64,000 nt of DNA from Clostridium pasteurianum DSM 525 = ATCC 6013 (GTDB taxonomy: Bacteria; Bacillota; Clostridia; Clostridiales; Clostridiaceae), in the NCBI RefSeq assembly GCF_000807255.1, contig NZ_CP009268.1:3440384-3504383 (forward strand), given 5' to 3'. The translations under genes and the position numbers were made by a program. The notes under the pieces were generated by a model. It searched no databases, had not been told where the DNA came from, and saw only the letters and a list, made by a program, of their open reading frames with translations. Shown one piece after another: positions 1 to 64,000 of this stretch; within the stretch, counting starts at the first letter, position 1; every line of letters begins with the position of its first letter.

Positions 1-168
1 AAAGTTTTCAAAGTGCAGTGTTTTTGGAAAAGATAAAGCATTTGGGATCATTTGCTCTGGCGACTTTATAGCTATTAAAACAGTAATGTACAATGGCAAT
101 ATTATAGTAACTAAGGCAACAATTGCTAGTATTATAGTTGTAATCCAATTTGCACCTTTTTTCTTCAT
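1..168 (-). CDS. Sugar ABC transporter permease, MalG type (partial, N-terminus only)
   Basis: This is the start of the second permease of a carbohydrate ABC importer; the rest lies beyond the left edge. The visible 56 residues begin MKKKGANWI, run into one hydrophobic segment and end in a Pro-rich stretch (FPKTLHF) that is typical of the region after the first membrane helix in MalG-type permeases. The ATG overlaps the stop codon of the upstream permease gene as ATGA, and a GGGAGGA ribosome site lies inside that gene, so the two are translationally coupled. The order (binding protein, MalF type, MalG type) is the standard CUT1 layout. A different-frame ORF covering the same bases is a shadow. 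The assignment rests on context plus the N-terminus. Confidence 0.85.
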   Translation of the reverse strand, partial: MKKKGANWITTIILAIVALVTIILPLYITVLIAIKSPEQMIPNALSFPKTLHFENF

Positions 169-1037
169 AATACTTTTTCCTCCCTTTTTTCAAGAATTCT
201 AAGCTGAAACAAAGATATAGCTACAATAACAATGAAATAAATAACAGCATTAGCAGATTGATAAGCAAAGCTTCCCTGATTAAATCCGCCATTATATATG
301 ACAAAAGATATAGATTGAGTGGCTCCCCCTGGTCCCCCACCAGTCATTGCCATTACTTGGTCAAATACCATTAAGAAATTCTTCATACACAAAACCATAT
401 TTATAGTAAAAAATGGGGCTATAAGGGGAAATATTATATCTTTAAATTTATGCCAGTTATTGGCACCATCTATTTCACAAGCTTCATATACTTCATTATC
501 AATAGTTTGAAGCCCTGATATATATATTATTGTATTGAAGGCAATAGCCTGCCAAGCAGCTACAAATACTATTCCAAGCCATGCAAGGTTTTCATCTCCC
601 AGTATATTCTTACTAAGTGCTGCCATATTTAAAGATTGTCCTATATTAGGTACTATATGTGCAAATACAAAATTGAATATAAAAGCTACTATTAAAGCTC
701 CCAGTATATTGGGAATAAAATATACAGCTTTCAAAGTATTTTTAAATTTAATTTTTGAGTTCAATCCTACAGCTATTAAAAGACTAGCTACATTTACTAT
801 AATGGTAGTTAAAATTGCAAATTTAAAAGTAAACATATATGCATTAAAGATATTACTGTCTTGAAATACTGCAATATAGTTTTTAATACCTACAAAATCC
901 CAGCTTCCAAATCCCTTGTAATTAGTAAAGCTATAAAATATACCTTTTAAAAGTGCCATGGTGTGAAATATAAAAAACAATATGACCGCAGGTATAACCA
1001 TTACATAAAAAGCCTTTTTACTTTTCAATTCTTTCAC
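165..1037 (-). CDS. Sugar ABC transporter permease, MalF type
   Basis: A 290-residue inner-membrane permease of the CUT1 carbohydrate importer family. It has about six hydrophobic segments, the first at residues 12-32. The cytoplasmic EAA loop, which docks the ATPase, is visible near residue 185 as EACEIDGANNWHKF followed by the conserved Pro. It pairs with the MalG-type permease just downstream (4-base ATGA overlap) and with the solute-binding lipoprotein 58 bases upstream. No ATPase gene is in the window; such importers often share an MsmX-type ATPase encoded elsewhere. The sugar is not known from sequence. An alpha-glucoside or oligosaccharide is a guess from the neighbouring maltose-type genes. 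Confidence 0.9.
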   Translation of the reverse strand: MKELKSKKAFYVMVIPAVILFFIFHTMALLKGIFYSFTNYKGFGSWDFVGIKNYIAVFQDSNIFNAYMFTFKFAILTTIIVNVASLLIAVGLNSKIKFKNTLKAVYFIPNILGALIVAFIFNFVFAHIVPNIGQSLNMAALSKNILGDENLAWLGIVFVAAWQAIAFNTIIYISGLQTIDNEVYEACEIDGANNWHKFKDIIFPLIAPFFTINMVLCMKNFLMVFDQVMAMTGGGPGGATQSISFVIYNGGFNQGSFAYQSANAVIYFIVIVAISLFQLRILEKREEKVL

Positions 1038-1095
1038 CTTCCTATTGTTAAAATTTACATTATTTTAAAAATTTACATTACCCTGTATACTTAAA

Positions 1096-2343
1096 TCACC
1101 TTCTGTTATTTGCCTTATGATATTCTACATCCAGTTTTTTTAGAAATTCAGCTTTATTTTTCTTAGTATATAGTCCTTGTATTAAACTTGCTGTATCAAA
1201 AGCTGCTGGATAATAGTGATCAGAGAATCCTATAATTTTACCTTCAGTTAAACTGTGCTGAATTTCTGAAACACTTGGATCTTTTTGTTCTACACCTTTA
1301 ACTGCTGAAAAAGCAAATTGATCTTTTATATATTTTTGTACATTTTCTTTTTCAATCATGTAGGATATAAATTTTTTTGCTTCGACCTGATGAGGTGAAT
1401 CCTTTGATATGGCAAAGGCTACATCAACTCCAGAAAGTACACTGTTTTTACTTGCATCACTACTAGCTGGCAGCATGAACATACCTAAATTTATTTTGGG
1501 ATTTCCCTTTTTGATTTCGCTGATTGCCCAGTTTCCCTGTATATACATAAAAGCTTTACCTTGTGAAAAAGCCGCATTACCATCATCATAAGATACACCT
1601 AAAATATCCTTTTCGGCATTATTTCCTATTTGCATCATCTTATCTACTATTTCACCATGAGTAGCAGAAAAAGTAGTTTTTTCAGCCTTCCTATCTTTCA
1701 AAAAATTTTTAGGCTGCAAATTACTGGTTAAAGCATTCCAATAGGGCATTCCCGTCCATGAATCTTTTAAAGTCAAATAAAATGATGTTCCTCCACTAGC
1801 TTTAATTTTATTACATACAGCTATAAGTTCATCCCAGGTTGTAGGAACTTCTAATCCTAATTTTGTAAATAAATCTTTATTGTATATAATTCCACATGCA
1901 TTTGTAGCATAAGGTATAGCATAAACCTTACCATCTGGCTTTTCCTTTAATTGATTCATCATTTCAAGATAAGCTTTATCTATATTCTTTGTAAAACTTT
2001 CATTAGTTAAATTGGAAAGCATATCAGCATCTACAAGGGGTGCATAGTTTACAGCATCTCCACCTAAACTCATAATATCAGGAACATCATCTTTGGTAAG
2101 CCTTGCCTTTAAAACAGTTCCTGCATCTGCAGGTGCAGAAAGTGTTACATTGATATCAGGGTTTTGTTTGTTAAAATCAGTAATCATTGATTGAAGAATA
2201 TTTTTATTTTCAGGTTTAGTAGAGAACACTTCCAGTTGTACTTTATCCTTATCAGCAGAATCTGTATTACATCCCACTAATAATGTTGAACTCATCACTA
2301 AAGTTATACCTAAAGTTACTAATAATTTTAATTTCTCTTTCAT
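1096..2343 (-). CDS. Extracellular sugar-binding lipoprotein (SBP family 1)
   Basis: The substrate-binding component of the ABC importer, predicted to be lipid-anchored on the outer face of the membrane. The N-terminus has Lys residues, a hydrophobic stretch and a lipobox ending LLVGC, so the mature protein should begin at that Cys (about residue 25). The remaining ~390 residues match the size and pattern of family 1 binding proteins, including a central YNKDLF segment. The in-frame ATG 15 bases further upstream is rejected: the AGGAGGG ribosome site lies between the two ATGs and serves the downstream one, giving 415 residues. Expression is probably controlled by the LacI-type protein encoded upstream, because two operator-like boxes lie in the 205-base gap. 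Confidence 0.9.
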   Translation of the reverse strand: MKEKLKLLVTLGITLVMSSTLLVGCNTDSADKDKVQLEVFSTKPENKNILQSMITDFNKQNPDINVTLSAPADAGTVLKARLTKDDVPDIMSLGGDAVNYAPLVDADMLSNLTNESFTKNIDKAYLEMMNQLKEKPDGKVYAIPYATNACGIIYNKDLFTKLGLEVPTTWDELIAVCNKIKASGGTSFYLTLKDSWTGMPYWNALTSNLQPKNFLKDRKAEKTTFSATHGEIVDKMMQIGNNAEKDILGVSYDDGNAAFSQGKAFMYIQGNWAISEIKKGNPKINLGMFMLPASSDASKNSVLSGVDVAFAISKDSPHQVEAKKFISYMIEKENVQKYIKDQFAFSAVKGVEQKDPSVSEIQHSLTEGKIIGFSDHYYPAAFDTASLIQGLYTKKNKAEFLKKLDVEYHKANNRR

Positions 2344-2435
2344 TTTTACCCTCCTCATATTTTTATATAATCAATGAATCTTATATATTAAATTGAAATT
2401 TATAAGCAGACTATATTGATACTGCATAAAATCAT

Positions 2436-2449
2436 GTTAATCGTTTACG
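2436..2449 (-). promoter_or_regulatory. LacI-type operator, copy 1
   Basis: The top strand reads GTTAATCGTTTACG. The same 14 bases recur at 2521-2534, and a one-mismatch inverted copy lies upstream of the lacI-type gene. The central CG with flanking AA/TT is typical of LacI-family operators. It lies about 95 bases upstream of the binding-protein start. Confidence 0.6.
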
Positions 2450-2520
2450 TAAAACATATAAAATTTATATATGTTTTATTGCCAATACCTATTCATTAAC
2501 TCAAAATTCATATAGTTCTA

Positions 2521-2534
2521 GTTAATCGTTTACG
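2521..2534 (-). promoter_or_regulatory. LacI-type operator, copy 2
   Basis: An exact second copy of GTTAATCGTTTACG, 85 bases from copy 1 and just downstream of the regulator's stop codon. Two spaced copies in the same gap suggest cooperative or looping repression of the ABC transporter genes. Confidence 0.6.
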
Positions 2535-2548
2535 TATGGTATAAAAAA

Positions 2549-3568
2549 TTATACTATACTTTTTACCGTATTTCTCTCAGCTATTTTAAATGGCATAATT
2601 AAACTTTCGACATTGTCAGATGAACTTATTTTTTTCTCAAGTATCTTAACCGCTTTTTCCCCCATGTCATAAAAAGGCTGAACTAATGTAGTCAACGGTG
2701 GATAGCACATCTCTCCTATTTGTGTACCATCATATCCTATAATAGATATATCTTCTGGTATTTTTAGCCCTGTCTTATGAGCTACTGATATAGCTCCTAT
2801 GGCAATTTCGTCGCAGGAAGCAAAAATTGCTGTAAATTTTTCTTTTTCTTTTAGTAATTGTTCCATACTTGTAATGCCATCCTTAAAAGAAAATCCGTTA
2901 TGCTTTATAAGATTTTCTTTTACCTTAAGTTTGTTGTTCCTCAATGCATCTATAAATGCCTGCAAACGTGGAATACCTGCTATAGGATCTAATGGATTCC
3001 CTCCCAGCATGGCTATATCTCTATGTCCCATCTTGATCAAATATTCAACTGCTGCATAGGAGGCTTTATAATCATCAACTTTAATATATGGTATAGAGTA
3101 ACCACTGTACATTGTAGAAATAAGAACAACTGGTATATTAACTCTTACTATATTTTCTATTAAACTCTTTTCAGGGGGCAGACTGCATACAATTATTCCA
3201 TCTACTTGTCTTTCTATCATTATCTTTATATATTCTTCGGTTCTGTCTCCATTATCTCCCACATTACATATTATTACGCTATAGCCACTATTATGAGCTG
3301 AATCCTGTATACCATTTAAAATTTCTGTATAGAAGTTAGTGCCTACCTTAGGCATTAATACAGCAATAGTATTGCTGCTCTTGATCTTTAAGTTTCTAGC
3401 AATATCATTTCTTCGATAACCTATTTCATCAATAACCTGAATTACTCGTTTTCTAGTATCTTCCGAATATCCTCCTAGGTCATTTAATATTCTGGAAACA
3501 GTAGCCACAGATACTTCTGATTGTTTTGCTACATCTTTAATTGTGGGATTTTTAACTGTAAATTTCAT
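2549..3568 (-). CDS. LacI-family transcriptional regulator
   Basis: A 339-residue sugar-responsive repressor. Residues 8-55 form the LacI helix-turn-helix and hinge: TIKDVAKQSEVSVATVSRIL, then a GYRRNDIARNL hinge helix. The rest is a periplasmic-binding-protein-like sensor domain (IAVLMP near residue 70, the DGIIV segment, and IGYDGTQIGEM near 275). It lies upstream of, and in the same orientation as, the binding protein. A matching operator-like box sits in its own promoter region and two more lie downstream, so autoregulation plus control of the transporter is likely. The effector sugar is not deducible. Confidence 0.92.
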   Translation of the reverse strand: MKFTVKNPTIKDVAKQSEVSVATVSRILNDLGGYSEDTRKRVIQVIDEIGYRRNDIARNLKIKSSNTIAVLMPKVGTNFYTEILNGIQDSAHNSGYSVIICNVGDNGDRTEEYIKIMIERQVDGIIVCSLPPEKSLIENIVRVNIPVVLISTMYSGYSIPYIKVDDYKASYAAVEYLIKMGHRDIAMLGGNPLDPIAGIPRLQAFIDALRNNKLKVKENLIKHNGFSFKDGITSMEQLLKEKEKFTAIFASCDEIAIGAISVAHKTGLKIPEDISIIGYDGTQIGEMCYPPLTTLVQPFYDMGEKAVKILEKKISSSDNVESLIMPFKIAERNTVKSIV

Positions 3569-3584
3569 TTATCTCACCGCCTTT

Positions 3585-3598
3585 CGTAAACGTTTAAC
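3585..3598 (-). promoter_or_regulatory. LacI-type operator, copy 3 (autoregulatory)
   Basis: The top strand reads CGTAAACGTTTAAC, the inverse of the two boxes in front of the ABC genes with one change. It lies 17 bases upstream of the regulator's start codon, where a bound repressor would block its own transcription. Confidence 0.55.
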
Positions 3599-3704
3599 AC
3601 ATCTTTATTATACTACTTTTTTTATAAATGTCTACAATTTTTGTAGAAAATTTAGCATACAAATAAAATGCTATTAATCGTATATCTAGCATAAAAACTT
3701 TAAT

Positions 3705-4475
3705 TTATAAACTCACACTCATTTTATATTCTAAATATTTTAATAATAAAATCTGGTTGATCAAAAAAAATTGTGTTGTAGTAGACACCTCTATTTGGCC
3801 ATTTACTGAAAATGAATGAGTATAAAATTGCAGGCTAATATCACTAAGAGAAGCCAGTTCGTTATTTCCAACTTGAGTAATAGAAATAATTTTTATTCCA
3901 ATCTTCTTTAATCTACGTGCAAATTCATTCATAAAAGTATTATTTCCTGATAGAGAAAGTAAGAAAAATATATCTTTTGAGGATAGATAATCTAAAATAA
4001 TATTAGATTCTTCTCTTCCCTCTAAAACATAAATTAACTTTTTAACAGGAATCATGTTTCTCTTTAAGTCCTTTGCAGCACTTTTTTGCACTGAACCTGT
4101 ACCGTATATATATATTTTATCTGCTTTTTCAAACAACTGAAATATATCTTTAAAATCTGTTTTTTTCATTACCTCTATAGTTTTTTCTATATCCTTATAT
4201 ACCTTTTGAATTTCTCTATCATCGAACTTATTTTTTTCATTATTTCCCTGCATATTTTCCCATTTTAGATAGATCTTCATCTCACTATATCCCTGAAGTC
4301 CAAGTTTACGTGCAAATCTTAAAATTGTAGTATGAGATGTATTACATTCTAAAGCTAATTCTTTTATGGACATAGTCTGACATTCTTTTTTATGATGTAG
4401 TATATAATTCCATATATACAGATCACTTTCATTTAACTTTCCATAATTCTCTTCAATTAATGTTTCTAAATTCAT
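3705..4475 (-). CDS. RpiR-family regulator (second of a tandem pair)
   Basis: A 256-residue regulator with an N-terminal RpiR helix-turn-helix (MSIKELALECNTSHTTILRF, residues ~38-57) and a C-terminal SIS sugar-phosphate-binding domain (IYIYGTGSVQ near residue 119, LLSLSGNN near 175). The start chosen is the ATG after a GAGGGAG site, one base past the stop of the upstream paralogue; the ATG 30 bases earlier would overlap that gene. The two regulators resemble each other over their whole length (both have NENDLYIWNYI- or NESDLYIWNYI-like starts), which indicates a tandem duplication. The likely role is control of the neighbouring phospho-alpha-glucoside genes. Confidence 0.88.
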   Translation of the reverse strand: MNLETLIEENYGKLNESDLYIWNYILHHKKECQTMSIKELALECNTSHTTILRFARKLGLQGYSEMKIYLKWENMQGNNEKNKFDDREIQKVYKDIEKTIEVMKKTDFKDIFQLFEKADKIYIYGTGSVQKSAAKDLKRNMIPVKKLIYVLEGREESNIILDYLSSKDIFFLLSLSGNNTFMNEFARRLKKIGIKIISITQVGNNELASLSDISLQFYTHSFSVNGQIEVSTTTQFFLINQILLLKYLEYKMSVSL

Positions 4476-4476
4476 A

Positions 4477-5241
4477 TTACTCCCTCTTCTTTTTTTGTGA
4501 TTCATATTCCATATACTTTAAAAATAGAATCTCTATTAAGATAAAATATGATGTTACAGACTCAAAATTCATATGGTTAAAAACATTTGGAATTAAGGCC
4601 GTAGAAGTATAAAGATTGTAATCGCTTAACTTAGCCAGAGAATTATCCTCTAATCTAGTTATAGATATTATTGGTACATTTCTTATTTTCAAATTTTTAG
4701 AAAAGTCTACAATAAACTTATTTTCTCCTGACAAAGAAATCATTATAAATAAATCTTCATCTGTAACAAAGTTTATTATAGAATTTACTTCATCATAACC
4801 ACTCAAATCATAAAACTGCTTGCCGACATTCATAAAAATACGTTTAATTTCTTTTTTTATGGAGGATTGAACCATTCCTATTCCATATACATAAAGAGTT
4901 TTAGCTTTATCAATAGCATCAAAAATTTCTGTGCAATCCTTTTCTTTTATTCTTTTAATCACTTCATTATAACTATTACATACTATTTCTACATTATTTA
5001 TATTTTCCTTTGACTTTTCGTTATCCAGCTTTAGATAAAACTTTAACTCACCATATCCCTTTAAATTCAGTTTTTGAGAAAATCTTAAAACCGTTGTCCT
5101 TGAAACGCTGCATTTATGGGCTAACTCATCAATTGAAAGGCTCTCACATTCTTTGCGATGTTTTGAAATATAATTCCAAATGTATAAGTCATTCTCATTT
5201 AACTTCTTATGGTATTTATTTATCATCTCATCTAAATTCAA
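4477..5241 (-). CDS. RpiR-family regulator (first of a tandem pair)
   Basis: A 254-residue RpiR-type regulator. The helix-turn-helix is at residues ~38-58 (LSIDELAHKCSVSRTTVLRF), and the SIS domain follows with YVYGIGMVQSS near residue 117 and MISLSGENKF near 173. The start is a TTG preceded by a GAGTGGTG-like site; no in-frame ATG gives the full helix-turn-helix region. A strong terminator separates it from the GH4 gene upstream, so the pair has its own promoter. In Bacillus and Clostridium, RpiR proteins such as GlvR control maltose PTS operons and sense sugar phosphates. That role is inferred here from position. Confidence 0.88.
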   Translation of the reverse strand: MNLDEMINKYHKKLNENDLYIWNYISKHRKECESLSIDELAHKCSVSRTTVLRFSQKLNLKGYGELKFYLKLDNEKSKENINNVEIVCNSYNEVIKRIKEKDCTEIFDAIDKAKTLYVYGIGMVQSSIKKEIKRIFMNVGKQFYDLSGYDEVNSIINFVTDEDLFIMISLSGENKFIVDFSKNLKIRNVPIISITRLEDNSLAKLSDYNLYTSTALIPNVFNHMNFESVTSYFILIEILFLKYMEYESQKKKRE

Positions 5242-5311
5242 TCTACACCACTCTTCTCTTTTTTAAACTTCTTAAATTTTACATTATATTTTTTATTTTG
5301 TCTATGTACAT

Positions 5312-5346
5312 AAAAAGACAGCAATCTTTTCAATTGCTGTCTTTTT
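5312..5346 (-). terminator. Terminator after the GH4 gene
   Basis: Two perfect 14-base arms (5312-5325 and 5333-5346) with a 7-base loop. The core is GACAGCAAT, flanked by an A-run on one side and a T-run on the other, so it can work in either direction. It lies 10 bases beyond the GH4 stop codon. Confidence 0.85.
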
Positions 5347-5356
5347 AGATAATATA

Positions 5357-6715
<1,359 letters not shown>

Positions 6716-6763
6716 TTATTGTTTTAATTTCTTATCTGTTTCTAAGTACATAATACGCCGGAT

Positions 6764-6777
6764 AGAAATCGCTTACA
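6764..6777 (-). promoter_or_regulatory. Probable cre site (CcpA)
   Basis: The bottom strand reads TGTAAGCGATTTCT, which fits the catabolite-responsive element pattern TGNAANCGNWNNCA except at the last base. It lies about 75 bases upstream of the GH4 start, consistent with repression by glucose. It is a single site without experimental support. Confidence 0.5.
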
Positions 6778-6910
6778 ATAGCTTTTAGAGCTTTAGAGAA
6801 ATGGATATTTAAACTGTACTTTATCACTTTTTAAGGGATTTTTCACAATCTAATTTCCCTTTACTGCAACTCATAATTTAAAACTATATCAAAAGTCTTT
6901 TGCAAATAAA

Positions 6911-6955
6911 AATAAGAGACTAATCTCTGTCTATTACAGAAATCAGTCTCTTATT
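6911..6955 (-). terminator. Terminator between the PTS unit and the GH4 gene
   Basis: Eleven-base perfect arms AATAAGAGACT (6911-6921) and their complement (6945-6955), with a further inner stem, then a T-rich stretch on the bottom strand. It ends the PTS/small membrane protein transcript, so GH4 is expressed by read-through or from its own promoter. Confidence 0.8.
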
Positions 6956-6976
6956 TTACAAAGGAAATTATATATT

Positions 6977-7465
6977 TTAAGGTGTACTAATTCTAATAGT
7001 AGCAAATAAACAAATACCAACTAGTGTTAATACCACTATCCCTCCTGAAATGGTTACAAAGAACTTTTTATTCCACTTATTTTTAAAACAATCTATAAGT
7101 GATACATTATAAGTTTTTAATGTTTTAAACAAAAGTAATCCAAGCAATATTAAATATAACTGATTTTTAAGTATTAATTGTGCAATAATCAACACCGACA
7201 GATTGACTACTGCATATGCAATGTCTCCTTTTTGTATCCTTTTATTCATAAATATGAGTAGATATCCTATAAATGGATTTATCATAGCTATTAGTAGTAC
7301 GACTATATTCCCAGGATTTTGCTGAATTATCTGCTGAAAAGATGCTCCTGTTTTAATTGCTCCCATATATGAGTAAAATAGATATATAAACGGAGTTATA
7401 GCAAATAACAGTATTGCAGTATTATAATATTTATCTAAAGATTTTATTTGTTTCATATTTGTCAT
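6977..7465 (-). CDS. Small integral membrane protein of the alpha-glucoside PTS unit
   Basis: A 162-residue hydrophobic protein with about four or five membrane segments (roughly residues 15-35, 50-72, 80-110 and 135-158). I do not recognise a family and see no catalytic motif. It lies 44 bases downstream of the PTS EIICB gene and before a strong terminator, so the two are probably co-transcribed. The start is the first ATG after a GTAGGGG site. A role in transport or sugar sensing is possible only by association. Confidence 0.7.
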   Translation of the reverse strand: MTNMKQIKSLDKYYNTAILLFAITPFIYLFYSYMGAIKTGASFQQIIQQNPGNIVVLLIAMINPFIGYLLIFMNKRIQKGDIAYAVVNLSVLIIAQLILKNQLYLILLGLLLFKTLKTYNVSLIDCFKNKWNKKFFVTISGGIVVLTLVGICLFATIRISTP

Positions 7466-7509
7466 TTTTACCCCTACCTTTTAAATTAACACTCCTACTA
7501 ATGAAAAAT

Positions 7510-9081
7510 TTATAGCAGTTTTTCAAAATCTTCTCGAACATTTGGGACCTTTAATCCAATTATAACCTGAAAGGATTTACCATTTACTGAGCACCCATGA
7601 GTTCCAATAGATTTAAAGTAAGGATCGTCCCTACAAACGTTTTCATCTTTTACGTTAACTCTAAGACGTGTTGCACAGTTTGTTACATCTACAATATTGT
7701 CCTTGCCACCAAGTCCCTCTAAAATATCCATTACAAGCTGAGTTTTCTTATCAACCTGTTCATTACCAGTAGTATTATTTCTCTCTCTGTATTCTGCCTT
7801 TGATCTGAATTTTACTTCTTCTGCATCATCTTCCCTTCCCGGAGTTTTAAAATCGAATTTTAAAATCAGTGTTCTAAAAACTAAAAACCAAATTCCTGTA
7901 AAACTGATTCCAATAACAAATTGTAATAGATATTGAGGCCAATGAGTTCCCATTAGTGGAATCCAGTTTAAAGATGCCATTTCAATAGTTCCACCAGAAA
8001 ATACTCCAACAATTCCAAAAAGATACATAACTGTTGAAATAGTTGCGGCTAGTACTGCATGCACTGCAAATAACATAGGTGAAACAAAGAGGAATGTAAA
8101 TTCAATTGGTTCTGTTACTCCTGCAACAATAGCTGTCAATGTAATAGGTATCAATAATGCCATTACTTGTTTTTTCTTTGCCTTTTTTGCTGTTGCATAA
8201 ATCGCCAGTGCAATACCTGGACATCCAAATATTTTTGAATATCCTGTAGCTGTAAAGGCAGCAGATGGCATTAGAGATCTAAGGGAATCCGTTGATGCTG
8301 CTACAGTTGGCAGATTCTTTGCCCAGTAGGAATATATACCTCCTGGTACTACAACGTTATCATAGAAAAATGGAGAATATAATAAATGATGTAGTCCAAA
8401 TGGAATTAAAATACGTTCTAAAAATACAAATACCCATACGCCAATTGCTCCTGCGCCTTTTACAAACCCCTGAAATGCTAACATACCTACCTGAATCTGA
8501 GGCCATATTAGAGCTGCAATAAATGCTAATGGAATCATCACAAAGAATCCAATCATAAATACAAAGGTAGATCCGCTGAAAGTTCCCAGCCAGTCAGGTA
8601 ATTCAGTATCAAAAAAGCGGTTGTGTAAATAGATTACAACACCTGAAATAAGAAGAGCTCCCATCATTCCCATATCAAGAGTCTTAATATTTGCTATCAT
8701 AGTAAGACCACTGCTTCCCCCTACTTCAGCAGCGAAATTAACTCCAAAAACTCCACCCCACTGAGAAAGTATAGTACTTAAAAAATAGTGAAATGTCAAA
8801 TATAATACCAAAGCCTCCATACAACATCTTGCATTTTGCTTTTTTGCCATACCAATAGGAAGACCTACTACAAATAATAATGGCAACTGACTAAATACAG
8901 TCCATCCTCCCTGAAGCACTACATTCCAGCATTTATACCACAAACTAGTTGGCGCAGCCAGACTTCCCATTATTACTTCTGTAGTAAACAGAGTTCCAAG
9001 ACCAATAATAATACCTGCAAATGAAAAAAGTAAAACCGGTGTAAACATTGCCCCACCAAACTTTTGAATTTTCTGCATCAT
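7510..9081 (-). CDS. glvC: PTS alpha-glucoside-specific EIICB component
   Basis: Imports and phosphorylates an alpha-glucoside such as maltose, giving the substrate for the GH4 enzyme. Residues 1-430 form the hydrophobic EIIC permease domain, including ITLTAIVAGVTEPIEFTFLF, the conserved GxTEPIEF segment of the glucose-superfamily PTS. The C-terminal EIIB domain (about 455-523) carries the phosphorylated Cys in DVTNCATRLRVNV. The length of 523 residues is close to GlvC/MalP (about 525). No EIIA domain is attached or encoded nearby, so a general EIIA-Glc from elsewhere must supply the phosphate, as known for this family. A sigma-A-type promoter lies upstream. Confidence 0.93.
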   Translation of the reverse strand: MMQKIQKFGGAMFTPVLLFSFAGIIIGLGTLFTTEVIMGSLAAPTSLWYKCWNVVLQGGWTVFSQLPLLFVVGLPIGMAKKQNARCCMEALVLYLTFHYFLSTILSQWGGVFGVNFAAEVGGSSGLTMIANIKTLDMGMMGALLISGVVIYLHNRFFDTELPDWLGTFSGSTFVFMIGFFVMIPLAFIAALIWPQIQVGMLAFQGFVKGAGAIGVWVFVFLERILIPFGLHHLLYSPFFYDNVVVPGGIYSYWAKNLPTVAASTDSLRSLMPSAAFTATGYSKIFGCPGIALAIYATAKKAKKKQVMALLIPITLTAIVAGVTEPIEFTFLFVSPMLFAVHAVLAATISTVMYLFGIVGVFSGGTIEMASLNWIPLMGTHWPQYLLQFVIGISFTGIWFLVFRTLILKFDFKTPGREDDAEEVKFRSKAEYRERNNTTGNEQVDKKTQLVMDILEGLGGKDNIVDVTNCATRLRVNVKDENVCRDDPYFKSIGTHGCSVNGKSFQVIIGLKVPNVREDFEKLL

Positions 9082-9129
9082 GTTTTATTCATCCTCTCTT
9101 TTTAAAAAGTTTATTTATAAGTTGACTTT

Positions 9130-9158
9130 ATGATAACATTTTCATTACCTAGTATCAA
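9130..9158 (-). promoter_or_regulatory. Promoter of the PTS unit
   Basis: On the bottom strand there is a -35 TTGATA (9153-9158), a 17-base spacer and a -10 TATCAT (9130-9135), about 50 bases before the PTS start codon. The TGATA/TATCA outer bases form an inverted repeat that a regulator could use. Confidence 0.6.
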
Positions 9159-9199
9159 CGGTTTACATAGTTTTAGGAGTCAGGTTAATCATTATATAA

Positions 9200-9226
9200 T
9201 TTTTCACATTTTCAGTGAATTTTCAC
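9200..9226 (-). promoter_or_regulatory. Possible RpiR-type operator upstream of the PTS promoter
   Basis: GTGAATTTTCAC (9215-9226) is nearly palindromic, and a related TTTTCACATTTTCA run precedes it. RpiR-family sites commonly have TGAAA/TTTCA half-sites. It lies about 60 bases upstream of the -35 box, suited to activation by one of the tandem RpiR proteins. The rest of the gap 9082-9389 is AT-rich and featureless to me. Confidence 0.4.
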
Positions 9227-9389
9227 ACTTCTTTTAATACTAAATAATTAAAAGTTTAAAATATTATAATCTTATGACAACCACTAATTAGAAATTATAT
9301 AATTTCGTATAAAAACAACTATTTAAAGGAAATATAAATATTAAATATAGAAATAATTTTATCAATAAAATTATGGGAGGATTTATGTA

Positions 9390-10499
9390 ATGAAGGAAAA
9401 AATAACCTCATCTCAGTTTCTAGCAATAATGTTTCTAGCTCCTTATGGAACTGCAAGTTTATTTTTTACAACTCCAGAAACCAAAAATGATGTTTGGATT
9501 GCATTACTTTTTTACTCTTTTACTTCTATAATAATTCAAATGATTTATATAAACCTCTTTAACAAATATCCAAAAGACTCCATAGTAACCTATTTACCTA
9601 AGATATATGGAAAATATATTGGTTTCATATTAAGTATAATATACATATATTTCTTTGCCTATGATGCTGCAAGAGGTCTGAGAGATTTCACTGAGCTTAC
9701 TACGTCCTTTGCATTAATAAGAATGCCTGTATATATCATAGCCGCGACTTCTATGATAATAATTACCTATAGTGTTTATAAGGGAATTGAAAATATAGGA
9801 AGTATGTCACAAATTGGGTTTTTAATTTTATTAGCTTCTACTATAATTATTTACATACTATTATTTATGACTAAAAATATACTTCATTTTAACAACATAT
9901 TACCAATTCTTCATAATGGATTTATATTTGTAGCTTTAAAAGGATGGAAGCTTTCTATATTTCCATATGGGGAATTTGTGGTTATGACTATGTTATATTC
10001 TTTTCTACTGCAAAGAAATAGATTAAAAAAAACTATAATTTTAACATCAATTTTAGAGGGTATTTCTCTCACCTTAAATAATATCCTTTTTATAACAGCT
10101 TTAGGTTATGAATTCGCCGTTTTAAACCAATATCCTTTACTTGAAACTCTAAGATTAGTACGTATAGGAGATTTTTTAAATAGATTAGATATAATATTTT
10201 TAGTTGTTTTAATGTTAGGTGGATTTTTTAAAATTTCTATATTAATGTATGCATCAGCCCTTGGAATTTCACAATTGTTTAGGATTAAAAATTGGGGATT
10301 GTTATGCAGTGTACTAGGTATAATAATATCAATAACTTCATTTATAATAGCTGAAAATAATCCAGAGCATATCAATATTGGCTGGAATTATGTAATGGTA
10401 TACTTTTTTCCTTTTATTGTTATTATAATCCCCTTATTATCCCTTATAGTTTATCATATAAAAAAATTTGTATTAAAAATATATGCTCCTACTAAATAA
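9390..10499 (+). CDS. Spore germination permease, GerAB/APC-type, orphan
   Basis: A 369-residue membrane protein with about ten hydrophobic helices, matching the GerAB family (subunit B of germinant receptors). The start MKEKITSSQFLAIMFLAPYG matches the family's first helix, and the central GWKLSIFPYGEF segment with the later PLLETLRLVRIGDFLNRLD segment is characteristic. GerAB subunits normally sit with GerAA and GerAC in the inner spore membrane. Neither partner is encoded next to this gene. It stands alone between the PTS unit and a convergent J-domain gene. It could pair with receptor subunits encoded elsewhere or have another amino-acid permease role. GGGAGG precedes the ATG. Confidence 0.85.
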   Translation: MKEKITSSQFLAIMFLAPYGTASLFFTTPETKNDVWIALLFYSFTSIIIQMIYINLFNKYPKDSIVTYLPKIYGKYIGFILSIIYIYFFAYDAARGLRDFTELTTSFALIRMPVYIIAATSMIIITYSVYKGIENIGSMSQIGFLILLASTIIIYILLFMTKNILHFNNILPILHNGFIFVALKGWKLSIFPYGEFVVMTMLYSFLLQRNRLKKTIILTSILEGISLTLNNILFITALGYEFAVLNQYPLLETLRLVRIGDFLNRLDIIFLVVLMLGGFFKISILMYASALGISQLFRIKNWGLLCSVLGIIISITSFIIAENNPEHINIGWNYVMVYFFPFIVIIIPLLSLIVYHIKKFVLKIYAPTK

Positions 10500-10520
10500 A
10501 ACTATTTAGTAGGAGCATAT
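10481..10520. terminator. Bidirectional terminator of convergent genes
   Basis: A perfect 18-base stem (10481-10498 with 10503-10520) and an AAAC loop. The left arm contains the last codons and most of the stop codon of the GerAB gene. The T-rich tail is on the bottom strand, so it serves best as the terminator of the J-domain gene. Confidence 0.8.
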
Positions 10521-10526
10521 CACTAT

Positions 10527-11330
10527 CTAAAATTCAGCTAACATAGCCTTTAAGAATACCTTTTTCTTTTCTAAGTTCTCTATTTGCTTAGTTGTTTCTT
10601 CATTCTTTATTCTAATCCACTCTTTATCATTTAATTTTTCTTTCATATTAAATGGAAATTCAGAACTTAATTTATCAATATCCTGAGTAACTTTTTCTAT
10701 ATTATTTCTCATTTTCACTATCCTATTACTCATACTATCTAGCACATTTTCATCATCTAGATGTAAATCTTCTTCTATATCATTTACCTTAGCACTTAAA
10801 TTTCTTAATTCTTCTATATTACCATCTTTATATACTTCATTAATTTTTGTCCACAAAATTTTATTATCTTCAGATAAATCAGGGTTTATATCTGGATGAA
10901 GCTTTTTTGCAGTATTTCTGTATAGTATTTTTAACTCTTTAGCTTCTTCTTCAGATAAAGTAGGGCCGCTTAAATATATTTTAGCTTTGTTAATTTCTTC
11001 ATTCATCTGATCAATTTGCTTTTTCCAATTTTTTAATTCCAGTTCAATTCTACTCTTAATTTCTTCGTCACTAATATTCTGTCCATTTCTAAGAGCATTT
11101 TGTCTCATTTTTATTTCATGTCTCATAGCTCTCATTTCAATCTTTAAAGCAAAGCAATCATATTCAGTAATTCCAACTTTAAATTTGTATTCAGATTCAA
11201 GTCTTGGAATTTCAGTAATAGTTATATATTCTCTTTCTTCTATCAACTTACTTAACTCATCTTTTAAAATGGTATACCTATTCAATAATTCTTTAACTTT
11301 TGGATGAAGCCCTATTCCATCATATTTCAT
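10527..11330 (-). CDS. J-domain-like coiled-coil protein
   Basis: A 267-residue soluble protein of unknown job. Residues ~135-175 look like a DnaJ J-domain: ELKILYRNTAKKLHPDINPD contains the HPD tripeptide that stimulates DnaK, followed by a third helix (LWTKINEVYKDGN). On both sides lie long charged helices rich in Glu, Lys and Leu (residues 10-130 and 185-265) that suggest coiled coils. The J-domain in the middle of the chain is unusual; most J-proteins carry it at an end. The start follows a run of G that can act as ribosome site. It probably recruits Hsp70 to a specific client, but the client cannot be named. Confidence 0.7.
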   Translation of the reverse strand: MKYDGIGLHPKVKELLNRYTILKDELSKLIEEREYITITEIPRLESEYKFKVGITEYDCFALKIEMRAMRHEIKMRQNALRNGQNISDEEIKSRIELELKNWKKQIDQMNEEINKAKIYLSGPTLSEEEAKELKILYRNTAKKLHPDINPDLSEDNKILWTKINEVYKDGNIEELRNLSAKVNDIEEDLHLDDENVLDSMSNRIVKMRNNIEKVTQDIDKLSSEFPFNMKEKLNDKEWIRIKNEETTKQIENLEKKKVFLKAMLAEF

Positions 11331-11899
11331 ATTTATACCCCCCCATACATTTATTTGTCTATACCCCTAATATGAATATAATAAGACCAATAGTATCACT
11401 TCAATCCCCCCTACATTTATAAAATGAAGGACTCGTTAATGATAAAATCATAGTTTGCACTATTTAGAGAATATATATTTTTGTTGAATTCAACTTCAAT
11501 TCACTTTAACTCTATTAACACACTCTATACCATACCACTAATTACTAAAAGTCTTAATTAAATAATATTGTAGTTTTATTAGATTATACACTAAACTTTT
11601 ATAAGAATCTATAGTAAAAATGCTTTTTTTGCAGTTTTTTTTGAATTTTTTAAAAATTTAAAGTATTTATTATATGTATGCCTTTTCATCAATCCAAAAT
11701 CATCCTAATAATGTAATACATGTTTTTTATTATTATATTATTAAATAAATATTGGTTTTGTGACAAAAACAATATAATATACACTATTTTTTTTACAATT
11801 TAGCAACAACACTTTTTATTGAGATTTTAACAAATAATTTTATATATTTAATAAAATTACAAATATGTATGTAGATACTTTTATTCTTTTCAATTTCAT

Positions 11900-12240
11900 C
11901 TAACTTAGTGGAATTGAAAAATAAAATAAACTCCCTTTATACTTTTTAGTTTTGCAATAAATATTTCCTCCATGCTTTTACACAATATATTTGCACGTAG
12001 ATAGTTCAAGCCCAGAACCAAAAATTTTATAATTTCTATATTTATCTCCTCTATAAAATTTATTGAAAATGTATTATATATCTTCTTGCATTATTCCAAT
12101 TTCATTGTCTTCTATGTATATAAATAAATATCTTTCTTTTATTTCTGCTTTAAAGTTTACATTTAGATTTAAACCGTAAAAATGAAAATAAAAATTTAAT
12201 ATTACATCTATTATAATCAAATATAAATATAATAAATTTT
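11900..12240 (-). pseudogene. Decayed sensor histidine kinase (C-terminal ATPase domain)
   Basis: Read on the bottom strand in one frame, this stretch gives a histidine-kinase ATPase domain: LFIYIEDNEIGI (N/G1 box), FNKFYRGDKYRN (F box), FGSGLELSTCKYIV (G2 box) and KHGGNIYCKTKKYKGSLFYF (end of domain), then a TAG stop. Two in-frame TAA codons interrupt it, one just before the F box and one between CKYIV and KHGGN. No open N-terminal kinase region or response-regulator gene remains beside it. The rest of 11331-12302 is AT-rich with no gene I can support. The upstream end runs into the promoter of the next gene. I regard this as a dead remnant of a small membrane-type kinase. Confidence 0.8.
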
Positions 12241-12302
12241 CACTTTATGATAGAATATTATTAATATAGAAAAACAAATTTCTTACTTGGAGGTGTGATA
12301 GA

Positions 12303-12695
12303 ATGAGAAATTTTTTAGATAGAATTCGTTATCAATTTAGAGATTGTTATGGAGTTGATAAATTAACAAGTTTTATTCTTATTGTATCTGTAATTTTAAG
12401 TTTTATAGGAAATAGATATATAGAACTGGTAGCCTTTGCTTTATTAGCTTATGCAATATTTAGAACCATCTCAAAGAATAAATATAAGCGCTATCAGGAA
12501 CTTGAAACTTTTAATAATTTTTTTAATATTATAAAACGAAAATACTATGCTGAAAAATATGCTTTTAGCCAGCGTAAAGAATACAAAATAGTTAAATGTC
12601 CAAATTGTTCTCAAAAACTGAGACTTCCCCGAAAAAAAGGAAGAGTTACTATTACCTGCAGTAAATGCGGCAACCAGTTTAAAGCTAAATCATAG
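12303..12695 (+). CDS. Membrane protein with C-terminal zinc ribbon
   Basis: A 130-residue protein. Residues 20-60 contain one or two hydrophobic segments (SFILIVSVILSFIG, then LVAFALLAYAIF), followed by a basic linker. Residues 99-128 carry a zinc ribbon with two Cys pairs, CPNC and CSKC, of the small CxxC-x(17)-CxxC type. GGAGGTG precedes the ATG. The function is unknown; zinc ribbons on small membrane proteins usually bind protein or nucleic acid. No operon partner is seen on this strand. Confidence 0.8.
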   Translation: MRNFLDRIRYQFRDCYGVDKLTSFILIVSVILSFIGNRYIELVAFALLAYAIFRTISKNKYKRYQELETFNNFFNIIKRKYYAEKYAFSQRKEYKIVKCPNCSQKLRLPRKKGRVTITCSKCGNQFKAKS

Positions 12696-13029
12696 CAAAT
12701 ATATACTAGAGGAAAAGATGAAATAAAATCAAAGTATAAAGTTCATTAAATGTCAACTTTCTACTGAAAAAAATTTTGTCTTTTTCTTCTTAAATAAGGA
12801 AGTGATAAAAATATGCTTAAAAATCTGAAATCATATGGTTGAATTTAGGAATATAACAGTCTATGACCATGAAACTGTAAATTTAAATATATTAAAGGAA
12901 ATAATAGAAAAACATCTAAACACTTTAAAAAGTTTTGCTGAACTGGTGTCAAACAAAATATTATAATACTGTCTCACTATGCATTTGGATACATTTGTAT
13001 AGATAATTAATTGGAATCCTCTTATGTAT
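12696..13029. other. Gap with a possible 43-codon remnant ORF
   Basis: This 334-base gap holds one open stretch on the top strand, 12835-12966 (43 residues, beginning MVEFRNITVYD). A short ORF in the neighbouring frame starts at 12813 after AAGGAAG and stops at its beginning, so the pair could be one gene broken by a frameshift. I recognise no family. Nothing else is supported. Confidence 0.3.
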
Positions 13030-14271
13030 TTAATATTTAAGAAATGTAATAATAAATCTGGTACCTTCGAAAATATTACTTCTAGCTTCAATAATTCCAT
13101 CATGGGCCTCAATTATTGACTTTGAAAGTGCTAAACCTATTCCAATGGATTCACTATTATTTGATGTCTTTGCCTTATAAAATCTCTTAAATATGTTGGG
13201 TAAATCTCTTTCACTTATACCTTCTCCATTATCTTCAATAGTGATTCTTCTATAAATAGGATTTTCATCAAGATATACATTTATTTTGCCATTTTCCTTA
13301 CTATGCTCTATTGAATTTTTTATAATATTTATCAGAGCCTCCTGAATCCATTTACTATCATGAGGAAATATAACCTGTCTATTTTTCTTAAAATCTATTT
13401 CCACTTTTGCCTCTGATGCTTTGCTATCTAATGCCTCTATAGAATCCTCTATGGTTTCATTGAGACTTTGATTTTCTTTATTAAATTCTACTGCTTTAGC
13501 ATCAATCCTTGCCAGTTTCAATATGCTTTTTATAAGCCAATTCATTCTGTACAACTGATTTCTATTACTTACTAAAAATGTATTACTTTGATCTTTAGAT
13601 AATTCTTTATTCAATAATATGTCATTATATATAATCATAGAAGAAAGTGGTGTTTTAAGCTGATGTGATATATCAGATAACAAATCCACTAAAAATTGTT
13701 TTTCCTTTCTAAGCTCATCTAAATTATTTCTTATTATACCTCTCATAGAATTGAAGGAAGCAGAAAGTTTTGACATATCTCCTTCTTTGTCTTCACTGAT
13801 TGCTATATCATATTCACCTTCCAATACTCTTTTTGCCCCAAAGGTCAACCTTCTTATCCGTTCATAGAAATATGCATACTGTAAGTAATTGAGTATAAAA
13901 AATAGAATTGCCATCAATATAAATATAGTTATAATAGAGTATATATCTTTTATTGATGTCTCATTTACATACGGAAAAAGTTGATTTTCAAGTTTAGATG
14001 TTAATCCATATTGTTTTAATATTATCTTTCCCTTTTCTTCATCTTGTTTTGTTACTTCTTTTGTAATAAGAGGTATGATCTCTCTTCCTAATTGTGGATT
14101 TTTTTCTGATACCTTTGCAGTAACAGCTCCCAAAGTCTTTATATAATCTACCTTTAAATTGTCATGATATAATTTTAAAGTAAAAATTGTTACTGTCATG
14201 AATAATATACTTATAAACAAAAGAAGTACTGAACTCATTCTAAGCTCTGGATTACCAAAATACCTTTTCAT
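13030..14271 (-). CDS. Sensor histidine kinase
   Basis: A 413-residue membrane sensor kinase partnered with the response regulator encoded 6 bases upstream. Two membrane segments (about 14-35 and 113-135) flank an extracellular loop of about 75 residues; a HAMP linker follows. The phosphorylated His is in DISHQLKTPLSSM (near residue 204). The ATPase domain shows the N box NIIKNSIEHSKENG, the G1 box DNGEGI and the G2 box GIGLALSKSIIEAHDG. The HQLKTP form of the His box is common in Firmicute kinases next to ABC transporters. The signal is unknown. It may control the FtsX-type ABC system at 17.3-20.6 kb, but this is by proximity only. Confidence 0.92.
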   Translation of the reverse strand: MKRYFGNPELRMSSVLLLFISILFMTVTIFTLKLYHDNLKVDYIKTLGAVTAKVSEKNPQLGREIIPLITKEVTKQDEEKGKIILKQYGLTSKLENQLFPYVNETSIKDIYSIITIFILMAILFFILNYLQYAYFYERIRRLTFGAKRVLEGEYDIAISEDKEGDMSKLSASFNSMRGIIRNNLDELRKEKQFLVDLLSDISHQLKTPLSSMIIYNDILLNKELSKDQSNTFLVSNRNQLYRMNWLIKSILKLARIDAKAVEFNKENQSLNETIEDSIEALDSKASEAKVEIDFKKNRQVIFPHDSKWIQEALINIIKNSIEHSKENGKINVYLDENPIYRRITIEDNGEGISERDLPNIFKRFYKAKTSNNSESIGIGLALSKSIIEAHDGIIEARSNIFEGTRFIITFLKY

Positions 14272-14277
14272 AATTTT

Positions 14278-14985
14278 CTACTCCTTAATAACGCTTTTAT
14301 TCCAAATATATCCCATACCTCTTTGAGTAATTATATACTTTGGATCTCTAACACTATCTTCTATCTTTTCTCTTATTCTCTTAATATAAACAGAGAGAGT
14401 ATTTTCATCAAAAAATGCTTCTTCACCTTCAATTAATTCCTCTAGTATTTTTTTTCTCTTTATTATTATCTCAGGTTTATTCATAAATATGAGTAAAAGT
14501 TTATATTCCTGTGCCGTAAGGGCAATTTCTTTTCCGCATTTTTTTATAGAAGCCATAGAAGTATCCACAATTATATCTCCACTTTTTAATATACTACCTG
14601 CTGATATATTTTTATAATTTCTCCTTATTAGAGCTTTAATTCTTGATAGAAATTCTTTTACTCCAAAGGGCTTTGTAATATAATCATCTCCACCTATTTC
14701 AAGTCCAAGAACTATATTAACTTCTTCATCAAGAGCTGTTAAAAACAGTACTGGAATATCACTCTTATCTCTTATGTATTTGCATAGATCATATCCATTT
14801 CCATCAGGCAGATTGATATCTAAAATAATTAAGCTGAACTTTTCATTCTGAAATAATGCCACAGCACCTTCCACCGTAGAAGTTCTAAAAACTTCATAAC
14901 CAGCATCTTTTAGTGTAAATTCTATGCCAATGGCTAGGGGTTCATCATCTTCTACTAATAATAATTTATATCTGTTTATCCCCAT
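14278..14985 (-). CDS. OmpR-family response regulator
   Basis: A 235-residue DNA-binding regulator. The receiver domain has acidic residues (VEDDEP, residues 10-15), the phospho-acceptor Asp in LIILDINLPDGNGYDL (near 55) and the Lys in DDYITKPFG (near 105). The winged-helix effector domain follows from about 130, with LTAQEYKLLLIFM and the terminal ITQRGMGYIW. It is translated just ahead of its kinase with a 6-base gap. The start at MGINRYK sits right after the upstream gap of about 125 bases, suggesting its own promoter. Confidence 0.93.
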   Translation of the reverse strand: MGINRYKLLLVEDDEPLAIGIEFTLKDAGYEVFRTSTVEGAVALFQNEKFSLIILDINLPDGNGYDLCKYIRDKSDIPVLFLTALDEEVNIVLGLEIGGDDYITKPFGVKEFLSRIKALIRRNYKNISAGSILKSGDIIVDTSMASIKKCGKEIALTAQEYKLLLIFMNKPEIIIKRKKILEELIEGEEAFFDENTLSVYIKRIREKIEDSVRDPKYIITQRGMGYIWNKSVIKE

Positions 14986-15110
14986 TAACTTAATACTGTT
15001 GCTAGAACCTTGTAAAATATTTATATACTATTATATGTTTTGGAACAGTTTACCTCCTCTTTAAATTTACTAATAATATAATTAGTTTCTTTTTTAATTT
15101 ATTTAACTAA

Positions 15111-15872
15111 TTATATCAACTGTTTTCGTTTATTAAAGAAATTTCTGTAACACATATAACATGCTATAAAGGAACAAATAGCCGTAGTTGAAAGGAGCAT
15201 AAAAGTAACTATTATCTGATATTTTATAGCACTAACTGGTGAGGTTCCAGCCAAGATAAGTCCAGTCATCATACCTGGTAAAGATACTATACCCAATGTT
15301 TTTGTGGAATCTATTGTAGGCATCATTCCCGTTTTAATGGAATCTCTTATTATATCTATGGAAGATGGTAAAATATCTGCTCCCAGAGAAAGCTTTGTCT
15401 GAACTTCTTCACGTTTATCTTTAAAGGCTGAGTTCATTTGCTTAAAACATAATCCCAAAGCTACCATTGAGTTGCTTATAATCATTCCACCTATAGGTAT
15501 TATCTGATATGCCTCATATTTTATGATTCCTGAGAATACAAGTATTGAAATAGTAATACTGGCACCTAAAGCTATTGATATAAAAGATATTAATAATCCA
15601 TTTTTTGCTCCTTTATTCCTTTTTGCAGCGTTATACGAGGCATTAAATATCATAAAACTCAATAAAAAGGTTGTAAAAATTGGACTTTTTAAACCAAATA
15701 TATAATTGAGCAAGTAACCAACAACGACTAACTGAACTACAGCTCTAATTACTCCTATAATTATCTCCTTCTCTAGATTTAACTTTTGAAAATATGTAAA
15801 AAAAAGAGAAACCATTACCAGTAGTGATGAAACTAACATTGAGGAAATACTAATATCTGCTCCTCCATTCAT
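15111..15872 (-). CDS. FetB-like ABC transporter permease (UPF0014)
   Basis: A 253-residue membrane protein of the UPF0014/FetB (YbbM) family with about seven helices. The ending motif LPGMMTGLILAGTSPVSAIKYQI is highly typical of the family. In E. coli, FetA and FetB form an exporter linked to iron tolerance under oxidative stress. The start ATG overlaps the stop of the ATPase gene by 4 bases (ATGA), so the two are coupled. With the MarR gene it forms a three-gene unit. The substrate is inferred from the family, not shown. Confidence 0.88.
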   Translation of the reverse strand: MNGGADISISSMLVSSLLVMVSLFFTYFQKLNLEKEIIIGVIRAVVQLVVVGYLLNYIFGLKSPIFTTFLLSFMIFNASYNAAKRNKGAKNGLLISFISIALGASITISILVFSGIIKYEAYQIIPIGGMIISNSMVALGLCFKQMNSAFKDKREEVQTKLSLGADILPSSIDIIRDSIKTGMMPTIDSTKTLGIVSLPGMMTGLILAGTSPVSAIKYQIIVTFMLLSTTAICSFIACYMCYRNFFNKRKQLI

Positions 15873-16525
15873 TTTAAAACCTCCAAAGACATTATTTGAC
15901 CATTTTCCATAACTATTATTTTATTTGAATATTTTTTACTTTGCTCTGGATTATGTGTTATCCATAAAATTGTAATACCTTCTCTATTTAAAGCTTTTAT
16001 TACATTTTCTACAATTAAAGTGTTATCCACATCAAGAGCCGAAGTAACTTCATCTAATAAAAGAATTTTTGGTTTAAATAATATACTTCTAATAAGTGCT
16101 ATTCTTTGTTTTTCGCCACCAGAAAGATTTTTTACCTTCTCATTCAAGTAACTTTTTTTAAGTTTAAAAAGTGATAAAAGCTTAGTTACTCTACTTGAAT
16201 CCATCATTATATTTCTTATTAAATAGGGGAAATTTAGATTTTCAATTACAGTATCTCCAAAAAGGCAAGGATTTTGAAAACAATAACCTATGCTTTTTCT
16301 CCAATCTATAGGGCTATACTCCACGTATGATTTATTCCTATAAATCATATTTCCCTCTGTGGGGCTTATAAGATGTGCACACAATTTCAAAAATGTACTT
16401 TTACCACTTCCCGAAGCTCCTACTATAGAAATAAAATCTCCAGAATTAATATTTAATGATATATCTTTTAGTATGATTTTATTATCATTAATATACGTAA
16501 TATTTTCAAGACTCAGTAAGGACAA
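15869..16525 (-). CDS. FetA-like ABC transporter ATPase
   Basis: A 218-residue ABC ATPase driving the FetB-like permease. The Walker A is GASGSGKST (near residue 35), the Q-loop is YCFQNPCLFG, the signature is LSGGEKQR, the Walker B is ILLLDEVTSALD and the switch His is in WITHNPEQ. A TTG start is chosen because AAAGGAAG lies 8 bases before it; the GTG nine bases earlier has no room for a ribosome site. It overlaps the permease start by 4 bases and follows the MarR gene by 21 bases. Confidence 0.88.
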   Translation of the reverse strand: MSLLSLENITYINDNKIILKDISLNINSGDFISIVGASGSGKSTFLKLCAHLISPTEGNMIYRNKSYVEYSPIDWRKSIGYCFQNPCLFGDTVIENLNFPYLIRNIMMDSSRVTKLLSLFKLKKSYLNEKVKNLSGGEKQRIALIRSILFKPKILLLDEVTSALDVDNTLIVENVIKALNREGITILWITHNPEQSKKYSNKIIVMENGQIMSLEVLK

Positions 16526-16546
16526 TATAAACACTTCCTTTAATTA

Positions 16547-16978
16547 TTAATTTGGCTTAAATAATTGATCCTTTTTTACATTTTTAATTAATTCAATCAA
16601 CAACTGCTTAAATACTTCCTTTTTATCCTTCTCCAATGTATTAAACAGATTATGTGCAAACATTTTATCTTCATTGATATGACTGTCTACCACTAACTTT
16701 CCATCTTCAGTTATAATGAGTTCCACAGTTCTTCTATCTACATTATTTCTAATCCTTTTAACATAATTCTTTGCTTCTAATCTATCAATAATCCCTGTAG
16801 CCGTTGAAGCTGGTATATTATATTTCTTAGATATATCCTTAACTTTTAATTTTTCACTAAAATATACTCTCTCCAATATATACATATCCTGAGGCTGAAT
16901 ATTTGAAGTTTCAAACTGATAAAAATTTTTATATTCCAAAATTTCTATTAATTTATGCAATAAAACATTTTCATCCAA
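16547..16978 (-). CDS. MarR-family transcriptional regulator
   Basis: A 143-residue winged-helix regulator, first gene of the unit with the FetAB-like transporter. The recognition region is KVKDISKKYNIPASTATGII (residues ~39-60), then the wing RLEAKNYVKRIRNNVDRRTVELIITEDG with the DRR motif typical of MarR proteins. The start is TTG after a GGTGGGAG site. Palindromic boxes just downstream of the -10 element of its promoter point to autorepression, lifted when a ligand or redox signal binds. The signal is not identifiable. Confidence 0.9.
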   Translation of the reverse strand: MDENVLLHKLIEILEYKNFYQFETSNIQPQDMYILERVYFSEKLKVKDISKKYNIPASTATGIIDRLEAKNYVKRIRNNVDRRTVELIITEDGKLVVDSHINEDKMFAHNLFNTLEKDKKEVFKQLLIELIKNVKKDQLFKPN

Positions 16979-17100
16979 CTAATATCTCCCACCTTTGAAT
17001 TATATTACTGAAAGACATATATAATTCTTTATATCAATATATCTATCAATAAATTTTACTTTTTATATAAATCTTCCTAAATCCATCATTATTAAATAAA

Positions 17101-17164
17101 TTACGATATTCGTTTATTACGATATCCGTATATTAATTATACCTTCTTAACTAATAAAATACAA
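17101..17164 (-). promoter_or_regulatory. Promoter and twin MarR operator
   Basis: On the bottom strand there is a -35 TTGTAT (17159-17164), a 17-base spacer and a -10 TATAAT (17136-17141). Directly downstream are two near-identical palindromic boxes on the top strand, TTACGATATCCGT (17117-17129) and TTACGATATTCGT (17101-17113), 16 bases apart. This is a classic repressor layout over the start site. The rest of the 16979-17336 gap is AT-rich. Confidence 0.7.
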
Positions 17165-17253
17165 TATCTGTTCTTAATAAAAAATATTTACTAAAAAACG
17201 GCTTTTCACTGATTTTGATTAACTTATAAATAATAAAATATATAATCATCAAA

Positions 17254-17304
17254 AAAATCTAATAAAATGTATACAACTAAGCTGCATCCATTTTATTAGA
17301 TTTT
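17254..17304 (-). terminator. Terminator of the FtsX-type ABC unit
   Basis: Sixteen-base perfect arms (17254-17269 and 17289-17304) with a 19-base loop. A T-run follows on the bottom strand. It lies about 30 bases past the stop codon of the permease gene. Confidence 0.75.
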
Positions 17305-17336
17305 TATTAAATCATTGAATAGTCCATAATTTCAAA

Positions 17337-19901
17337 TTAATAGTCTTCTCTTACTGCTTCAATTAAATTTTCTTTGTTAATTCTGGCTAATGGCGAGAGT
17401 ACAGAAAGATAACTTATTACAAGAGAAGCTATGGTAGCAATTATCATTGCATCCCAGGGCACTGGCCAAATCATTTCTCTTATTCCGCTCATTCCACTGT
17501 AAATCATATAGGATAACCCGCAGGCTATTATTGATCCATATATAGTTCCAACAATAGCATATAATAGGCCTTCTAAAATTATCATTTTTCTGAGACCTTT
17601 TTGAGTTAAACCTATAGCCTTTAAAGCAGCAAATTCTTTTTTTCTAAGTATTATGTTTGTAGTCAACGTATTTATAATATTAACACTCCCTATTAAGGAT
17701 ACTACTACGATAAAGCCATATACCAGTATTTTAACCATTAAAATTGTAGACTTTGTCTTTCTATTACCATCTAAGTAATTTATTAAACTTAAGGATGGTT
17801 GTGATTTTATACCTTTCTCTATTTCAGCTTTTGAAGCACCTTCATTTTTTACATTTTTGGTAACTATATTTAATGCAACAACTCCAATATCATTTTTCCC
17901 AGTTAGCTTCTTAGCCATTTCTTCCGTTGTTATAATCTTAATTCCATTCTGCAGCCCTTGAAAATCGAAAGGATCTTCTTTAAGTATAGCAATTACCTTT
18001 ACCTTATTTAATTTTCCTTTATTTTGTGCCGGATTAATTCTTGTAGTAATACCTTGGCCATTATTTGTTACAGTATTACTTGTTTCTCCACTATATTGCA
18101 GTTCTATTTCATCTCCAACTTTTATACCTACTATAGGACCAACATATTTTTTATTAGTTTTATCATTGAGAAGTTGATTTTTATTTATTACAACAACACC
18201 ATTTTCATTGTTTAATTTATCTATATCTATACTACCTGACTGTATATACTTTTTTGATGCCTGTAAAGCAGCCTTATCGTATACGTTAATACTTCCATTC
18301 ATTAATACCTTTTCTTGTCCATTTATATTTGTATTCCTGCCATATATACTACCAATACCCTTTATAGCTTTAATTTCTTTATCCTTATCTATAAATTGGT
18401 CAAAATCGTATTGTTTATATACTTTATACACTTTATCAATGGAATTTAAGGTACTTATATTTTTTATTATATTATTATCTATAAAAGTAGATGAATTTGT
18501 CTGAACTAAAAAATGTATATTCTTCGATTCATTGAGAGTATCTGATATATTTAATGTCATATCCATAAAGGATTTAAAAGTAATAAACAACACTACACTT
18601 ATTACTATGGAAAAAACAGTTATTCTATATCTCTTTCTATTTCTCTTTATATTTTTTGAAGCTAAAGCACCTTCAAATTTAAATATCTTTCCCATAATTG
18701 AAAATCGTTTTTTCTTCATTTTCTCTTTTACTATGGATGTTCTACTGTTTATGGCAACTAATGGAGAAATTCTTCCTGCAAGAAAAGCTGGTATTAAAGC
18801 TGATACATACACGGATACAACACCCACAATTATACTTATTATTATTACTGCAGGTGATATTGATAATTTAAACCATTCTACAGAATCTCCTCCTATAACT
18901 TGAAAAACGTATTGAATTGTGCATATTGCTGCTACACCTACAAGAATTCCCAAAGGTATTCCTATTATAGTAAGTATAGTTGCTTCTCTCAATACTATCT
19001 TTCTTATTTGTTTTGGGGTAGTACCTATAGCCCTTAAAAGACCAAATTGCTTAATTCTTTCCACAACACTTATTTGAAATGCATTATATATTACTGCAAT
19101 AGTGGCAACTACAACAATTCCAATTATTATTCCTACTGGTATATATAATTGTGCTAATCCTGAATTTCTGTCTCCTCCTCCTTGCATGTCTATAAGAAGT
19201 GAATTTTTAACTACAGATGGAATTTGAATTTTCTGTCCCTTATCATTTATACTTGTTATTTTCTTATCCGTTAGCGATGTGAGCTCTTTTACTGCATTTT
19301 TCAAATTTGTCTTTGGGCTTACTTCTGCAAGAAGTGCCGCTTTCCTTCTATCAATATTATCACTTATTAAAAGCATTGTGCCATTTTTTTGACTTTGTGT
19401 ATATACACTATCTTGAAGAATACCTGTTAGAGTATATTCTCTATTTTGAATTTTAATATTATCTCCAACTTTAATATTATCTCCAATATAAGGAAGCACC
19501 CACTTTTCAAGAGCAACCTCATTTTTTTCTTTTGGGAATCTTCCTTCTTTTATCTTCATAGGTAAGAGCTCCAAAGCCTTACCAGAAGCAATTGTAGGAG
19601 ATAATTTTAAGTCCTTTTTTATGTTTATCTGTTCACCCTGCTGATACATTCCACTTTTTAAAACTTTGGGATTGTTTACTACCTTTGATATTATCTCTTC
19701 CTCTGGTGCAGAAAAAGATACATGCCAGGAGCCATATCCATTTTTTATATCTTCAATTTGCGCCTGCTGCATACCCACAATAAAAAAACCTATAGTAGCT
19801 ATTAGTGCAACGGATAATAGTATTCCTATAATAGTAAGTAAACTTCTCTTTTTATTGGCCTTAAGATATCTACCTGTGAGCTGTTTATAACTACTTATCA
19901 T
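17337..19901 (-). CDS. ABC transporter permease, two FtsX domains (MacB/LolC-like)
   Basis: An 854-residue permease with a first membrane helix at 18-42, a long extracytoplasmic region, an FtsX domain (about 255-385, with FGLLRAIGTTPKQIRK), a second N-terminal helix and extracytoplasmic domain (about 425-700), and a last FtsX domain (about 725-845, with EFAALKAIGLTQKGLRKM). This double layout is typical of Firmicute transporters that move peptides or lipids or act on the cell envelope. The upstream ATPase gene overlaps it by 11 bases. A two-component system lies 2.4 kb downstream. The substrate is unknown. Confidence 0.9.
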   Translation of the reverse strand: MISSYKQLTGRYLKANKKRSLLTIIGILLSVALIATIGFFIVGMQQAQIEDIKNGYGSWHVSFSAPEEEIISKVVNNPKVLKSGMYQQGEQINIKKDLKLSPTIASGKALELLPMKIKEGRFPKEKNEVALEKWVLPYIGDNIKVGDNIKIQNREYTLTGILQDSVYTQSQKNGTMLLISDNIDRRKAALLAEVSPKTNLKNAVKELTSLTDKKITSINDKGQKIQIPSVVKNSLLIDMQGGGDRNSGLAQLYIPVGIIIGIVVVATIAVIYNAFQISVVERIKQFGLLRAIGTTPKQIRKIVLREATILTIIGIPLGILVGVAAICTIQYVFQVIGGDSVEWFKLSISPAVIIISIIVGVVSVYVSALIPAFLAGRISPLVAINSRTSIVKEKMKKKRFSIMGKIFKFEGALASKNIKRNRKRYRITVFSIVISVVLFITFKSFMDMTLNISDTLNESKNIHFLVQTNSSTFIDNNIIKNISTLNSIDKVYKVYKQYDFDQFIDKDKEIKAIKGIGSIYGRNTNINGQEKVLMNGSINVYDKAALQASKKYIQSGSIDIDKLNNENGVVVINKNQLLNDKTNKKYVGPIVGIKVGDEIELQYSGETSNTVTNNGQGITTRINPAQNKGKLNKVKVIAILKEDPFDFQGLQNGIKIITTEEMAKKLTGKNDIGVVALNIVTKNVKNEGASKAEIEKGIKSQPSLSLINYLDGNRKTKSTILMVKILVYGFIVVVSLIGSVNIINTLTTNIILRKKEFAALKAIGLTQKGLRKMIILEGLLYAIVGTIYGSIIACGLSYMIYSGMSGIREMIWPVPWDAMIIATIASLVISYLSVLSPLARINKENLIEAVREDY

Positions 19902-20604
19902 ATCTGCTATCTCCTTCCATTGAAAATTTAATATATTTGTCAGAAGTTATCCTTCCATCTTCAATGGAAATTACTCTATCAGCGGAGTCCGCTATTCTTA
20001 TATCATGAGTTATAAGTACAAGAGTTTGATTGTATTTTTTAGCTGTAAATTTCAAAAGATCTATTACTTCTTTAGAGCTTTTACTGTCAAGATTTCCTGT
20101 AGGTTCATCAGCAAATATTATAGAAGGCTTATTTAAAAGCGCTCTGCCTATAGACACTCTCTGCTGCTGCCCTCCTGATAATTCTGAAGGAAGGTGATTT
20201 TTTCTCTCATTAAGTCCAAGCAGTTCAATAATCTCATTTAAATAAGTTTTATCAACTTTGTCATTGTCCATAAGAGCTGGTAAAGCTATATTTTCTTCCA
20301 CATCCAGTACTGGTATCAAATTAAAAAATTGGAATACGAATCCTATTTTTCTCCTTCTGAATATGGCAAGACGTTCTTCTTTATAATCATATATACTTTC
20401 TCCATCGATAATAACCTTACCTGAAGTAGGCCTATCCAAGCCTCCCAACATATGTAAAAGTGTACTCTTACCAGAGCCTGATGCACCAACAATTACTACA
20501 AATTCTCCTTTATTAACAGTTAAATTTACATCTTTAAGTGCTTCTACCCTATTATCTCCCTTTCCATAGGTTTTATTTAAATTTTGTACTTTTAAAATCT
20601 CCAT
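19891..20604 (-). CDS. ABC transporter ATPase, MacB/LolD type
   Basis: A 237-residue ATPase for the FtsX-type permease. The Walker A is GASGSGKSTLLHMLGGLD, with the LGGLDxPTSG pattern of the MacB/LolD group. The Q-loop is FVFQFFNLIP, the signature LSGGQQQRVSIGRAL, the Walker B IIFADEPTGNLD and the switch His is in LITHD. The stop overlaps the permease start by 11 bases. It is the first gene of a two-gene unit. Confidence 0.93.
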   Translation of the reverse strand: MEILKVQNLNKTYGKGDNRVEALKDVNLTVNKGEFVVIVGASGSGKSTLLHMLGGLDRPTSGKVIIDGESIYDYKEERLAIFRRRKIGFVFQFFNLIPVLDVEENIALPALMDNDKVDKTYLNEIIELLGLNERKNHLPSELSGGQQQRVSIGRALLNKPSIIFADEPTGNLDSKSSKEVIDLLKFTAKKYNQTLVLITHDIRIADSADRVISIEDGRITSDKYIKFSMEGDSRYDK

Positions 20605-21081
20605 TTACATCCTCCCCATCATCTTTAATCATTTAATTTTTATTGTCCTTTAATGCCTTAATAACCACTGTTTTATTTATCACCGGTAATCACCATATCT
20701 AAATTATATCTGTCCTCTACATTCAATACCATATCCATTAACTTACAAATAAATCTGCTATCTTACAAATTTGTAATAAAGCATAATAAAATGTACACAG
20801 CACAAAGAGCATTAGTATTTCTCTACTAATGCTCTCTACATATAAAATCTATACATCTAATGAAGGGGGTAATCTTCATATTTTAATGGTATCAATTTAA
20901 TGTTACAGTTTTTTTTCCATATTGTAACTATTAATTAACCTAATTAATAATATTTTGTGAACAAAACTACATAATCCCCTTACATATACATGTAAAGGGA
21001 GTTATGTAAAAAATCTAATTGGAAAATTTAATGAACTTAACAACTAGATAGTAAGAAAATAAATGAAATTCAAATTGATGA
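20605..21081. other. Intergenic gap with two hairpins
   Basis: This 477-base gap separates the ABC unit from the RpiB-like gene. It holds a 12-base-stem hairpin (20806-20835, arms AGAGCATTAGTA and complement) and a longer imperfect hairpin (20969-21007). No ORF or promoter is convincing apart from generic AT-rich tracts upstream of the ATPase gene. Confidence 0.5.
20969..21007 (-). terminator. Probable terminator of the RpiB-like gene
   Basis: An imperfect inverted repeat reading ACATAATCCCCTTACAT on the left and its near-complement on the right, about 75 bases past the stop codon. A second hairpin at 20806-20835 may back it up. No long T-run is present. Confidence 0.5.
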
Positions 21082-21552
21082 TTATATTTCAGATAATTTC
21101 TTTAAATGTCTTTCTGTTATCTCATTTACTTTCTGTACACGTTTTTCATATTTTTCAATTCCAGTAAAGAATTCAGTCTTCATCCATACATCTACAATAT
21201 CAAGAGCTATGGCGGAACCTATTATTTTGCCTCCAATACAAAGTACATTACTATCAGTATGCTGACGTGCTAATTTTGCACAAAATGGATCCTGACAGAC
21301 TACTGCATTTACTCCATATATTCTGTTTGCAATTAATGCACTTCCATATCCAACTCCATCTACAAATATTCCACGATCAGCCTCTCCTTTACCTACTGCT
21401 AAAGCTGCAGGATAAATAAAATCTGGCAGATCACAGGAATCCTTACTGTGAGTTCCAAAATCTATTACTTCATGTCCTTGACTTTCTAAAACGGCCTTTA
21501 TTTCTTCCTTTAAATCAAATCCAGCATGGTCATTTCCCATTGCAATTTTCAT
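21082..21552 (-). CDS. RpiB/LacA/LacB-family sugar-phosphate isomerase, variant active site
   Basis: A 156-residue isomerase of the family that interconverts ribose 5-phosphate and ribulose 5-phosphate or related hexose phosphates. The N-terminal GNDHAG (with its Asp and His) and the RQHTDSNVL segment (catalytic-type His) are conserved. Where classic RpiB has the base Cys in ICGTGIG, this protein has FVDGVGYG, so Cys is replaced by Asp. That marks a subfamily whose sugar is not safely predicted. The start is the ATG giving MKIAMGND: AAAGGA abuts the earlier ATG, too close for use. It is a single-gene unit with no other sugar genes beside it. Confidence 0.8.
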   Translation of the reverse strand: MKIAMGNDHAGFDLKEEIKAVLESQGHEVIDFGTHSKDSCDLPDFIYPAALAVGKGEADRGIFVDGVGYGSALIANRIYGVNAVVCQDPFCAKLARQHTDSNVLCIGGKIIGSAIALDIVDVWMKTEFFTGIEKYEKRVQKVNEITERHLKKLSEI

Positions 21553-21666
21553 AATTATAATCATTCCTTTCTTAAGAAGATAAATTTAAGTTTAATTTTA
21601 AAAATATTTTATAAAATTTATTATATCACTTATTTTAATATTTTTTTGCAACATTATAACAATCTC

Positions 21667-21714
21667 TATCAATAATTATTATTAAATATTACTATCTAAT
21701 AATAATTATTGATA
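21667..21714. repeat. Perfect 18-base inverted repeat
   Basis: Arms 21667-21684 and 21697-21714 are perfect complements with a 12-base loop. The sequence is purely A/T with one G/C pair. The right half belongs to a 20-base stretch, AATAATTATTGATAATATAA (21701-21720), that recurs at 39085-39104. It lies in the 355-base gap between the divergent RpiB-like and glutaredoxin genes. It could be a regulator site or an AT-rich cruciform. Confidence 0.6.
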
Positions 21715-21907
21715 ATATAAAATTAATATGATATTATTATATAAACAAACTTTAACTATATTATAGATAAATAATGTATAATTAAATGTAGTAATTACAA
21801 TAATATATTTTGAATAATTTAATCTAAAACTACTATAATTACTAAATATATTTATTTACTTCACAGCATACTAACATATGAATTTATAAAAATAGGTGGT
21901 GATAATA

Positions 21908-22192
21908 ATGAAACCTGTAACTATGTTTGTAACCAGTTGGTGTCCTTATTGTAAACAAGCTTTTTCCTTTATGAATGCTTTAAAACAAGAAAATCCAAAA
22001 TATCAAGATATAGAGATTAAAATAATTGATGAAGAACTTCATCCAGAAATTTCAAAGAAATATGACTATTATTATGTGCCAACTTATTATGTTGGAAATT
22101 TCAAAGTACATGAAGGTGTTCCTACTAAAGAAATTGTCAAAAATGTATTTGATAGGGCCTGTGCTTCTAATGAGAAAACCAGTATTTTTTAA
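21908..22192 (+). CDS. Glutaredoxin-like protein
   Basis: A 94-residue thioredoxin-fold protein with the CPYC active site (TSWCPYCKQAF, residues 9-19) typical of glutaredoxins, and the cis-Pro in YYVPTYYVG (near 60). It likely reduces protein disulfides or acts in redox repair in the cytoplasm. Clostridia generally lack glutathione, so the reductant is probably a thioredoxin- or ferredoxin-linked system. AGGTGG is the ribosome site, so the ATG (MKPVTMF) is the start rather than the GTGs inside that site. A terminator follows. Confidence 0.88.
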   Translation: MKPVTMFVTSWCPYCKQAFSFMNALKQENPKYQDIEIKIIDEELHPEISKKYDYYYVPTYYVGNFKVHEGVPTKEIVKNVFDRACASNEKTSIF

Positions 22193-22234
22193 CTACGTAT
22201 AAAAATTTATCATATTAGAACATAAAATAAAATC

Positions 22235-22274
22235 AGCTGTCTCGCTATAGATATCTATTCATAGTGAGACAGCT
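22235..22274. terminator. Bidirectional terminator between glutaredoxin and mscL
   Basis: AGCTGTCTCGCTAT (22235-22248) pairs with ATAGTGAGACAGCT (22261-22274), with one G-T pair. T-rich tracts flank both sides. It sits between convergent genes. Confidence 0.8.
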
Positions 22275-22356
22275 TTCTAACTCTTTTATAACAAAAATAA
22301 TTATTTTTTAATAAAGAAATAAAACCATTCTGAGATTTAATAAAGATTTGTTCATT

Positions 22357-22806
22357 TTAATCCAATTCATTTTGATAATCCTCTAACACTGATGTGCAAT
22401 TTGGACATCGTACAGCCTTAATATTTATCTTAGTAAAGCAGTAAGGACACTCTTTTTCTGTTTCAGCTTTTTCTTCCTTTTTCTTAAATCTATCCAGCTG
22501 CTTTATTACAATAAAAATAGAAAACGCTACTATTAAAAATTGGATTATGTTATTTAAGAACATTCCATAATTTATAGTAGGTGCTCCCGCTGCTTTTGCT
22601 TCCGTTAATGATTTGTATGTATTTGAGCTTAAATTAATATAAAATTCACTAAAATCAACTTTTCCTAAAATTAATCCAAGCGGTGGCATAATGATGTCAT
22701 TCACCAAGGATGTAACTATTTTCCCAAAAGCACCACCTATTATTACAGCTACTGCCAAATCAATTACATTACCCTTTAGAGCAAACTTTTTAAAATCTTT
22801 CCACAT
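22357..22806 (-). CDS. mscL: Large-conductance mechanosensitive channel with C-terminal zinc ribbon
   Basis: Forms a pentameric channel that opens under membrane tension to release solutes on osmotic downshock. The first helix and pore segment ([20 protein letters not shown], residues 12-31) and NDIIMPPLG are strongly conserved. The second helix is at about 82-102 ([20 protein letters not shown]). After the usual charged tail comes an added domain with two Cys pairs (CPYC, CPNC) that would bind zinc. The length is 149 residues; E. coli MscL has about 136 and no zinc ribbon. The start MWKDFKKFA is the normal family start. Confidence 0.93.
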
Positions 22807-22862
22807 ATGAACACTTCCTTTCTTTATTCCATTTTAGATATATAATTTTATAATTAAACATT

Positions 22863-22897
22863 TTTAACCTGACTAACTTGGCGTAAGTCTCCAACGC
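22863..22897 (+). repeat. Partial copy of the structured element found in the copper operon
   Basis: The 25 bases 22863-22887 are identical to the reverse complement of 41553-41577. They include the ACTTGGCGT stem half. Here the copy is cut short: only a small AACGC follows where the full element has a long hairpin. It lies between mscL and the rubrerythrin gene. Confidence 0.7.
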
Positions 22898-22985
22898 AAT
22901 CTGTTCATTTACATTATAAATATTATTCATGTAAAAATCACTGTAAAAATTATCCACACAAAAACAGATAACTAGCAATAAAAAT

Positions 22986-23037
22986 AAAAGGCAGTACCTA
23001 TAGATAAAAATACTTATCTCTTAAGGTATTACCTTTT
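22986..23037 (-). terminator. Probable terminator of the rubrerythrin gene
   Basis: A long imperfect hairpin: AAAAGG and TACCT on the left pair with AGGTA and CCTTTT on the right, about 130 bases past the stop codon. The rest of 22807-23167 is AT-rich and contains only the partial repeat at 22863. Confidence 0.55.
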
Positions 23038-23167
23038 ATTATATAAATACATACAAAACTAACTTATAACAATTGATATTATAGATACAAAAACATAACT
23101 ATATCTAAGTACATAATTCTTTCTACAATTTACTTTTAAAATAGGTATAAAAACAAATCATATGTTT

Positions 23168-23722
23168 TTAAAAACTTTTAAATATGTCTTTCTTAGCACC
23201 ACAAACTGGGCATTTTTCAACATTATCACCAATTTCAGTATATCCGCAAATTGGGCAGACATAAATTTCTTCAGAACCAATATCAGTTTTTGTCTTTGCC
23301 TTATCTTGTGCATCTTTAAATAGCTTAGCATGAATCTTTTCTGCTTCCAATGCAAAATGGAAAGATCTCTGTGCATCTTTTTCATTTTGAAATTTTGCAG
23401 TTTCAAGATACACTGGATACATTTGATCTACTTCATGAAGTTCCCCATTTATAGCTCCCTGAAGATTCTCAACTATATCTGTTTTGCCAAATACAGCTCC
23501 AGCAGCAACAGAACTATCCCCTACTTGTTCCTTGAGCACAGTAAAATGATTGCTGGCATGAACTAATTCTGCATAAGCTACACCTTTAAAAAGTCTTCCT
23601 ATATTAGGATACCCATCTTTTTCTGCCTGATCTCCCCATATAAGATATCTCATATGAGCCATACTTTCGCCACCATAAGCAGAACGTAAAAAGTCCGCAG
23701 TCATTGCATTGTTTAATGCCAT
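23168..23722 (-). CDS. rbr: Rubrerythrin
   Basis: A cytoplasmic non-haem iron peroxidase that reduces hydrogen peroxide in anaerobes. Residues 1-140 form the diiron four-helix bundle with ligand motifs GGESMAHMRYLIW, AYAELVHASNH, GELHEVDQMYP and ALEAEKIHAKLF (E/ExxH pattern). The C-terminal rubredoxin domain (about 148-184) has two Cys pairs, VCPICGYTE and KCPVCGAKK, for the FeS4 site. The length of 184 residues is standard. The start is the ATG of MALNNAM after a GAGAGGA site. It is a single-gene unit, probably induced by oxygen or peroxide, though I cannot point to a clear PerR box. Confidence 0.95.
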   Translation of the reverse strand: MALNNAMTADFLRSAYGGESMAHMRYLIWGDQAEKDGYPNIGRLFKGVAYAELVHASNHFTVLKEQVGDSSVAAGAVFGKTDIVENLQGAINGELHEVDQMYPVYLETAKFQNEKDAQRSFHFALEAEKIHAKLFKDAQDKAKTKTDIGSEEIYVCPICGYTEIGDNVEKCPVCGAKKDIFKSF

Positions 23723-23923
23723 AATAAAACACATCCTCTCATTATTTAGACATAAAAAATAAATAAAATTAATTATCTATTTAAATACATCTCATATCTC
23801 AAAATATATTATTAAACTTATGCTTTAATAATATACCTAATTATACCATAATAGTATCTATATTTTCTACTTTTCATTATTTCCCTTACAGGTTAAATTG
23901 TAAAACATCATAAAAATTTTCCA

Positions 23924-23952
23924 TTAGACTTTTATAAAAAACTCTGTATAAT
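23924..23952 (+). promoter_or_regulatory. Promoter of the FtsH-like gene
   Basis: A -35 TTAGAC (23924-23929), a 17-base spacer and a perfect -10 TATAAT (23947-23952), about 55 bases before the start codon of the FtsH-like gene. Confidence 0.7.
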
Positions 23953-24007
23953 ATATTATGTAAACTAAAAAAAGCAGATTTTAATCTACTTCTTAGGAGG
24001 TATGTGA

Positions 24008-25747
24008 ATGTATAAACTTAAAAATAAATATTTGCTGATACCATTAATTACAGCAGCTATATCATTGGTATTACTGATTATCTTTAACCTTTCCAGCGGA
24101 AGCATTAAAGATAAATTGTATTTGGATTTTGAAAAAGATTTGGCAAGTCATAAAGTCTCACAAGTATCTCTTACAAATTCACCTAATATAGACGTAAAAT
24201 TAAAAGATGGAACTATATATAAAACAGATAATCCAAGAACAGATACATTTAAAGCAGATTTACTGGGTAAAGGTGTAAAAGTTTCTGAAAAATCTCTTTC
24301 TTATAACAGAGATGTTGCCCCTGTATCTGTATTGTCTCTATCAATAGTTACAATAATTGTTATGCTTATAAAATCAAGTAATGTTGCTTCTAAAAGCTTA
24401 TTCTCTGTGGATGCACTTTCTACAGATGCAGTAGAGGATATAGGATTTAATTTTAAAAATGTGGCAGGAAATGAGGAAGCTAAAGAAAGCGTAAAGGACG
24501 TAGTAGATTTTCTAAAAAATCCTGAAAAATATAATTCCTATGGTGCACGCATGCCAAAGGGTATAATACTCTATGGAGAACCAGGAACTGGTAAGACACT
24601 TTTAGCCAAAGCTGTAGCTGGAGAAGCCGGTGTACCTTTTTATGCCATGTCTGGTTCAGATTTCATTCAAGTATATGTAGGTGTTGGAGCAAGTAGAGTT
24701 AGACAGCTATTTAAAAAAGCAAGAGCTCATGGAAAGGCAGTAATATTTATAGATGAGATAGATGCCATAGGTAAAAAAAGAGATTCTAGTAAGGCTGGAG
24801 GTTCTGACGAAAGAGATCAAACTCTTAATGCATTATTAACAGAAATGTCTGGATTTAATGAAAAAGAAGGTATAATAGTTATGGCAGCTACCAACAGATT
24901 GGATATGCTTGATTCAGCTTTGTTGAGACCTGGAAGGTTTGACAGACATATAGAAATAGTCTTACCTGATTTAAATGCCAGAAAAGAAATATTAAGCCTA
25001 CATTTAAAAAACAAGCCAGTAGCAGGAGTAAACATAGATGATTTAGCTCGTAAAACTTCCTACTTCTCTGGTGCAAAATTAGAAAACCTTGTAAATGAAG
25101 CAGCTATACTGGCCTGTAAATCTAACAGCAAATTTATAGAAAATATACACTTTGACAAAGCATACTCTATTGTAATAGCTGGTTATGAAAAAATTAATCG
25201 TTCAAATATCAGTGATAAAGATAAATCCATAACTGCTTTTCACGAATCTGGACATGCATTAGTATCATTAAAAACATTGCCAGGCGAAAAAGTTTCCAAG
25301 GTAACAATAATACCAAGTACGAAAGGCGCTGGCGGATATACTCTCAGCATACCAGAGGACAAGTTATATCAAAATAAAGACTATATAATGAAAAGAATAA
25401 TGGTACTTCTTGCTGGAAGAGCTGCTGAAGATATAATCTTTGGCAAAGACTTCATAACTACTGGCGCATATAATGACTTTAAAGAAAGTACACGACTAGT
25501 TACAAATATGGTAACTCAATACGGAATGGGAGAAACTCTTGGGCTCCTTAATCTATCCGAACTATCTAATATTAACTATAATCCAGGAAACGATATAGTT
25601 AATGAATGTAAAAATATCATCAATTCTCTATATAACGAAACAAAAAATGTTCTACTTTTAAATAAAGATATTTTGGACAAACTAGCATCAGAACTTTTAG
25701 ACAAAGAAACTCTAAACGAAGCTGATTTACTTAATATAGTAAAGTAA
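24008..25747 (+). CDS. FtsH-type membrane AAA zinc protease
   Basis: A 579-residue ATP-dependent protease that degrades membrane and regulatory proteins. The first membrane helix is at 8-27 and the second at about 107-121, flanking a short external domain. The AAA module has the Walker A GEPGTGKT (near 190), the Walker B VIFIDEIDAIG and the second region of homology NRLDMLDSALLRPGRFDR. The protease domain carries the zinc motif HESGH in AFHESGHALVS and the third ligand Asp in GAYNDFKEST. The C-terminus is shorter than in main FtsH proteins (about 600-650), and the pore loop MSGSDFIQVYVGVGA differs slightly (IQVY for VEMF). It is probably a second FtsH beside the main one; AGGAGG precedes the ATG. 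Confidence 0.9.
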   Translation: MYKLKNKYLLIPLITAAISLVLLIIFNLSSGSIKDKLYLDFEKDLASHKVSQVSLTNSPNIDVKLKDGTIYKTDNPRTDTFKADLLGKGVKVSEKSLSYNRDVAPVSVLSLSIVTIIVMLIKSSNVASKSLFSVDALSTDAVEDIGFNFKNVAGNEEAKESVKDVVDFLKNPEKYNSYGARMPKGIILYGEPGTGKTLLAKAVAGEAGVPFYAMSGSDFIQVYVGVGASRVRQLFKKARAHGKAVIFIDEIDAIGKKRDSSKAGGSDERDQTLNALLTEMSGFNEKEGIIVMAATNRLDMLDSALLRPGRFDRHIEIVLPDLNARKEILSLHLKNKPVAGVNIDDLARKTSYFSGAKLENLVNEAAILACKSNSKFIENIHFDKAYSIVIAGYEKINRSNISDKDKSITAFHESGHALVSLKTLPGEKVSKVTIIPSTKGAGGYTLSIPEDKLYQNKDYIMKRIMVLLAGRAAEDIIFGKDFITTGAYNDFKESTRLVTNMVTQYGMGETLGLLNLSELSNINYNPGNDIVNECKNIINSLYNETKNVLLLNKDILDKLASELLDKETLNEADLLNIVK

Positions 25748-25784
25748 ATTTTTGTAATACAAATATATAAATTTAAAACATTTT

Positions 25785-25837
25785 AATAACGGCCATGAAA
25801 TTTATATTAATAGTTAAATTTCATATCCGTTATTTTT
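25785..25837. terminator. Terminator between convergent ftsH-like and rhomboid genes
   Basis: AATAACGG (25785-25792) and ATGAAATTTA pair with TAAATTTCAT and CCGTTATT, followed by a T-run. The gap contains nothing else. Confidence 0.75.
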
Positions 25838-25855
25838 ATATGTTATACTTTATAA

Positions 25856-26833
25856 CTATATTGATTCCTCATTTTTAGGAAATAGAAGCCAAGATATTAT
25901 TATACCTGCTACAAGTCCTCCAGCATGTGCTGATATATCTATATTAGGTATTGTAAAAGATATGAATAAATTCAAAATTATAATAAAAATTATATTTTTA
26001 AAAAGCCCTGAGCCTATTCTATGTTTTAATTTATGAGATATAACAAGAACTCCTCCAAGTACTCCAAATATAGCACCTGAAGCACCTACTGATATTCCAT
26101 TACTGAATACATAACTAGCTGTGGATGCTATTATTCCTGATAATATATATATGATAATATATTTTTTTCTCCCATAAATACTTTCCGCTAAACCTCCTAT
26201 ACTGTAGAGAGCATACATATTAGAGGCTATATGCAAAATACCACTATGCAAAAACATACAAGTAAATAATCTATAATATTCTCCATTATTTATTAAATAA
26301 TTATCTTTAGCACCTAGAATATCTAAAACATTTATATCTATGTTAAATAAGTTTCGGGATAAAACTCCTGAAAGTAGATATACAGCTATATTAATTCCTA
26401 TTATAATATAAGTTACTATAGAATTTTTGTAATCTTTTTTATTCTGCCTAAAAAAGTTTAATATATTTATAATTTCAAAAGCTTTACTATATGTGTCATT
26501 AGAAGCATATATAGTTTCATTATTTAAAGAATTAATAATTAAAATGTTTTCATTGCTTCTGCTAACTATCCCAGAAATATTTATATTTTGTTTTGTAACA
26601 ATTATTTTAACTATATCAATATAATCATTTTCAATTTTTATATTGCTATCTATAATTTTATCTATATCTTTTACATTATCGCTTTTAAAAAATACAAACA
26701 TCTTTTTAGGATAAACTTCTGTTTTTACAGCTGCCCAAAATGCCTCTTTATTACTATCACTACTCACCTCAGTAATTCTATAGTTGTAATATTCACATAA
26801 ACTTTCAATTATACTTTTTATGTATTTATCCAT
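25856..26833 (-). CDS. Rhomboid-family intramembrane serine protease
   Basis: A 325-residue membrane protein. Residues 1-140 form a soluble N-terminal domain found in some Firmicute rhomboids. The rhomboid core follows from about 145: the loop FTCMFLHSGILHIASNMYAL (HxxxN motif), the catalytic Ser in GASGAIFGVLGG (near 253) and the catalytic His in ISAHAGGLVAGI (near 305). It cleaves membrane proteins within the bilayer; the substrate is unknown. It ends convergently with the FtsH-like gene and starts 33 bases from the HD-GYP gene, so the two may share an operon. Confidence 0.9.
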   Translation of the reverse strand: MDKYIKSIIESLCEYYNYRITEVSSDSNKEAFWAAVKTEVYPKKMFVFFKSDNVKDIDKIIDSNIKIENDYIDIVKIIVTKQNINISGIVSRSNENILIINSLNNETIYASNDTYSKAFEIINILNFFRQNKKDYKNSIVTYIIIGINIAVYLLSGVLSRNLFNIDINVLDILGAKDNYLINNGEYYRLFTCMFLHSGILHIASNMYALYSIGGLAESIYGRKKYIIIYILSGIIASTASYVFSNGISVGASGAIFGVLGGVLVISHKLKHRIGSGLFKNIIFIIILNLFISFTIPNIDISAHAGGLVAGIIISWLLFPKNEESI

Positions 26834-26866
26834 AACGCTCTCCTATAATATAGTAAAGTATTTAGT

Positions 26867-27928
26867 TTACACTATATTATCTATTATAACATTTATATTT
26901 TTTACCAAGTCAATTTCATAGAACTGTACGCTTTTTTTCGTAACAGAATCATATAGCACTCTAATAATGGGCTTATCTGGGAATCCAGGGTTTTGTTTTA
27001 TTACATAGCCTTCTATACCATTAGATAATTTTACACAAGATCCTAGTGGATAAACAGAAAAAGTCTTTTTAAAATTTTCTACAATTTTATCGTCAAATAT
27101 AGTTCCACTTCCTGCTAAAATCAGTTCATAAGCATCATTAGGTGCAAACTTTTCCCTATAACATCTATTATTCATTACAGAATCATAAACATCACATATA
27201 CAGACAATTTTGCCAAATTTAGAGATTTGATGGCCTTTTAAACCATAAGGATAACCCATACCATCCACTCTTTCATGATGTTCAACAATACTTTTAATAA
27301 CATCATTAGAAATTTTAAAATTATTTTTTAAAATCTCTTTTCCATAAATAGGATGCTTTTTTATTTCATCATATTCTTCATGAGTCAAAGAACCCTTTTT
27401 ATTTATTATAGCTATAGGAACTCTTGTCTTTCCAATATCATGAAGTACAGCCCCTATACCTAAATCTTTTAATTCAGTTTCCTTAAGATTCATTTTTTCC
27501 CCTAAAAACGTTGACATTATACCTGTATCTATAGAATGCCCATAGGTATAATTGTCATAAGATTGAATATTATATAAAAATTTATTCACATCTCTCATTT
27601 CTATTATATAGTCAATAAGATCCTCAACCATCCTCAAAGAATTTTTTGTTTCCTTTTGATTACCATTTGCACAAATATTTCTTACTATTTGTGACATATT
27701 TCTCATAGTTGTATTTTTTAATTCTAATAGTTGTTTATCTTCTTCTTCCACATCATCTAACCTGCTGTCTTCTACATATATGTACAAAATTCCTATTTTT
27801 TTCAATTTTTCTATATATAATGGATTTAGTTTTATGCCTGCACGTAATAATATATTTCCATCATTAGTATATATATTTCTACCAAGAATATCATCTTCTT
27901 TAACTCTATCCATGAATTCTAATCTCAT
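26867..27928 (-). CDS. HD-GYP domain protein, likely cyclic-di-GMP phosphodiesterase
   Basis: A 353-residue protein. Residues 1-70 contain a small N-terminal domain of the type found before HD-GYP modules (GRNIYTNDGNILLRAGIKL). The HD-GYP domain spans about 115-300: YGHSIDTGIMS, AVLHDIGKTRVP (HD pair), IVEHHERVDGMGYPYGLKG (GYP motif) and CICDVYDSVMNNRCYR. The key metal ligands are present, so it is probably active. It lowers cyclic-di-GMP and so favours motility. It matches the diguanylate cyclase encoded at 54-55 kb. GAGG precedes the ATG. Confidence 0.9.
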   Translation of the reverse strand: MRLEFMDRVKEDDILGRNIYTNDGNILLRAGIKLNPLYIEKLKKIGILYIYVEDSRLDDVEEEDKQLLELKNTTMRNMSQIVRNICANGNQKETKNSLRMVEDLIDYIIEMRDVNKFLYNIQSYDNYTYGHSIDTGIMSTFLGEKMNLKETELKDLGIGAVLHDIGKTRVPIAIINKKGSLTHEEYDEIKKHPIYGKEILKNNFKISNDVIKSIVEHHERVDGMGYPYGLKGHQISKFGKIVCICDVYDSVMNNRCYREKFAPNDAYELILAGSGTIFDDKIVENFKKTFSVYPLGSCVKLSNGIEGYVIKQNPGFPDKPIIRVLYDSVTKKSVQFYEIDLVKNINVIIDNIV

Positions 27929-28139
27929 AAGTACCTCATATAATACTAAAAACTTCAGAATTACAAAATATAAGTGGATATTTACAAATTATTCTGAACC
28001 ATTTAATATTAATTCTAATAATATTATATTTATATTTTTCACCTACAATATTATTTTCGTATTTTTTTAAATTTAATTTACAAAAATATTATAATTTATA
28101 AGGAAAATAAATATAATATAAGTATCAAACGTAACAGGG

Positions 28140-28174
28140 CTGTATCACAATATATAAATGTGATACAGTTTTTT
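28140..28174. terminator. Hairpin with T-run downstream of pepF
   Basis: CTGTATCACA (28140-28149) pairs with TGTGATACAG (28159-28168), followed by six T on the top strand. On the bottom strand it lies about 15 bases past the pepF stop codon but lacks a T-run beyond it. The rest of 27929-28188 is AT-rich and without features. Confidence 0.6.
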
Positions 28175-28188
28175 AAATATACATACTG

Positions 28189-29988
28189 TTAATTATTTTC
28201 CAGCATATCAAGTAATCTGTTAAAGGTTTCTATAGTGTCCTCTAAAGGTTTAGGCGTTGTCATATCAACTCCACCTTTCTTTAGTATATTTATTGGATAA
28301 TCACTTCCGCCGCTCTTTAAAAATTCCTTGTATTTTTTTACTGCTTTTTCTCCTTCTTTTAATATCATATTAGAAAAAGAATTGGCAGCAGAATAACCTG
28401 TAGCATATTGATATACATAAAAATCACTATAGAAATGAGGAATTCTTGCCCATTCCATATCTATTTCTTTATCTACTATCATGTTAGGGCCAAAATATTT
28501 CACATTTAAAGCATGCCATATACTGCAGAAATCTTCTCCAGAAAGAGGCTTACCATTTTCTATACTTTCATGAGTTATCTTTTCAAATTCAGCAAACATA
28601 ACCTGTCTAAACACAGTGGTTCTAATTTGCTCCAGCTGCTGATTAATAAAATACAGTTTTTTATTTTTATCCTTTTCTGTATTTATAAGGTGATTTATAA
28701 GAAGACACTCATTAGTTGTAGAAGCTACTTCAGCACAAAATAGTGTATAGCTGGCATATATAAATGGTTGAGTTCTCCTTGAATAATACGAATGGATGGA
28801 ATGCCCCATTTCATGTACCAGAGTAGATACATCATTTATTTCATAATTATAATTAAGCAGCACATAAGGCATAGAATCATAACATCCAAAGGAATAGGCT
28901 CCGCCTCTTTTACCTTTGTTTTCAAAGACATCAATCCATCCATCTTTTATTCCACTATCAAATATATCTAAATATTCTTTTCCAAGAGGCTTTAAGCCTT
29001 CTTTAGCAATTTCTACAGCTTTCTCAAATTCAATATGTTCTTTAGGTGTATCTACTAGAGGAACATACAAATCATACATGTGGATTTCATCTAATTTCAG
29101 TAATTTCTTTTTTATATCTACATATCTATGCAAGGATGATTTTAGATTGTTGTTTACAGTTTCAATTACATTGTCATATACATTTAATGGTATATCATTA
29201 GGTTTAAGACTATACTCCATAGAATTTTTATAATGTCTCACCTTTGATCCAAATACAAAATTTTTAATTGATGAAGATAAAGTCTGTGCAAAAGTATTCT
29301 TATAATTACCATAAGTATTAAATAATGCATTAAAGGCATTTTTTCTAACTTCTCTGTTTTTAGATTTTATAAAGTTACTGTATTTTACTTCCGTAAGTTC
29401 AACTTCATTTCCATATTCATCTATAACTTTAGGAAAAGTTATATCTGCATTTGAAAGCATACTAAATATATTTCCTGGAGCTTCTAGGCAATCAGAAACC
29501 GCAGCTAAAAGTTCTTCTTCACTTTTTGAAAGCACATGTGGCTTTGTTTTTAATATATCCTTTAATGCAAAATCATAGAGCTTAAGTTCAGGAATCTTCT
29601 CAACTTCCTTATTAATATGTTCCTCTGGTATTGATAAAAGCTCAGGAACAAAAAAAGCTGCAGCACTTTTAAATTCTGAAAGATAAGCATCTATTCTACT
29701 CTTTAATATTTGGAAAGTAGTATTTGTTGTATCTTCATCTGATCTCTGATGAGCATAAATAAATAACTTTTCAAGTATTCTTGAAGCTTCTTCATCTAAT
29801 TTATAAAATTCTAAAAGTTTATCTCCATCACTAAGTTTTCCACTGAGAACGGTTATCTTAGGGGAAAATTCTTTAAGTCTACTGAAATCCTTCTCCCAGG
29901 CATCTGTATCTTTATATACCTTATCTATTCTCCATTTATACTTTTCATCTATTTCATCTCTTGTCTTAGTTCTCTTTATTTCTTCCAT
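28189..29988 (-). CDS. pepF: Oligoendopeptidase F (M3B metallopeptidase)
   Basis: A 599-residue cytoplasmic zinc peptidase that cleaves short peptides. The catalytic HEXXH is in STLVHEMGHSIHSYYS (near residue 385), with the third zinc ligand Glu about 25 residues later (CAEVASTTNECLL). The C-terminal FYVYQYATGYSAANSF segment is typical of PepF. The length is standard for the family (about 600). It is a single-gene unit with a TATA-rich promoter area before it. Confidence 0.95.
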   Translation of the reverse strand: MEEIKRTKTRDEIDEKYKWRIDKVYKDTDAWEKDFSRLKEFSPKITVLSGKLSDGDKLLEFYKLDEEASRILEKLFIYAHQRSDEDTTNTTFQILKSRIDAYLSEFKSAAAFFVPELLSIPEEHINKEVEKIPELKLYDFALKDILKTKPHVLSKSEEELLAAVSDCLEAPGNIFSMLSNADITFPKVIDEYGNEVELTEVKYSNFIKSKNREVRKNAFNALFNTYGNYKNTFAQTLSSSIKNFVFGSKVRHYKNSMEYSLKPNDIPLNVYDNVIETVNNNLKSSLHRYVDIKKKLLKLDEIHMYDLYVPLVDTPKEHIEFEKAVEIAKEGLKPLGKEYLDIFDSGIKDGWIDVFENKGKRGGAYSFGCYDSMPYVLLNYNYEINDVSTLVHEMGHSIHSYYSRRTQPFIYASYTLFCAEVASTTNECLLINHLINTEKDKNKKLYFINQQLEQIRTTVFRQVMFAEFEKITHESIENGKPLSGEDFCSIWHALNVKYFGPNMIVDKEIDMEWARIPHFYSDFYVYQYATGYSAANSFSNMILKEGEKAVKKYKEFLKSGGSDYPINILKKGGVDMTTPKPLEDTIETFNRLLDMLENN

Positions 29989-30055
29989 ATAATTCTCCCC
30001 TTTTTAATATTTATCAAATATTTATAATTTTAGTATTACTATATCATAATATGTC

Positions 30056-30454
30056 CTATTCATATTTTTCTTTTTTATTCTTTATATCTTCAAACACTTT
30101 GTAAATTTTCTCTAATATTAAATCACAAAGTTCATTTAATCTTTTTTCCATCTCCTCATGCTGAGGTAAAAATTCAAATTTCACTAACCAAGTAGGATTA
30201 TATTCATCATCTACATCTTCTATATTATATCCTTTTTCACTAAAACTTTCATAATCAAAACAGTCAAATATAGCTGTATATTCCCATTCTTCCACATCTT
30301 TTTTTGTATCAAAAAAGACATTTACCAAATTACCGTCATAGTACATTTTTGTTATATATTCAGCTCCATCACTAACTTTATAACTACCAATTTCTCTTGT
30401 AAAGAACTTGTTTTCTTTGTCTTTCTCCATTAGAACTAAAGAAGAAAAATTCAT
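30056..30454 (-). CDS. Uncharacterised acidic protein
   Basis: A 132-residue soluble protein that I do not recognise with confidence. It begins MNFSSLVLMEKDKENKF and is rich in Glu, Asp and Tyr, with a mixed beta-strand character (VSDGAEYITKMYYDGNLVNVFFD) and a C-terminal helix rich in Glu and Lys. GAAAGGA places the start at MNFSS rather than the upstream in-frame codons. It lies between pepF and a divergent small membrane protein. Proteins of this look occur widely in clostridia as domains of unknown function. Confidence 0.75.
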   Translation of the reverse strand: MNFSSLVLMEKDKENKFFTREIGSYKVSDGAEYITKMYYDGNLVNVFFDTKKDVEEWEYTAIFDCFDYESFSEKGYNIEDVDDEYNPTWLVKFEFLPQHEEMEKRLNELCDLILEKIYKVFEDIKNKKEKYE

Positions 30455-30557
30455 TTTATCATTCCTTTCAGCGGTATCTATATTTACAAATATACCCAAA
30501 TATATTATAATTTATTTACATAAAAAGTAATTTTTATAGATTGGAGGAAATTTCATT

Positions 30558-30917
30558 ATGAAAAAAATAACTAAAGTAAAAAGAGTATACATACTTGGTA
30601 TTATAATAACCATAATTATTTTAATTATAGTTAGAATTAATACGTCTCATACAGAGGGTAAAGATATAAATTTTGCTGTAAATGAATATTTAACTACGGG
30701 AATTTTAAATAAATATAAATTATATGACATACAACACTCTTATTTAATATTTTCTGATTCAAATAATGCCATTATAAATATAATGGGCATAAAAAATAAA
30801 ACCTCTGCCAATACCACATGTTATAAGCTAAAAATGTCAAAAGACAACAGTGGGATTTGGCACGTAAAAAAAGTAATTCCGCTGTCTGATGTTCAATTTT
30901 TAAATGAAAATCATTAA
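30558..30917 (+). CDS. Small single-span membrane or secreted protein
   Basis: A 119-residue protein with a basic N-terminus, one hydrophobic helix (about residues 10-26) and an external domain of about 90 residues. I recognise no motif. The domain has a mixed pattern ending in HVKKVIPLSDVQF. GGAGG precedes the ATG with good spacing, and the gene ends 4 bases before the convergent Fur-family gene. The function is unknown; similar short proteins are common in spore formers. Confidence 0.7.
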   Translation: MKKITKVKRVYILGIIITIIILIIVRINTSHTEGKDINFAVNEYLTTGILNKYKLYDIQHSYLIFSDSNNAIINIMGIKNKTSANTTCYKLKMSKDNSGIWHVKKVIPLSDVQFLNENH

Positions 30918-30921
30918 TAAA

Positions 30922-31359
30922 TCACACTTTATTCTTTTTATTTTTCTCACAACGATTTACACACTCTTGACAAAGAGCTTTCATCTTAAGCTCATGTTCT
31001 ATAAGAACAAATCCTGTTTTATTTTTTATTAATTCCTCTACAGGAAGCATAGGGCACTCTATTTCAACTTCTTTATGACAGAGACTACATTCAATTACAT
31101 GTTTATGCTTGTGCCCTTTAATTTTATAATTACATTTTCCATCACCTAAATTAAATTTTTCAATTATACCTTTACGTTCAAATAAATCTAAACTTCTATA
31201 AACCGTAGATAAATCCACATTATGACCCTTATCCCTGCATTGTTCGTATATATTATCTGCACTTATAGCCTCTGAGTACTTATCTATAATCTCAAGTATA
31301 ACTACTCTTCCTAAAGTAACTTTAATTTTTTTTTCTTTAAGTAAAGCCTCATAATCCAT
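30922..31359 (-). CDS. Fur-family metalloregulator
   Basis: A 145-residue regulator of metal or peroxide response. The winged helix is in the N-terminal half (TLGRVVILEIIDKYSEAISADNIYEQCRDKG). The dimerisation domain carries a His-rich metal loop KGHKHKHVIECSLCHKEVEIECP and two Cys pairs (CSLC and CQEC) for structural zinc. Fur, Zur and PerR cannot be told apart safely; a Zur or Fur role is possible. The neighbouring mntP manganese exporter may be a target, but no operator could be assigned. Confidence 0.85.
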   Translation of the reverse strand: MDYEALLKEKKIKVTLGRVVILEIIDKYSEAISADNIYEQCRDKGHNVDLSTVYRSLDLFERKGIIEKFNLGDGKCNYKIKGHKHKHVIECSLCHKEVEIECPMLPVEELIKNKTGFVLIEHELKMKALCQECVNRCEKNKKNKV

Positions 31360-31477
31360 AGTATCACCTTACATAATTTTTATTTTTATTATATCACAAT
31401 TACTCATTATTGGTATATTAGGCACATTTAAATAGGTAATTATTAATGCTTGCCCACAAATTTCTATATATGCTATT

Positions 31478-32029
31478 TTAAAAGAAAATCATTTTTAGTC
31501 CGAATAGTGTAAGGATTATACCTCCTACAAAATCAGCATATTTGGTAATTATATTAATTTTTCTAAGATATCTTGAAATAATAAATCCTATGCAGGATAT
31601 ACTTCCACTTACAAAACCTATAAACAAAGTCTGATATATTATTACAGCGTGATTTAATATATTGTTAAAAACAGTAAAGCCTACTACTAAAGCATCTATA
31701 CTTACCGATGCACCAAGCACAATATACATTTTAGGATCTAATAACAATGTATCTGATTTTTTTTCGAACCCCTCCTTTATCATAAATATTCCTACTGCAG
31801 AAATAACCATACCTCCTATTAATTGAGGCACTGCAGCAATATATGTATTAAATAAAATTCCTGCATAGGCACCCATAAAAGAAAATAGGAATTGAAAAAA
31901 TCCAAATGAAAAACAAAATCTAATTTTATGTCTTCTTGCCATACAATTACACATACCTATACTTATAGCTACTCCAAAAGCATCCAGTGACAATGCTAAT
32001 GCAACTAAAAATAAAGAATAAATATCCAT
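31478..32029 (-). CDS. mntP: Manganese efflux pump MntP
   Basis: A 183-residue membrane protein with about six helices. The family signature is visible at the start ([18 protein letters not shown]) and repeated in the second half ([16 protein letters not shown]), each with the Asp needed for transport. It exports excess Mn2+. AGGAGGAG lies before the ATG. In many bacteria mntP has a manganese riboswitch of the yybP-ykoY type; I did not find one upstream here. The Fur-family gene downstream may be related. Confidence 0.93.
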
Positions 32030-32236
32030 GAAACTCCTCCTGTAAGCATTTAAAAATATAAGTTGAACTTTATATACAAAGTTTATTATTATATTTTTAT
32101 TAGTTATTTACTTTATTAAATTAAAAAATATAAGTAACAAAATATTTAATACATAGAATTTTTAATTTTACTATAAGTATATTTATTATTCACGTAATTT
32201 ATATTAATTTATTAATTTTTAACATAATTTTTTAAA

Positions 32237-32265
32237 TTGAATAAAGAAATTTTTTGTGTTAAAAT
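32237..32265 (+). promoter_or_regulatory. Promoter of the panBCD leader RNA
   Basis: A -35 TTGAAT (32237-32242), a 17-base spacer and a -10 TAAAAT (32260-32265). The transcript would begin near 32271 and run through a structured leader into panB. Confidence 0.6.
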
Positions 32266-32270
32266 ATTTT

Positions 32271-32490
32271 CGGGTAGTATCTTAAAGAACTGCACCAAAA
32301 GTGTTATTAATTTTAAACTTTCTGCTCATATCCTCTGAATGAGACAGCTAAAAAGAGATTAGTCCTAATTAATTTTAGGATTTTAAATAATTAGATTTAT
32401 ACTAAATTCTATAACCCTTTTGCGGTCTTTTTCACACATTAACACTTTTCAGGCATTTTGGGATATTCTATCCTGTACTATGTGTGTTAT
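32271..32490 (+). ncRNA. Long structured leader or independent small RNA before panB
   Basis: About 220 bases with several long-range pairings: AAAAGTGTTA (32297-32306) pairs with TAACACTTTT (32440-32449), framed by TGC/GCA. The 5' end (GGGTAG) can pair with CTATCC near 32468. Inside are small hairpins (CTCAT/ATGAG; TCCTAA/TTAGGA). A competing pairing, CACACAT (32433-32439) with ATGTGTG (near 32480), precedes a T-run. One long closing stem around a large bubble resembles 6S RNA in outline; competing stems suggest a riboswitch. A pan RNA motif is known before panB in Firmicutes, but I cannot confirm its bulged A residues here. Identity is open. Confidence 0.4.
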
Positions 32491-32643
32491 TTTTCCTATT
32501 AAATTTTATGTATTTTTAAGATCCTTAATAGAAATTGTATGCCGTTTAATCTACATATAAATTTTTCATTATTGATATTTTTTAACAACGCATAGATTAT
32601 TACTTTCTCAATATTAAAAAATAATTTTTTGGAGGTATATATT

Positions 32644-33471
32644 ATGAAAAATACTTCTTCAACTTTTGTAGCTGCAAAACAAAAGGGAGAAAAATTGGCA
32701 ATGCTTACAGCCTATGATTACTCTACAGCAAAAATTATAGATAATTCTGGCATAGATGGAATTTTAGTTGGAGATTCTTTAGGAATGGTGTGTTTAGGAT
32801 ACAAAGATACTCTAAGTGTAACTATGGAAGATATGATTCATCACACTAAAGCTGTGGCAAGAGGTACTAATAATGCATTATTAGTTAGTGATATGCCTTT
32901 CATGTCCTATCAAACCTCTGTGTATGATGCTATAAAAAATGCTGGGAGACTTATCCAAGAGGGAAATGCCGAAGCTGTTAAGCTTGAAGGTGGAGCTTCA
33001 GTACAGGAACAAATTAAAGCAATTGTAAAAGCACAAATTCCGGTAATGGGTCACATAGGTTTAACACCTCAATCTGTAAATATTTTTGGTGGATTTAAAG
33101 TTCAAGGTAAAGCAGATGAAGATGCTAAAAAGATTATAGAGGATGCTAAAATTTTAGAAGATTCAGGAGTTTTTTCAATAGTACTAGAGGGGATTCCTTC
33201 TAAACTAGCAGAAATAATAACAAATTCTGTATCGATACCAACTATAGGTATTGGTGCTGGAAAATACTGCGATGGACAAATTCTTGTATACCAAGATATG
33301 ATCAGTATGTTCCCAGATTTCAAGCCTAAATTTGTTAAATCCTACGCTGATGTAGGGGATTCTATGGCTTCTGCCTTTAAAACATACATTCATGAGGTTA
33401 AAAATTCTGTTTTCCCTGACGATGAGCATAGTTTTAAAATGAATGATAAAGTGCTAAGTAAACTATATTAG
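32644..33471 (+). CDS. panB: Ketopantoate hydroxymethyltransferase
   Basis: First step of pantothenate (vitamin B5) synthesis: transfers a hydroxymethyl group from methylenetetrahydrofolate to ketoisovalerate. The 275 residues include [12 protein letters not shown] near the start, the metal-site [11 protein letters not shown] (near 45) and KLEGG (near 115), GHIGLTPQS and [20 protein letters not shown]. The start is the ATG after TTTGGAGG; the TTG inside that site is not used. It is the first gene of panB-panC-panD, the classic order. Confidence 0.96.
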
Positions 33472-33553
33472 ACTTAATAATAATTGCTATTAAAATAGAC
33501 TAATTTATTTCATGTAATATTCAAAAAAATATACCTGAGAAAGGATGTTTAAA

Positions 33554-34411
33554 ATGGAATTTGTACAAACTATCCAAGAAACAAAAAATATAATAAAAGA
33601 ATGGGAAAAAAGTGGTTTTACAATAGGTCTTGTACCTACTATGGGTTTTCTTCATGAAGGTCACGAGAGTTTAATAAAAAAAGCTGCCTCTGAAAATGAC
33701 AAAGTAGTGGTAAGTATATTTGTAAATCCAATTCAGTTTGGTCCGACGGAAGATTTAGATACCTATCCCAGAAACTTAGATAGGGATAAAAAAGTCTGTG
33801 AAAATGCAGGAACCAATTTAATTTTCAATCCTGCTCCTGAAGAAATGTACTTTGATAACGCAGTTACCTCAGTAACTGTTGGAGAGCTTACAAATGGTTT
33901 GTGCGGTTCTAAACGTCCTATTCACTTCCAAGGGGTATGTACTGTAGTTTCAAAGTTATTTAACATAGTTACTCCAGATAAAGCCTATTTTGGAGAAAAA
34001 GATGCACAGCAATTAGCCGTTATAAAAAGAATGGTTCGTGATCTTAATTTTGATATAGATATAATAGGCTGCCCTATTGTAAGGGAAGAAGATGGACTGG
34101 CAAAGAGTTCAAGAAATACTTATCTTTCTGACAGTGAAAGAAAAGCTGCCCTTGTTCTAAATGAAAGTCTTAAGTTAGCTAAAAAAGCTTTAGAAAATGG
34201 AGAAGTTCACGCTTCTAAATTAACTCACGTTATATCTGAAAAAATAAATAGTGAACCCCTTGCCAAAATTGACTATATCGAAATAGTAGATAGTATAGAT
34301 TTAAAACCTGTTTGTAAAATAAGTTCATCTATTTTAGTTGCTATAGCTGTATATATAGGTAAAACAAGACTTATAGATAATTTCACTTGGAATACTAATG
34401 ATAATAAATAA
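33554..34411 (+). CDS. panC: Pantothenate synthetase
   Basis: Joins pantoate and beta-alanine using ATP. The 285 residues include the nucleotide-binding [11 protein letters not shown] (residues ~28-38, HxGH type), [32 protein letters not shown] (near 150) and the KMSKS-like [10 protein letters not shown] (near 190). The start ATG follows GAAAGGATG by 6 bases, so the upstream in-frame codon is not used. It lies 82 bases after panB. Confidence 0.96.
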
Positions 34412-34434
34412 TACTACTATGGAGGATAAAACCC

Positions 34435-34818
34435 ATGAAACTAAGCATGTTAAAATCAAAAATACACAGAGCTACCATTACAGAAGCTAAACTCAATTAT
34501 GTAGGAAGCATAACAATCGATATAGATCTCATGAAGGAAGCAAATATACTAGAATATGAAAAAATACAAGTAGTTAATATAAATAATGGAAGTAGAATTG
34601 AAACCTACGTTATTGCTGGTGAAAGCGGCAGTGGAGTTATATGCCTTAATGGTGCTGCTGCTAGATATGCACAACCAGGAGACAAGGTTATATTAATGAC
34701 TTACTGTGAAATGGAAGAAGAAGAAGCAAAACTTCATAAACCTGTTGTAGTATTTGTAAAAGATGATAACTCTATTTCTGAAATTACCACTTATGAAAGA
34801 CATGGCGAAATAAAATAA
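34435..34818 (+). CDS. panD: Aspartate 1-decarboxylase
   Basis: Makes beta-alanine from aspartate, completing supplies for PanC. The 127-residue proenzyme self-cleaves between Gly and Ser in [10 protein letters not shown] to form the pyruvoyl cofactor; both residues are present. [20 protein letters not shown] is the conserved C-terminal core. The start ATG comes 9 bases after GGAGGA; the family's usual MLKSKIHRA begins four residues later. It lies 23 bases after panC and is followed by a strong terminator. Confidence 0.96.
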
Positions 34819-34822
34819 AACA

Positions 34823-34869
34823 ATAATAGGATTAGTTAAAAGGGCCTATTTTTTAACTAATCCTATTAT
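34823..34869. terminator. Terminator of the panBCD operon
   Basis: Nineteen-base perfect arms (34823-34841 and 34851-34869) with a 9-base loop, core AGGATTAGTTAA. It lies between the convergent panD and degV-like genes and can serve both. Confidence 0.85.
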
Positions 34870-34887
34870 CATAATTTACTAAAAATT

Positions 34888-35736
34888 TTACTCTTCTTCT
34901 ATACAAACAAACCCAATAAGTCCCGGTCCGCTATGTACTCCTGATACAGGACTAATGCATCCTCCATAATATACAGAAGTTATATTAGGAAGCTTCTCTA
35001 TAGACTCTTTTACCTTAAGAGCATCATCCTCTCCATCTCCATGTACAACAAAAGCTCTGCATTTTTTATCTTTACATATTTCTTCTGCTATTTCAGTAAT
35101 TTTATTAAGCGCCTGTTTTTTACCCCTTGCCTTGAAATATGTATAATATTTTCCCTCCTGATCTATAGATATTATAGGTTTTAGCTTTAGTATAGTTCCT
35201 ATAGTTCCCGCTACTTTACCTATCCTTCCACCTTTAATAAGATACTCTAAGGTACCTACTACGAAGAATAAATGTACTCTATTTTTAATAGATGGTATAG
35301 CCTCAACTATCTCTTCAAAATTTTTACCACCTTCTAAAAGCTTTGCACATTCTTCAACTAAAGCTCCTTCTCCTAAGGATATAGATTTTGAATCACAAAT
35401 ATAAGATTTTATATTTTCATGATTCTTGCTTACTAGCGTTAACCCATTATATATACCTGAAAGTCCTGTAGAAAGAACTATAGCTATGGCATGAGTATAC
35501 CCCTCCTTTTCTAACTTATCATATAATTCTTCCATATCGGAAATAGCTGGCATTGATGAAGTAGGAACTTCTTCTTTTAATCCTCTATAGACTTCTTCTG
35601 ATGTAATTTCAACTTTATCCCTATATTCCCTGTCCTTATATATTATTCTAAATGATAAAACCTGTATATTATATTGATTAATTATATCCTGAGATAAATC
35701 TGCTGTAGTATCTGTTATCAAGGCTATCTTTTCCAT
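34888..35736 (-). CDS. DegV-family fatty-acid-binding protein
   Basis: A 282-residue cytoplasmic protein of the DegV/FakB family, which presents fatty acids to a kinase. The N-terminus IALITDTTADLS is typical. The lipid-site segments TSSMPAI (near 58), ALSTGLSGIYNG-like IVLSTGLSG (near 88) and GGRIGKVAGTIGTILKLKPII (near 165) are present. The C-terminal GGCISPVSGVHSGPGLIGF is a family hallmark. It is a single-gene unit. Which fatty acid it binds is not known. Confidence 0.92.
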   Translation of the reverse strand: MEKIALITDTTADLSQDIINQYNIQVLSFRIIYKDREYRDKVEITSEEVYRGLKEEVPTSSMPAISDMEELYDKLEKEGYTHAIAIVLSTGLSGIYNGLTLVSKNHENIKSYICDSKSISLGEGALVEECAKLLEGGKNFEEIVEAIPSIKNRVHLFFVVGTLEYLIKGGRIGKVAGTIGTILKLKPIISIDQEGKYYTYFKARGKKQALNKITEIAEEICKDKKCRAFVVHGDGEDDALKVKESIEKLPNITSVYYGGCISPVSGVHSGPGLIGFVCIEEE

Positions 35737-35917
35737 TGTATACCCTCCTAAATCATATTAAATAACTATATTCTAGATAATCTAACATATAATTCTTATT
35801 CATTCTATTATTACTAATTATTCTATTATATCATTATTCACATAATCATAAAGAATAATGTCACTCAATACTTTTATTGATTTATAATATAATTAATTAC
35901 TATAAACTAATACCTAA

Positions 35918-35959
35918 GAAAAGCTTATACTGAAAAAATCATTTCAATATAAGCTTTTC
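35918..35959 (-). terminator. Terminator of the pepV-like gene
   Basis: Arms 35918-35935 (GAAAAGCTTATACTGAAA) and 35942-35959 pair with one mismatch over a 6-base loop, about 50 bases past the stop codon. Confidence 0.8.
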
Positions 35960-36011
35960 ACTGTTAAAAAATTATATTTATAAATAAACTCCACTTAATA
36001 TACTTTTTAAT

Positions 36012-37403
36012 CTACTTTGCCAATTCATAAATAGTGTGAGCGTAAATTTTAGCATTGAGTATTAAATCTTCTACTTCAATATACTCATTTGTCTGATGAT
36101 CTAAATCAGGTTTCCCCGGAAATATAGGTCCAAATGCCACTATATTAGGCATTTCCTTAGCATAGGTTCCTCCACCAATGGATAATAATTTAGGTTCATC
36201 ACCAGTTTGTTCACTATAAACTTTTTGAAGAGTTTTAATTAAAGGATGATCTTCCGAAAAATATAGGGGCTTTTGATGCTGCATATTTTCGATTCTTATT
36301 CCTGTACCATCTATTCTTTCTTCCAAGGGCTTAATAAGATCCTCATAAGTTTTTGTAACAGGGTATCTTAAGTTTAATGTCAATCTTGCCTTATTCTCAT
36401 CTATTTCTACCACCCCTAAGTTAAAGGAAAGTTCCCCAGATACATCATCTGAAAGTCCAACACCAAAGGACTCCCCGTTAACTTCAAAACCTACATATCT
36501 ATTAAAGAAATTTATAAACTTAAGTATATCTGAAGTACCAAGATCTAACTCTCCTAAAAATGCAAAAAGCTGCATAATAGCATTCTTACCTAAATGAGGC
36601 AAGCTTCCATGAGCAGAAACTCCATAGGATTTCACTTTCACCATATTGTCTTTTTCTTCTATCTTTAAGTCATATCCTGTTCTCTCTGAAAAGTTCTCAC
36701 AGCTTTCTATAAGACTGCTTTTTAAATCTGTAATAATTCCAGCTTCACAGTAATCAGGAACCATATTTGCCTTTTGACCACCTCTTATATACTTTATATT
36801 GATATCTCTCTGAGGCTTTGTATTTAAATCCTTCACAAGATCAAATATGGTTATTCCCTTTTCTCCATTTATTATTGGGTACTCAGCATCCGGTGTAAAA
36901 CCAGATACTGGAGGTTTTTCTCTATCCAAATAATATTTAAGTTCTTTACTACCGGATTCTTCATTGGTACCAAATATAATTCTTACCTTTTTAGAAAGAG
37001 ATACTTTTGCATCTACAATGGCCTTCAATGCAAACAGGGCAGATATAATAGGCCCCTTATCATCTGTAGTTCCTCTTCCATAAATTTTTCCATCATGTAT
37101 TTCTGCTGCATAGGGTGGATATTTCCATCCATCTCCTTCTGGTACTACATCAAGATGTCCAAGAACAGCTACATATTCATCACCTTCACCATACTCTGCA
37201 TACCCTACATAATTATCTAAGTTAACCACCTTAAATCCTAAATTTCTTGCGATTTCAAGAGCAGTTTCAAGAGCATTAGCCGGTCCCTCCCCAAAAGGCA
37301 TTCCTAGCTTCGCCTCTTCCTCTACACTTTTAACTCTTACAACTTCTTGAACTGATTGAATAAGTTCATCTCTGAGCATATCTACACTATCATTAATTTT
37401 CAT
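36012..37403 (-). CDS. pepV: M20-family dipeptidase PepV
   Basis: A 463-residue cytoplasmic zinc dipeptidase. The metal motifs are GHLDVVPEGDGW (His and Asp, near 85), GRGTTDDKGP (bridging Asp, near 117) and IFGTNEESGSKEL (catalytic Glu, near 150), plus the late His in DHQTNEYIEVEDL. A lid domain occupies the middle (about 185-370). It releases amino acids from short peptides. The start MKINDSV follows GGGAGG; an upstream in-frame ATG lies before that site and is not used. Confidence 0.93.
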   Translation of the reverse strand: MKINDSVDMLRDELIQSVQEVVRVKSVEEEAKLGMPFGEGPANALETALEIARNLGFKVVNLDNYVGYAEYGEGDEYVAVLGHLDVVPEGDGWKYPPYAAEIHDGKIYGRGTTDDKGPIISALFALKAIVDAKVSLSKKVRIIFGTNEESGSKELKYYLDREKPPVSGFTPDAEYPIINGEKGITIFDLVKDLNTKPQRDINIKYIRGGQKANMVPDYCEAGIITDLKSSLIESCENFSERTGYDLKIEEKDNMVKVKSYGVSAHGSLPHLGKNAIMQLFAFLGELDLGTSDILKFINFFNRYVGFEVNGESFGVGLSDDVSGELSFNLGVVEIDENKARLTLNLRYPVTKTYEDLIKPLEERIDGTGIRIENMQHQKPLYFSEDHPLIKTLQKVYSEQTGDEPKLLSIGGGTYAKEMPNIVAFGPIFPGKPDLDHQTNEYIEVEDLILNAKIYAHTIYELAK

Positions 37404-38006
37404 AAAATCCTCCCAATACTGAAAATACATTTAATAAACAGATCTCTAAACACGGAATAAATTTTTTATTTATAACCTCTCATATCTAGAAATTATTATA
37501 CTATGCTGTCTATATTTTCAAATATTATCCTTTCAAACTTATCTTTATCTATTATTATAAACTTTATATGTAAATTTTATCAACCAATATTAATAATTAC
37601 TCTTAATGAAAACTAATGAATAAGTAAAAGAAGTTTATCTTAAAAGGAATAAATGTTTATAAAATTAAAAATATTTTTATTTAGTTATTAAAAATAAGTA
37701 TTTTCAATAATGTAAATAGTTAAAAAGCTGTCTTGTAATGCATATGGTATGCATTACAAGACAGCTTCTATATATACTTTATATAATTTTAAATTTAACT
37801 TAAACTTTAAATTGACCTCTAGTATCTCTAGTCAGCCAACCCAATATTAATTTTTTACCTCTAGTTTTCTAGTCAGTATATGAAAATACTGTATTAATTT
37901 AACAGAATTCTTTTTACCATATTAGTTAAAAGTTTATAAAAAACTACGTTATTAAAAATTTAATTATTTGGTTTAATTTTATAATAAATTTAGTAATTTG
38001 TCAATA
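37404..38006. other. 600-base gap with short direct repeats
   Basis: No ORF is supported. The gap holds a strong terminator (37725-37767) and two related segments, TGACCTCTAGTATCTCTAG.. (from 37812) and ACCTCTAGTTTTCTAGTCAG (37858-37877), about 45 bases apart, both ending CTAGTCAG. The rest is AT-rich. Confidence 0.5.
37725..37767 (-). terminator. Strong terminator downstream of pheA
   Basis: A perfect 20-base stem (37725-37744 with 37748-37767) and a 3-base loop, followed on the bottom strand by a T-run. It lies about 240 bases past the pheA stop codon, leaving a long 3' untranslated region. Confidence 0.85.
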
Positions 38007-38852
38007 CTAAATTGAATTTTTCATGGCATTTTCATATACTCCAAGTATTCTCACTTTATTACTTATAGAAATATTATCAATAGCTTCTTTCACATTTTTA
38101 TCACTAAAATAATTTCCCTCTATATCTATGAAAAAATGATATTTTCCCAAAGTCTCTTTATTAGGATGCGACAATATTGACATTAAGTTAATATTTCTAC
38201 AGGCAAATTCATTTAATATACTGGATAATGAACCTGGTTTATCTTCTGCCTGGATAATAATTAATGAAGTTTTATAATCTTTATCTGGATAATAATATAA
38301 AAATTTTTCTGAAACAACTATAAATCTCGTCTGATTTTCTTTAGAGTCTGTTACATTTTCAATTTCATAGGGCAATTTAAATTCTGTCTTAAGCATATGA
38401 TGAGGTACTATAGCTGCTTCATTGAACTTACCATACTTGGCACTAATAAAAGATTCTGCATTACTCTCCGTAGTTATGATTTTTACATCATCACCAAATT
38501 GTTCCAAAAAATCACAACATTGACCTTGAGTTTTAAATTGAACATATAACCTTTTTACGTCATTAATATTCTTAGAATTTCCTACAAAAGAAAATTGGAT
38601 TGGAACAACAACTTCATCTATAATATTCAATTTAGTTTTTGATAGCAATTCCAATGTAGGTTGTACATACCCATCTAAAGTGTTTTCAATGGGAACTATC
38701 CCCAATTTACATTGTTCTCCAATAGCCTTAAAAGCTTTGGATATGCTTTGATAAAAAGTTATACTTCCATCAAAATCTTTTTCATTATTATATTTTTTAG
38801 CTGCAATTTCACAAAAAGTCCCTGCCGGTCCAAGTGTAGCTATTTTTCTCAT
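38007..38852 (-). CDS. pheA: Prephenate dehydratase
   Basis: Converts prephenate to phenylpyruvate in phenylalanine synthesis. The 281 residues begin IATLGPAGTFCEIAA (substrate loop), then IVPIENTLDGYVQPTLELL (near 53), and the catalytic TRF motif in KENQTRFIVVSEKF (near 172). A C-terminal ACT domain follows (about 195-270, with EDKPGSLSSILNEFACRNINLMSI) that should bind phenylalanine for feedback inhibition. It is a stand-alone dehydratase, without the chorismate mutase fused to the E. coli enzyme. It is transcribed away from the leuA leader. Confidence 0.93.
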   Translation of the reverse strand: MRKIATLGPAGTFCEIAAKKYNNEKDFDGSITFYQSISKAFKAIGEQCKLGIVPIENTLDGYVQPTLELLSKTKLNIIDEVVVPIQFSFVGNSKNINDVKRLYVQFKTQGQCCDFLEQFGDDVKIITTESNAESFISAKYGKFNEAAIVPHHMLKTEFKLPYEIENVTDSKENQTRFIVVSEKFLYYYPDKDYKTSLIIIQAEDKPGSLSSILNEFACRNINLMSILSHPNKETLGKYHFFIDIEGNYFSDKNVKEAIDNISISNKVRILGVYENAMKNSI

Positions 38853-39164
38853 AAGATATCTCCCTGCCTAAATAAATTTATAAAATTTATCAACATAATC
38901 ACTATATGATATTTTAGCATAAAAAATATGTTATTGGTTACTTTTTTTATCCATTGTAGAAATATGTTATATTATATTAATATTTTATAAAATAATTATT
39001 TTACTGATGAAAAAACGAAATAATTATTATTAAAAATATTAATTTTATTCCTATATTTATTATTAATTTATTAATATTTTATAGAATAATTATTGATAAT
39101 ATAATTTTAAACTTTTTATATTTACAGCTACTATTCATTAATGTATAATCATAAACAATATAAA

Positions 39165-39411
39165 GCAATGAGCAGAAGTAGTAGGGATAAGTGAAATTTT
39201 CAGAGAACCGATGATGCTGTGATTTCGGTAATTTCAAAATCTTGAACTCGTCTGTGAGCTGTCTCCTGAATTTATTAGTAAGGCAGAACGTGGTCCTCCG
39301 TTACAAGGATAGATGGTAATTTGCCATTGAAAAAGTGAGTTCATAATAGAACTAATTAGAGTGGTACCGCGGGTTAGCCTCGTCTCTTTTGTTGAGACGG
39401 GCTTTATTTGT
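39165..39411 (+). promoter_or_regulatory. T-box leader, leucine type, with terminator
   Basis: A tRNA-sensing leader of the T-box class before leuA. Stem I carries the conserved CAGAGAACCGATGATGCTG-like elements and a specifier-loop segment TTGAACTCG in which CTC (39247-39249) would read leucine. The 14-base antiterminator T-box AGAGTGGTACCGCGG is at 39358-39372. The terminator follows: CTCGTCTC (39379-39386) with GAGACGGG (39394-39401) and a T-rich run. Uncharged tRNA-Leu should stabilise the antiterminator and turn leuA on. The upstream part of the gap (38853-39160) is AT-rich and contains a motif shared with 21701. Confidence 0.93.
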
Positions 39412-39449
39412 TTTTATAGAATTTTAATTTATTGAAAGAGGTGGGTTTA

Positions 39450-41114
39450 TTGTCTTATTCAAAGTATAGAAAATATCCTTCAGTTGATTTAAAAGATCGT
39501 GAGTGGCCAAATAAACAAATCGAAAAGGCTCCTACATGGTGCAGCGTAGACTTACGTGACGGTAATCAAGCACTTCCCGTTCCAATGAATGTTGAAGATA
39601 AACTTAGAATGTATAAAATGCTTTTAGATATAGGTTTCAAAGAAATAGAAGTAGGCTTCCCAGCTGCATCTCATACGGAATATACTTTTCTTCGCAAATT
39701 AATAGAAGACAATCTTATACCTGATGATGTAACAATTCAAGTACTTACACAGTCAAGAGAACATTTAATTAAAAAAACCTTTGAAGCTTTAAAAGGAGCA
39801 AAAAATGCTGTAGTACACCTTTATAATTCCACTTCTGTACTACAGAGAAAAGTAGTTTTCAAAAAGAGTAAAGAAGAAATAATTGATATAGCTGTAAGTG
39901 GCGCTAAGCTTTTAAATGAATATAAAGAGAAATATCCCGAAACTAATTTTACTTTTGAGTATTCTCCCGAGAGCTTTACTGGAACGGAGCTTAACTATGC
40001 TCTTGAAATATGTGAAGCAGTAATAGATGTCTGGAAACCAACTGAGTCAAATAAGGTAATTATAAATCTGCCTTCAACAGTAGAAATGGCTACACCAAAT
40101 ATATATGCAGACCAGATTGAATGGATCTGTAAACACATTAAAAATAGAGAAAATATTATAATAAGCCTTCACACTCATAATGACAGAGGTACTTGTACTG
40201 CCTCCAGCGAATTAGGACTCCTTGCAGGAGCTGATAGAATTGAAGGTACATTATTTGGAAACGGCGAAAGAACAGGTAATCTTGACATACTTACAATGGC
40301 TTTAAATATGTATTCTCAGGGCATAGATCCTAAATTAGATTTTTCCAATATATATAATGTAGTAAAAATATATGAAGAATGTACTAATATGACTGTACAT
40401 GAACGTCATCCTTATGCAGGTAAATTAGTATATACTGCATTTTCAGGATCTCATCAGGATGCTATAAGAAAAGGACTTAAAGCTTTAGAAGAAGAAAATA
40501 ATGAATACTGGGAAGTTCCTTATCTTGCAATAGACCCTCACGACCTTGGCAGAGAATATGAAGAAATTATCCGTATAAACAGCCAGTCTGGCAAAGGCGG
40601 AACTGCCTATATTATGGAAAGTGATTTTGGATTTATTCTACCTAAAGAAATGCACAAGGAATTTGGAACTATTGTTAAAGAAAAATCTGATAGTTTAGCT
40701 ACAGAACTTAGTGCAAATCAGATATTTGAATTATTTGAAAATGAATATTTAGATAAAAAGACTCCTTATAATCTAAAAAGCTATGAAACTGAATCTCTTC
40801 AGAATGTAGAGGATGATAAAAATATACTGAATATTCATGCTACTATAAATGTAAATGGTGTTGACAAAAATATAGAAGGTACAGGGAATGGTCCTGTAGA
40901 TGCTTTCTTTAATGCACTGCATAATTCTAATATTAACGGCTGTAAATTTATTTCATATGATCAGCATGCACTAGATAAAGGTTCTCGTTCCAAAGCGGTA
41001 TCCTATATACAAATTGAAAATAATGGTAAAAGATACTTTGGAGTTGGAATATCTGAAAATACAAGCACTTCTTCTTTAAAAGCTTTAATCAGTGCTATAA
41101 ATAGATGTAGATAA
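39450..41114 (+). CDS. leuA: 2-isopropylmalate synthase, long (LeuA2) type
   Basis: First committed step of leucine synthesis: condenses acetyl-CoA with 2-ketoisovalerate. The 554 residues belong to the longer LeuA2 subfamily (actinobacterial type). The catalytic domain has TWCSVDLRDGNQALPVPM (near 30), IEVGFPAAS and HTHNDRGTCTASSELGLLAGADRIEGTLFGNGERTGN-type segments with the metal-binding HxH and N. The C-terminal regulatory domain (about 425-554) should bind leucine. The start is TTG, 5 bases after AGAGGTGG; the upstream TTG lies before that site. It is controlled by the leucine T-box. Confidence 0.95.
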   Translation: MSYSKYRKYPSVDLKDREWPNKQIEKAPTWCSVDLRDGNQALPVPMNVEDKLRMYKMLLDIGFKEIEVGFPAASHTEYTFLRKLIEDNLIPDDVTIQVLTQSREHLIKKTFEALKGAKNAVVHLYNSTSVLQRKVVFKKSKEEIIDIAVSGAKLLNEYKEKYPETNFTFEYSPESFTGTELNYALEICEAVIDVWKPTESNKVIINLPSTVEMATPNIYADQIEWICKHIKNRENIIISLHTHNDRGTCTASSELGLLAGADRIEGTLFGNGERTGNLDILTMALNMYSQGIDPKLDFSNIYNVVKIYEECTNMTVHERHPYAGKLVYTAFSGSHQDAIRKGLKALEEENNEYWEVPYLAIDPHDLGREYEEIIRINSQSGKGGTAYIMESDFGFILPKEMHKEFGTIVKEKSDSLATELSANQIFELFENEYLDKKTPYNLKSYETESLQNVEDDKNILNIHATINVNGVDKNIEGTGNGPVDAFFNALHNSNINGCKFISYDQHALDKGSRSKAVSYIQIENNGKRYFGVGISENTSTSSLKALISAINRCR

Positions 41115-41120
41115 AGTTTA

Positions 41121-41170
41121 TAATTAAAGCTCTGTATAACAAACTTTGTTGCGATACAGAGCTTTAATTA
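41121..41170. terminator. Terminator between leuA and copZ
   Basis: Perfect 17-base arms (41121-41137 and 41154-41170), core AAAGCTCTGTAT, between convergent genes. Confidence 0.85.
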
Positions 41171-41172
41171 AC

Positions 41173-41382
41173 CTATATACTTTCTATACCAATCACATCA
41201 TAACCAGCATCTTCAATAGCTTCTTTTATTTTTTCATCAGAAGTAGTACCTACTTCTGCCTCAGCAGATTTCTTTTCCAGACTTACATTTATTGAATTAG
41301 CTCCTAATTCTTTTAAAGCCTCCTCTACATGTGCTACGCAATGACCACAACTCATTCCTTCAATTGAAATTTTCTTTTTCAT
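41173..41382 (-). CDS. copZ: Copper chaperone CopZ (HMA domain)
   Basis: A 69-residue ferredoxin-like heavy-metal-binding protein that carries Cu(I) to the export ATPase. The metal loop GMSCGHCVAHVEEAL (CxxC, residues 9-23) is at the usual place, and the C-terminal DAGYDVIGIE fits the family. It is the last gene of the CsoR-CopA-CopZ unit, but a 173-base structured element lies between copA and copZ. GAAGGGAG precedes the ATG. Confidence 0.93.
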   Translation of the reverse strand: MKKKISIEGMSCGHCVAHVEEALKELGANSINVSLEKKSAEAEVGTTSDEKIKEAIEDAGYDVIGIESI

Positions 41383-41404
41383 ATAAAACTTCTCCCTTCA
41401 ATAC

Positions 41405-41577
41405 ATTATTTACAAGGTACTAAGCCCCTTGTTATGGCTATGTTGAAGCAAGTTCTTAATTCAGGTGGGGATTCTTTTAACCCACCTAAATTTTAGAACT
41501 GCAAATGCATGGCTTACTTGGCGTTGAACTCCCACTTGAAGAACTGGGAACCTTACGCCAAGTTAGTCAGGTTAAAG
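41405..41577 (-). mobile_element. Hairpin-rich relic, possibly of an IS200/IS605-type (TnpB) element
   Basis: Between copA and copZ lie three clear hairpins: ACTTGGCGT (41516-41524) with ACGCCAAGT (41555-41563), enclosing CCCA/TGGG; AGGTGGG (41463-41469) with CCCACCT (41481-41487); and ACAAGG (41412-41417) with CCTTGT (41427-41432). Hairpin ends and an AGAATCCCCACC-like segment are typical of IS200/IS605 right ends and TnpB guide-RNA scaffolds. No transposase or tnpB is present. The 25 bases 41553-41577 recur at 22863-22887. The edge overlaps the copA stop codon. The class is inferred; a stand-alone RNA is an alternative. Confidence 0.5.
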
Positions 41578-44026
41578 GTTTAAACCCCTTTAATCTGAGT
41601 GCATTAGTAAGTACTGACACTGAACTAAAACTCATAGCCAGTGCTGCTATCATAGGGTTTAAGAGAGGACCACCTAAAATATAAAGTATTCCCATAGCCA
41701 CTGGTATCCCCAAAACATTGTATCCAAAAGCCCAAAATAAATTTTCTTTTATATTTTTTATAGTCTTCTTACTGAGCTCAACAGCTGTAGATACATCCAT
41801 TAAATCACTTCTCATAAGTACAATATCTGCTGACTCCATAGCCACATCTGTTCCTGATCCAATGGCTATTCCTATATCTGCCTGTGCAAGAGCCGGTGCA
41901 TCATTTATTCCATCACCTACCATAGCCACTTTTTTACCTTCTGATTGAAGTTTCTTTACTTCATTTGCCTTATCCTGTGGCAAAACTTCTGATAATACTC
42001 TATCTATGCCAACCTGCTTTGCTATGGCTTCTGCAGTCTTTTTATTATCACCAGTAATCATAGCTACTTCTATTCCCATCTTATGAAGTTTTTCAATAGC
42101 TTTCTTGCTATTTTCCTTAACAATATCTGCTACAGCTATAATCCCCATAAGTTCTTCTTTTGAAGCTATATACATTGGAGTTTTACCTTCTGCTGCCAAT
42201 CTATCAGACTCTTCTTCAAATCCCTTTAAATCAATACCTCTTGTATCCATTAATTTTTTATTTCCAAGCAATATTGTATTTGAATCTACATTCACCTCAA
42301 TACCGTGTCCAGGTATTGCTTTAAATTCATTAACATCTATTAATTCTATAACATCTTCTTCAGCCTTTTTTACAATGGCTTCACCTAAAGGATGCTCTGA
42401 TCGTTTCTCTGCCGATGCAGCAATTTTAATTATATATTCTTTCTCTATACCTTCAGCTACTATTATGTCAGTAACCTTAGGCTTTCCTTCTGTAATAGTC
42501 CCTGTTTTATCAAAAACTATAGTCTGCACTTTATGAGATGTTTCAAGAGCTACACCGCTTTTAATTAGTACTCCATATTCCGCTCCTTTTCCCGTGCCCA
42601 CCATTATTGCTGTAGGCGTAGCTAAACCAAGAGCACAAGGGCAGGCTATTACCAACACTGATATAAATATAGTTAATGAGAATACACCACTTTCACCAGA
42701 TATAAGCCATGCTAAAGAGGATATTAATGCAAGTACCATAACAACGGGAACAAAATAACCAGATATTATATCTGCCAATTTAGCTATAGGTGCCTTTGAC
42801 CCCTGTGCATCCTCCACCAATTTAATAATCTGTGAAAGGGCAGTGTCCTTTCCTACTTTGGTTACTCTATATTTTATAGAGCCATTTTTATTTATGCTAG
42901 CACCAATAATCTTATCTCCGATGTTTTTTTCTACAGGTATACTTTCTCCAGTGAGCATAGACTCATCTACAGAAGTATTACCTTCTACCACTTCTCCATC
43001 TACAGGCATTTTTTCTCCTGGTTTAACTATTACAATATCACCAATTTCTACTTCATCTATGGGAATTTCTATTTCCTTTTCATCTCTAATTATAGTAGCA
43101 GTTTTAGGTGCAAGTCCCATAAGCTTTTTTATTGCTTCAGAAGTTTTACCTTTAGATACGGCTTCCATATATTTTCCAAGAGTAATAAGTGTTAAAATAA
43201 CTCCTGCAGATTCAAAATATAAATGAATGTTGTGTTCACCACCAGAATAAATTGATGTAATAACCCCATAAACACTATATAAAAATGCTGCTGAAGTTCC
43301 AAGAGCCACCAGTGAATCCATATTAGGACTTAATTTTATCAGCGACCTAAATCCAATAGTAAAATATTTTTTTCCTGCAATTATAATTGGCAAGACTAAA
43401 ATTAATTGTATTATTCCGTATGCTTTCATATGCATCATTGGATTTATTGACATTGGAAGTTCTATATTAAACCATTCTAATATCATAGGACCCATGGCTA
43501 TTATCAAAAGAGGGACTGCAAATATAGCAGATATAACAAATCTCTTCCAAATGGATTTTATTTGTTTTTCTTTTTTCTCTTTGTCCATATCAATGCTTAT
43601 TTCTTCTTCCAAAGCCTTATATCCAGCTTTTTCAATAGCTTTCTTTATGTCAGGTATCCTAACTTTTGATGGCTCAAAGGTAATATTCAATTTTTCTGTA
43701 GCTAAATTTACATTTGCTTCAATTACACCCTCTAATTTTCTCGAAGCTCTTTCTACTGCTTTTGCACACGCTGCACAAGTCATCCCCTCTATTTTTAGAA
43801 TCTTATTTGTAGATTCTACCAATGCCTTATATCCAGCTTTTTCAATAGCCTTTTGAACATCTGGTATAGAAACTTTAGCTTCATCAAAACTTATATTCAA
43901 TTTTTCCGTGGCAAGATTTACATTGGCTTCTTCTACTCCATCTAATTTTTTTGACACTCTTTCTACTGCCTTTGCACACGCTGCACAAGTCATTCCCTCT
44001 ATTTTTAGAGTCTTACTTGTTGCCAT
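41567..44026 (-). CDS. copA: Copper-exporting P1B-type ATPase CopA
   Basis: An 819-residue membrane pump that exports Cu(I). Two N-terminal metal-binding domains, each with [13 protein letters not shown], occupy about 1-145. About eight membrane helices follow. The transport site is CPC in [13 protein letters not shown], the phosphorylated Asp is in [13 protein letters not shown], the SEHPLGEAI loop binds nucleotide and [21 protein letters not shown] is the hinge. The ATG (MATSKTLK) is chosen over the GTG just before it because of its spacing from the G-rich ribosome site. It is followed by copZ and preceded by csoR. Confidence 0.95.
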
Positions 44027-44121
44027 CACTAATACCCCCTATCTTAATAATTTTTAATTGTCTCTTATTTATCTGTATTTTCATGGAATTTCATTGTTTA
44101 TAAAAAACTGTATTAATAGAT

Positions 44122-44388
44122 TTACTTACCCATAAGCCTTCCAAGTAAATCTATTATTTCATCAACTTTTTTATCACCATTATCCTGCATGAAGGCATCT
44201 TTAACACAATGATTTAAATGCTGCTTTAGTATAAGCATATTTGCTTTTTTTAATAAAGATTGTGCGGCAACCACTTGATTTGAGACATCAATACAGTATC
44301 TACCTTCTTCTATCATCTTTATTATTCCTTCTATTTGTCCTTTTGATGTCTTCAATGCTTTTATCGCCTCTATTTTTTCATTATTCAT
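44122..44388 (-). CDS. csoR: Copper-sensing repressor CsoR
   Basis: An 88-residue all-helical repressor. The Cu(I) ligands Cys-His-Cys are present: RYCIDVSNQVVAAQSLLKK (Cys near 35), then KQHLNHCVKDA (His and Cys near 60-64). The family's N-terminal ALKTSKGQIEGIIKMIEEG is intact. Copper binding releases DNA and turns on export. The start ATG follows GGGAGGTGG; an earlier in-frame start lies upstream of the operator-like palindrome and is rejected. It is the first gene of the copper module. Confidence 0.93.
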   Translation of the reverse strand: MNNEKIEAIKALKTSKGQIEGIIKMIEEGRYCIDVSNQVVAAQSLLKKANMLILKQHLNHCVKDAFMQDNGDKKVDEIIDLLGRLMGK

Positions 44389-44391
44389 ATA

Positions 44392-44416
44392 TCCACCTCC
44401 CCCCTGTGGGGTGATA
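44392..44416 (-). promoter_or_regulatory. CsoR operator-like palindrome over the csoR ribosome site
   Basis: CCCC TGT GGGG (44401-44411) with outer CACC/GGTG-like flanks forms a G/C-rich inverted repeat of the kind bound by CsoR. It lies just upstream of the csoR start, so csoR is probably autoregulated. Confidence 0.6.
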
Positions 44417-44676
44417 TTATTGCAGCCTTTAATAGACAATGACAATCATCATAAGTTGATTTCCTAAATTAATTGTATATTAACATACTTTTGTGTAGAT
44501 TTTATGAAGATTAAAAAATTCAAGAAAATATTTTATGATAGTGATTCTTAATATCATTATATACTATTTAACTTAAAAGTCAAATAATAATATTAATTGA
44601 CCTAATGATAATTTATAACCTACATCATAAACAAATCTATACAAATGTCGTAATTCTTCTACTAACACTGCTGTTT

Positions 44677-45375
44677 CTATTCATCTACAAGCCTGTATCC
44701 TACTCCAACCTCAGTATATATGTACTCAGGCTGAGCTGGATCTTTTTCTATTTTTCTTCTTAGATTTGCCATAAAAACTCTTAAGGACTGAGTTTCATTT
44801 CCTAAAGATGTACCCCAAATTTCATGTATAATAAAATTATGGGTAAGTACCCTACCAGAATATTTGCAGAGTAATGATATTATTTTGTATTCTATAGGAG
44901 TAAGATGTATTTCTTTATTCTCTATTATTACATGTCTTTTTTCAAAGTCAATAAACAGATTCTTAACTCTAAAAGTATCAATTATTTCTTCTTTATTTTT
45001 ATTTAACATGGTATGTCTTAAAGATACACGAATTCTAGCAAGAAGTTCTCCTATACCAAAAGGTTTAGTTAGGTAGTCATCTGCACCTTTATCTAGAGCT
45101 TCAACCTTTTGTCTTTCATTCTCTCTGGCAGATACAATTATAATTGGGACACTTGACCACTCTCTTATTCTTGATATAACTTCAATTCCATCGATATCTG
45201 GAAGTCCTAAATCTAATATAATAAGATCAGGACTATTAGACATGGAAAGTGCAATAGCCTCATTTCCTTTACTGGTCTCAATATATCTATATCCTTGAGA
45301 AGATATGGCTGCAGTTATAAAATTTCTTATTGGTTTATCATCCTCAACTACAAGTATATATGGCTTATTTTCCAT
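44677..45375 (-). CDS. kdpE: KdpE response regulator
   Basis: A 232-residue OmpR-type activator of the kdp genes. The receiver has VVEDDKPIRN, the phosphorylated Asp in LIILDLGLPDIDGIEV (near 52) and the Lys in DYLTKPFG (near 103). The winged helix is at about 130-230, ending YIYTEVGVGYRL. It lies 41 bases downstream of kdpD and is the last gene of the cluster. An 11-base tandem repeat upstream of the kdp genes is its likely target. Confidence 0.94.
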   Translation of the reverse strand: MENKPYILVVEDDKPIRNFITAAISSQGYRYIETSKGNEAIALSMSNSPDLIILDLGLPDIDGIEVISRIREWSSVPIIIVSARENERQKVEALDKGADDYLTKPFGIGELLARIRVSLRHTMLNKNKEEIIDTFRVKNLFIDFEKRHVIIENKEIHLTPIEYKIISLLCKYSGRVLTHNFIIHEIWGTSLGNETQSLRVFMANLRRKIEKDPAQPEYIYTEVGVGYRLVDE

Positions 45376-45416
45376 AATAATCCCCTCCTTTACTAATTTC
45401 TTTATTTGAAGATACT

Positions 45417-48113
45417 TTAAGCCTTAGGAATATTGAAACTAAATACAGCTCCTCCCTCTTTTCTGTTAGCAGCTGTAATTTTCCCCCCATGGGCTTCTAC
45501 TATGGATTTGCAAATGGCAAGCCCCAATCCAATTCCCCGTCTTGAGTCGGATATTTTACTGCCATTTGTAAAAAATCTGTCAAATATATTAGACAATATT
45601 TTTTCATCTATCCCTGTTCCATTATCAATAACTTGAAAAATCACATCATCATCCTTTTCATATACCTTTATTTCTATAACAGATTCTTTAGGTGAAAACT
45701 TTACTGCATTATCCAGCAGATTTATGATAACCTGTTCAATTAAATTACCATCCATGGAAACCATTATAATGTTTTCAGGAACGCTAACTTTTATTTTGTG
45801 ATTTTTAAAATATTTAGAGCTTCTTTGAACCGCTTCAGACACTACTTCTTCTACCAGCTCCATATTTTTCTTAATTTCCATGTTACCCTCATCAAATTTA
45901 GTCATGCTCAATAAATTTTCAACTAGTCTTATCAACCATTCCGTATCATCATAAATACCATTTAACAAATCTTCTTTTGTCTTTTCAGATATAAATTTTC
46001 CATTTTCTAAGATGGTACTTATAGCTCCCTTAATACCTGCAAGAGGACTTCTAAGATCATGAGAAATCGATCTTAACAGATTACTTCTAAGCCTTTCTCT
46101 TTCAATTTGAACTTTAGATTTCTCCTGCTGACTTGAAAGAATTTCTCTATCTATGGCAATAGCTATTTGCCCTGTAATAGTCTGAACAATAAATTTTTGT
46201 TCTGGTTCAAGAAAACCTTGTAGGCAGGACACACCAATTACTCCTAATACTTTATTTTGAACTTTTATTGGCATATAATATCCCTTAGCTCCATAAAAGG
46301 TATCTGTACCATTACCAGCCTCCTTACCATTCAGATAGCTCCAGTAGGCTGCTGCATCTTCCTCTTTATTTAAAAATAAATTTTTATTTTCATCTTTATC
46401 TCTATTATACACAAAATTAGTAGAAAGCTTATTCCCCTCTGGTAAATATCCTATTATAGTCCTGTTAATTAACCGGGAAATATATTTTATTCCTATGGAA
46501 ATAACCTCGGAGGTACCCACTGCACTTAACAATTTACTACTAACCATATACAAAGTTTGAGTTCTCTTTTCCCTGTTATAAGAATTACTAGCTTCCTTTT
46601 GTATTTTATTTGTAAGACTTCCAACTATAAAAGCAACTGTAAGCATCATAATAAATGTAGTTAAATAATTTTTATCATAGAGCTTAAAAGAATACTTAGG
46701 ATCTGTAAATAAAAAATTAAACATTAGCACTACAAATATGGAAGATATTATACCTATTAAATATCCTGTTGTCTTCATGTAAACAATTATAACACCCAAT
46801 ATAAAAATCATAATAGCATTAGTATCGTTAAAACCCATATATTCAAAAATACTTGCAATTCCTGTTACAATTCCTATAATTATAGCCGCTTCAACAATTT
46901 CTCTAAGTGACAGATTGCTCCATTCATTTAATTTCAGTACTACCTTTTCTCTTTTCTTCTTGTACAATGAATTTGGTATTACATAAACATCAATATAAGC
47001 ATTGGAATCCATGAGTTTATCTACCACATCTTTAGCATAAAAATGAAATATTTTACTGCTTCGTTTATAATTTTTTCCTATAACTAGTTTAGTTATATTC
47101 CTAAATTCCGCATATTGTATTATTTGTTCAACTATATTATCTCCATATAATTGAACTACTTCTCCTCCTAATTTTTCAGCAAGATTAAAATTAAAATTTA
47201 ATCTCTTTTTATCCTGTTCACTTAAATTTTCAGATTTACTGGTAGAGATATATAAAACAATGAATTTTGAATGATAATTCTCTGCCATCCTTGCAGCAGT
47301 ACGTATAACCTTTGCTGAAGATGGAGATGGACTAATACAGGCCAATATCTGTTCAGAGGTTGGAATTACAGTAATTTCTCTTTTAGCCAGCCTTTCACTT
47401 TCTACTTCGTAGTTTACTCTGTCTGCAATTCTTCTGAGGGATATTTCTCTAAGAGCATATAAATTATTTCTAGTAAAAAAATTCAGTAATGCTCTTTTAA
47501 CTTGTTCCATTTTATATATTTTACCTTCATTAAAACGATTTAAAAGCTCATCAGGTTCAATATCTACTATTTCCACCTTTTCTGCATCATCAAATATTTT
47601 ATCAGGAATAGTTTCCCGTACAGATACATGAGTTATATTTTCTACCACATCGTTTAAGCTCTCAATATGCTGAACATTTACAGTAGTATAGACATCTATT
47701 CCTGCTGCAAGAAGTTCTTGTATATCCTGCCATCTTTTTCTATTTCTCTGACCTCTTGCATTAGTATGAGCAAGCTCATCCACTAATATTATTTTGGGTT
47801 TTCTAATGAGAGCCTTATCAATATCAAATTCTTTAAAAGTACTTCCCTTATATTTGATAATTTTATTTTCTATACTTTCCAGACCTTCAGTTAACGCCAT
47901 GGTTTCTGGTCTGGCATGAGGCTCAATATATCCTATAACTATATCTTCACCTGATTTTTTAATCTCCTGGGCTTCTCTAAGCATCTCATAGGTCTTTCCT
48001 ACTCCTGCTGCATATCCAAAAAATATTTTTAACTTTCCCTGCTTATTTTTCTCTTCTTCTTTTTCAATTTTACTTAAGAAATAGTCTGAACTTGGCCTTT
48101 CATAATGGCTCAT
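45417..48113 (-). CDS. kdpD: KdpD sensor kinase
   Basis: An 898-residue sensor of potassium limitation. The N-terminal KdpD domain has the Walker-like GYAAGVGKTYEML (near 32) and VDELAHTNARGQRNRKR. A universal-stress-like domain follows (about 245-370), then four close membrane helices (about 400-505), a GAF-type domain (about 530-650), the His in SISHDLRSPLAGI (near 672) and an ATPase domain with NLLDNAVKFSP, DNGTGID and GLGLAICKSIVEAHGG. The domain order and length match KdpD. It lies 197 bases after kdpC; a weak hairpin in that gap (about 48245-48294) may reduce read-through. Confidence 0.95.
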   Translation of the reverse strand: MSHYERPSSDYFLSKIEKEEEKNKQGKLKIFFGYAAGVGKTYEMLREAQEIKKSGEDIVIGYIEPHARPETMALTEGLESIENKIIKYKGSTFKEFDIDKALIRKPKIILVDELAHTNARGQRNRKRWQDIQELLAAGIDVYTTVNVQHIESLNDVVENITHVSVRETIPDKIFDDAEKVEIVDIEPDELLNRFNEGKIYKMEQVKRALLNFFTRNNLYALREISLRRIADRVNYEVESERLAKREITVIPTSEQILACISPSPSSAKVIRTAARMAENYHSKFIVLYISTSKSENLSEQDKKRLNFNFNLAEKLGGEVVQLYGDNIVEQIIQYAEFRNITKLVIGKNYKRSSKIFHFYAKDVVDKLMDSNAYIDVYVIPNSLYKKKREKVVLKLNEWSNLSLREIVEAAIIIGIVTGIASIFEYMGFNDTNAIMIFILGVIIVYMKTTGYLIGIISSIFVVLMFNFLFTDPKYSFKLYDKNYLTTFIMMLTVAFIVGSLTNKIQKEASNSYNREKRTQTLYMVSSKLLSAVGTSEVISIGIKYISRLINRTIIGYLPEGNKLSTNFVYNRDKDENKNLFLNKEEDAAAYWSYLNGKEAGNGTDTFYGAKGYYMPIKVQNKVLGVIGVSCLQGFLEPEQKFIVQTITGQIAIAIDREILSSQQEKSKVQIERERLRSNLLRSISHDLRSPLAGIKGAISTILENGKFISEKTKEDLLNGIYDDTEWLIRLVENLLSMTKFDEGNMEIKKNMELVEEVVSEAVQRSSKYFKNHKIKVSVPENIIMVSMDGNLIEQVIINLLDNAVKFSPKESVIEIKVYEKDDDVIFQVIDNGTGIDEKILSNIFDRFFTNGSKISDSRRGIGLGLAICKSIVEAHGGKITAANRKEGGAVFSFNIPKA

Positions 48114-48310
48114 AAAACCTCACCCACTTATATAAAATGTATTCATTATATTATTTTTCCAAAATTCCCAATATATAAGTAGCAATTATTACAACTCATA
48201 TTTAGATAATTGTCTTTTTTATGATATTATCACATATTTATGGGTTGTTAAATAATTAAGTGTATATAAACATCAATTTAATTATTCAACAATTTATTTT
48301 AAAATAGCTC

Positions 48311-48934
48311 TTACTTATTCAACATTGAAGCTATTTCAAGGTTAACTTTAAGCACATTTACTCTTGGTTCTCCAAAAATACCAAAAGTTTTACCCTCTGT
48401 ATATTTATTAACTATTTTTTGAAGTTCTTCCTTACTTATACCTGTTGCCTTTGATACAGAGGCTATTTGAATTTCAGCTGCTTTTGGACTTATGTCAGGA
48501 TCAAGTCCAGAACCAGAACTTGTAAGAAGATCTGTAGGTATATCTTCCTTTTTCACATGAGGATGAACTTTTAGAAAATCATTTATATCCTTTTGCACTC
48601 TTTCTGCTAATACTTTATTTGATGGTGACAAATTTTCAGAACCAGAAGAAACTCCTGAATATAATTTTTTACCATCTGCATCTGATTTTATATCTGCTTC
48701 CGTATAAGTATTATAGTTTATGGCAGAAACTCTACCTCTAAAAAATCTTGCATCAGTAAAATTTTGACCTATCAATTCTGATCCAACTGATTTGCCATTG
48801 CTTGTTATAATACTGCCATTTGACTGCTTAGGAAATAGCAACTGCCCTATTCCCGTTATAGAAAGCGGATAAATTATTCCGCAAATTATTATTAAAACAA
48901 TACTCAATCCAAAAGCATTTTTAAGCATTTTCAT
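48311..48934 (-). CDS. kdpC: KdpC subunit of the potassium ATPase
   Basis: A 207-residue subunit with one N-terminal membrane helix (about 10-30) and an external or inner domain that stabilises the complex. Family motifs are [14 protein letters not shown], the [17 protein letters not shown] segment and [19 protein letters not shown]-like [20 protein letters not shown]. The start follows GGAGG with 6 bases. It is the third subunit gene after kdpA and kdpB. Confidence 0.95.
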
Positions 48935-49027
48935 TTTAATGCCTCCTTCTATTTATCATAATAAATATATTAATTATCTGAAAAATAACAACATAAATAT
49001 GAGACTACAGTTATTTGAAGTTTCCAG

Positions 49028-51085
49028 TTAACCTAAATTAAAAATTCTAACCATTGGAGTTATAATCATATCTATAATTTTTATTCCTACAAAAGGTGCG
49101 AGTACACCACCAAGTCCAAATATAAGCATATTTCTCAAAAGTAACATTTCCGCTTTCATAGCTCTATATTTTACACCTTTCATAGCAATGGGTATCAGAA
49201 GTGGTATTATTATGGCATTAAATATCAATGCTGATAATATAGCACTATTAGGTGTAGATAGTTTCATAATGTTCATAACCTGCATCTGTGGTATGGCTGC
49301 TGTAAATATAGCTGGTATTATAGCAAAATATTTTGCAGCATCATTAGCTATGCTAAAGGTTGTAAGTGCCCCTCTTGTTATAAGCAGTTGTTTCCCTATT
49401 TCAACCACTTCAAGTATTTTAGTAGGATCTGAATCTAGATCCACCATATTTGCAGCTTCTTTTGCAGCAGTAGTTCCACTATTCATGGCAAGGCCTACAT
49501 CAGCCTGAGCAAGAGCTGGTGCATCATTAGTTCCGTCCCCTGTCATTGCAACAATTTTACCTTCAGATTGTTCTTTTTTTATGACATCTATCTTATCTTC
49601 CGGTTTACACTCAGCTACAAACCCATCTACTCCTGCTTCTTTGGCAATAGTTGCAGCTGTAAGAGGATTATCTCCAGTACACATTATAGTCTTAATACCA
49701 ATTTCACGAAGCCTTTGAAATCTTTCCACAAGTCCAGGTTTAACGGTATCCTTTAGATATATAACTCCATAAATTTTATTGTTAACACATACTACAAGAG
49801 GTGTTCCACCTAATTTAGCTACATTATTAACTGTATCTTCTAATTCCTCAGGTATTTTACCCTCAAGTTCTGTAACTCTCTTTTTTATGGCATCATAGGC
49901 TCCCTTTCTTATACTAGTACCATCTTCTAAGTCTATTCCACTCATCCTAGTCTGTGCTGTAAACTCTTCAAACCTTATATTGATATATTTATCCTTATCC
50001 ACAGAGCATCCTAATTTTTTCCCAAGTTCAACTATAGACTTACCTTCTGGAGTATCATCACTTAAAGAACATATCACTGCATAATTTATAAGCTCTATCT
50101 TTTGTAAACCTCCAACGGGAATAAAATCTGATGCAAGTCTGTTTCCAAAGGTTATAGTTCCCGTTTTATCAAGTATCATAGTATCTACATCACCACAGGC
50201 CTCAACAGCTTTTCCGGACATAGCTATTACATTAAATCGAGTAACTCTATCCATTCCCGCTATACCAATTGCAGATAAAAGTCCACCTATAGTAGTTGGT
50301 ATTAGGCAAACTAAAAGAGCTATAAGTGTTGATATTGAAATTTTCACTCCAACGTAGGATGCCATAGGATAAAGTGATACCAGTACAATGAGAAAAATCA
50401 GCGTAAGACTTACAAGTATAGTATTAAGTGCAATCTCATTTGGAGTCTTTTGTCTTGAAGAACCTTCTACAAGGTTAATCATCTTATCAAGGAAGGATTC
50501 ACCTGGAGTAGCTGTCATTTTGATTTTAAGCCAATCGCTTACAACCTTTGTTCCTCCTGTAACTGAAGCAAAGTCTCCACCAGGTTCTTTTACAACTGGT
50601 GCTGATTCACCAGTAATTGCAGATTCATCTACAGATGCTATCCCTTCAATGACTTCACCATCATTTGGAATTATATCTCCATTTTCCACTAAAACTATAT
50701 CACCTTTTTTAAGTTCACTGGCACTTATTACTGTTACTTTTCCATTGGAATCTAAAAGCTTTGCCACGGTATCCTTACGAGTTTTCTTAAGAGTTTCTGC
50801 CTGAGCCTTTCCTCTGCCCTCTGCCACTGCCTCTGCAAAATTCGCAAATAAAACCGTTATAAATAAAATTATAGTTACTATAAAATTATAAATCCTCAAA
50901 TTGTTTCCTGTATCACCAAATACATTGGGAAAAATTGTGAGAAACAGTGATATAAAGAAACCAATTTCAACTACAAACATAACAGGATTTTTAAACATAT
51001 ATTGAGGATTTAGTTTCTTAAAACATTCAACAGATGCATCTTTCATTATATCCTTTGTAATAAATTTAGATTTTTTATTTTCCAT
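49028..51085 (-). CDS. kdpB: KdpB, catalytic P-type ATPase subunit
   Basis: A 685-residue ATPase that powers KdpFABC. The phosphorylated Asp is in [14 protein letters not shown] (near 310), with TGES at about 160 ([12 protein letters not shown]), the hinge [21 protein letters not shown] and [14 protein letters not shown] near the N-terminus. The start is the ATG of MENKKSKF, 17 bases after the kdpA stop and preceded by GGATGATG; an in-frame codon further upstream would overlap kdpA. Confidence 0.95.
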
Positions 51086-51101
51086 AATCACATCATCCTT
51101 T

Positions 51102-52775
51102 TTATAATGTAAGTTGTTCCGCAATTGGTCCAAGAGCTAACGCCGGAAAAAATGTAAGGGCACCCATTATCAAAACAATAAATATAAGTGTCAATGTAAA
51201 TATTCCATTATCTGTTCTAAAGGTCCCTGAAGTAGCAGGTATGGATCTCTTTGAAGCTAAAGATGCCGCTACAGCAATTAAAATTATCATGGATAAATAT
51301 CTTCCACAGAACATAACTATTCCTGCAGCAATATTCCAGAACATAGTATTATCTGCAAGTCCTTCAAGAGCAGAACCATTGTTTGCTGCCGCACTTGAAA
51401 ATTGATACAATACCTGTGTAAACCCATGAAATCCTGGATTTGATATACTTTCTGTTCCCTGTGGAACTACTAACGCTAGGGCCGAAGACATGAGTATTAA
51501 CAGAGGATGAATAATTATTGCCAGTGCTATCAATTTTATTTCCTTTGCTTCAATCTTCTTTGACAAAAATTCAGGAGTTCTTCCCACCATGAGGCCACAT
51601 AGGAAAACTGTGAGTATAGCATACATAATCATGTTCATGAATCCTGTACCTATTCCACCAAATATCACATTGAGCATAATATTCATAAGCGGCACTAATC
51701 CACCTATAGGTGTCAATGAATCATGCATATTATTAACTGCTCCGGTGGACGTAGCTGTAGTTATTGTAGTGAAAAGCGAAGATAAACCTATACCAAGCCT
51801 CACTTCTTTTCCTTCCATATTTCCCACAAACTGATTAAGCCCTAAATTTGCCAGTGCAGGATTACCTGCTTTTTCAGATGCATAACATATTACAAGCCCT
51901 ATTAGAAGAAGCACAGACATAGCTATGAATATAGAGATTGCCTGTTTTTTCTTTTTTAGCATATATCCAAAGCATACTACCACTGCTCCTGCCAAAAGCA
52001 GTATTGAAACTGACTGAACAACATTTGTAAGTGGTGTAGGGTTTTCAAAGGGATGAGCTGAATTAGCACTAAAAAATCCTCCTCCATTAGTTCCCAGCAT
52101 TTTTATAGCTTCCAAACTTGCAACAGGTCCCATTGAAATATCTTGAAACTTTCCTTCTATAGTAGTTACTGTTTTATTGGATACTAGAGTCTGTGGTACT
52201 CCCTGCTGAATATAAAATATAGCTGCTATAATAGACAGAGGTAGTAATATTCTAGTTATAATTCTTACTAAATCCACATAAAAATTTCCCATTTCCCTTT
52301 TTCTTCCTGAAATTGCCCTCATAAATGCAAAGCTTATTGCCAGACCTGTAGCTGCTGCAAAGAACATAAAAAATGTAATTACTGCCATCTGACTAAAATA
52401 GGAAAGTCCGGATTCACCACTATAATCTTGAAGATTTGTATTAGTCATAAAACTTATTACAGTATTAAAAGTAAGTCCCTGTTCCATGTTTCCTATATTA
52501 TTAGGATTTAAAATATGAATTGACTGAATTCTTAAAATTAAATAGGCGATAAAAGCAGCTATAGCATTGCAGGAAATCAATGCTAAAATATACTGTTTCC
52601 AGCTCATATCCTCTTTTTTTATTCCTGAAATCCTGTAAATAAAATTATCTATTTTATCTAATAAGGGATCTAAGAAAGTTCTTTCATGTTCTGCTACTTT
52701 ATAAATATATTTACCTAAAGGGATGCAAAGGAGCACAAAAATTAAAAGTATAATCCCAATTTGTAATATTTCCAT
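51102..52775 (-). CDS. kdpA: KdpA, potassium-binding channel subunit
   Basis: A 557-residue potassium-translocating subunit related to K+ channels, with ten helices. Selectivity-filter-like segments are visible: [50 protein letters not shown] and NNGSALEGL. Together with KdpB, C and F it takes up K+ at very low external levels. The start ATG follows GGAGG by 9 bases; the in-frame ATG upstream lies at the edge of an inserted MITE and has no site. The MITE separates it from kdpF. Confidence 0.95.
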
Positions 52776-52794
52776 ATTAATGACCTCCATATAT

Positions 52795-52955
52795 TTAGGC
52801 ATATTAAAATAAACAACCAGTCAGTATACTAGTGTATTTTGCATCTTACTGCGTCAACAGAACCCTCAGATAGCTCTTATCTTTGGAACCTATGTCTTAT
52901 AGGATTCAAAATATCCGTGGCATCTTTGACTTACTATTTATTTGCGTATACCTAA
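52795..52955. mobile_element. MITE copy B, inside the kdp operon
   Basis: A 161-base element with TTAGGCAT at the left and a matching inverted ATACCTAA at the right. Its interior (CCAGTCAGTATACTAG, ACTGCG.CAACAGAACCCT.AGATAGCTC) matches the copy at 58195-58358. It begins 20 bases before the kdpA start codon, and its other end abuts the kdpF stop codon. Non-coding. Confidence 0.8.
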
Positions 52956-53033
52956 TTAAAATTTTTCAGGATTAAATAATGCATAACATAAATAAATAAA
53001 CAATAAAATAATTACTATTCCTAAAAAAATCAT
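52956..53033 (-). CDS. kdpF: KdpF small subunit
   Basis: A 25-residue single-helix peptide, too short for ordinary ORF calling. It begins MIFLGIVIILLF and ends ALFNPEKF; the NPEKF ending is the family hallmark. It stabilises the KdpABC complex. GGAGGG sits 7 bases before the ATG. The stop codon touches the edge of the MITE, so the element entered precisely between kdpF and kdpA. Confidence 0.9.
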   Translation of the reverse strand: MIFLGIVIILLFIYLCYALFNPEKF

Positions 53034-53049
53034 AAATAACCCTCCAGTA

Positions 53050-53145
53050 CTATTTTTTACTTAGCTGCCTTTCGCACCAGTTTATAAAATATTTTAAAGC
53101 TACAAATCCAATTAGAATCAGAGCTATAAATATAACGTCCTGCAT
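53050..53145 (-). CDS. Tiny membrane protein upstream of kdpF
   Basis: A 31-residue peptide that begins MQDVIFIALILIGF, forms one membrane helix (about residues 4-22) and ends with a basic NWCERQLSKK tail. AGGGGGTG lies before the ATG. It is 16 bases upstream of kdpF and in the same direction, so it is the first gene of the operon. Similar short proteins with a CER-like motif after one helix occur before kdpF in other bacteria, to my knowledge without an assigned role. I propose a Kdp accessory peptide. Confidence 0.75.
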   Translation of the reverse strand: MQDVIFIALILIGFVALKYFINWCERQLSKK

Positions 53146-53222
53146 AATGTCGCACCCCCTGTTCTTTTCAACTCTAATATTATCATCTTACATATAAAAT
53201 TTAAGTTAAGATTGTACTTATC

Positions 53223-53244
53223 TGTATAAAGATTGTATAAAGAT
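53223..53244 (-). promoter_or_regulatory. Tandem 11-base repeats, likely KdpE binding site
   Basis: TGTATAAAGAT occurs twice with no gap (53223-53233, 53234-53244). OmpR-family regulators bind direct repeats one helical turn apart. It lies about 80 bases upstream of the first gene of the kdp operon, before a possible -10 GATAAT on the bottom strand. Confidence 0.6.
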
Positions 53245-53267
53245 TTTGAAGATTTATTGAAATAAAA

Positions 53268-53312
53268 AAGTAATGAAGAAAACCAAATATTAATTAGCTT
53301 TCCTCATTACTT
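53268..53312 (-). terminator. Hairpin upstream of the kdp promoter region
   Basis: AAGTAATGA (53268-53276) pairs with TCATTACTT (53304-53312); T-rich tracts lie on both sides. It may block read-through into kdp from upstream. The rest of 53146-53577 holds the repeats at 53223, the short MITE at 53489 and AT-rich sequence. Confidence 0.55.
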
Positions 53313-53488
53313 ATATTTTTATCCGATGATCTTATAATGGATTGCTGCTACTATACCACGCTCTGTAAAAATAATTCACATAAGATAGAGATTATTCCCT
53401 ATTGAATTTATTTAACATTCTCTACAGTTATAATAATTATAACTAATATTCATTTCAGTTATATAATATAATTATCTATAATATAATT

Positions 53489-53529
53489 ATAAGGCATCTT
53501 TGACTTGTTATTTGTTTTTAAATGCCTAA
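53489..53529. mobile_element. MITE copy C, minimal (two ends only)
   Basis: About 41 bases: AAGGCATCTTTGACTTG joined to TTATTTGTTTTTAAATGCC, that is, the two terminal repeats of the MITE family with no interior. It lies just upstream of the methyltransferase gene. Confidence 0.65.
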
Positions 53530-53577
53530 GTTGATTGCATAATTAACAAACAATAATTTACAAGGGAGATAATTATA

Positions 53578-54336
53578 ATGGATTACAGAGACAAAGACAG
53601 ATTTTTTTCAATGGCTGAAACTTACAATGAAATGATTAAATATGTACTGCCACAATATGATTTTCTTCAGAATGAAGCAATAAAATCAGCACCCTTTAAG
53701 AAAAATGATGAGATAATAGTATTTGATTTAGGTGCAGGCAGTGGAATATTCTTAGAGAGAATATTGAGTAATTTTCCAAATGCCAAATGTTACTGGATAG
53801 ATTATTCTACTGATTTTATAGAAGCAGCAAAAAAAAGATTAAGTGCCTACTCCAACAGAGTAAAGTATATAATTACAACTCTACAGGATGATTTAGAAAG
53901 TAAAATAGATACAAAAGCAGATTTAATTTTCTCCATGTCTGCCATTCACCATTTGGAAACCGAAGAGAAAAAATCACTCTATAAAATCTGCTATAATTTA
54001 CTTAAACCTTCCGGCTGGTTCTTTAACTGTGATGAAATGAAGACACTGTATAAAGATGCTTACATAAACAGCATGAAATTCTGGGTTAATTATGTCAATA
54101 GCACTAAATCACAGATCCCAGTTGATAAACTAAAATATTATGAAAACTGGACCTCTACCTTTGGAAAATGGCAGGAAAGAAATATTGTACATGTAGATAC
54201 CCCTAAAGTAAAAGGCGATGATATACATGAAAGTTTTCTCAGTCAGATTGAATGGCTAAAGGATGCTGGATTTATCAATGTTGATTTATTTGTAAAATAC
54301 CATTTGTGGAGTATAATTGGAGGAAGTAAAAATTAA
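53578..54336 (+). CDS. SAM-dependent methyltransferase, class I
   Basis: A 252-residue cytoplasmic methyltransferase. The SAM-binding motif I is VFDLGAGSGIFLERIL (near residue 47), with the acidic end of strand 2 in CYWIDYSTDFIEAAKKRL and the DLIFSMSAIHHLE segment (near 118). The target could be a small molecule or a modified metabolite; the sequence gives no substrate. A GGGAG site precedes the ATG. It is a single gene between the kdp leader and a convergent diguanylate cyclase gene. Confidence 0.85.
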   Translation: MDYRDKDRFFSMAETYNEMIKYVLPQYDFLQNEAIKSAPFKKNDEIIVFDLGAGSGIFLERILSNFPNAKCYWIDYSTDFIEAAKKRLSAYSNRVKYIITTLQDDLESKIDTKADLIFSMSAIHHLETEEKKSLYKICYNLLKPSGWFFNCDEMKTLYKDAYINSMKFWVNYVNSTKSQIPVDKLKYYENWTSTFGKWQERNIVHVDTPKVKGDDIHESFLSQIEWLKDAGFINVDLFVKYHLWSIIGGSKN

Positions 54337-54378
54337 TTTGATATAAAGTTTTAATAAAGACTATGAAATTAAAGATTC

Positions 54379-54417
54379 GCCGCTGTTCTACTCTTTATAA
54401 TTGAGTACTGCAGCGGC
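54379..54417. terminator. Hairpin between convergent genes
   Basis: GCCGCTG (54379-54385, with the preceding base) pairs with CAGCGGC (54411-54417), with further pairing inside. It lies between the stop codons of the methyltransferase and the diguanylate cyclase. No long T-run. Confidence 0.55.
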
Positions 54418-54441
54418 TATACATGGACATAGATCAATTAT

Positions 54442-55536
54442 TCAATGAAGCGTAACTTTATCTGCTAAAATCACTTTATTTCTTCCAGTATGTTTAGCTC
54501 TATAGAGTGCTGAATCAGCTTCCTCAAAAAGTTTATCTAGATCTGATGTTATATCAGGATAAGTAGATATACCTATTGAAACTGTTATATTTATTTTTGT
54601 ACCATCATTAAGTTCAAAGGGATAGTTTTCTACTGCTGTTCGAATATTTTCTGCTATTCTCACAGCATGATTGGGATAGCAATCTAATAATAAAACTGAA
54701 AATTCTTCTCCGCCATTTCTTGAAACCACTTCGGAACTTCCGCAAGTATTTATTAATATACTGCTTAATTGTTTCAAAATAACATCCCCATTTGAATGTC
54801 CATAACTATCATTTACTTTTTTAAAGAAATCAATATCTATTACAAGCATAGAAAGCCTTTCATTTTTTTCTTTTACATCAACCAGCATTTTGTTAAAAAT
54901 AGTATCAAAACATCTCACATTGTTTAATCCAGTTAGAAAATCTTTTGAATATCCTTCTTTTAGCTGTCTATATATACTAGTTAGGCCACTCAAATACACT
55001 GTATATTTATATATGGATGCAGATATTAATATCATAGCTGTGGAATATACAAATATGATATTCATTAAAATTCTACTATTGTTTATAATTATACTAAAAG
55101 ATACCGTGCTAATTATTAAAGAGTATATAACAGAATAAATAAAGATGTCTTTTTTGGAAGTTCTTATATAAGAAATCACACCACATCCTATTCCCATAAG
55201 CAAAGCACAGATAACTGCACTGACTGAGGATTGGTTTAGTCCAAAATAAGAAACTCTAAATATTCCAATTAACAAACTAGTTATAAATGAGGAAATTAAA
55301 CCTCCATATATTGCAGTTAATATTATAGGTATATTACGAAAATCAACTATTGTATTATTGTCAATATGTAAGCTATAAATCATTAATATTATTCCAAGTA
55401 AACCACCTATAAAACTTATAGCTATTTTTAAACTTAAGGATAGTTTATGATTTAAGCTTTTATCCCTAAATAACTGATGAAATATACTAATAAATGCTAC
55501 TAAAATAGAAGCATTTGCAAATAAATCTCGTAACAT
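54442..55536 (-). CDS. Membrane-bound diguanylate cyclase (5TMR_LYT-like sensor, GGDEF)
   Basis: A 364-residue protein. Residues 1-185 contain about six hydrophobic segments in a LytS-like sensor domain (FRNIPIILTAIYGG is typical). The GGDEF domain is at about 205-360: DFLTGLNNVRCFD, LVIDIDFFKKVNDSYGHSNGD, and the active site SRNGGEEFSVLL, which is intact. No RxxD inhibitory site is visible upstream of it. It makes cyclic-di-GMP in response to an unknown signal. It complements the HD-GYP protein at 26.9-27.9 kb. Confidence 0.92.
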   Translation of the reverse strand: MLRDLFANASILVAFISIFHQLFRDKSLNHKLSLSLKIAISFIGGLLGIILMIYSLHIDNNTIVDFRNIPIILTAIYGGLISSFITSLLIGIFRVSYFGLNQSSVSAVICALLMGIGCGVISYIRTSKKDIFIYSVIYSLIISTVSFSIIINNSRILMNIIFVYSTAMILISASIYKYTVYLSGLTSIYRQLKEGYSKDFLTGLNNVRCFDTIFNKMLVDVKEKNERLSMLVIDIDFFKKVNDSYGHSNGDVILKQLSSILINTCGSSEVVSRNGGEEFSVLLLDCYPNHAVRIAENIRTAVENYPFELNDGTKINITVSIGISTYPDITSDLDKLFEEADSALYRAKHTGRNKVILADKVTLH

Positions 55537-56015
55537 GTGATTTTAGCCTTTCAAATTGTATTATTAAATATATATTTTTTCTACATATTTCTACATGAAT
55601 ATTGTAGAATATATTAATAACCTTGTCAATTATTTCTAGAATTTATTAAGTTTTTCATAATAAATATAAAGTTTAAGTTTTTTTAATTTGCTTGAATAGC
55701 AAATATATTATTTATTGCCTTGATGGCAGATATACTTAACTTTCCAAATATAGCTCTAAACCCTAAAATCAATTCCAAGTTACCTAGTGTACCTCCTACA
55801 CTCTTTTCAAGAGAAGTAATTACCTTTAATATAGGCATTCCTTCCATTACTTTAATGTCAATAATTTTTATCAAATCCTTTTAGTACTATTAATACAAAA
55901 TTATAAGGCCCAGCTTTCTAAAAGCTTGGACCTTTTATAATGTCATTTATTCTTAAAATAACTTTTATATTCAGAATTTCTATTAAAGATATTTTCCCAC
56001 TGGCTTTTCGATCTT
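55537..56015. other. Gap with one doubtful 63-codon ORF and a terminator
   Basis: A bottom-strand ORF (55683-55874) starts at a TTG too close to its AAAAGGA site; it encodes a hydrophobic, Gly- and Ile-rich peptide I do not recognise. It may be real (a small peptide) or chance. The hairpin AAGGCCCAGCTTT (55905-55917) with its near-complement (to 55934) ends the nitroreductase transcript. Nothing else is supported. Confidence 0.3.
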
Positions 56016-56516
56016 TTACCATTGATTATGGTGAATTCTTGCTTCATCATAATAATTAGGTGGATCCTTGTGTTCCCCAGGATAACCTATTGATATTATT
56101 GATAATGGTATAACTGATTCCGGCAGCTTTAATATTTTTTCTATGGGTTTTACTCTTTCTTCTACAGGATAAACTCCAAGCCAAACAGCTCCAAGACCAA
56201 GTTCCTGTGCCTCTATTAAAATATTTTCTGTAGCAGCAGAACAATCCTGTACCCAAAAATCTTTCACTTTTTCTCTTTTTTTATCTCCACAAACTACAAT
56301 AGCCACGGCTGCTTCCTTAAGCATGGATGCATATCCATGCACATCAATAATTTGCTGCAGTATACTTTTATCTCTTATTACAATGAACTCCCAAGGCTGC
56401 TCATTACCTGCAGAAGGTGCCGACATACCTGCCTTTAATAGCTGTTTTACTGTATCCTCTGATACAGTTTCTTTTGTATATTTTCTTATACTTCTTCTCT
56501 TAAAAATTGAATTCAT
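56016..56516 (-). CDS. Nitroreductase-family protein
   Basis: A 166-residue flavin (FMN) enzyme of the short nitroreductase type. The FMN motif FKRRSIRKYTKETVSED (near 4) and SAPSAGNEQPWEFIVI (near 33) are conserved, and the C-terminal half has LGLGAVWLGVYPVEERV. It probably reduces nitro groups or quinones with NAD(P)H; the substrate is not known. The start is MNSIFKR after GAGAGGATG. Confidence 0.9.
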   Translation of the reverse strand: MNSIFKRRSIRKYTKETVSEDTVKQLLKAGMSAPSAGNEQPWEFIVIRDKSILQQIIDVHGYASMLKEAAVAIVVCGDKKREKVKDFWVQDCSAATENILIEAQELGLGAVWLGVYPVEERVKPIEKILKLPESVIPLSIISIGYPGEHKDPPNYYDEARIHHNQW

Positions 56517-56616
56517 AAAGCCCATCCTCTCTTTCATCTATATTGAGATTTAATACATTTCAAATATGTTTAGTATTATTAATATTATTGTAATTATTAA
56601 TTAAGATACTGTCAAT

Positions 56617-56653
56617 AAAGCTCTAATTTAATCTTACTACAAATTAGAGCTTT
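56617..56653. terminator. Hairpin upstream of the nitroreductase
   Basis: Thirteen-base perfect arms AAAGCTCTAATTT (56617-56629) and complement (56641-56653). It lies between the CYP152 gene and the nitroreductase gene. No T-run on the bottom strand; with the next hairpin it probably ends the CYP152 transcript. Confidence 0.6.
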
Positions 56654-56711
56654 CTATAGGAGCTACCTTCACTTTTTTTCTTTTACGAAAATAACAAATT
56701 TACTATGACAT

Positions 56712-56750
56712 AAATATAGAAGTGTATTCAACAAATATACTTCTATATTT
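56712..56750 (-). terminator. Terminator of the CYP152 gene
   Basis: Arms 56712-56727 and 56735-56750 (AAATATAGAAGTGTAT and near-complement) with a 7-base loop, about 20 bases past the stop codon. Confidence 0.7.
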
Positions 56751-56770
56751 AAATAGATTATTGCTTCTTT

Positions 56771-58114
<1,344 letters not shown>

Positions 58115-58194
58115 TCATATTTCCCATTTATGATTTTCATAACTTACTTTAAAGTGCGTACTACCTTAAATAATTGTGTCGTAGTAAACTTATA

Positions 58195-58358
58195 TTAAGG
58201 CATCTTCAAATAAATAACTAGTCAGTATACTAGTCTATTTTGAATCCTACTGCGTTAACAGAACCCTTAGATAGCTCACTATCTGCGGAACCTGTTTCCT
58301 TGTAGTATTCAAAATATACGTCGTATCTTTGACTTGTCATTTATTTTCAGATGCCTAA
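58195..58358. mobile_element. MITE copy A, complete
   Basis: A 164-base element with terminal inverted repeats: TTAAGGCATCTTCAAATAAA at the left, and the complement of TTAGGCATCTGAAAATAAAT at the right. The interior contains CTAGTCAGTATACTAG. No ORF of its own; the ends are shared by the three other copies. It lies upstream of the radical SAM gene, whose start lies 30 bases beyond. Confidence 0.85.
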
Positions 58359-58387
58359 TAAAATATATGAATAAAGGAGATATGAAA

Positions 58388-59287
58388 ATGAAATATACTG
58401 GACCAGTTTATCGTCCGCCATTTGAAGCAAACTCATTATTACTACAAGTTACTGCAGGATGCAGTCATAATAAATGCAGCTTCTGTACCATGTATAACAA
58501 TGTTCCTTTTCAAATAGAAACTATGGAACAAATTGAAAAGGATTTATTAGAAGCTAGAAAAATTTATCCTAAAGTAAATCGTATATTCTTAGTAAATGCT
58601 GATCCCTTTGCTTTAAGTGCAGACAAACTTAAATTAATTGCAAATAAAATAAATGAAATTTTACCTGAAGTTGAGACTATAGCTATGTATGCCTCAGTTA
58701 AAAACATAATAAATAAAACAGATGAGGAGCTTAAAGAATTAAGAGCTTTAAAGATTAATGACCTTAATATTGGCTTAGAATCTGGTATGCCTGAAGTAGT
58801 TAAACACTTTAATAAAGGTTTTACTGTTGATGGAGCCAAAATACAGCTGAAGCGTTTAACAAATGCCGGTATAGATTTTAGTGTAAATATTATAATCGGA
58901 GGAGCTGGTAGTGAAAAAACACATGAAAATGCAATTGCAAATAGTAAATTACTAAATGAAATTAATCCAAAGCTCATCTTTATTGCTACTTTACATGTTG
59001 ATCCCGGCAGCCCGCTTGATGAAGAGTTAAATAAAGGACTTTTTAAAGAAAATACCTTACGTCAAAATATTGAAGAGGAAATTGAAATATTGAGTGGACT
59101 TAACTTAGATAATACTTATTTCTTCGGTCTTCATACATCTAATGTAATACCAGTTCATGGTATGTTATCAGAAAAGAAAAATGAAATGATTACAAAACTA
59201 AAAGATGGTTTAAAGTCAATAAGGGCAGAATATTTAGATGCTCATCTTGAAAAAGGTGCAGAAGGTGCTATTTCAATAATTAAATAA
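58388..59287 (+). CDS. Radical SAM protein
   Basis: A 299-residue enzyme of the B12-independent COG1032-like group. The iron-sulfur motif is in TAGCSHNKCSFCTMYNNVPF (near 20-40), a CxxxxCxxC form known in this group. The GLESG loop (NIGLESGMPEVV, near 135) and IGGAG (near 178) are SAM-binding elements, and TLHVDPGSPLDEEL is near 215. The start ATG is 8 bases after GGAG. Substrate unknown. A hairpin follows, which is broken at its right arm by the truncated flavin reductase. Confidence 0.85.
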   Translation: MKYTGPVYRPPFEANSLLLQVTAGCSHNKCSFCTMYNNVPFQIETMEQIEKDLLEARKIYPKVNRIFLVNADPFALSADKLKLIANKINEILPEVETIAMYASVKNIINKTDEELKELRALKINDLNIGLESGMPEVVKHFNKGFTVDGAKIQLKRLTNAGIDFSVNIIIGGAGSEKTHENAIANSKLLNEINPKLIFIATLHVDPGSPLDEELNKGLFKENTLRQNIEEEIEILSGLNLDNTYFFGLHTSNVIPVHGMLSEKKNEMITKLKDGLKSIRAEYLDAHLEKGAEGAISIIK

Positions 59288-59300
59288 AATTAAAGAGCTG

Positions 59301-59331
59301 TCCTAATAATGATGTACATGCATTATTAGGA
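59301..59331 (+). terminator. Truncated terminator hairpin after the radical SAM gene
   Basis: TCCTAATAATG (59301-59311) pairs perfectly with CATTATTAGGA (59321-59331). The left side extends as AGCTG, but the right side continues into coding sequence instead of the expected CAGCT and T-run. This marks a deletion junction. Confidence 0.65.
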
Positions 59332-59778
59332 TGCATTAATTGTGATGTATGTAAGCGTTCAGGGAAATGTGTATTAAAGGACGATATGCACAAGATATAT
59401 GACCTTATTGATGATGCTGATATAATTGTTTTTGCTTCTCCAAACTATATGGGAGGAATTCATGGAAAATTAAAATGTGTTTTAGATAGATTATATGCCT
59501 ATATAATTGCTGAAGAGGGAGGATTCTCTGTGACATTTGATAAAAAGAAGAAGGCAGCACTTATAGTCACTCAACGTACGCCGGAGGAAAATGCTTCCTA
59601 TACTGAAGCTTTCACTCCACTAAGATATATTTTAAACAATATTTTTGAAGGAAGTTTTGATGCTCCATGTAAATTACTCTTAGGCGGTGAACTATATGGT
59701 TCTAATGATGCAGCTAACAATGCAGAATTGATGAAGGAAGCATATAATATGGGTATAGAATTGGTAGAAGAGTTTTAG
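59332..59778 (+). pseudogene. NADPH-dependent FMN reductase (flavodoxin-like), 5'-truncated
   Basis: From 59332 the frame reads CINCDVCKRSGKCVLKDDM, then DLIDDADIIVFASPNYMGGIHG and a full C-terminal half to the stop. This matches the middle and end of iron-sulfur flavoprotein-type NADPH:FMN reductases, in which the Cys-rich loop follows about 45 residues of N-terminal beta-strand and flavin loop. Those residues are missing; the frame instead runs back into the hairpin of the upstream gene. An ATG at 59386 allows a 130-residue fragment, but it lacks the flavin-phosphate loop and is unlikely to work. I consider it a gene remnant. Confidence 0.8.
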
Positions 59779-59937
59779 TAATATAAATATTTTATTGATA
59801 AATTTTAGCGAGAGTTTGTGTACTTCCGCTAAAATTTATTACTCAGCATAATATTCTACATTATAAATATTGTTTAAATGAAACATCCCCCACATTTACC
59901 TAAACAGCAGTGAGTAGCCTAATTAATAATAGCTAAT

Positions 59938-60606
59938 TTATCCAATCCACTCTATTATTTTTTCTAGGGATTGCCTTGTTTTTGGTCTTGGGTCAGCCTT
60001 TCTGTATCCAAAAGCAGCCATTACAGAAACTCCAAACTTATCTTTATCTAGTATGCCTTCACTTTCAAGTATATCTTCTATCTTTTCTTTATCAAAACCT
60101 TCAATAGGGCAAGAATCGATACCTATTTCAGCTGCTGAGGTCAATATATTACCAAGAGCTATATAAGTTTGTTTTGAAGCCCAGTCAAAAATACTTCTGT
60201 CGCTTTCAAGCAACTTAAAATCATTTTTTTGGAAACCTTCATAGGCAGCTTTCTTTCCTTCAGCAATATCTTCAGGAAGATGCTGCACCTTATACATAAA
60301 CTCAGAAATATACTGAGAACTGTAAATCATATCAGTTTTTTTCCTTGCAAGAATTATTACAAAGTGACTTGCTGTAGGCAGCTGACCTTGAGCTCCCCAA
60401 GCTGCAGTTTTAAGTTTTTCTCTTAATGCCTCATTTTGTACAATTACAAATTTCCATGGTTCAAAACCAAAAGAACTTGGAGATAATCTAGCTGTCTCAA
60501 GAATAAAATTAAAATCCTCCTGAGATATTTTTCTATCTGCATCAAATTCCTTACAAGCGTGTCTAAAATTATAGGCTTCTATAATTTTTTCTTTTTCAAT
60601 TGGCAT
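59938..60606 (-). CDS. NAD(P)H nitroreductase, NfsB-like
   Basis: A 222-residue flavin enzyme. The N-terminal YNFRHACKEFDADRKIS and LSPSSFGFEPWKFVIVQN segments (near 15 and 45) bind FMN. The C-terminal GIDSCPIEGFDKEKIEDIL and FGVSVMAAFGYRKADPRPKTR (near 160 and 195) are typical of NfsB-type nitroreductases. The start ATG follows GAAAGGTGG. It is divergent from an HxlR regulator and separated by a MITE remnant; HxlR proteins often control such enzymes under quinone or aldehyde stress. Confidence 0.9.
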   Translation of the reverse strand: MPIEKEKIIEAYNFRHACKEFDADRKISQEDFNFILETARLSPSSFGFEPWKFVIVQNEALREKLKTAAWGAQGQLPTASHFVIILARKKTDMIYSSQYISEFMYKVQHLPEDIAEGKKAAYEGFQKNDFKLLESDRSIFDWASKQTYIALGNILTSAAEIGIDSCPIEGFDKEKIEDILESEGILDKDKFGVSVMAAFGYRKADPRPKTRQSLEKIIEWIG

Positions 60607-60640
60607 GTATTTTTCCACCTTTCAAATTCAATATTATAAT

Positions 60641-60700
60641 GAGGCATCTTCAAAAAAATAGCTAGTGTCCCTAGCTTGTTATTTATTTTCAGATTCCTAA
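60641..60700. mobile_element. MITE copy D, internally deleted
   Basis: About 60 bases: GAGGCATCTTCAAAAAAATAG at the left end, a short CTAGTGTCCCTAG palindrome and TTGTTATTTATTTTCAGATTCCTAA at the right. It lies in the promoter gap between the nitroreductase and HxlR genes, so it may change their expression. Confidence 0.7.
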
Positions 60701-60780
60701 ATCTTCATTATAAAATAATTATAAATATAAAATTAAATATATTGAAGTATGCACATTTTTTATATATAATATACAAAAAG

Positions 60781-60796
60781 GTACTTAAGTATACTT
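60781..60796. promoter_or_regulatory. Likely HxlR operator
   Basis: AAGTATACTT (60787-60796) is a perfect palindrome, with overlapping ACTTAAGT, 20 bases upstream of the HxlR start. HxlR-family sites often have this kind of TAC/GTA palindrome. A related GAAGTATGCAC lies 40 bases upstream. Confidence 0.5.
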
Positions 60797-60815
60797 TTTA
60801 TACCGAGGTGATAAT

Positions 60816-61166
60816 GTGAAAGATTATGTTGAGACTAAAATAAATGAAGAATGTACTAATAATCAATGTCCTGTAGAAACTAGCCTTAATATTATAGGTG
60901 GAAAATGGAAAGGTATAATTATTTATCGTTTGCTTGATGGTAAAAAAAGATTTAATGAACTAAGACGTGAAATGCCTAAGATAACTCATAGAATGTTAAC
61001 ACTCCAGTTAAGGGAGCTTGAAAGAGATAGTATAGTTAAAAGAACTGTTTATGCGGAAGTTCCACCAAAGGTTGAGTACGAACTAACGAAATTTGGAATC
61101 TCAATAAGGCCGATTATTGTTGCACTTTTTGATTGGGGTAAACTTGTTCAAGAAAAGGAAAAATAA
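60816..61166 (+). CDS. HxlR-family transcriptional regulator
   Basis: A 116-residue winged-helix regulator. The core is CPVETSLNIIGGKWKGIIIYRLLDG (near 20), with the sensing Cys just before it as in YodB and HypR, then HRMLTLQLRELERDSIVKR (recognition helix and wing) and YELTKFG. Such proteins sense electrophiles or oxidants by that Cys. The start is GTG after GAGGTG. It probably controls the divergent nitroreductase and itself. Confidence 0.9.
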   Translation: MKDYVETKINEECTNNQCPVETSLNIIGGKWKGIIIYRLLDGKKRFNELRREMPKITHRMLTLQLRELERDSIVKRTVYAEVPPKVEYELTKFGISIRPIIVALFDWGKLVQEKEK

Positions 61167-61259
61167 TTAGATAATCTTATATGAAAAAAATAAATCCAAT
61201 ATACGATATATAAAGTATAATACTGTAAATGCGATTATTGATAAAAGATGTATATTCAT

Positions 61260-61456
61260 ATGTCAAATAATACATCAAAAACATACAAAATTGTAAAAAG
61301 TATATACTCATATGGTCTGTAATAGCAATCATTGCAAGCATAATTTGGGGAGCAGCGGGATTCTTTTGGAGTCGTGATAAAGGTTCAAAACATAAGTTTG
61401 GTAGTGCACTAATAGGTATTATTGAATATCAAGTTATATATTATTTAACTTCATAA
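61260..61456 (+). pseudogene. Small membrane protein, broken by a frameshift
   Basis: An ATG at 61260 opens MSNNTSKTYKIVKSI and stops at TAA after 20 codons. The neighbouring frame from about 61305 continues as a hydrophobic helix (LIWSVIAIIASIIWGAAGFF) and a basic tail to TAA at 61454-61456. One frameshift near 61300-61320 would join them into a protein of about 65 residues. The function is unknown. The rest of 61167-61645 is AT-rich, with the probable left end of the IS4-type element from about 61500. Confidence 0.5.
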
Positions 61457-61645
61457 GTGAAGTTTTGCTAAAATATTTTAAATACCTTTTCCATTAAAAA
61501 ACAGCCGCAAGACCAATGTCATCAAGCTAAAATGTAAGAAAAAGTAAAGAAAATTTAAAAAAACACTTGACATTTGAAAATTGCCACAATAATCAAAAAG
61601 AACACATAGTTTTTGTGTATCTCTAATGATTAAAGGTGATTAAGA

Positions 61646-61916
61646 TGAATTTCAAAAAAAGTTTTGATAAAGCTCTATTAAGAAGTAAAATGATGGTTGA
61701 GGATTATATATTTAAATGTTCTAATAGAACAAATCCATCATATTTTACGAGGTCTGGAAAAATGAATTTTAAAGAAACAGTATTATTTATGCTCAATATG
61801 ATAAATAAATCTCTACAGGTAGAATTAAATGATTTTTTTGAAGTGGTTTTAAAACGAAAAGATACTATTTCTAAGCAGGCTTTTTCAGAAAACAGACAAA
61901 AGATTAGTCCTAAAGC
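61646..61916 (+). pseudogene. IS4-family transposase, N-terminal part
   Basis: Encodes the first ~90 residues (MNFKKSFDKALLRSKMM... to ..RQKISPKA) of a DDE transposase with the IS4-type helical N-terminal domain. AAAGGTG precedes the ATG. The frame is cut by the IS3-type insertion at 61917; removing that element and one AGC copy restores the reading ISPKAFIELNNAIID. Confidence 0.85.
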
Positions 61917-61957
61917 TGGATTTATGTCAATAGTGTAGACACTTTTTTTATAAACAT

Positions 61958-62779
61958 TTAAGCAGATTTTCTAGCAATATCTTCACATTGTTGTGGAGTA
62001 ATAAATCCAGATCTACTATGTATTCTTTTTCTGTTGTACCATGCTTCAATATATTGAAAAATGCATATTTTAGCTTCATAAAAATTCTTATATTTATTCA
62101 TCAATTTTTCTTCTTTCTTAAGTGAAGCATGAAATGATTCTTGAGGTGAATTATCATATGGATAACCCTTTTTACTGTAAGAATGACGTATGCCTAATTC
62201 ATTAAGGTATCCTTCAATCTCACTGCTTGTATATTGTGACCCCAAATCACTATGGATTATAAGAGTTTCGTAATTAGGTTTTTGGCTATTTACGGCATTC
62301 TTAATAGCTTGTAAAGCCATACTAGCATCAATATTTTTTGAAAAGCACCATCCTATTATCTTAGCACTATAACAGTCAAATACAGATGCTAGGTAACACC
62401 ATCCATCTTCCAGTGTATAAATATAAGTTATATCTGTAAGCCACTTCTCGTTTATTGTACTGGCTGTAAAGTTTTCTTTTATTAGATTTTCTTTTTGCTC
62501 TACTCTTTTTTTGCTGGTATTGTATGGTTTCCATTTCTTTATTATAATGGATTTTATATTCATCTTCTTCATTCTTCTTTGAACTCTTTTAAGACTTGGA
62601 TTAAAACCTTTTTTCATCAATTTTTCGCGAATTTTTGGTGCTCCATATATTCCTTTAGAATCCTTATATTCCTTATATATTTTTTTGTCTAGTATCTTAT
62701 CTTCCTTCTCCCATTTAGATGGCTTTCTATGCAGATGCTTATAGTATGCAGCTCTGCTTATTCCAAGAGTTTTACACAT
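61958..62779 (-). CDS. IS3-family transposase OrfB (DDE integrase domain)
   Basis: A 273-residue catalytic part. The helix-turn-helix-like ISRAAYYKHLHRKP comes first, then the integrase core with the catalytic acids in WLTDITYIYT, LIIHSDLGSQYTS and SPQESFHASLKKE (D, D, E; the last two about 35 residues apart). In the same frame the reading extends upstream to about 62868, overlapping orfA, so the full protein is probably made by a -1 frameshift (orfAB fusion), as in other IS3 members. It is intact, so the element may still be active. Confidence 0.92.
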   Translation of the reverse strand: MCKTLGISRAAYYKHLHRKPSKWEKEDKILDKKIYKEYKDSKGIYGAPKIREKLMKKGFNPSLKRVQRRMKKMNIKSIIIKKWKPYNTSKKRVEQKENLIKENFTASTINEKWLTDITYIYTLEDGWCYLASVFDCYSAKIIGWCFSKNIDASMALQAIKNAVNSQKPNYETLIIHSDLGSQYTSSEIEGYLNELGIRHSYSKKGYPYDNSPQESFHASLKKEEKLMNKYKNFYEAKICIFQYIEAWYNRKRIHSRSGFITPQQCEDIARKSA

Positions 62780-62856
62780 TATCTTTATGCTGAAGTACTT
62801 TTTTATTTTTCTGCAGTAATATTGCTTGTAGGTATCAATGAACTTATATATTTCTT

Positions 62857-63126
62857 CTATTTTGCCTTTGCGAATATGGACAATGCTTTTTTTAATATTT
62901 CATTCTCCTCTTGAAGAAGAGCATCTCTTTTAAGTATTTCTTTTATATTATTCTCTTTTTCTTCAGTTCCGTCATTTCTTTTCTCTACCTTATTTACCCA
63001 CTGCCTTATAGTACTTTTTGGTACTCCATATTCGCTGTTAAGTTCTTTATACGTTTTCCCATTGTTAAATAATTCAACTATTGTGTTCTTATATTCTTCT
63101 GTATAGCTTTTAACTGTTCTTCCCAT
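62857..63126 (-). CDS. IS3-family transposase OrfA
   Basis: An 89-residue DNA-binding part: a helix-turn-helix (YKELNSEYGVPKSTIRQWV, near 25-43) and a Leu-rich coiled coil (ILKRDALLQEENEILKKAL, near 65-83) typical of OrfA. It ends in a TAG just after GCAAAA, where the ribosome may slip back one base into orfB. Confidence 0.92.
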   Translation of the reverse strand: MGRTVKSYTEEYKNTIVELFNNGKTYKELNSEYGVPKSTIRQWVNKVEKRNDGTEEKENNIKEILKRDALLQEENEILKKALSIFAKAK

Positions 63127-63214
63127 CTGTAGACACTTTCCTTCCCTTATTTTTATTTTATCACTTCTGTAAATCTATTCCTTTGTGTCTACACCTTTTA
63201 TACTAGCACCAAGC

Positions 63215-64000
63215 ATTTATTGAATTAAATAATGCAATAATAGATGTTATATATACAGAATGTGCTGAACTCAAATTATGGAATAAATATAGAGTATGTG
63301 CAATTGATGGAACAACAATAGAACTTCCTAATACAGAATTATTAAGGAATGAGTTTGGTTATGCAAAAAATCAGTATGCTGAAGTAGCCATTGCTCGAGC
63401 TTCTGCGTCTTGTATATTTGATGTATTAAATAAGTTTGTTATAACAAGCAAAATAGATCGTTATAAAACTTCAGAAAGAAAAACTGCCATAGAAATGATT
63501 TTAGAAATGAAACAAGATAATAAGCTAATGAAAGAACTAATGCTATTTGACAGAGGATATCCAAGTCAAGAACTTATAGCTGAGTTAATAAAAATGAATA
63601 TTAATTTTGTAATGAGGCTTAAAAATAGTACTTTTAGGAAAAAAATTAATGCAGCAAATCAGGATCAAATAATTCAAATTAAATATAATAAAAGAATATA
63701 CGATGTAAGAATTATTAAATTTCATCTTGAATCAGGAGTAGAAGAAGTTTTAGTAACTAATTTATTTGACGAATCTATAACTTTAAGTGATTTTAAAAAA
63801 TTATATTTTATGAGGTGGGGTATAGAAATAAAATATGATGAACTTAAGAATAGACTTGAAATTGAAAACTTTACTGGTACAACTAAAATAGCAATAGAAC
63901 AAGATTTTTATGCATCAATATACTTATCTAATATGATTGAATTAGCACGAAAAGATAGTGATGAATTTGTAGCATTTCAAAGAAAAGACAAAAATAATAA
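63215..64000 (+). pseudogene. IS4-family transposase, C-terminal part (continues beyond the window)
   Basis: The frame resumes as FIELNNAIIDVIY. The catalytic acids appear in CAIDGTTIELPN (first D) and LMLFDRGYPSQELI (second D), and the IS4 signature YFMRWGIEIKYDELKNRLEIENFTG (Y-x2-R-x3-E-x6-K pattern) contains the third acid. The reading is open to the right edge, so the gene was intact before the IS3-type insertion. Confidence 0.85.

Follow-up and report, generated by a model that had tools for sequence, protein, structure and literature searches.

The panBCD operon of Clostridium pasteurianum DSM 525 is preceded by a pan-motif leader that probably controls these genes with the help of a long-range alternative fold specific to Clostridiaceae, a fold that, judging from the comparisons below, would here have become a leader attenuator. 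The leader lies in a 64,000-nucleotide stretch (the window) that is part of a 4.35-Mb single-contig genome. In its published description (Weinberg et al., 2010; PMC2864571), the pan motif consists of a pair of hairpins in tandem, with bulged A's, in the 5′ UTR of genes for pantothenate synthesis. RNA-seq shows that panB leaders containing it are transcribed in Paenibacillus (PMC5670726) and Bacillus methanolicus (PMC4342826).

Table 1. Layout of the pan leader and the panBCD operon in the window
Feature	Position	Strand	Basis
Sigma-A-type promoter TTGAAT-17-TAAAAT with extended −10 TG	32237–32265	+	Pattern match; 83% identical in sister species L005
Expected transcription start	~32271	+	Promoter position
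Pan motif RF01749, complete	32271–32351	+	Covariance model match
Pan hairpin 1, bulged A's	32271–32296	+	Model alignment and fold
Linker; 32297–32306 (AAAAGUGUUA) is the 5′ arm of the long-range stem	32297–32321	+	Pairing analysis
Pan hairpin 2, bulged A's	32322–32347	+	Model alignment and fold
Terminator-like hairpin GUCCUAA-UUAAUU-UUAGGAU followed by UUUAAAU, −6.7 kcal/mol	32362–32381	+	Fold
DUF2520 (panG-like) gene remnant, no open frame	32429–32540	+	blastn and alignment versus shuffles
Rival terminator-like structure, CACACAU (32433–32439)/AUGUGUG (32480–32486) and T-run	32433–32494	+	Fold; same stem in L005
Anti-hairpin-1/linker element, 3′ arm of the long-range fold (partner 32272–32306)	32440–32473	+	Pairing; homologous site covaries in relatives
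panB	32644–33471	+	Pfam/NCBIfam
panC	33545–34411	+	Pfam/NCBIfam
panD	34435–34818	+	Pfam/NCBIfam

The leader matches the full-length pan model (RF01749, model positions 1–92) at 51.4 bits, against a gathering cut-off of 36.2 (cmscan), contains two tandem hairpins with the conserved bulged A's, and has pantothenate genes downstream. That the element belongs to a catalogued family, the pan motif, had not been foreseen in an earlier sequence-only reading of this DNA; both pan hairpins and the hairpin at 32362–32381 were absent from its description. That reading had proposed a switch for pantothenate synthesis, which holds insofar as this is a cis-regulatory panBCD leader with two exclusive long-range folds, the identity of the partner being unexpected. 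The Rfam covariance search that it suggested returned the pan motif and disposed of the resemblance to 6S RNA that it had also entertained: the window leader has no 6S match (RF00013 and relatives) at the gathering threshold or at E ≤ 10. The likeness is superficial, a long stem with a bubble in the MFE fold, and 6S RNA identity was rejected. The element sits in a leader and is not a separate gene. The promoter was correctly described as a good one of the sigma-A type. Between it and the pan motif lie 5 nt, and most of it is retained in the sister species, although matches to its consensus are not rare (11 found versus 9.1 expected).

The hairpin at 32362–32381 occupies the place of clearer terminators in relatives (L004, L139, L148, and L151) and may be an older or additional expression platform. 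Its T-tract looks eroded; the sister species (L005) retains part of the hairpin but no T-tract. Six related loci (L004, L139, L148, L151, L003, and L172) carry intrinsic terminators ~20–40 nt after hairpin 2 and before the panG-like gene. The loops of these terminators often contain AUAGCU, the complement of the AGCUAU that directly follows hairpin 2, and this pairing is a possible short-range antiterminator. At L026 and L015, hairpins enclose the Shine-Dalgarno sequence just before the panG-like gene (e.g., GGUACACUUCCGUUGGAGGUGAUACC in L015), suggesting that expression platforms differ by genus. Elsewhere in the window, a strong T-box leader (RF00230, 130 bits) was found at 39159–39390 on the + strand.

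Positions 32297–32306 (AAAAGTGTTA) pair with 32440–32449 (TAACACTTTT) by ten Watson-Crick pairs out of ten, as the sequence-only reading had noticed. This is the sole 10-mer pairing of its kind in the 220 nt, and any such pairing occurs in 4.1% of dinucleotide shuffles. It extends through all of hairpin 1 (32272–32306 with 32440–32473), with the partner site ~130–170 nt downstream; the resulting duplex of −27.6 kcal/mol was matched by none of 1000 shuffles of the partner. The 220-nt fold as a whole has z = −3.05, with 0/200 shuffles as good. The rival stem noticed in the same reading was also present: CACACAT (32433–32439) pairs with ATGTGTG (32480–32486) around an inner hairpin (GGGAUAUUCUAUCCU), directly before the T-run TTATTTTT (UUAUUUUU as RNA; 32487–32494). 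The two stems had been described as overlapping competitors. They share no bases; they cross, and for this reason they are mutually exclusive as nested folds.

Taken by itself, the rival stem region does not reach significance (z = −1.44), and its loop is large, which implies a weak terminator. In L005 the same stem shows one A-U to G-U change that preserves the pairing. When the competing states were scored by separate folding of the two parts, the long-range fold was favored by 7.3 kcal/mol in the window and 5.8 kcal/mol in L005; the energetic gain of the window's long-range fold over local folds is unexceptional, as large a gain being reached by 48/300 shuffles. Folds of the growing transcript form hairpin 1 first and switch at ~200 nt, ahead of the T-run. 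Set against what an attenuator requires, the antiterminator-type fold is well supported, whereas the terminator stem is weak and known in two species.

The downstream arm lies in what is left of a dead panG-like gene. Most Clostridiaceae relatives have an intact DUF2520 gene of ~285 codons (Pfam DUF2520 and Rossmann domains) between the pan motif and panB, and its operon and domain mark the product as a putative ketopantoate reductase. Non-coding DNA of the window and of L005 aligns with nt 293–457 of the intact gene (blastn E 3e-8 and 6e-13, respectively). The remnant in the window, 32429–32540, corresponds roughly to nt 304–405 and is 68.75% identical to L046 over 112 nt (E 3e-8). Alignment scores were 42.5 (window) and 43.5 (L005) against shuffle means of 21–22, with 0/500 as high (window remnant: shuffle mean 21.0, maximum 33.5), so that the similarity is collinear with the intact gene, lies at the matching place in the operon, and exceeds that of shuffled sequence. 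A whole-genome search found no PF10728 anywhere in the window's genome. DUF2520 is absent from this genome (G000) and from that of L005 (G003) and is present directly after the pan motif in the sister species G002 and G004. PF02558 proteins occur in all genomes tested, with strong full-length ones in those that lack DUF2520, which makes it plausible that a classical PanE replaced the lost panG-like gene.

The remnant has not simply drifted. Between the window and L005, 32429–32492, which takes in the rival stem with its T-run as well as the anti-hairpin-1 site, is 87% identical and almost gap-free, whereas identity is 59%, with many gaps, over the next 138 nt and 57% at the four-fold sites of panB. 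The comparison with the four-fold sites indicates that this core is under selection, and plain gene decay was rejected on these figures. The exact leader architecture with this remnant occurs in two species only (window and L005). In aligned intact genes the rival stem is missing, with CAAATAT or CAGATAT at the position of its 5′ arm; as seen from the two species, the stem may have arisen after gene death. In other remnant lineages (L036, L138, and L155) a different window pairs better than the remnant. Genus g25 contributes four remnant leaders from genomes without a DUF2520 gene (G130, G132, G133, and G134); remnants in this genus retain the anti-linker yet are not the best-pairing window. 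Genome G006 carries the pan motif twice, at L003 ahead of an intact panG-like gene and at L021 ahead of a panG-like remnant, after which come panC and panD.

The homologous codons of intact panG-like genes also pair with pan hairpin 1 and the linker, which places the origin of the pairing, as far as sequence comparison can tell, before gene death. Among 63 Clostridiaceae operons (species) with an intact gene, scanned with 60-nt partner windows, the best downstream partner lay at −75 to −20 nt of the conserved His-Pro codons in 54, where 8% would be expected. The site falls at about codons 100–115, with His-Pro at about codon 109. This position was reached in 3–4 of 63 by reversed or reverse-complemented queries and in 25 of 63 when hairpin 1 was given a shuffled linker. 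Many of the linker matches are perfect 9–12-mers. Matched arms include GAATTGTTTA/TAAACAATTC (L001), AAGTGTTT/AAACACTT (L004), TTTGTTTAT/ATAAACAAA (L149), CAGACTTTTT/AAAAAGTCTG (L012), TTTATATTTGAA/TTCAAATATAAA (L045), and TTTTTGATGATA/TATCATCAAAAA (L168); the register of pairing varies between clades, with complementarity maintained.

Comparisons across species showed, at the sequence level, that the linker and the panG-like codons coevolve in these Clostridiaceae relatives. Swapping linkers between species loses complementarity (z = −11, a value that ignores phylogeny). With one species per genus (20 genera), the one swap test that takes phylogeny into account, own linkers gave −9.1 kcal/mol and swapped ones −5.4 kcal/mol (0/2000). 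An 8-pair helix anchored on the conserved linker UGUU and the codon position was 93.8% paired in 20 sequences, compared with 37–49% when slid, its four middle pairs being partly selected for by the anchoring and its flanking pairs not. Its covariation score was 0.307 against 0.139 ± 0.026 (0/500). Pair 5/34, for example, is U-A in 11 sequences, G-C in 8, and U-G in 1, and departures in the anchored core were G-U (11) and never A-C (0). Unanchored alignments showed no excess of G-U over A-C (76:67; 19:27 with one species per genus), and a regular expression for the UGUU motif recognized only 32 linkers and was of no diagnostic value. Covariation in related leaders, whose lack the sequence-only reading had said would refute a switch, is present, with the partner mostly inside an intact gene and not in the leader.

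Codon choice gave a further view of the same site. In synonymous-codon shuffles that drew on each gene's own codon pool, the hairpin-1 site had a mean z of −1.94, with 37/63 at p ≤ 0.05, and six other places in the gene had mean z of −0.17 to +0.19; by this measure, codon choice is tuned to pairing at the hairpin-1 site only. A weaker site for hairpin 2 lies ~34 codons upstream (mean z −1.17, 21/63; controls flat). It covers panG codons q−56 to q−33, where q is the His-Pro codon, as in L175, L027, and L139. The order hairpin 1, linker, hairpin 2, anti-2, anti-1 is nested and thus fits one long cis fold. Chance pairing was rejected for the family by the position, swap, and synonymous-codon tests; for the window alone, the energetic gain is unremarkable.

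Outside Clostridiaceae, no fixed site was found at 53 panG-first, 16 panB-first, and 8 panC-first loci, and mean z in panG at the panG-first loci was about 0 to −0.6. A universal feature of the pan motif was rejected on this basis, and the lack of a comparable site at the 53 panG-first loci points to a feature of the lineage. In this phylum set (L195–L283), a DUF2520 (panG-like) gene follows the pan motif in 53 of 89 loci, panB in 16, and panC in 8; Weinberg et al. (2010; PMC2864571) name only panB, panC, and aspartate decarboxylase genes downstream. Clostridiaceae and close relatives have a second class of pan loci, in which the motif immediately precedes a gene of ~190–250 codons (L010, L013, L016, L022, L164, L167, L169, L171, L173, L177, L180, L181, L183, L184, L187, and L188). 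The two such genes tested (L171 and L013) encode ECF transporter substrate components (panT-like). At second-class loci the Shine-Dalgarno sequence GGAGG abuts or overlaps the base of hairpin 2, an arrangement that looks like translational control. No consistent long-range site was found at the 14 loci scanned with a pan motif before panT-like ECF transporter genes. At L032 the pan motif (at 1501) is followed by a first long frame at ~+563, of the bile-acid-symporter family; the protein resembles the pantothenate transporter PanS at 274 bits, below the 400-bit cut-off.

These observations suggest how the window leader might work. In one state, the pan hairpins would be formed and 32433–32494 would be free to fold as the terminator-like stem before the T-run. 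In the other, hairpin 1 and the linker would pair with 32440–32473, breaking both hairpin 1 and the rival stem, and transcription would continue. A putative regulator, a metabolite or protein reporting enough pantothenate or CoA, would most likely stabilize the pan hairpins; a dimeric protein was suggested as the partner of the motif by Weinberg et al. (2010; PMC2864571). The first state would then most likely be OFF and the second ON, giving feedback control. The ECF-transporter genes, whose Shine-Dalgarno sequence directly follows the pan motif, would point the same way, toward OFF when bound, in that a stable hairpin 2 would impede initiation there. In relatives with a live panG-like gene, mRNAs that had passed early attenuation would have their pan fold opened by pairing with the coding sequence. 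Remnants that would still carry the partner site occur in three gene-loss lineages, namely the window's genus, g25, and a second locus in g3. The fuller proposition, that nested coding-sequence partners coevolved for both hairpins, that the three lineages retained the site after losing the gene, and that it became the expression platform of the window, we regard as evenly poised.

We consider it unlikely that this is an ordinary pan leader, with the hairpin at 32362–32381 or nothing as its platform and 32429–32540 as a decaying gene whose complementarity is a functionless inheritance from conserved codons (Gly-Ala and Ser-Ile-His-Pro). Such a leader would agree with the terminators just after hairpin 2 in relatives, and the hairpin-1 match does fall partly on codons of residues conserved in all intact genes. 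However, it would leave unexplained the covariation of linker and codons across 20 genera, the restriction of codon tuning to the hairpin-1 site, and the conservation of the remnant well above neutral sites.

The complementarity data would also fit pairing in trans, in which a short terminated pan leader is freed as a small RNA and pairs with the panG-like coding sequence of full-length mRNAs; the clear terminators of some leaders would release a leader of ~110–130 nt. In the window, by contrast, the target gene is gone and the site is retained in its own leader, which favors pairing within one transcript, as does the nested order of both sites. Action in trans thus appears distinctly improbable. 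We give still less credence, and indeed very little, to an inverted repeat maintained by template switching between the arms instead of by selection on RNA. The many perfect linker matches and the lack of a G-U excess in unanchored alignments are what such a process might leave, but the site keeps to one codon position in 54/63 species with null controls elsewhere, loci of equal gene order outside the family lack it, and anchored departures are G-U and never A-C.

Nothing beyond hairpin 2 is included in the Rfam model (RF01749), in which the linker counts as unconserved. In these operons, by contrast, a partner that coevolves with the linker and hairpin 1 lies several hundred nucleotides downstream, in coding sequence or its remnant. 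In the open-access literature, we found no later work on the mechanism of the pan motif, only Weinberg et al. (2010) discussing the motif itself, and as far as we searched there, its long-range partner was previously undescribed. The arrangement resembles riboswitch-type attenuators, in which a strand of the 5′ element either closes the sensor or opens the terminator; it differs in that the antiterminator arm of the window leader descends from protein-coding sequence and any ligand is putative. Pairing of a 5′ UTR with a distant part of its own message is familiar from the fold-back of hok and the 5′-3′ UTR pairing of icaR. To our knowledge, neither of these pairings involves a sensor RNA family or the synonymous codons of a first gene.

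The pan motif has been without a known ligand or mechanism since 2010, and the two 10-nt arms offer a precise, mutable prediction that makes a mechanism testable. Judging by the long-range partner, the regulatory unit appears to extend beyond what the Rfam model covers. It would be unusual for a sensor RNA to be linked to the synonymous codons of the gene that it targets, and likewise for a dead gene to be kept for its RNA and not its protein. If this reading is true, a protein-coding stretch doubled as part of a switch and then became one.
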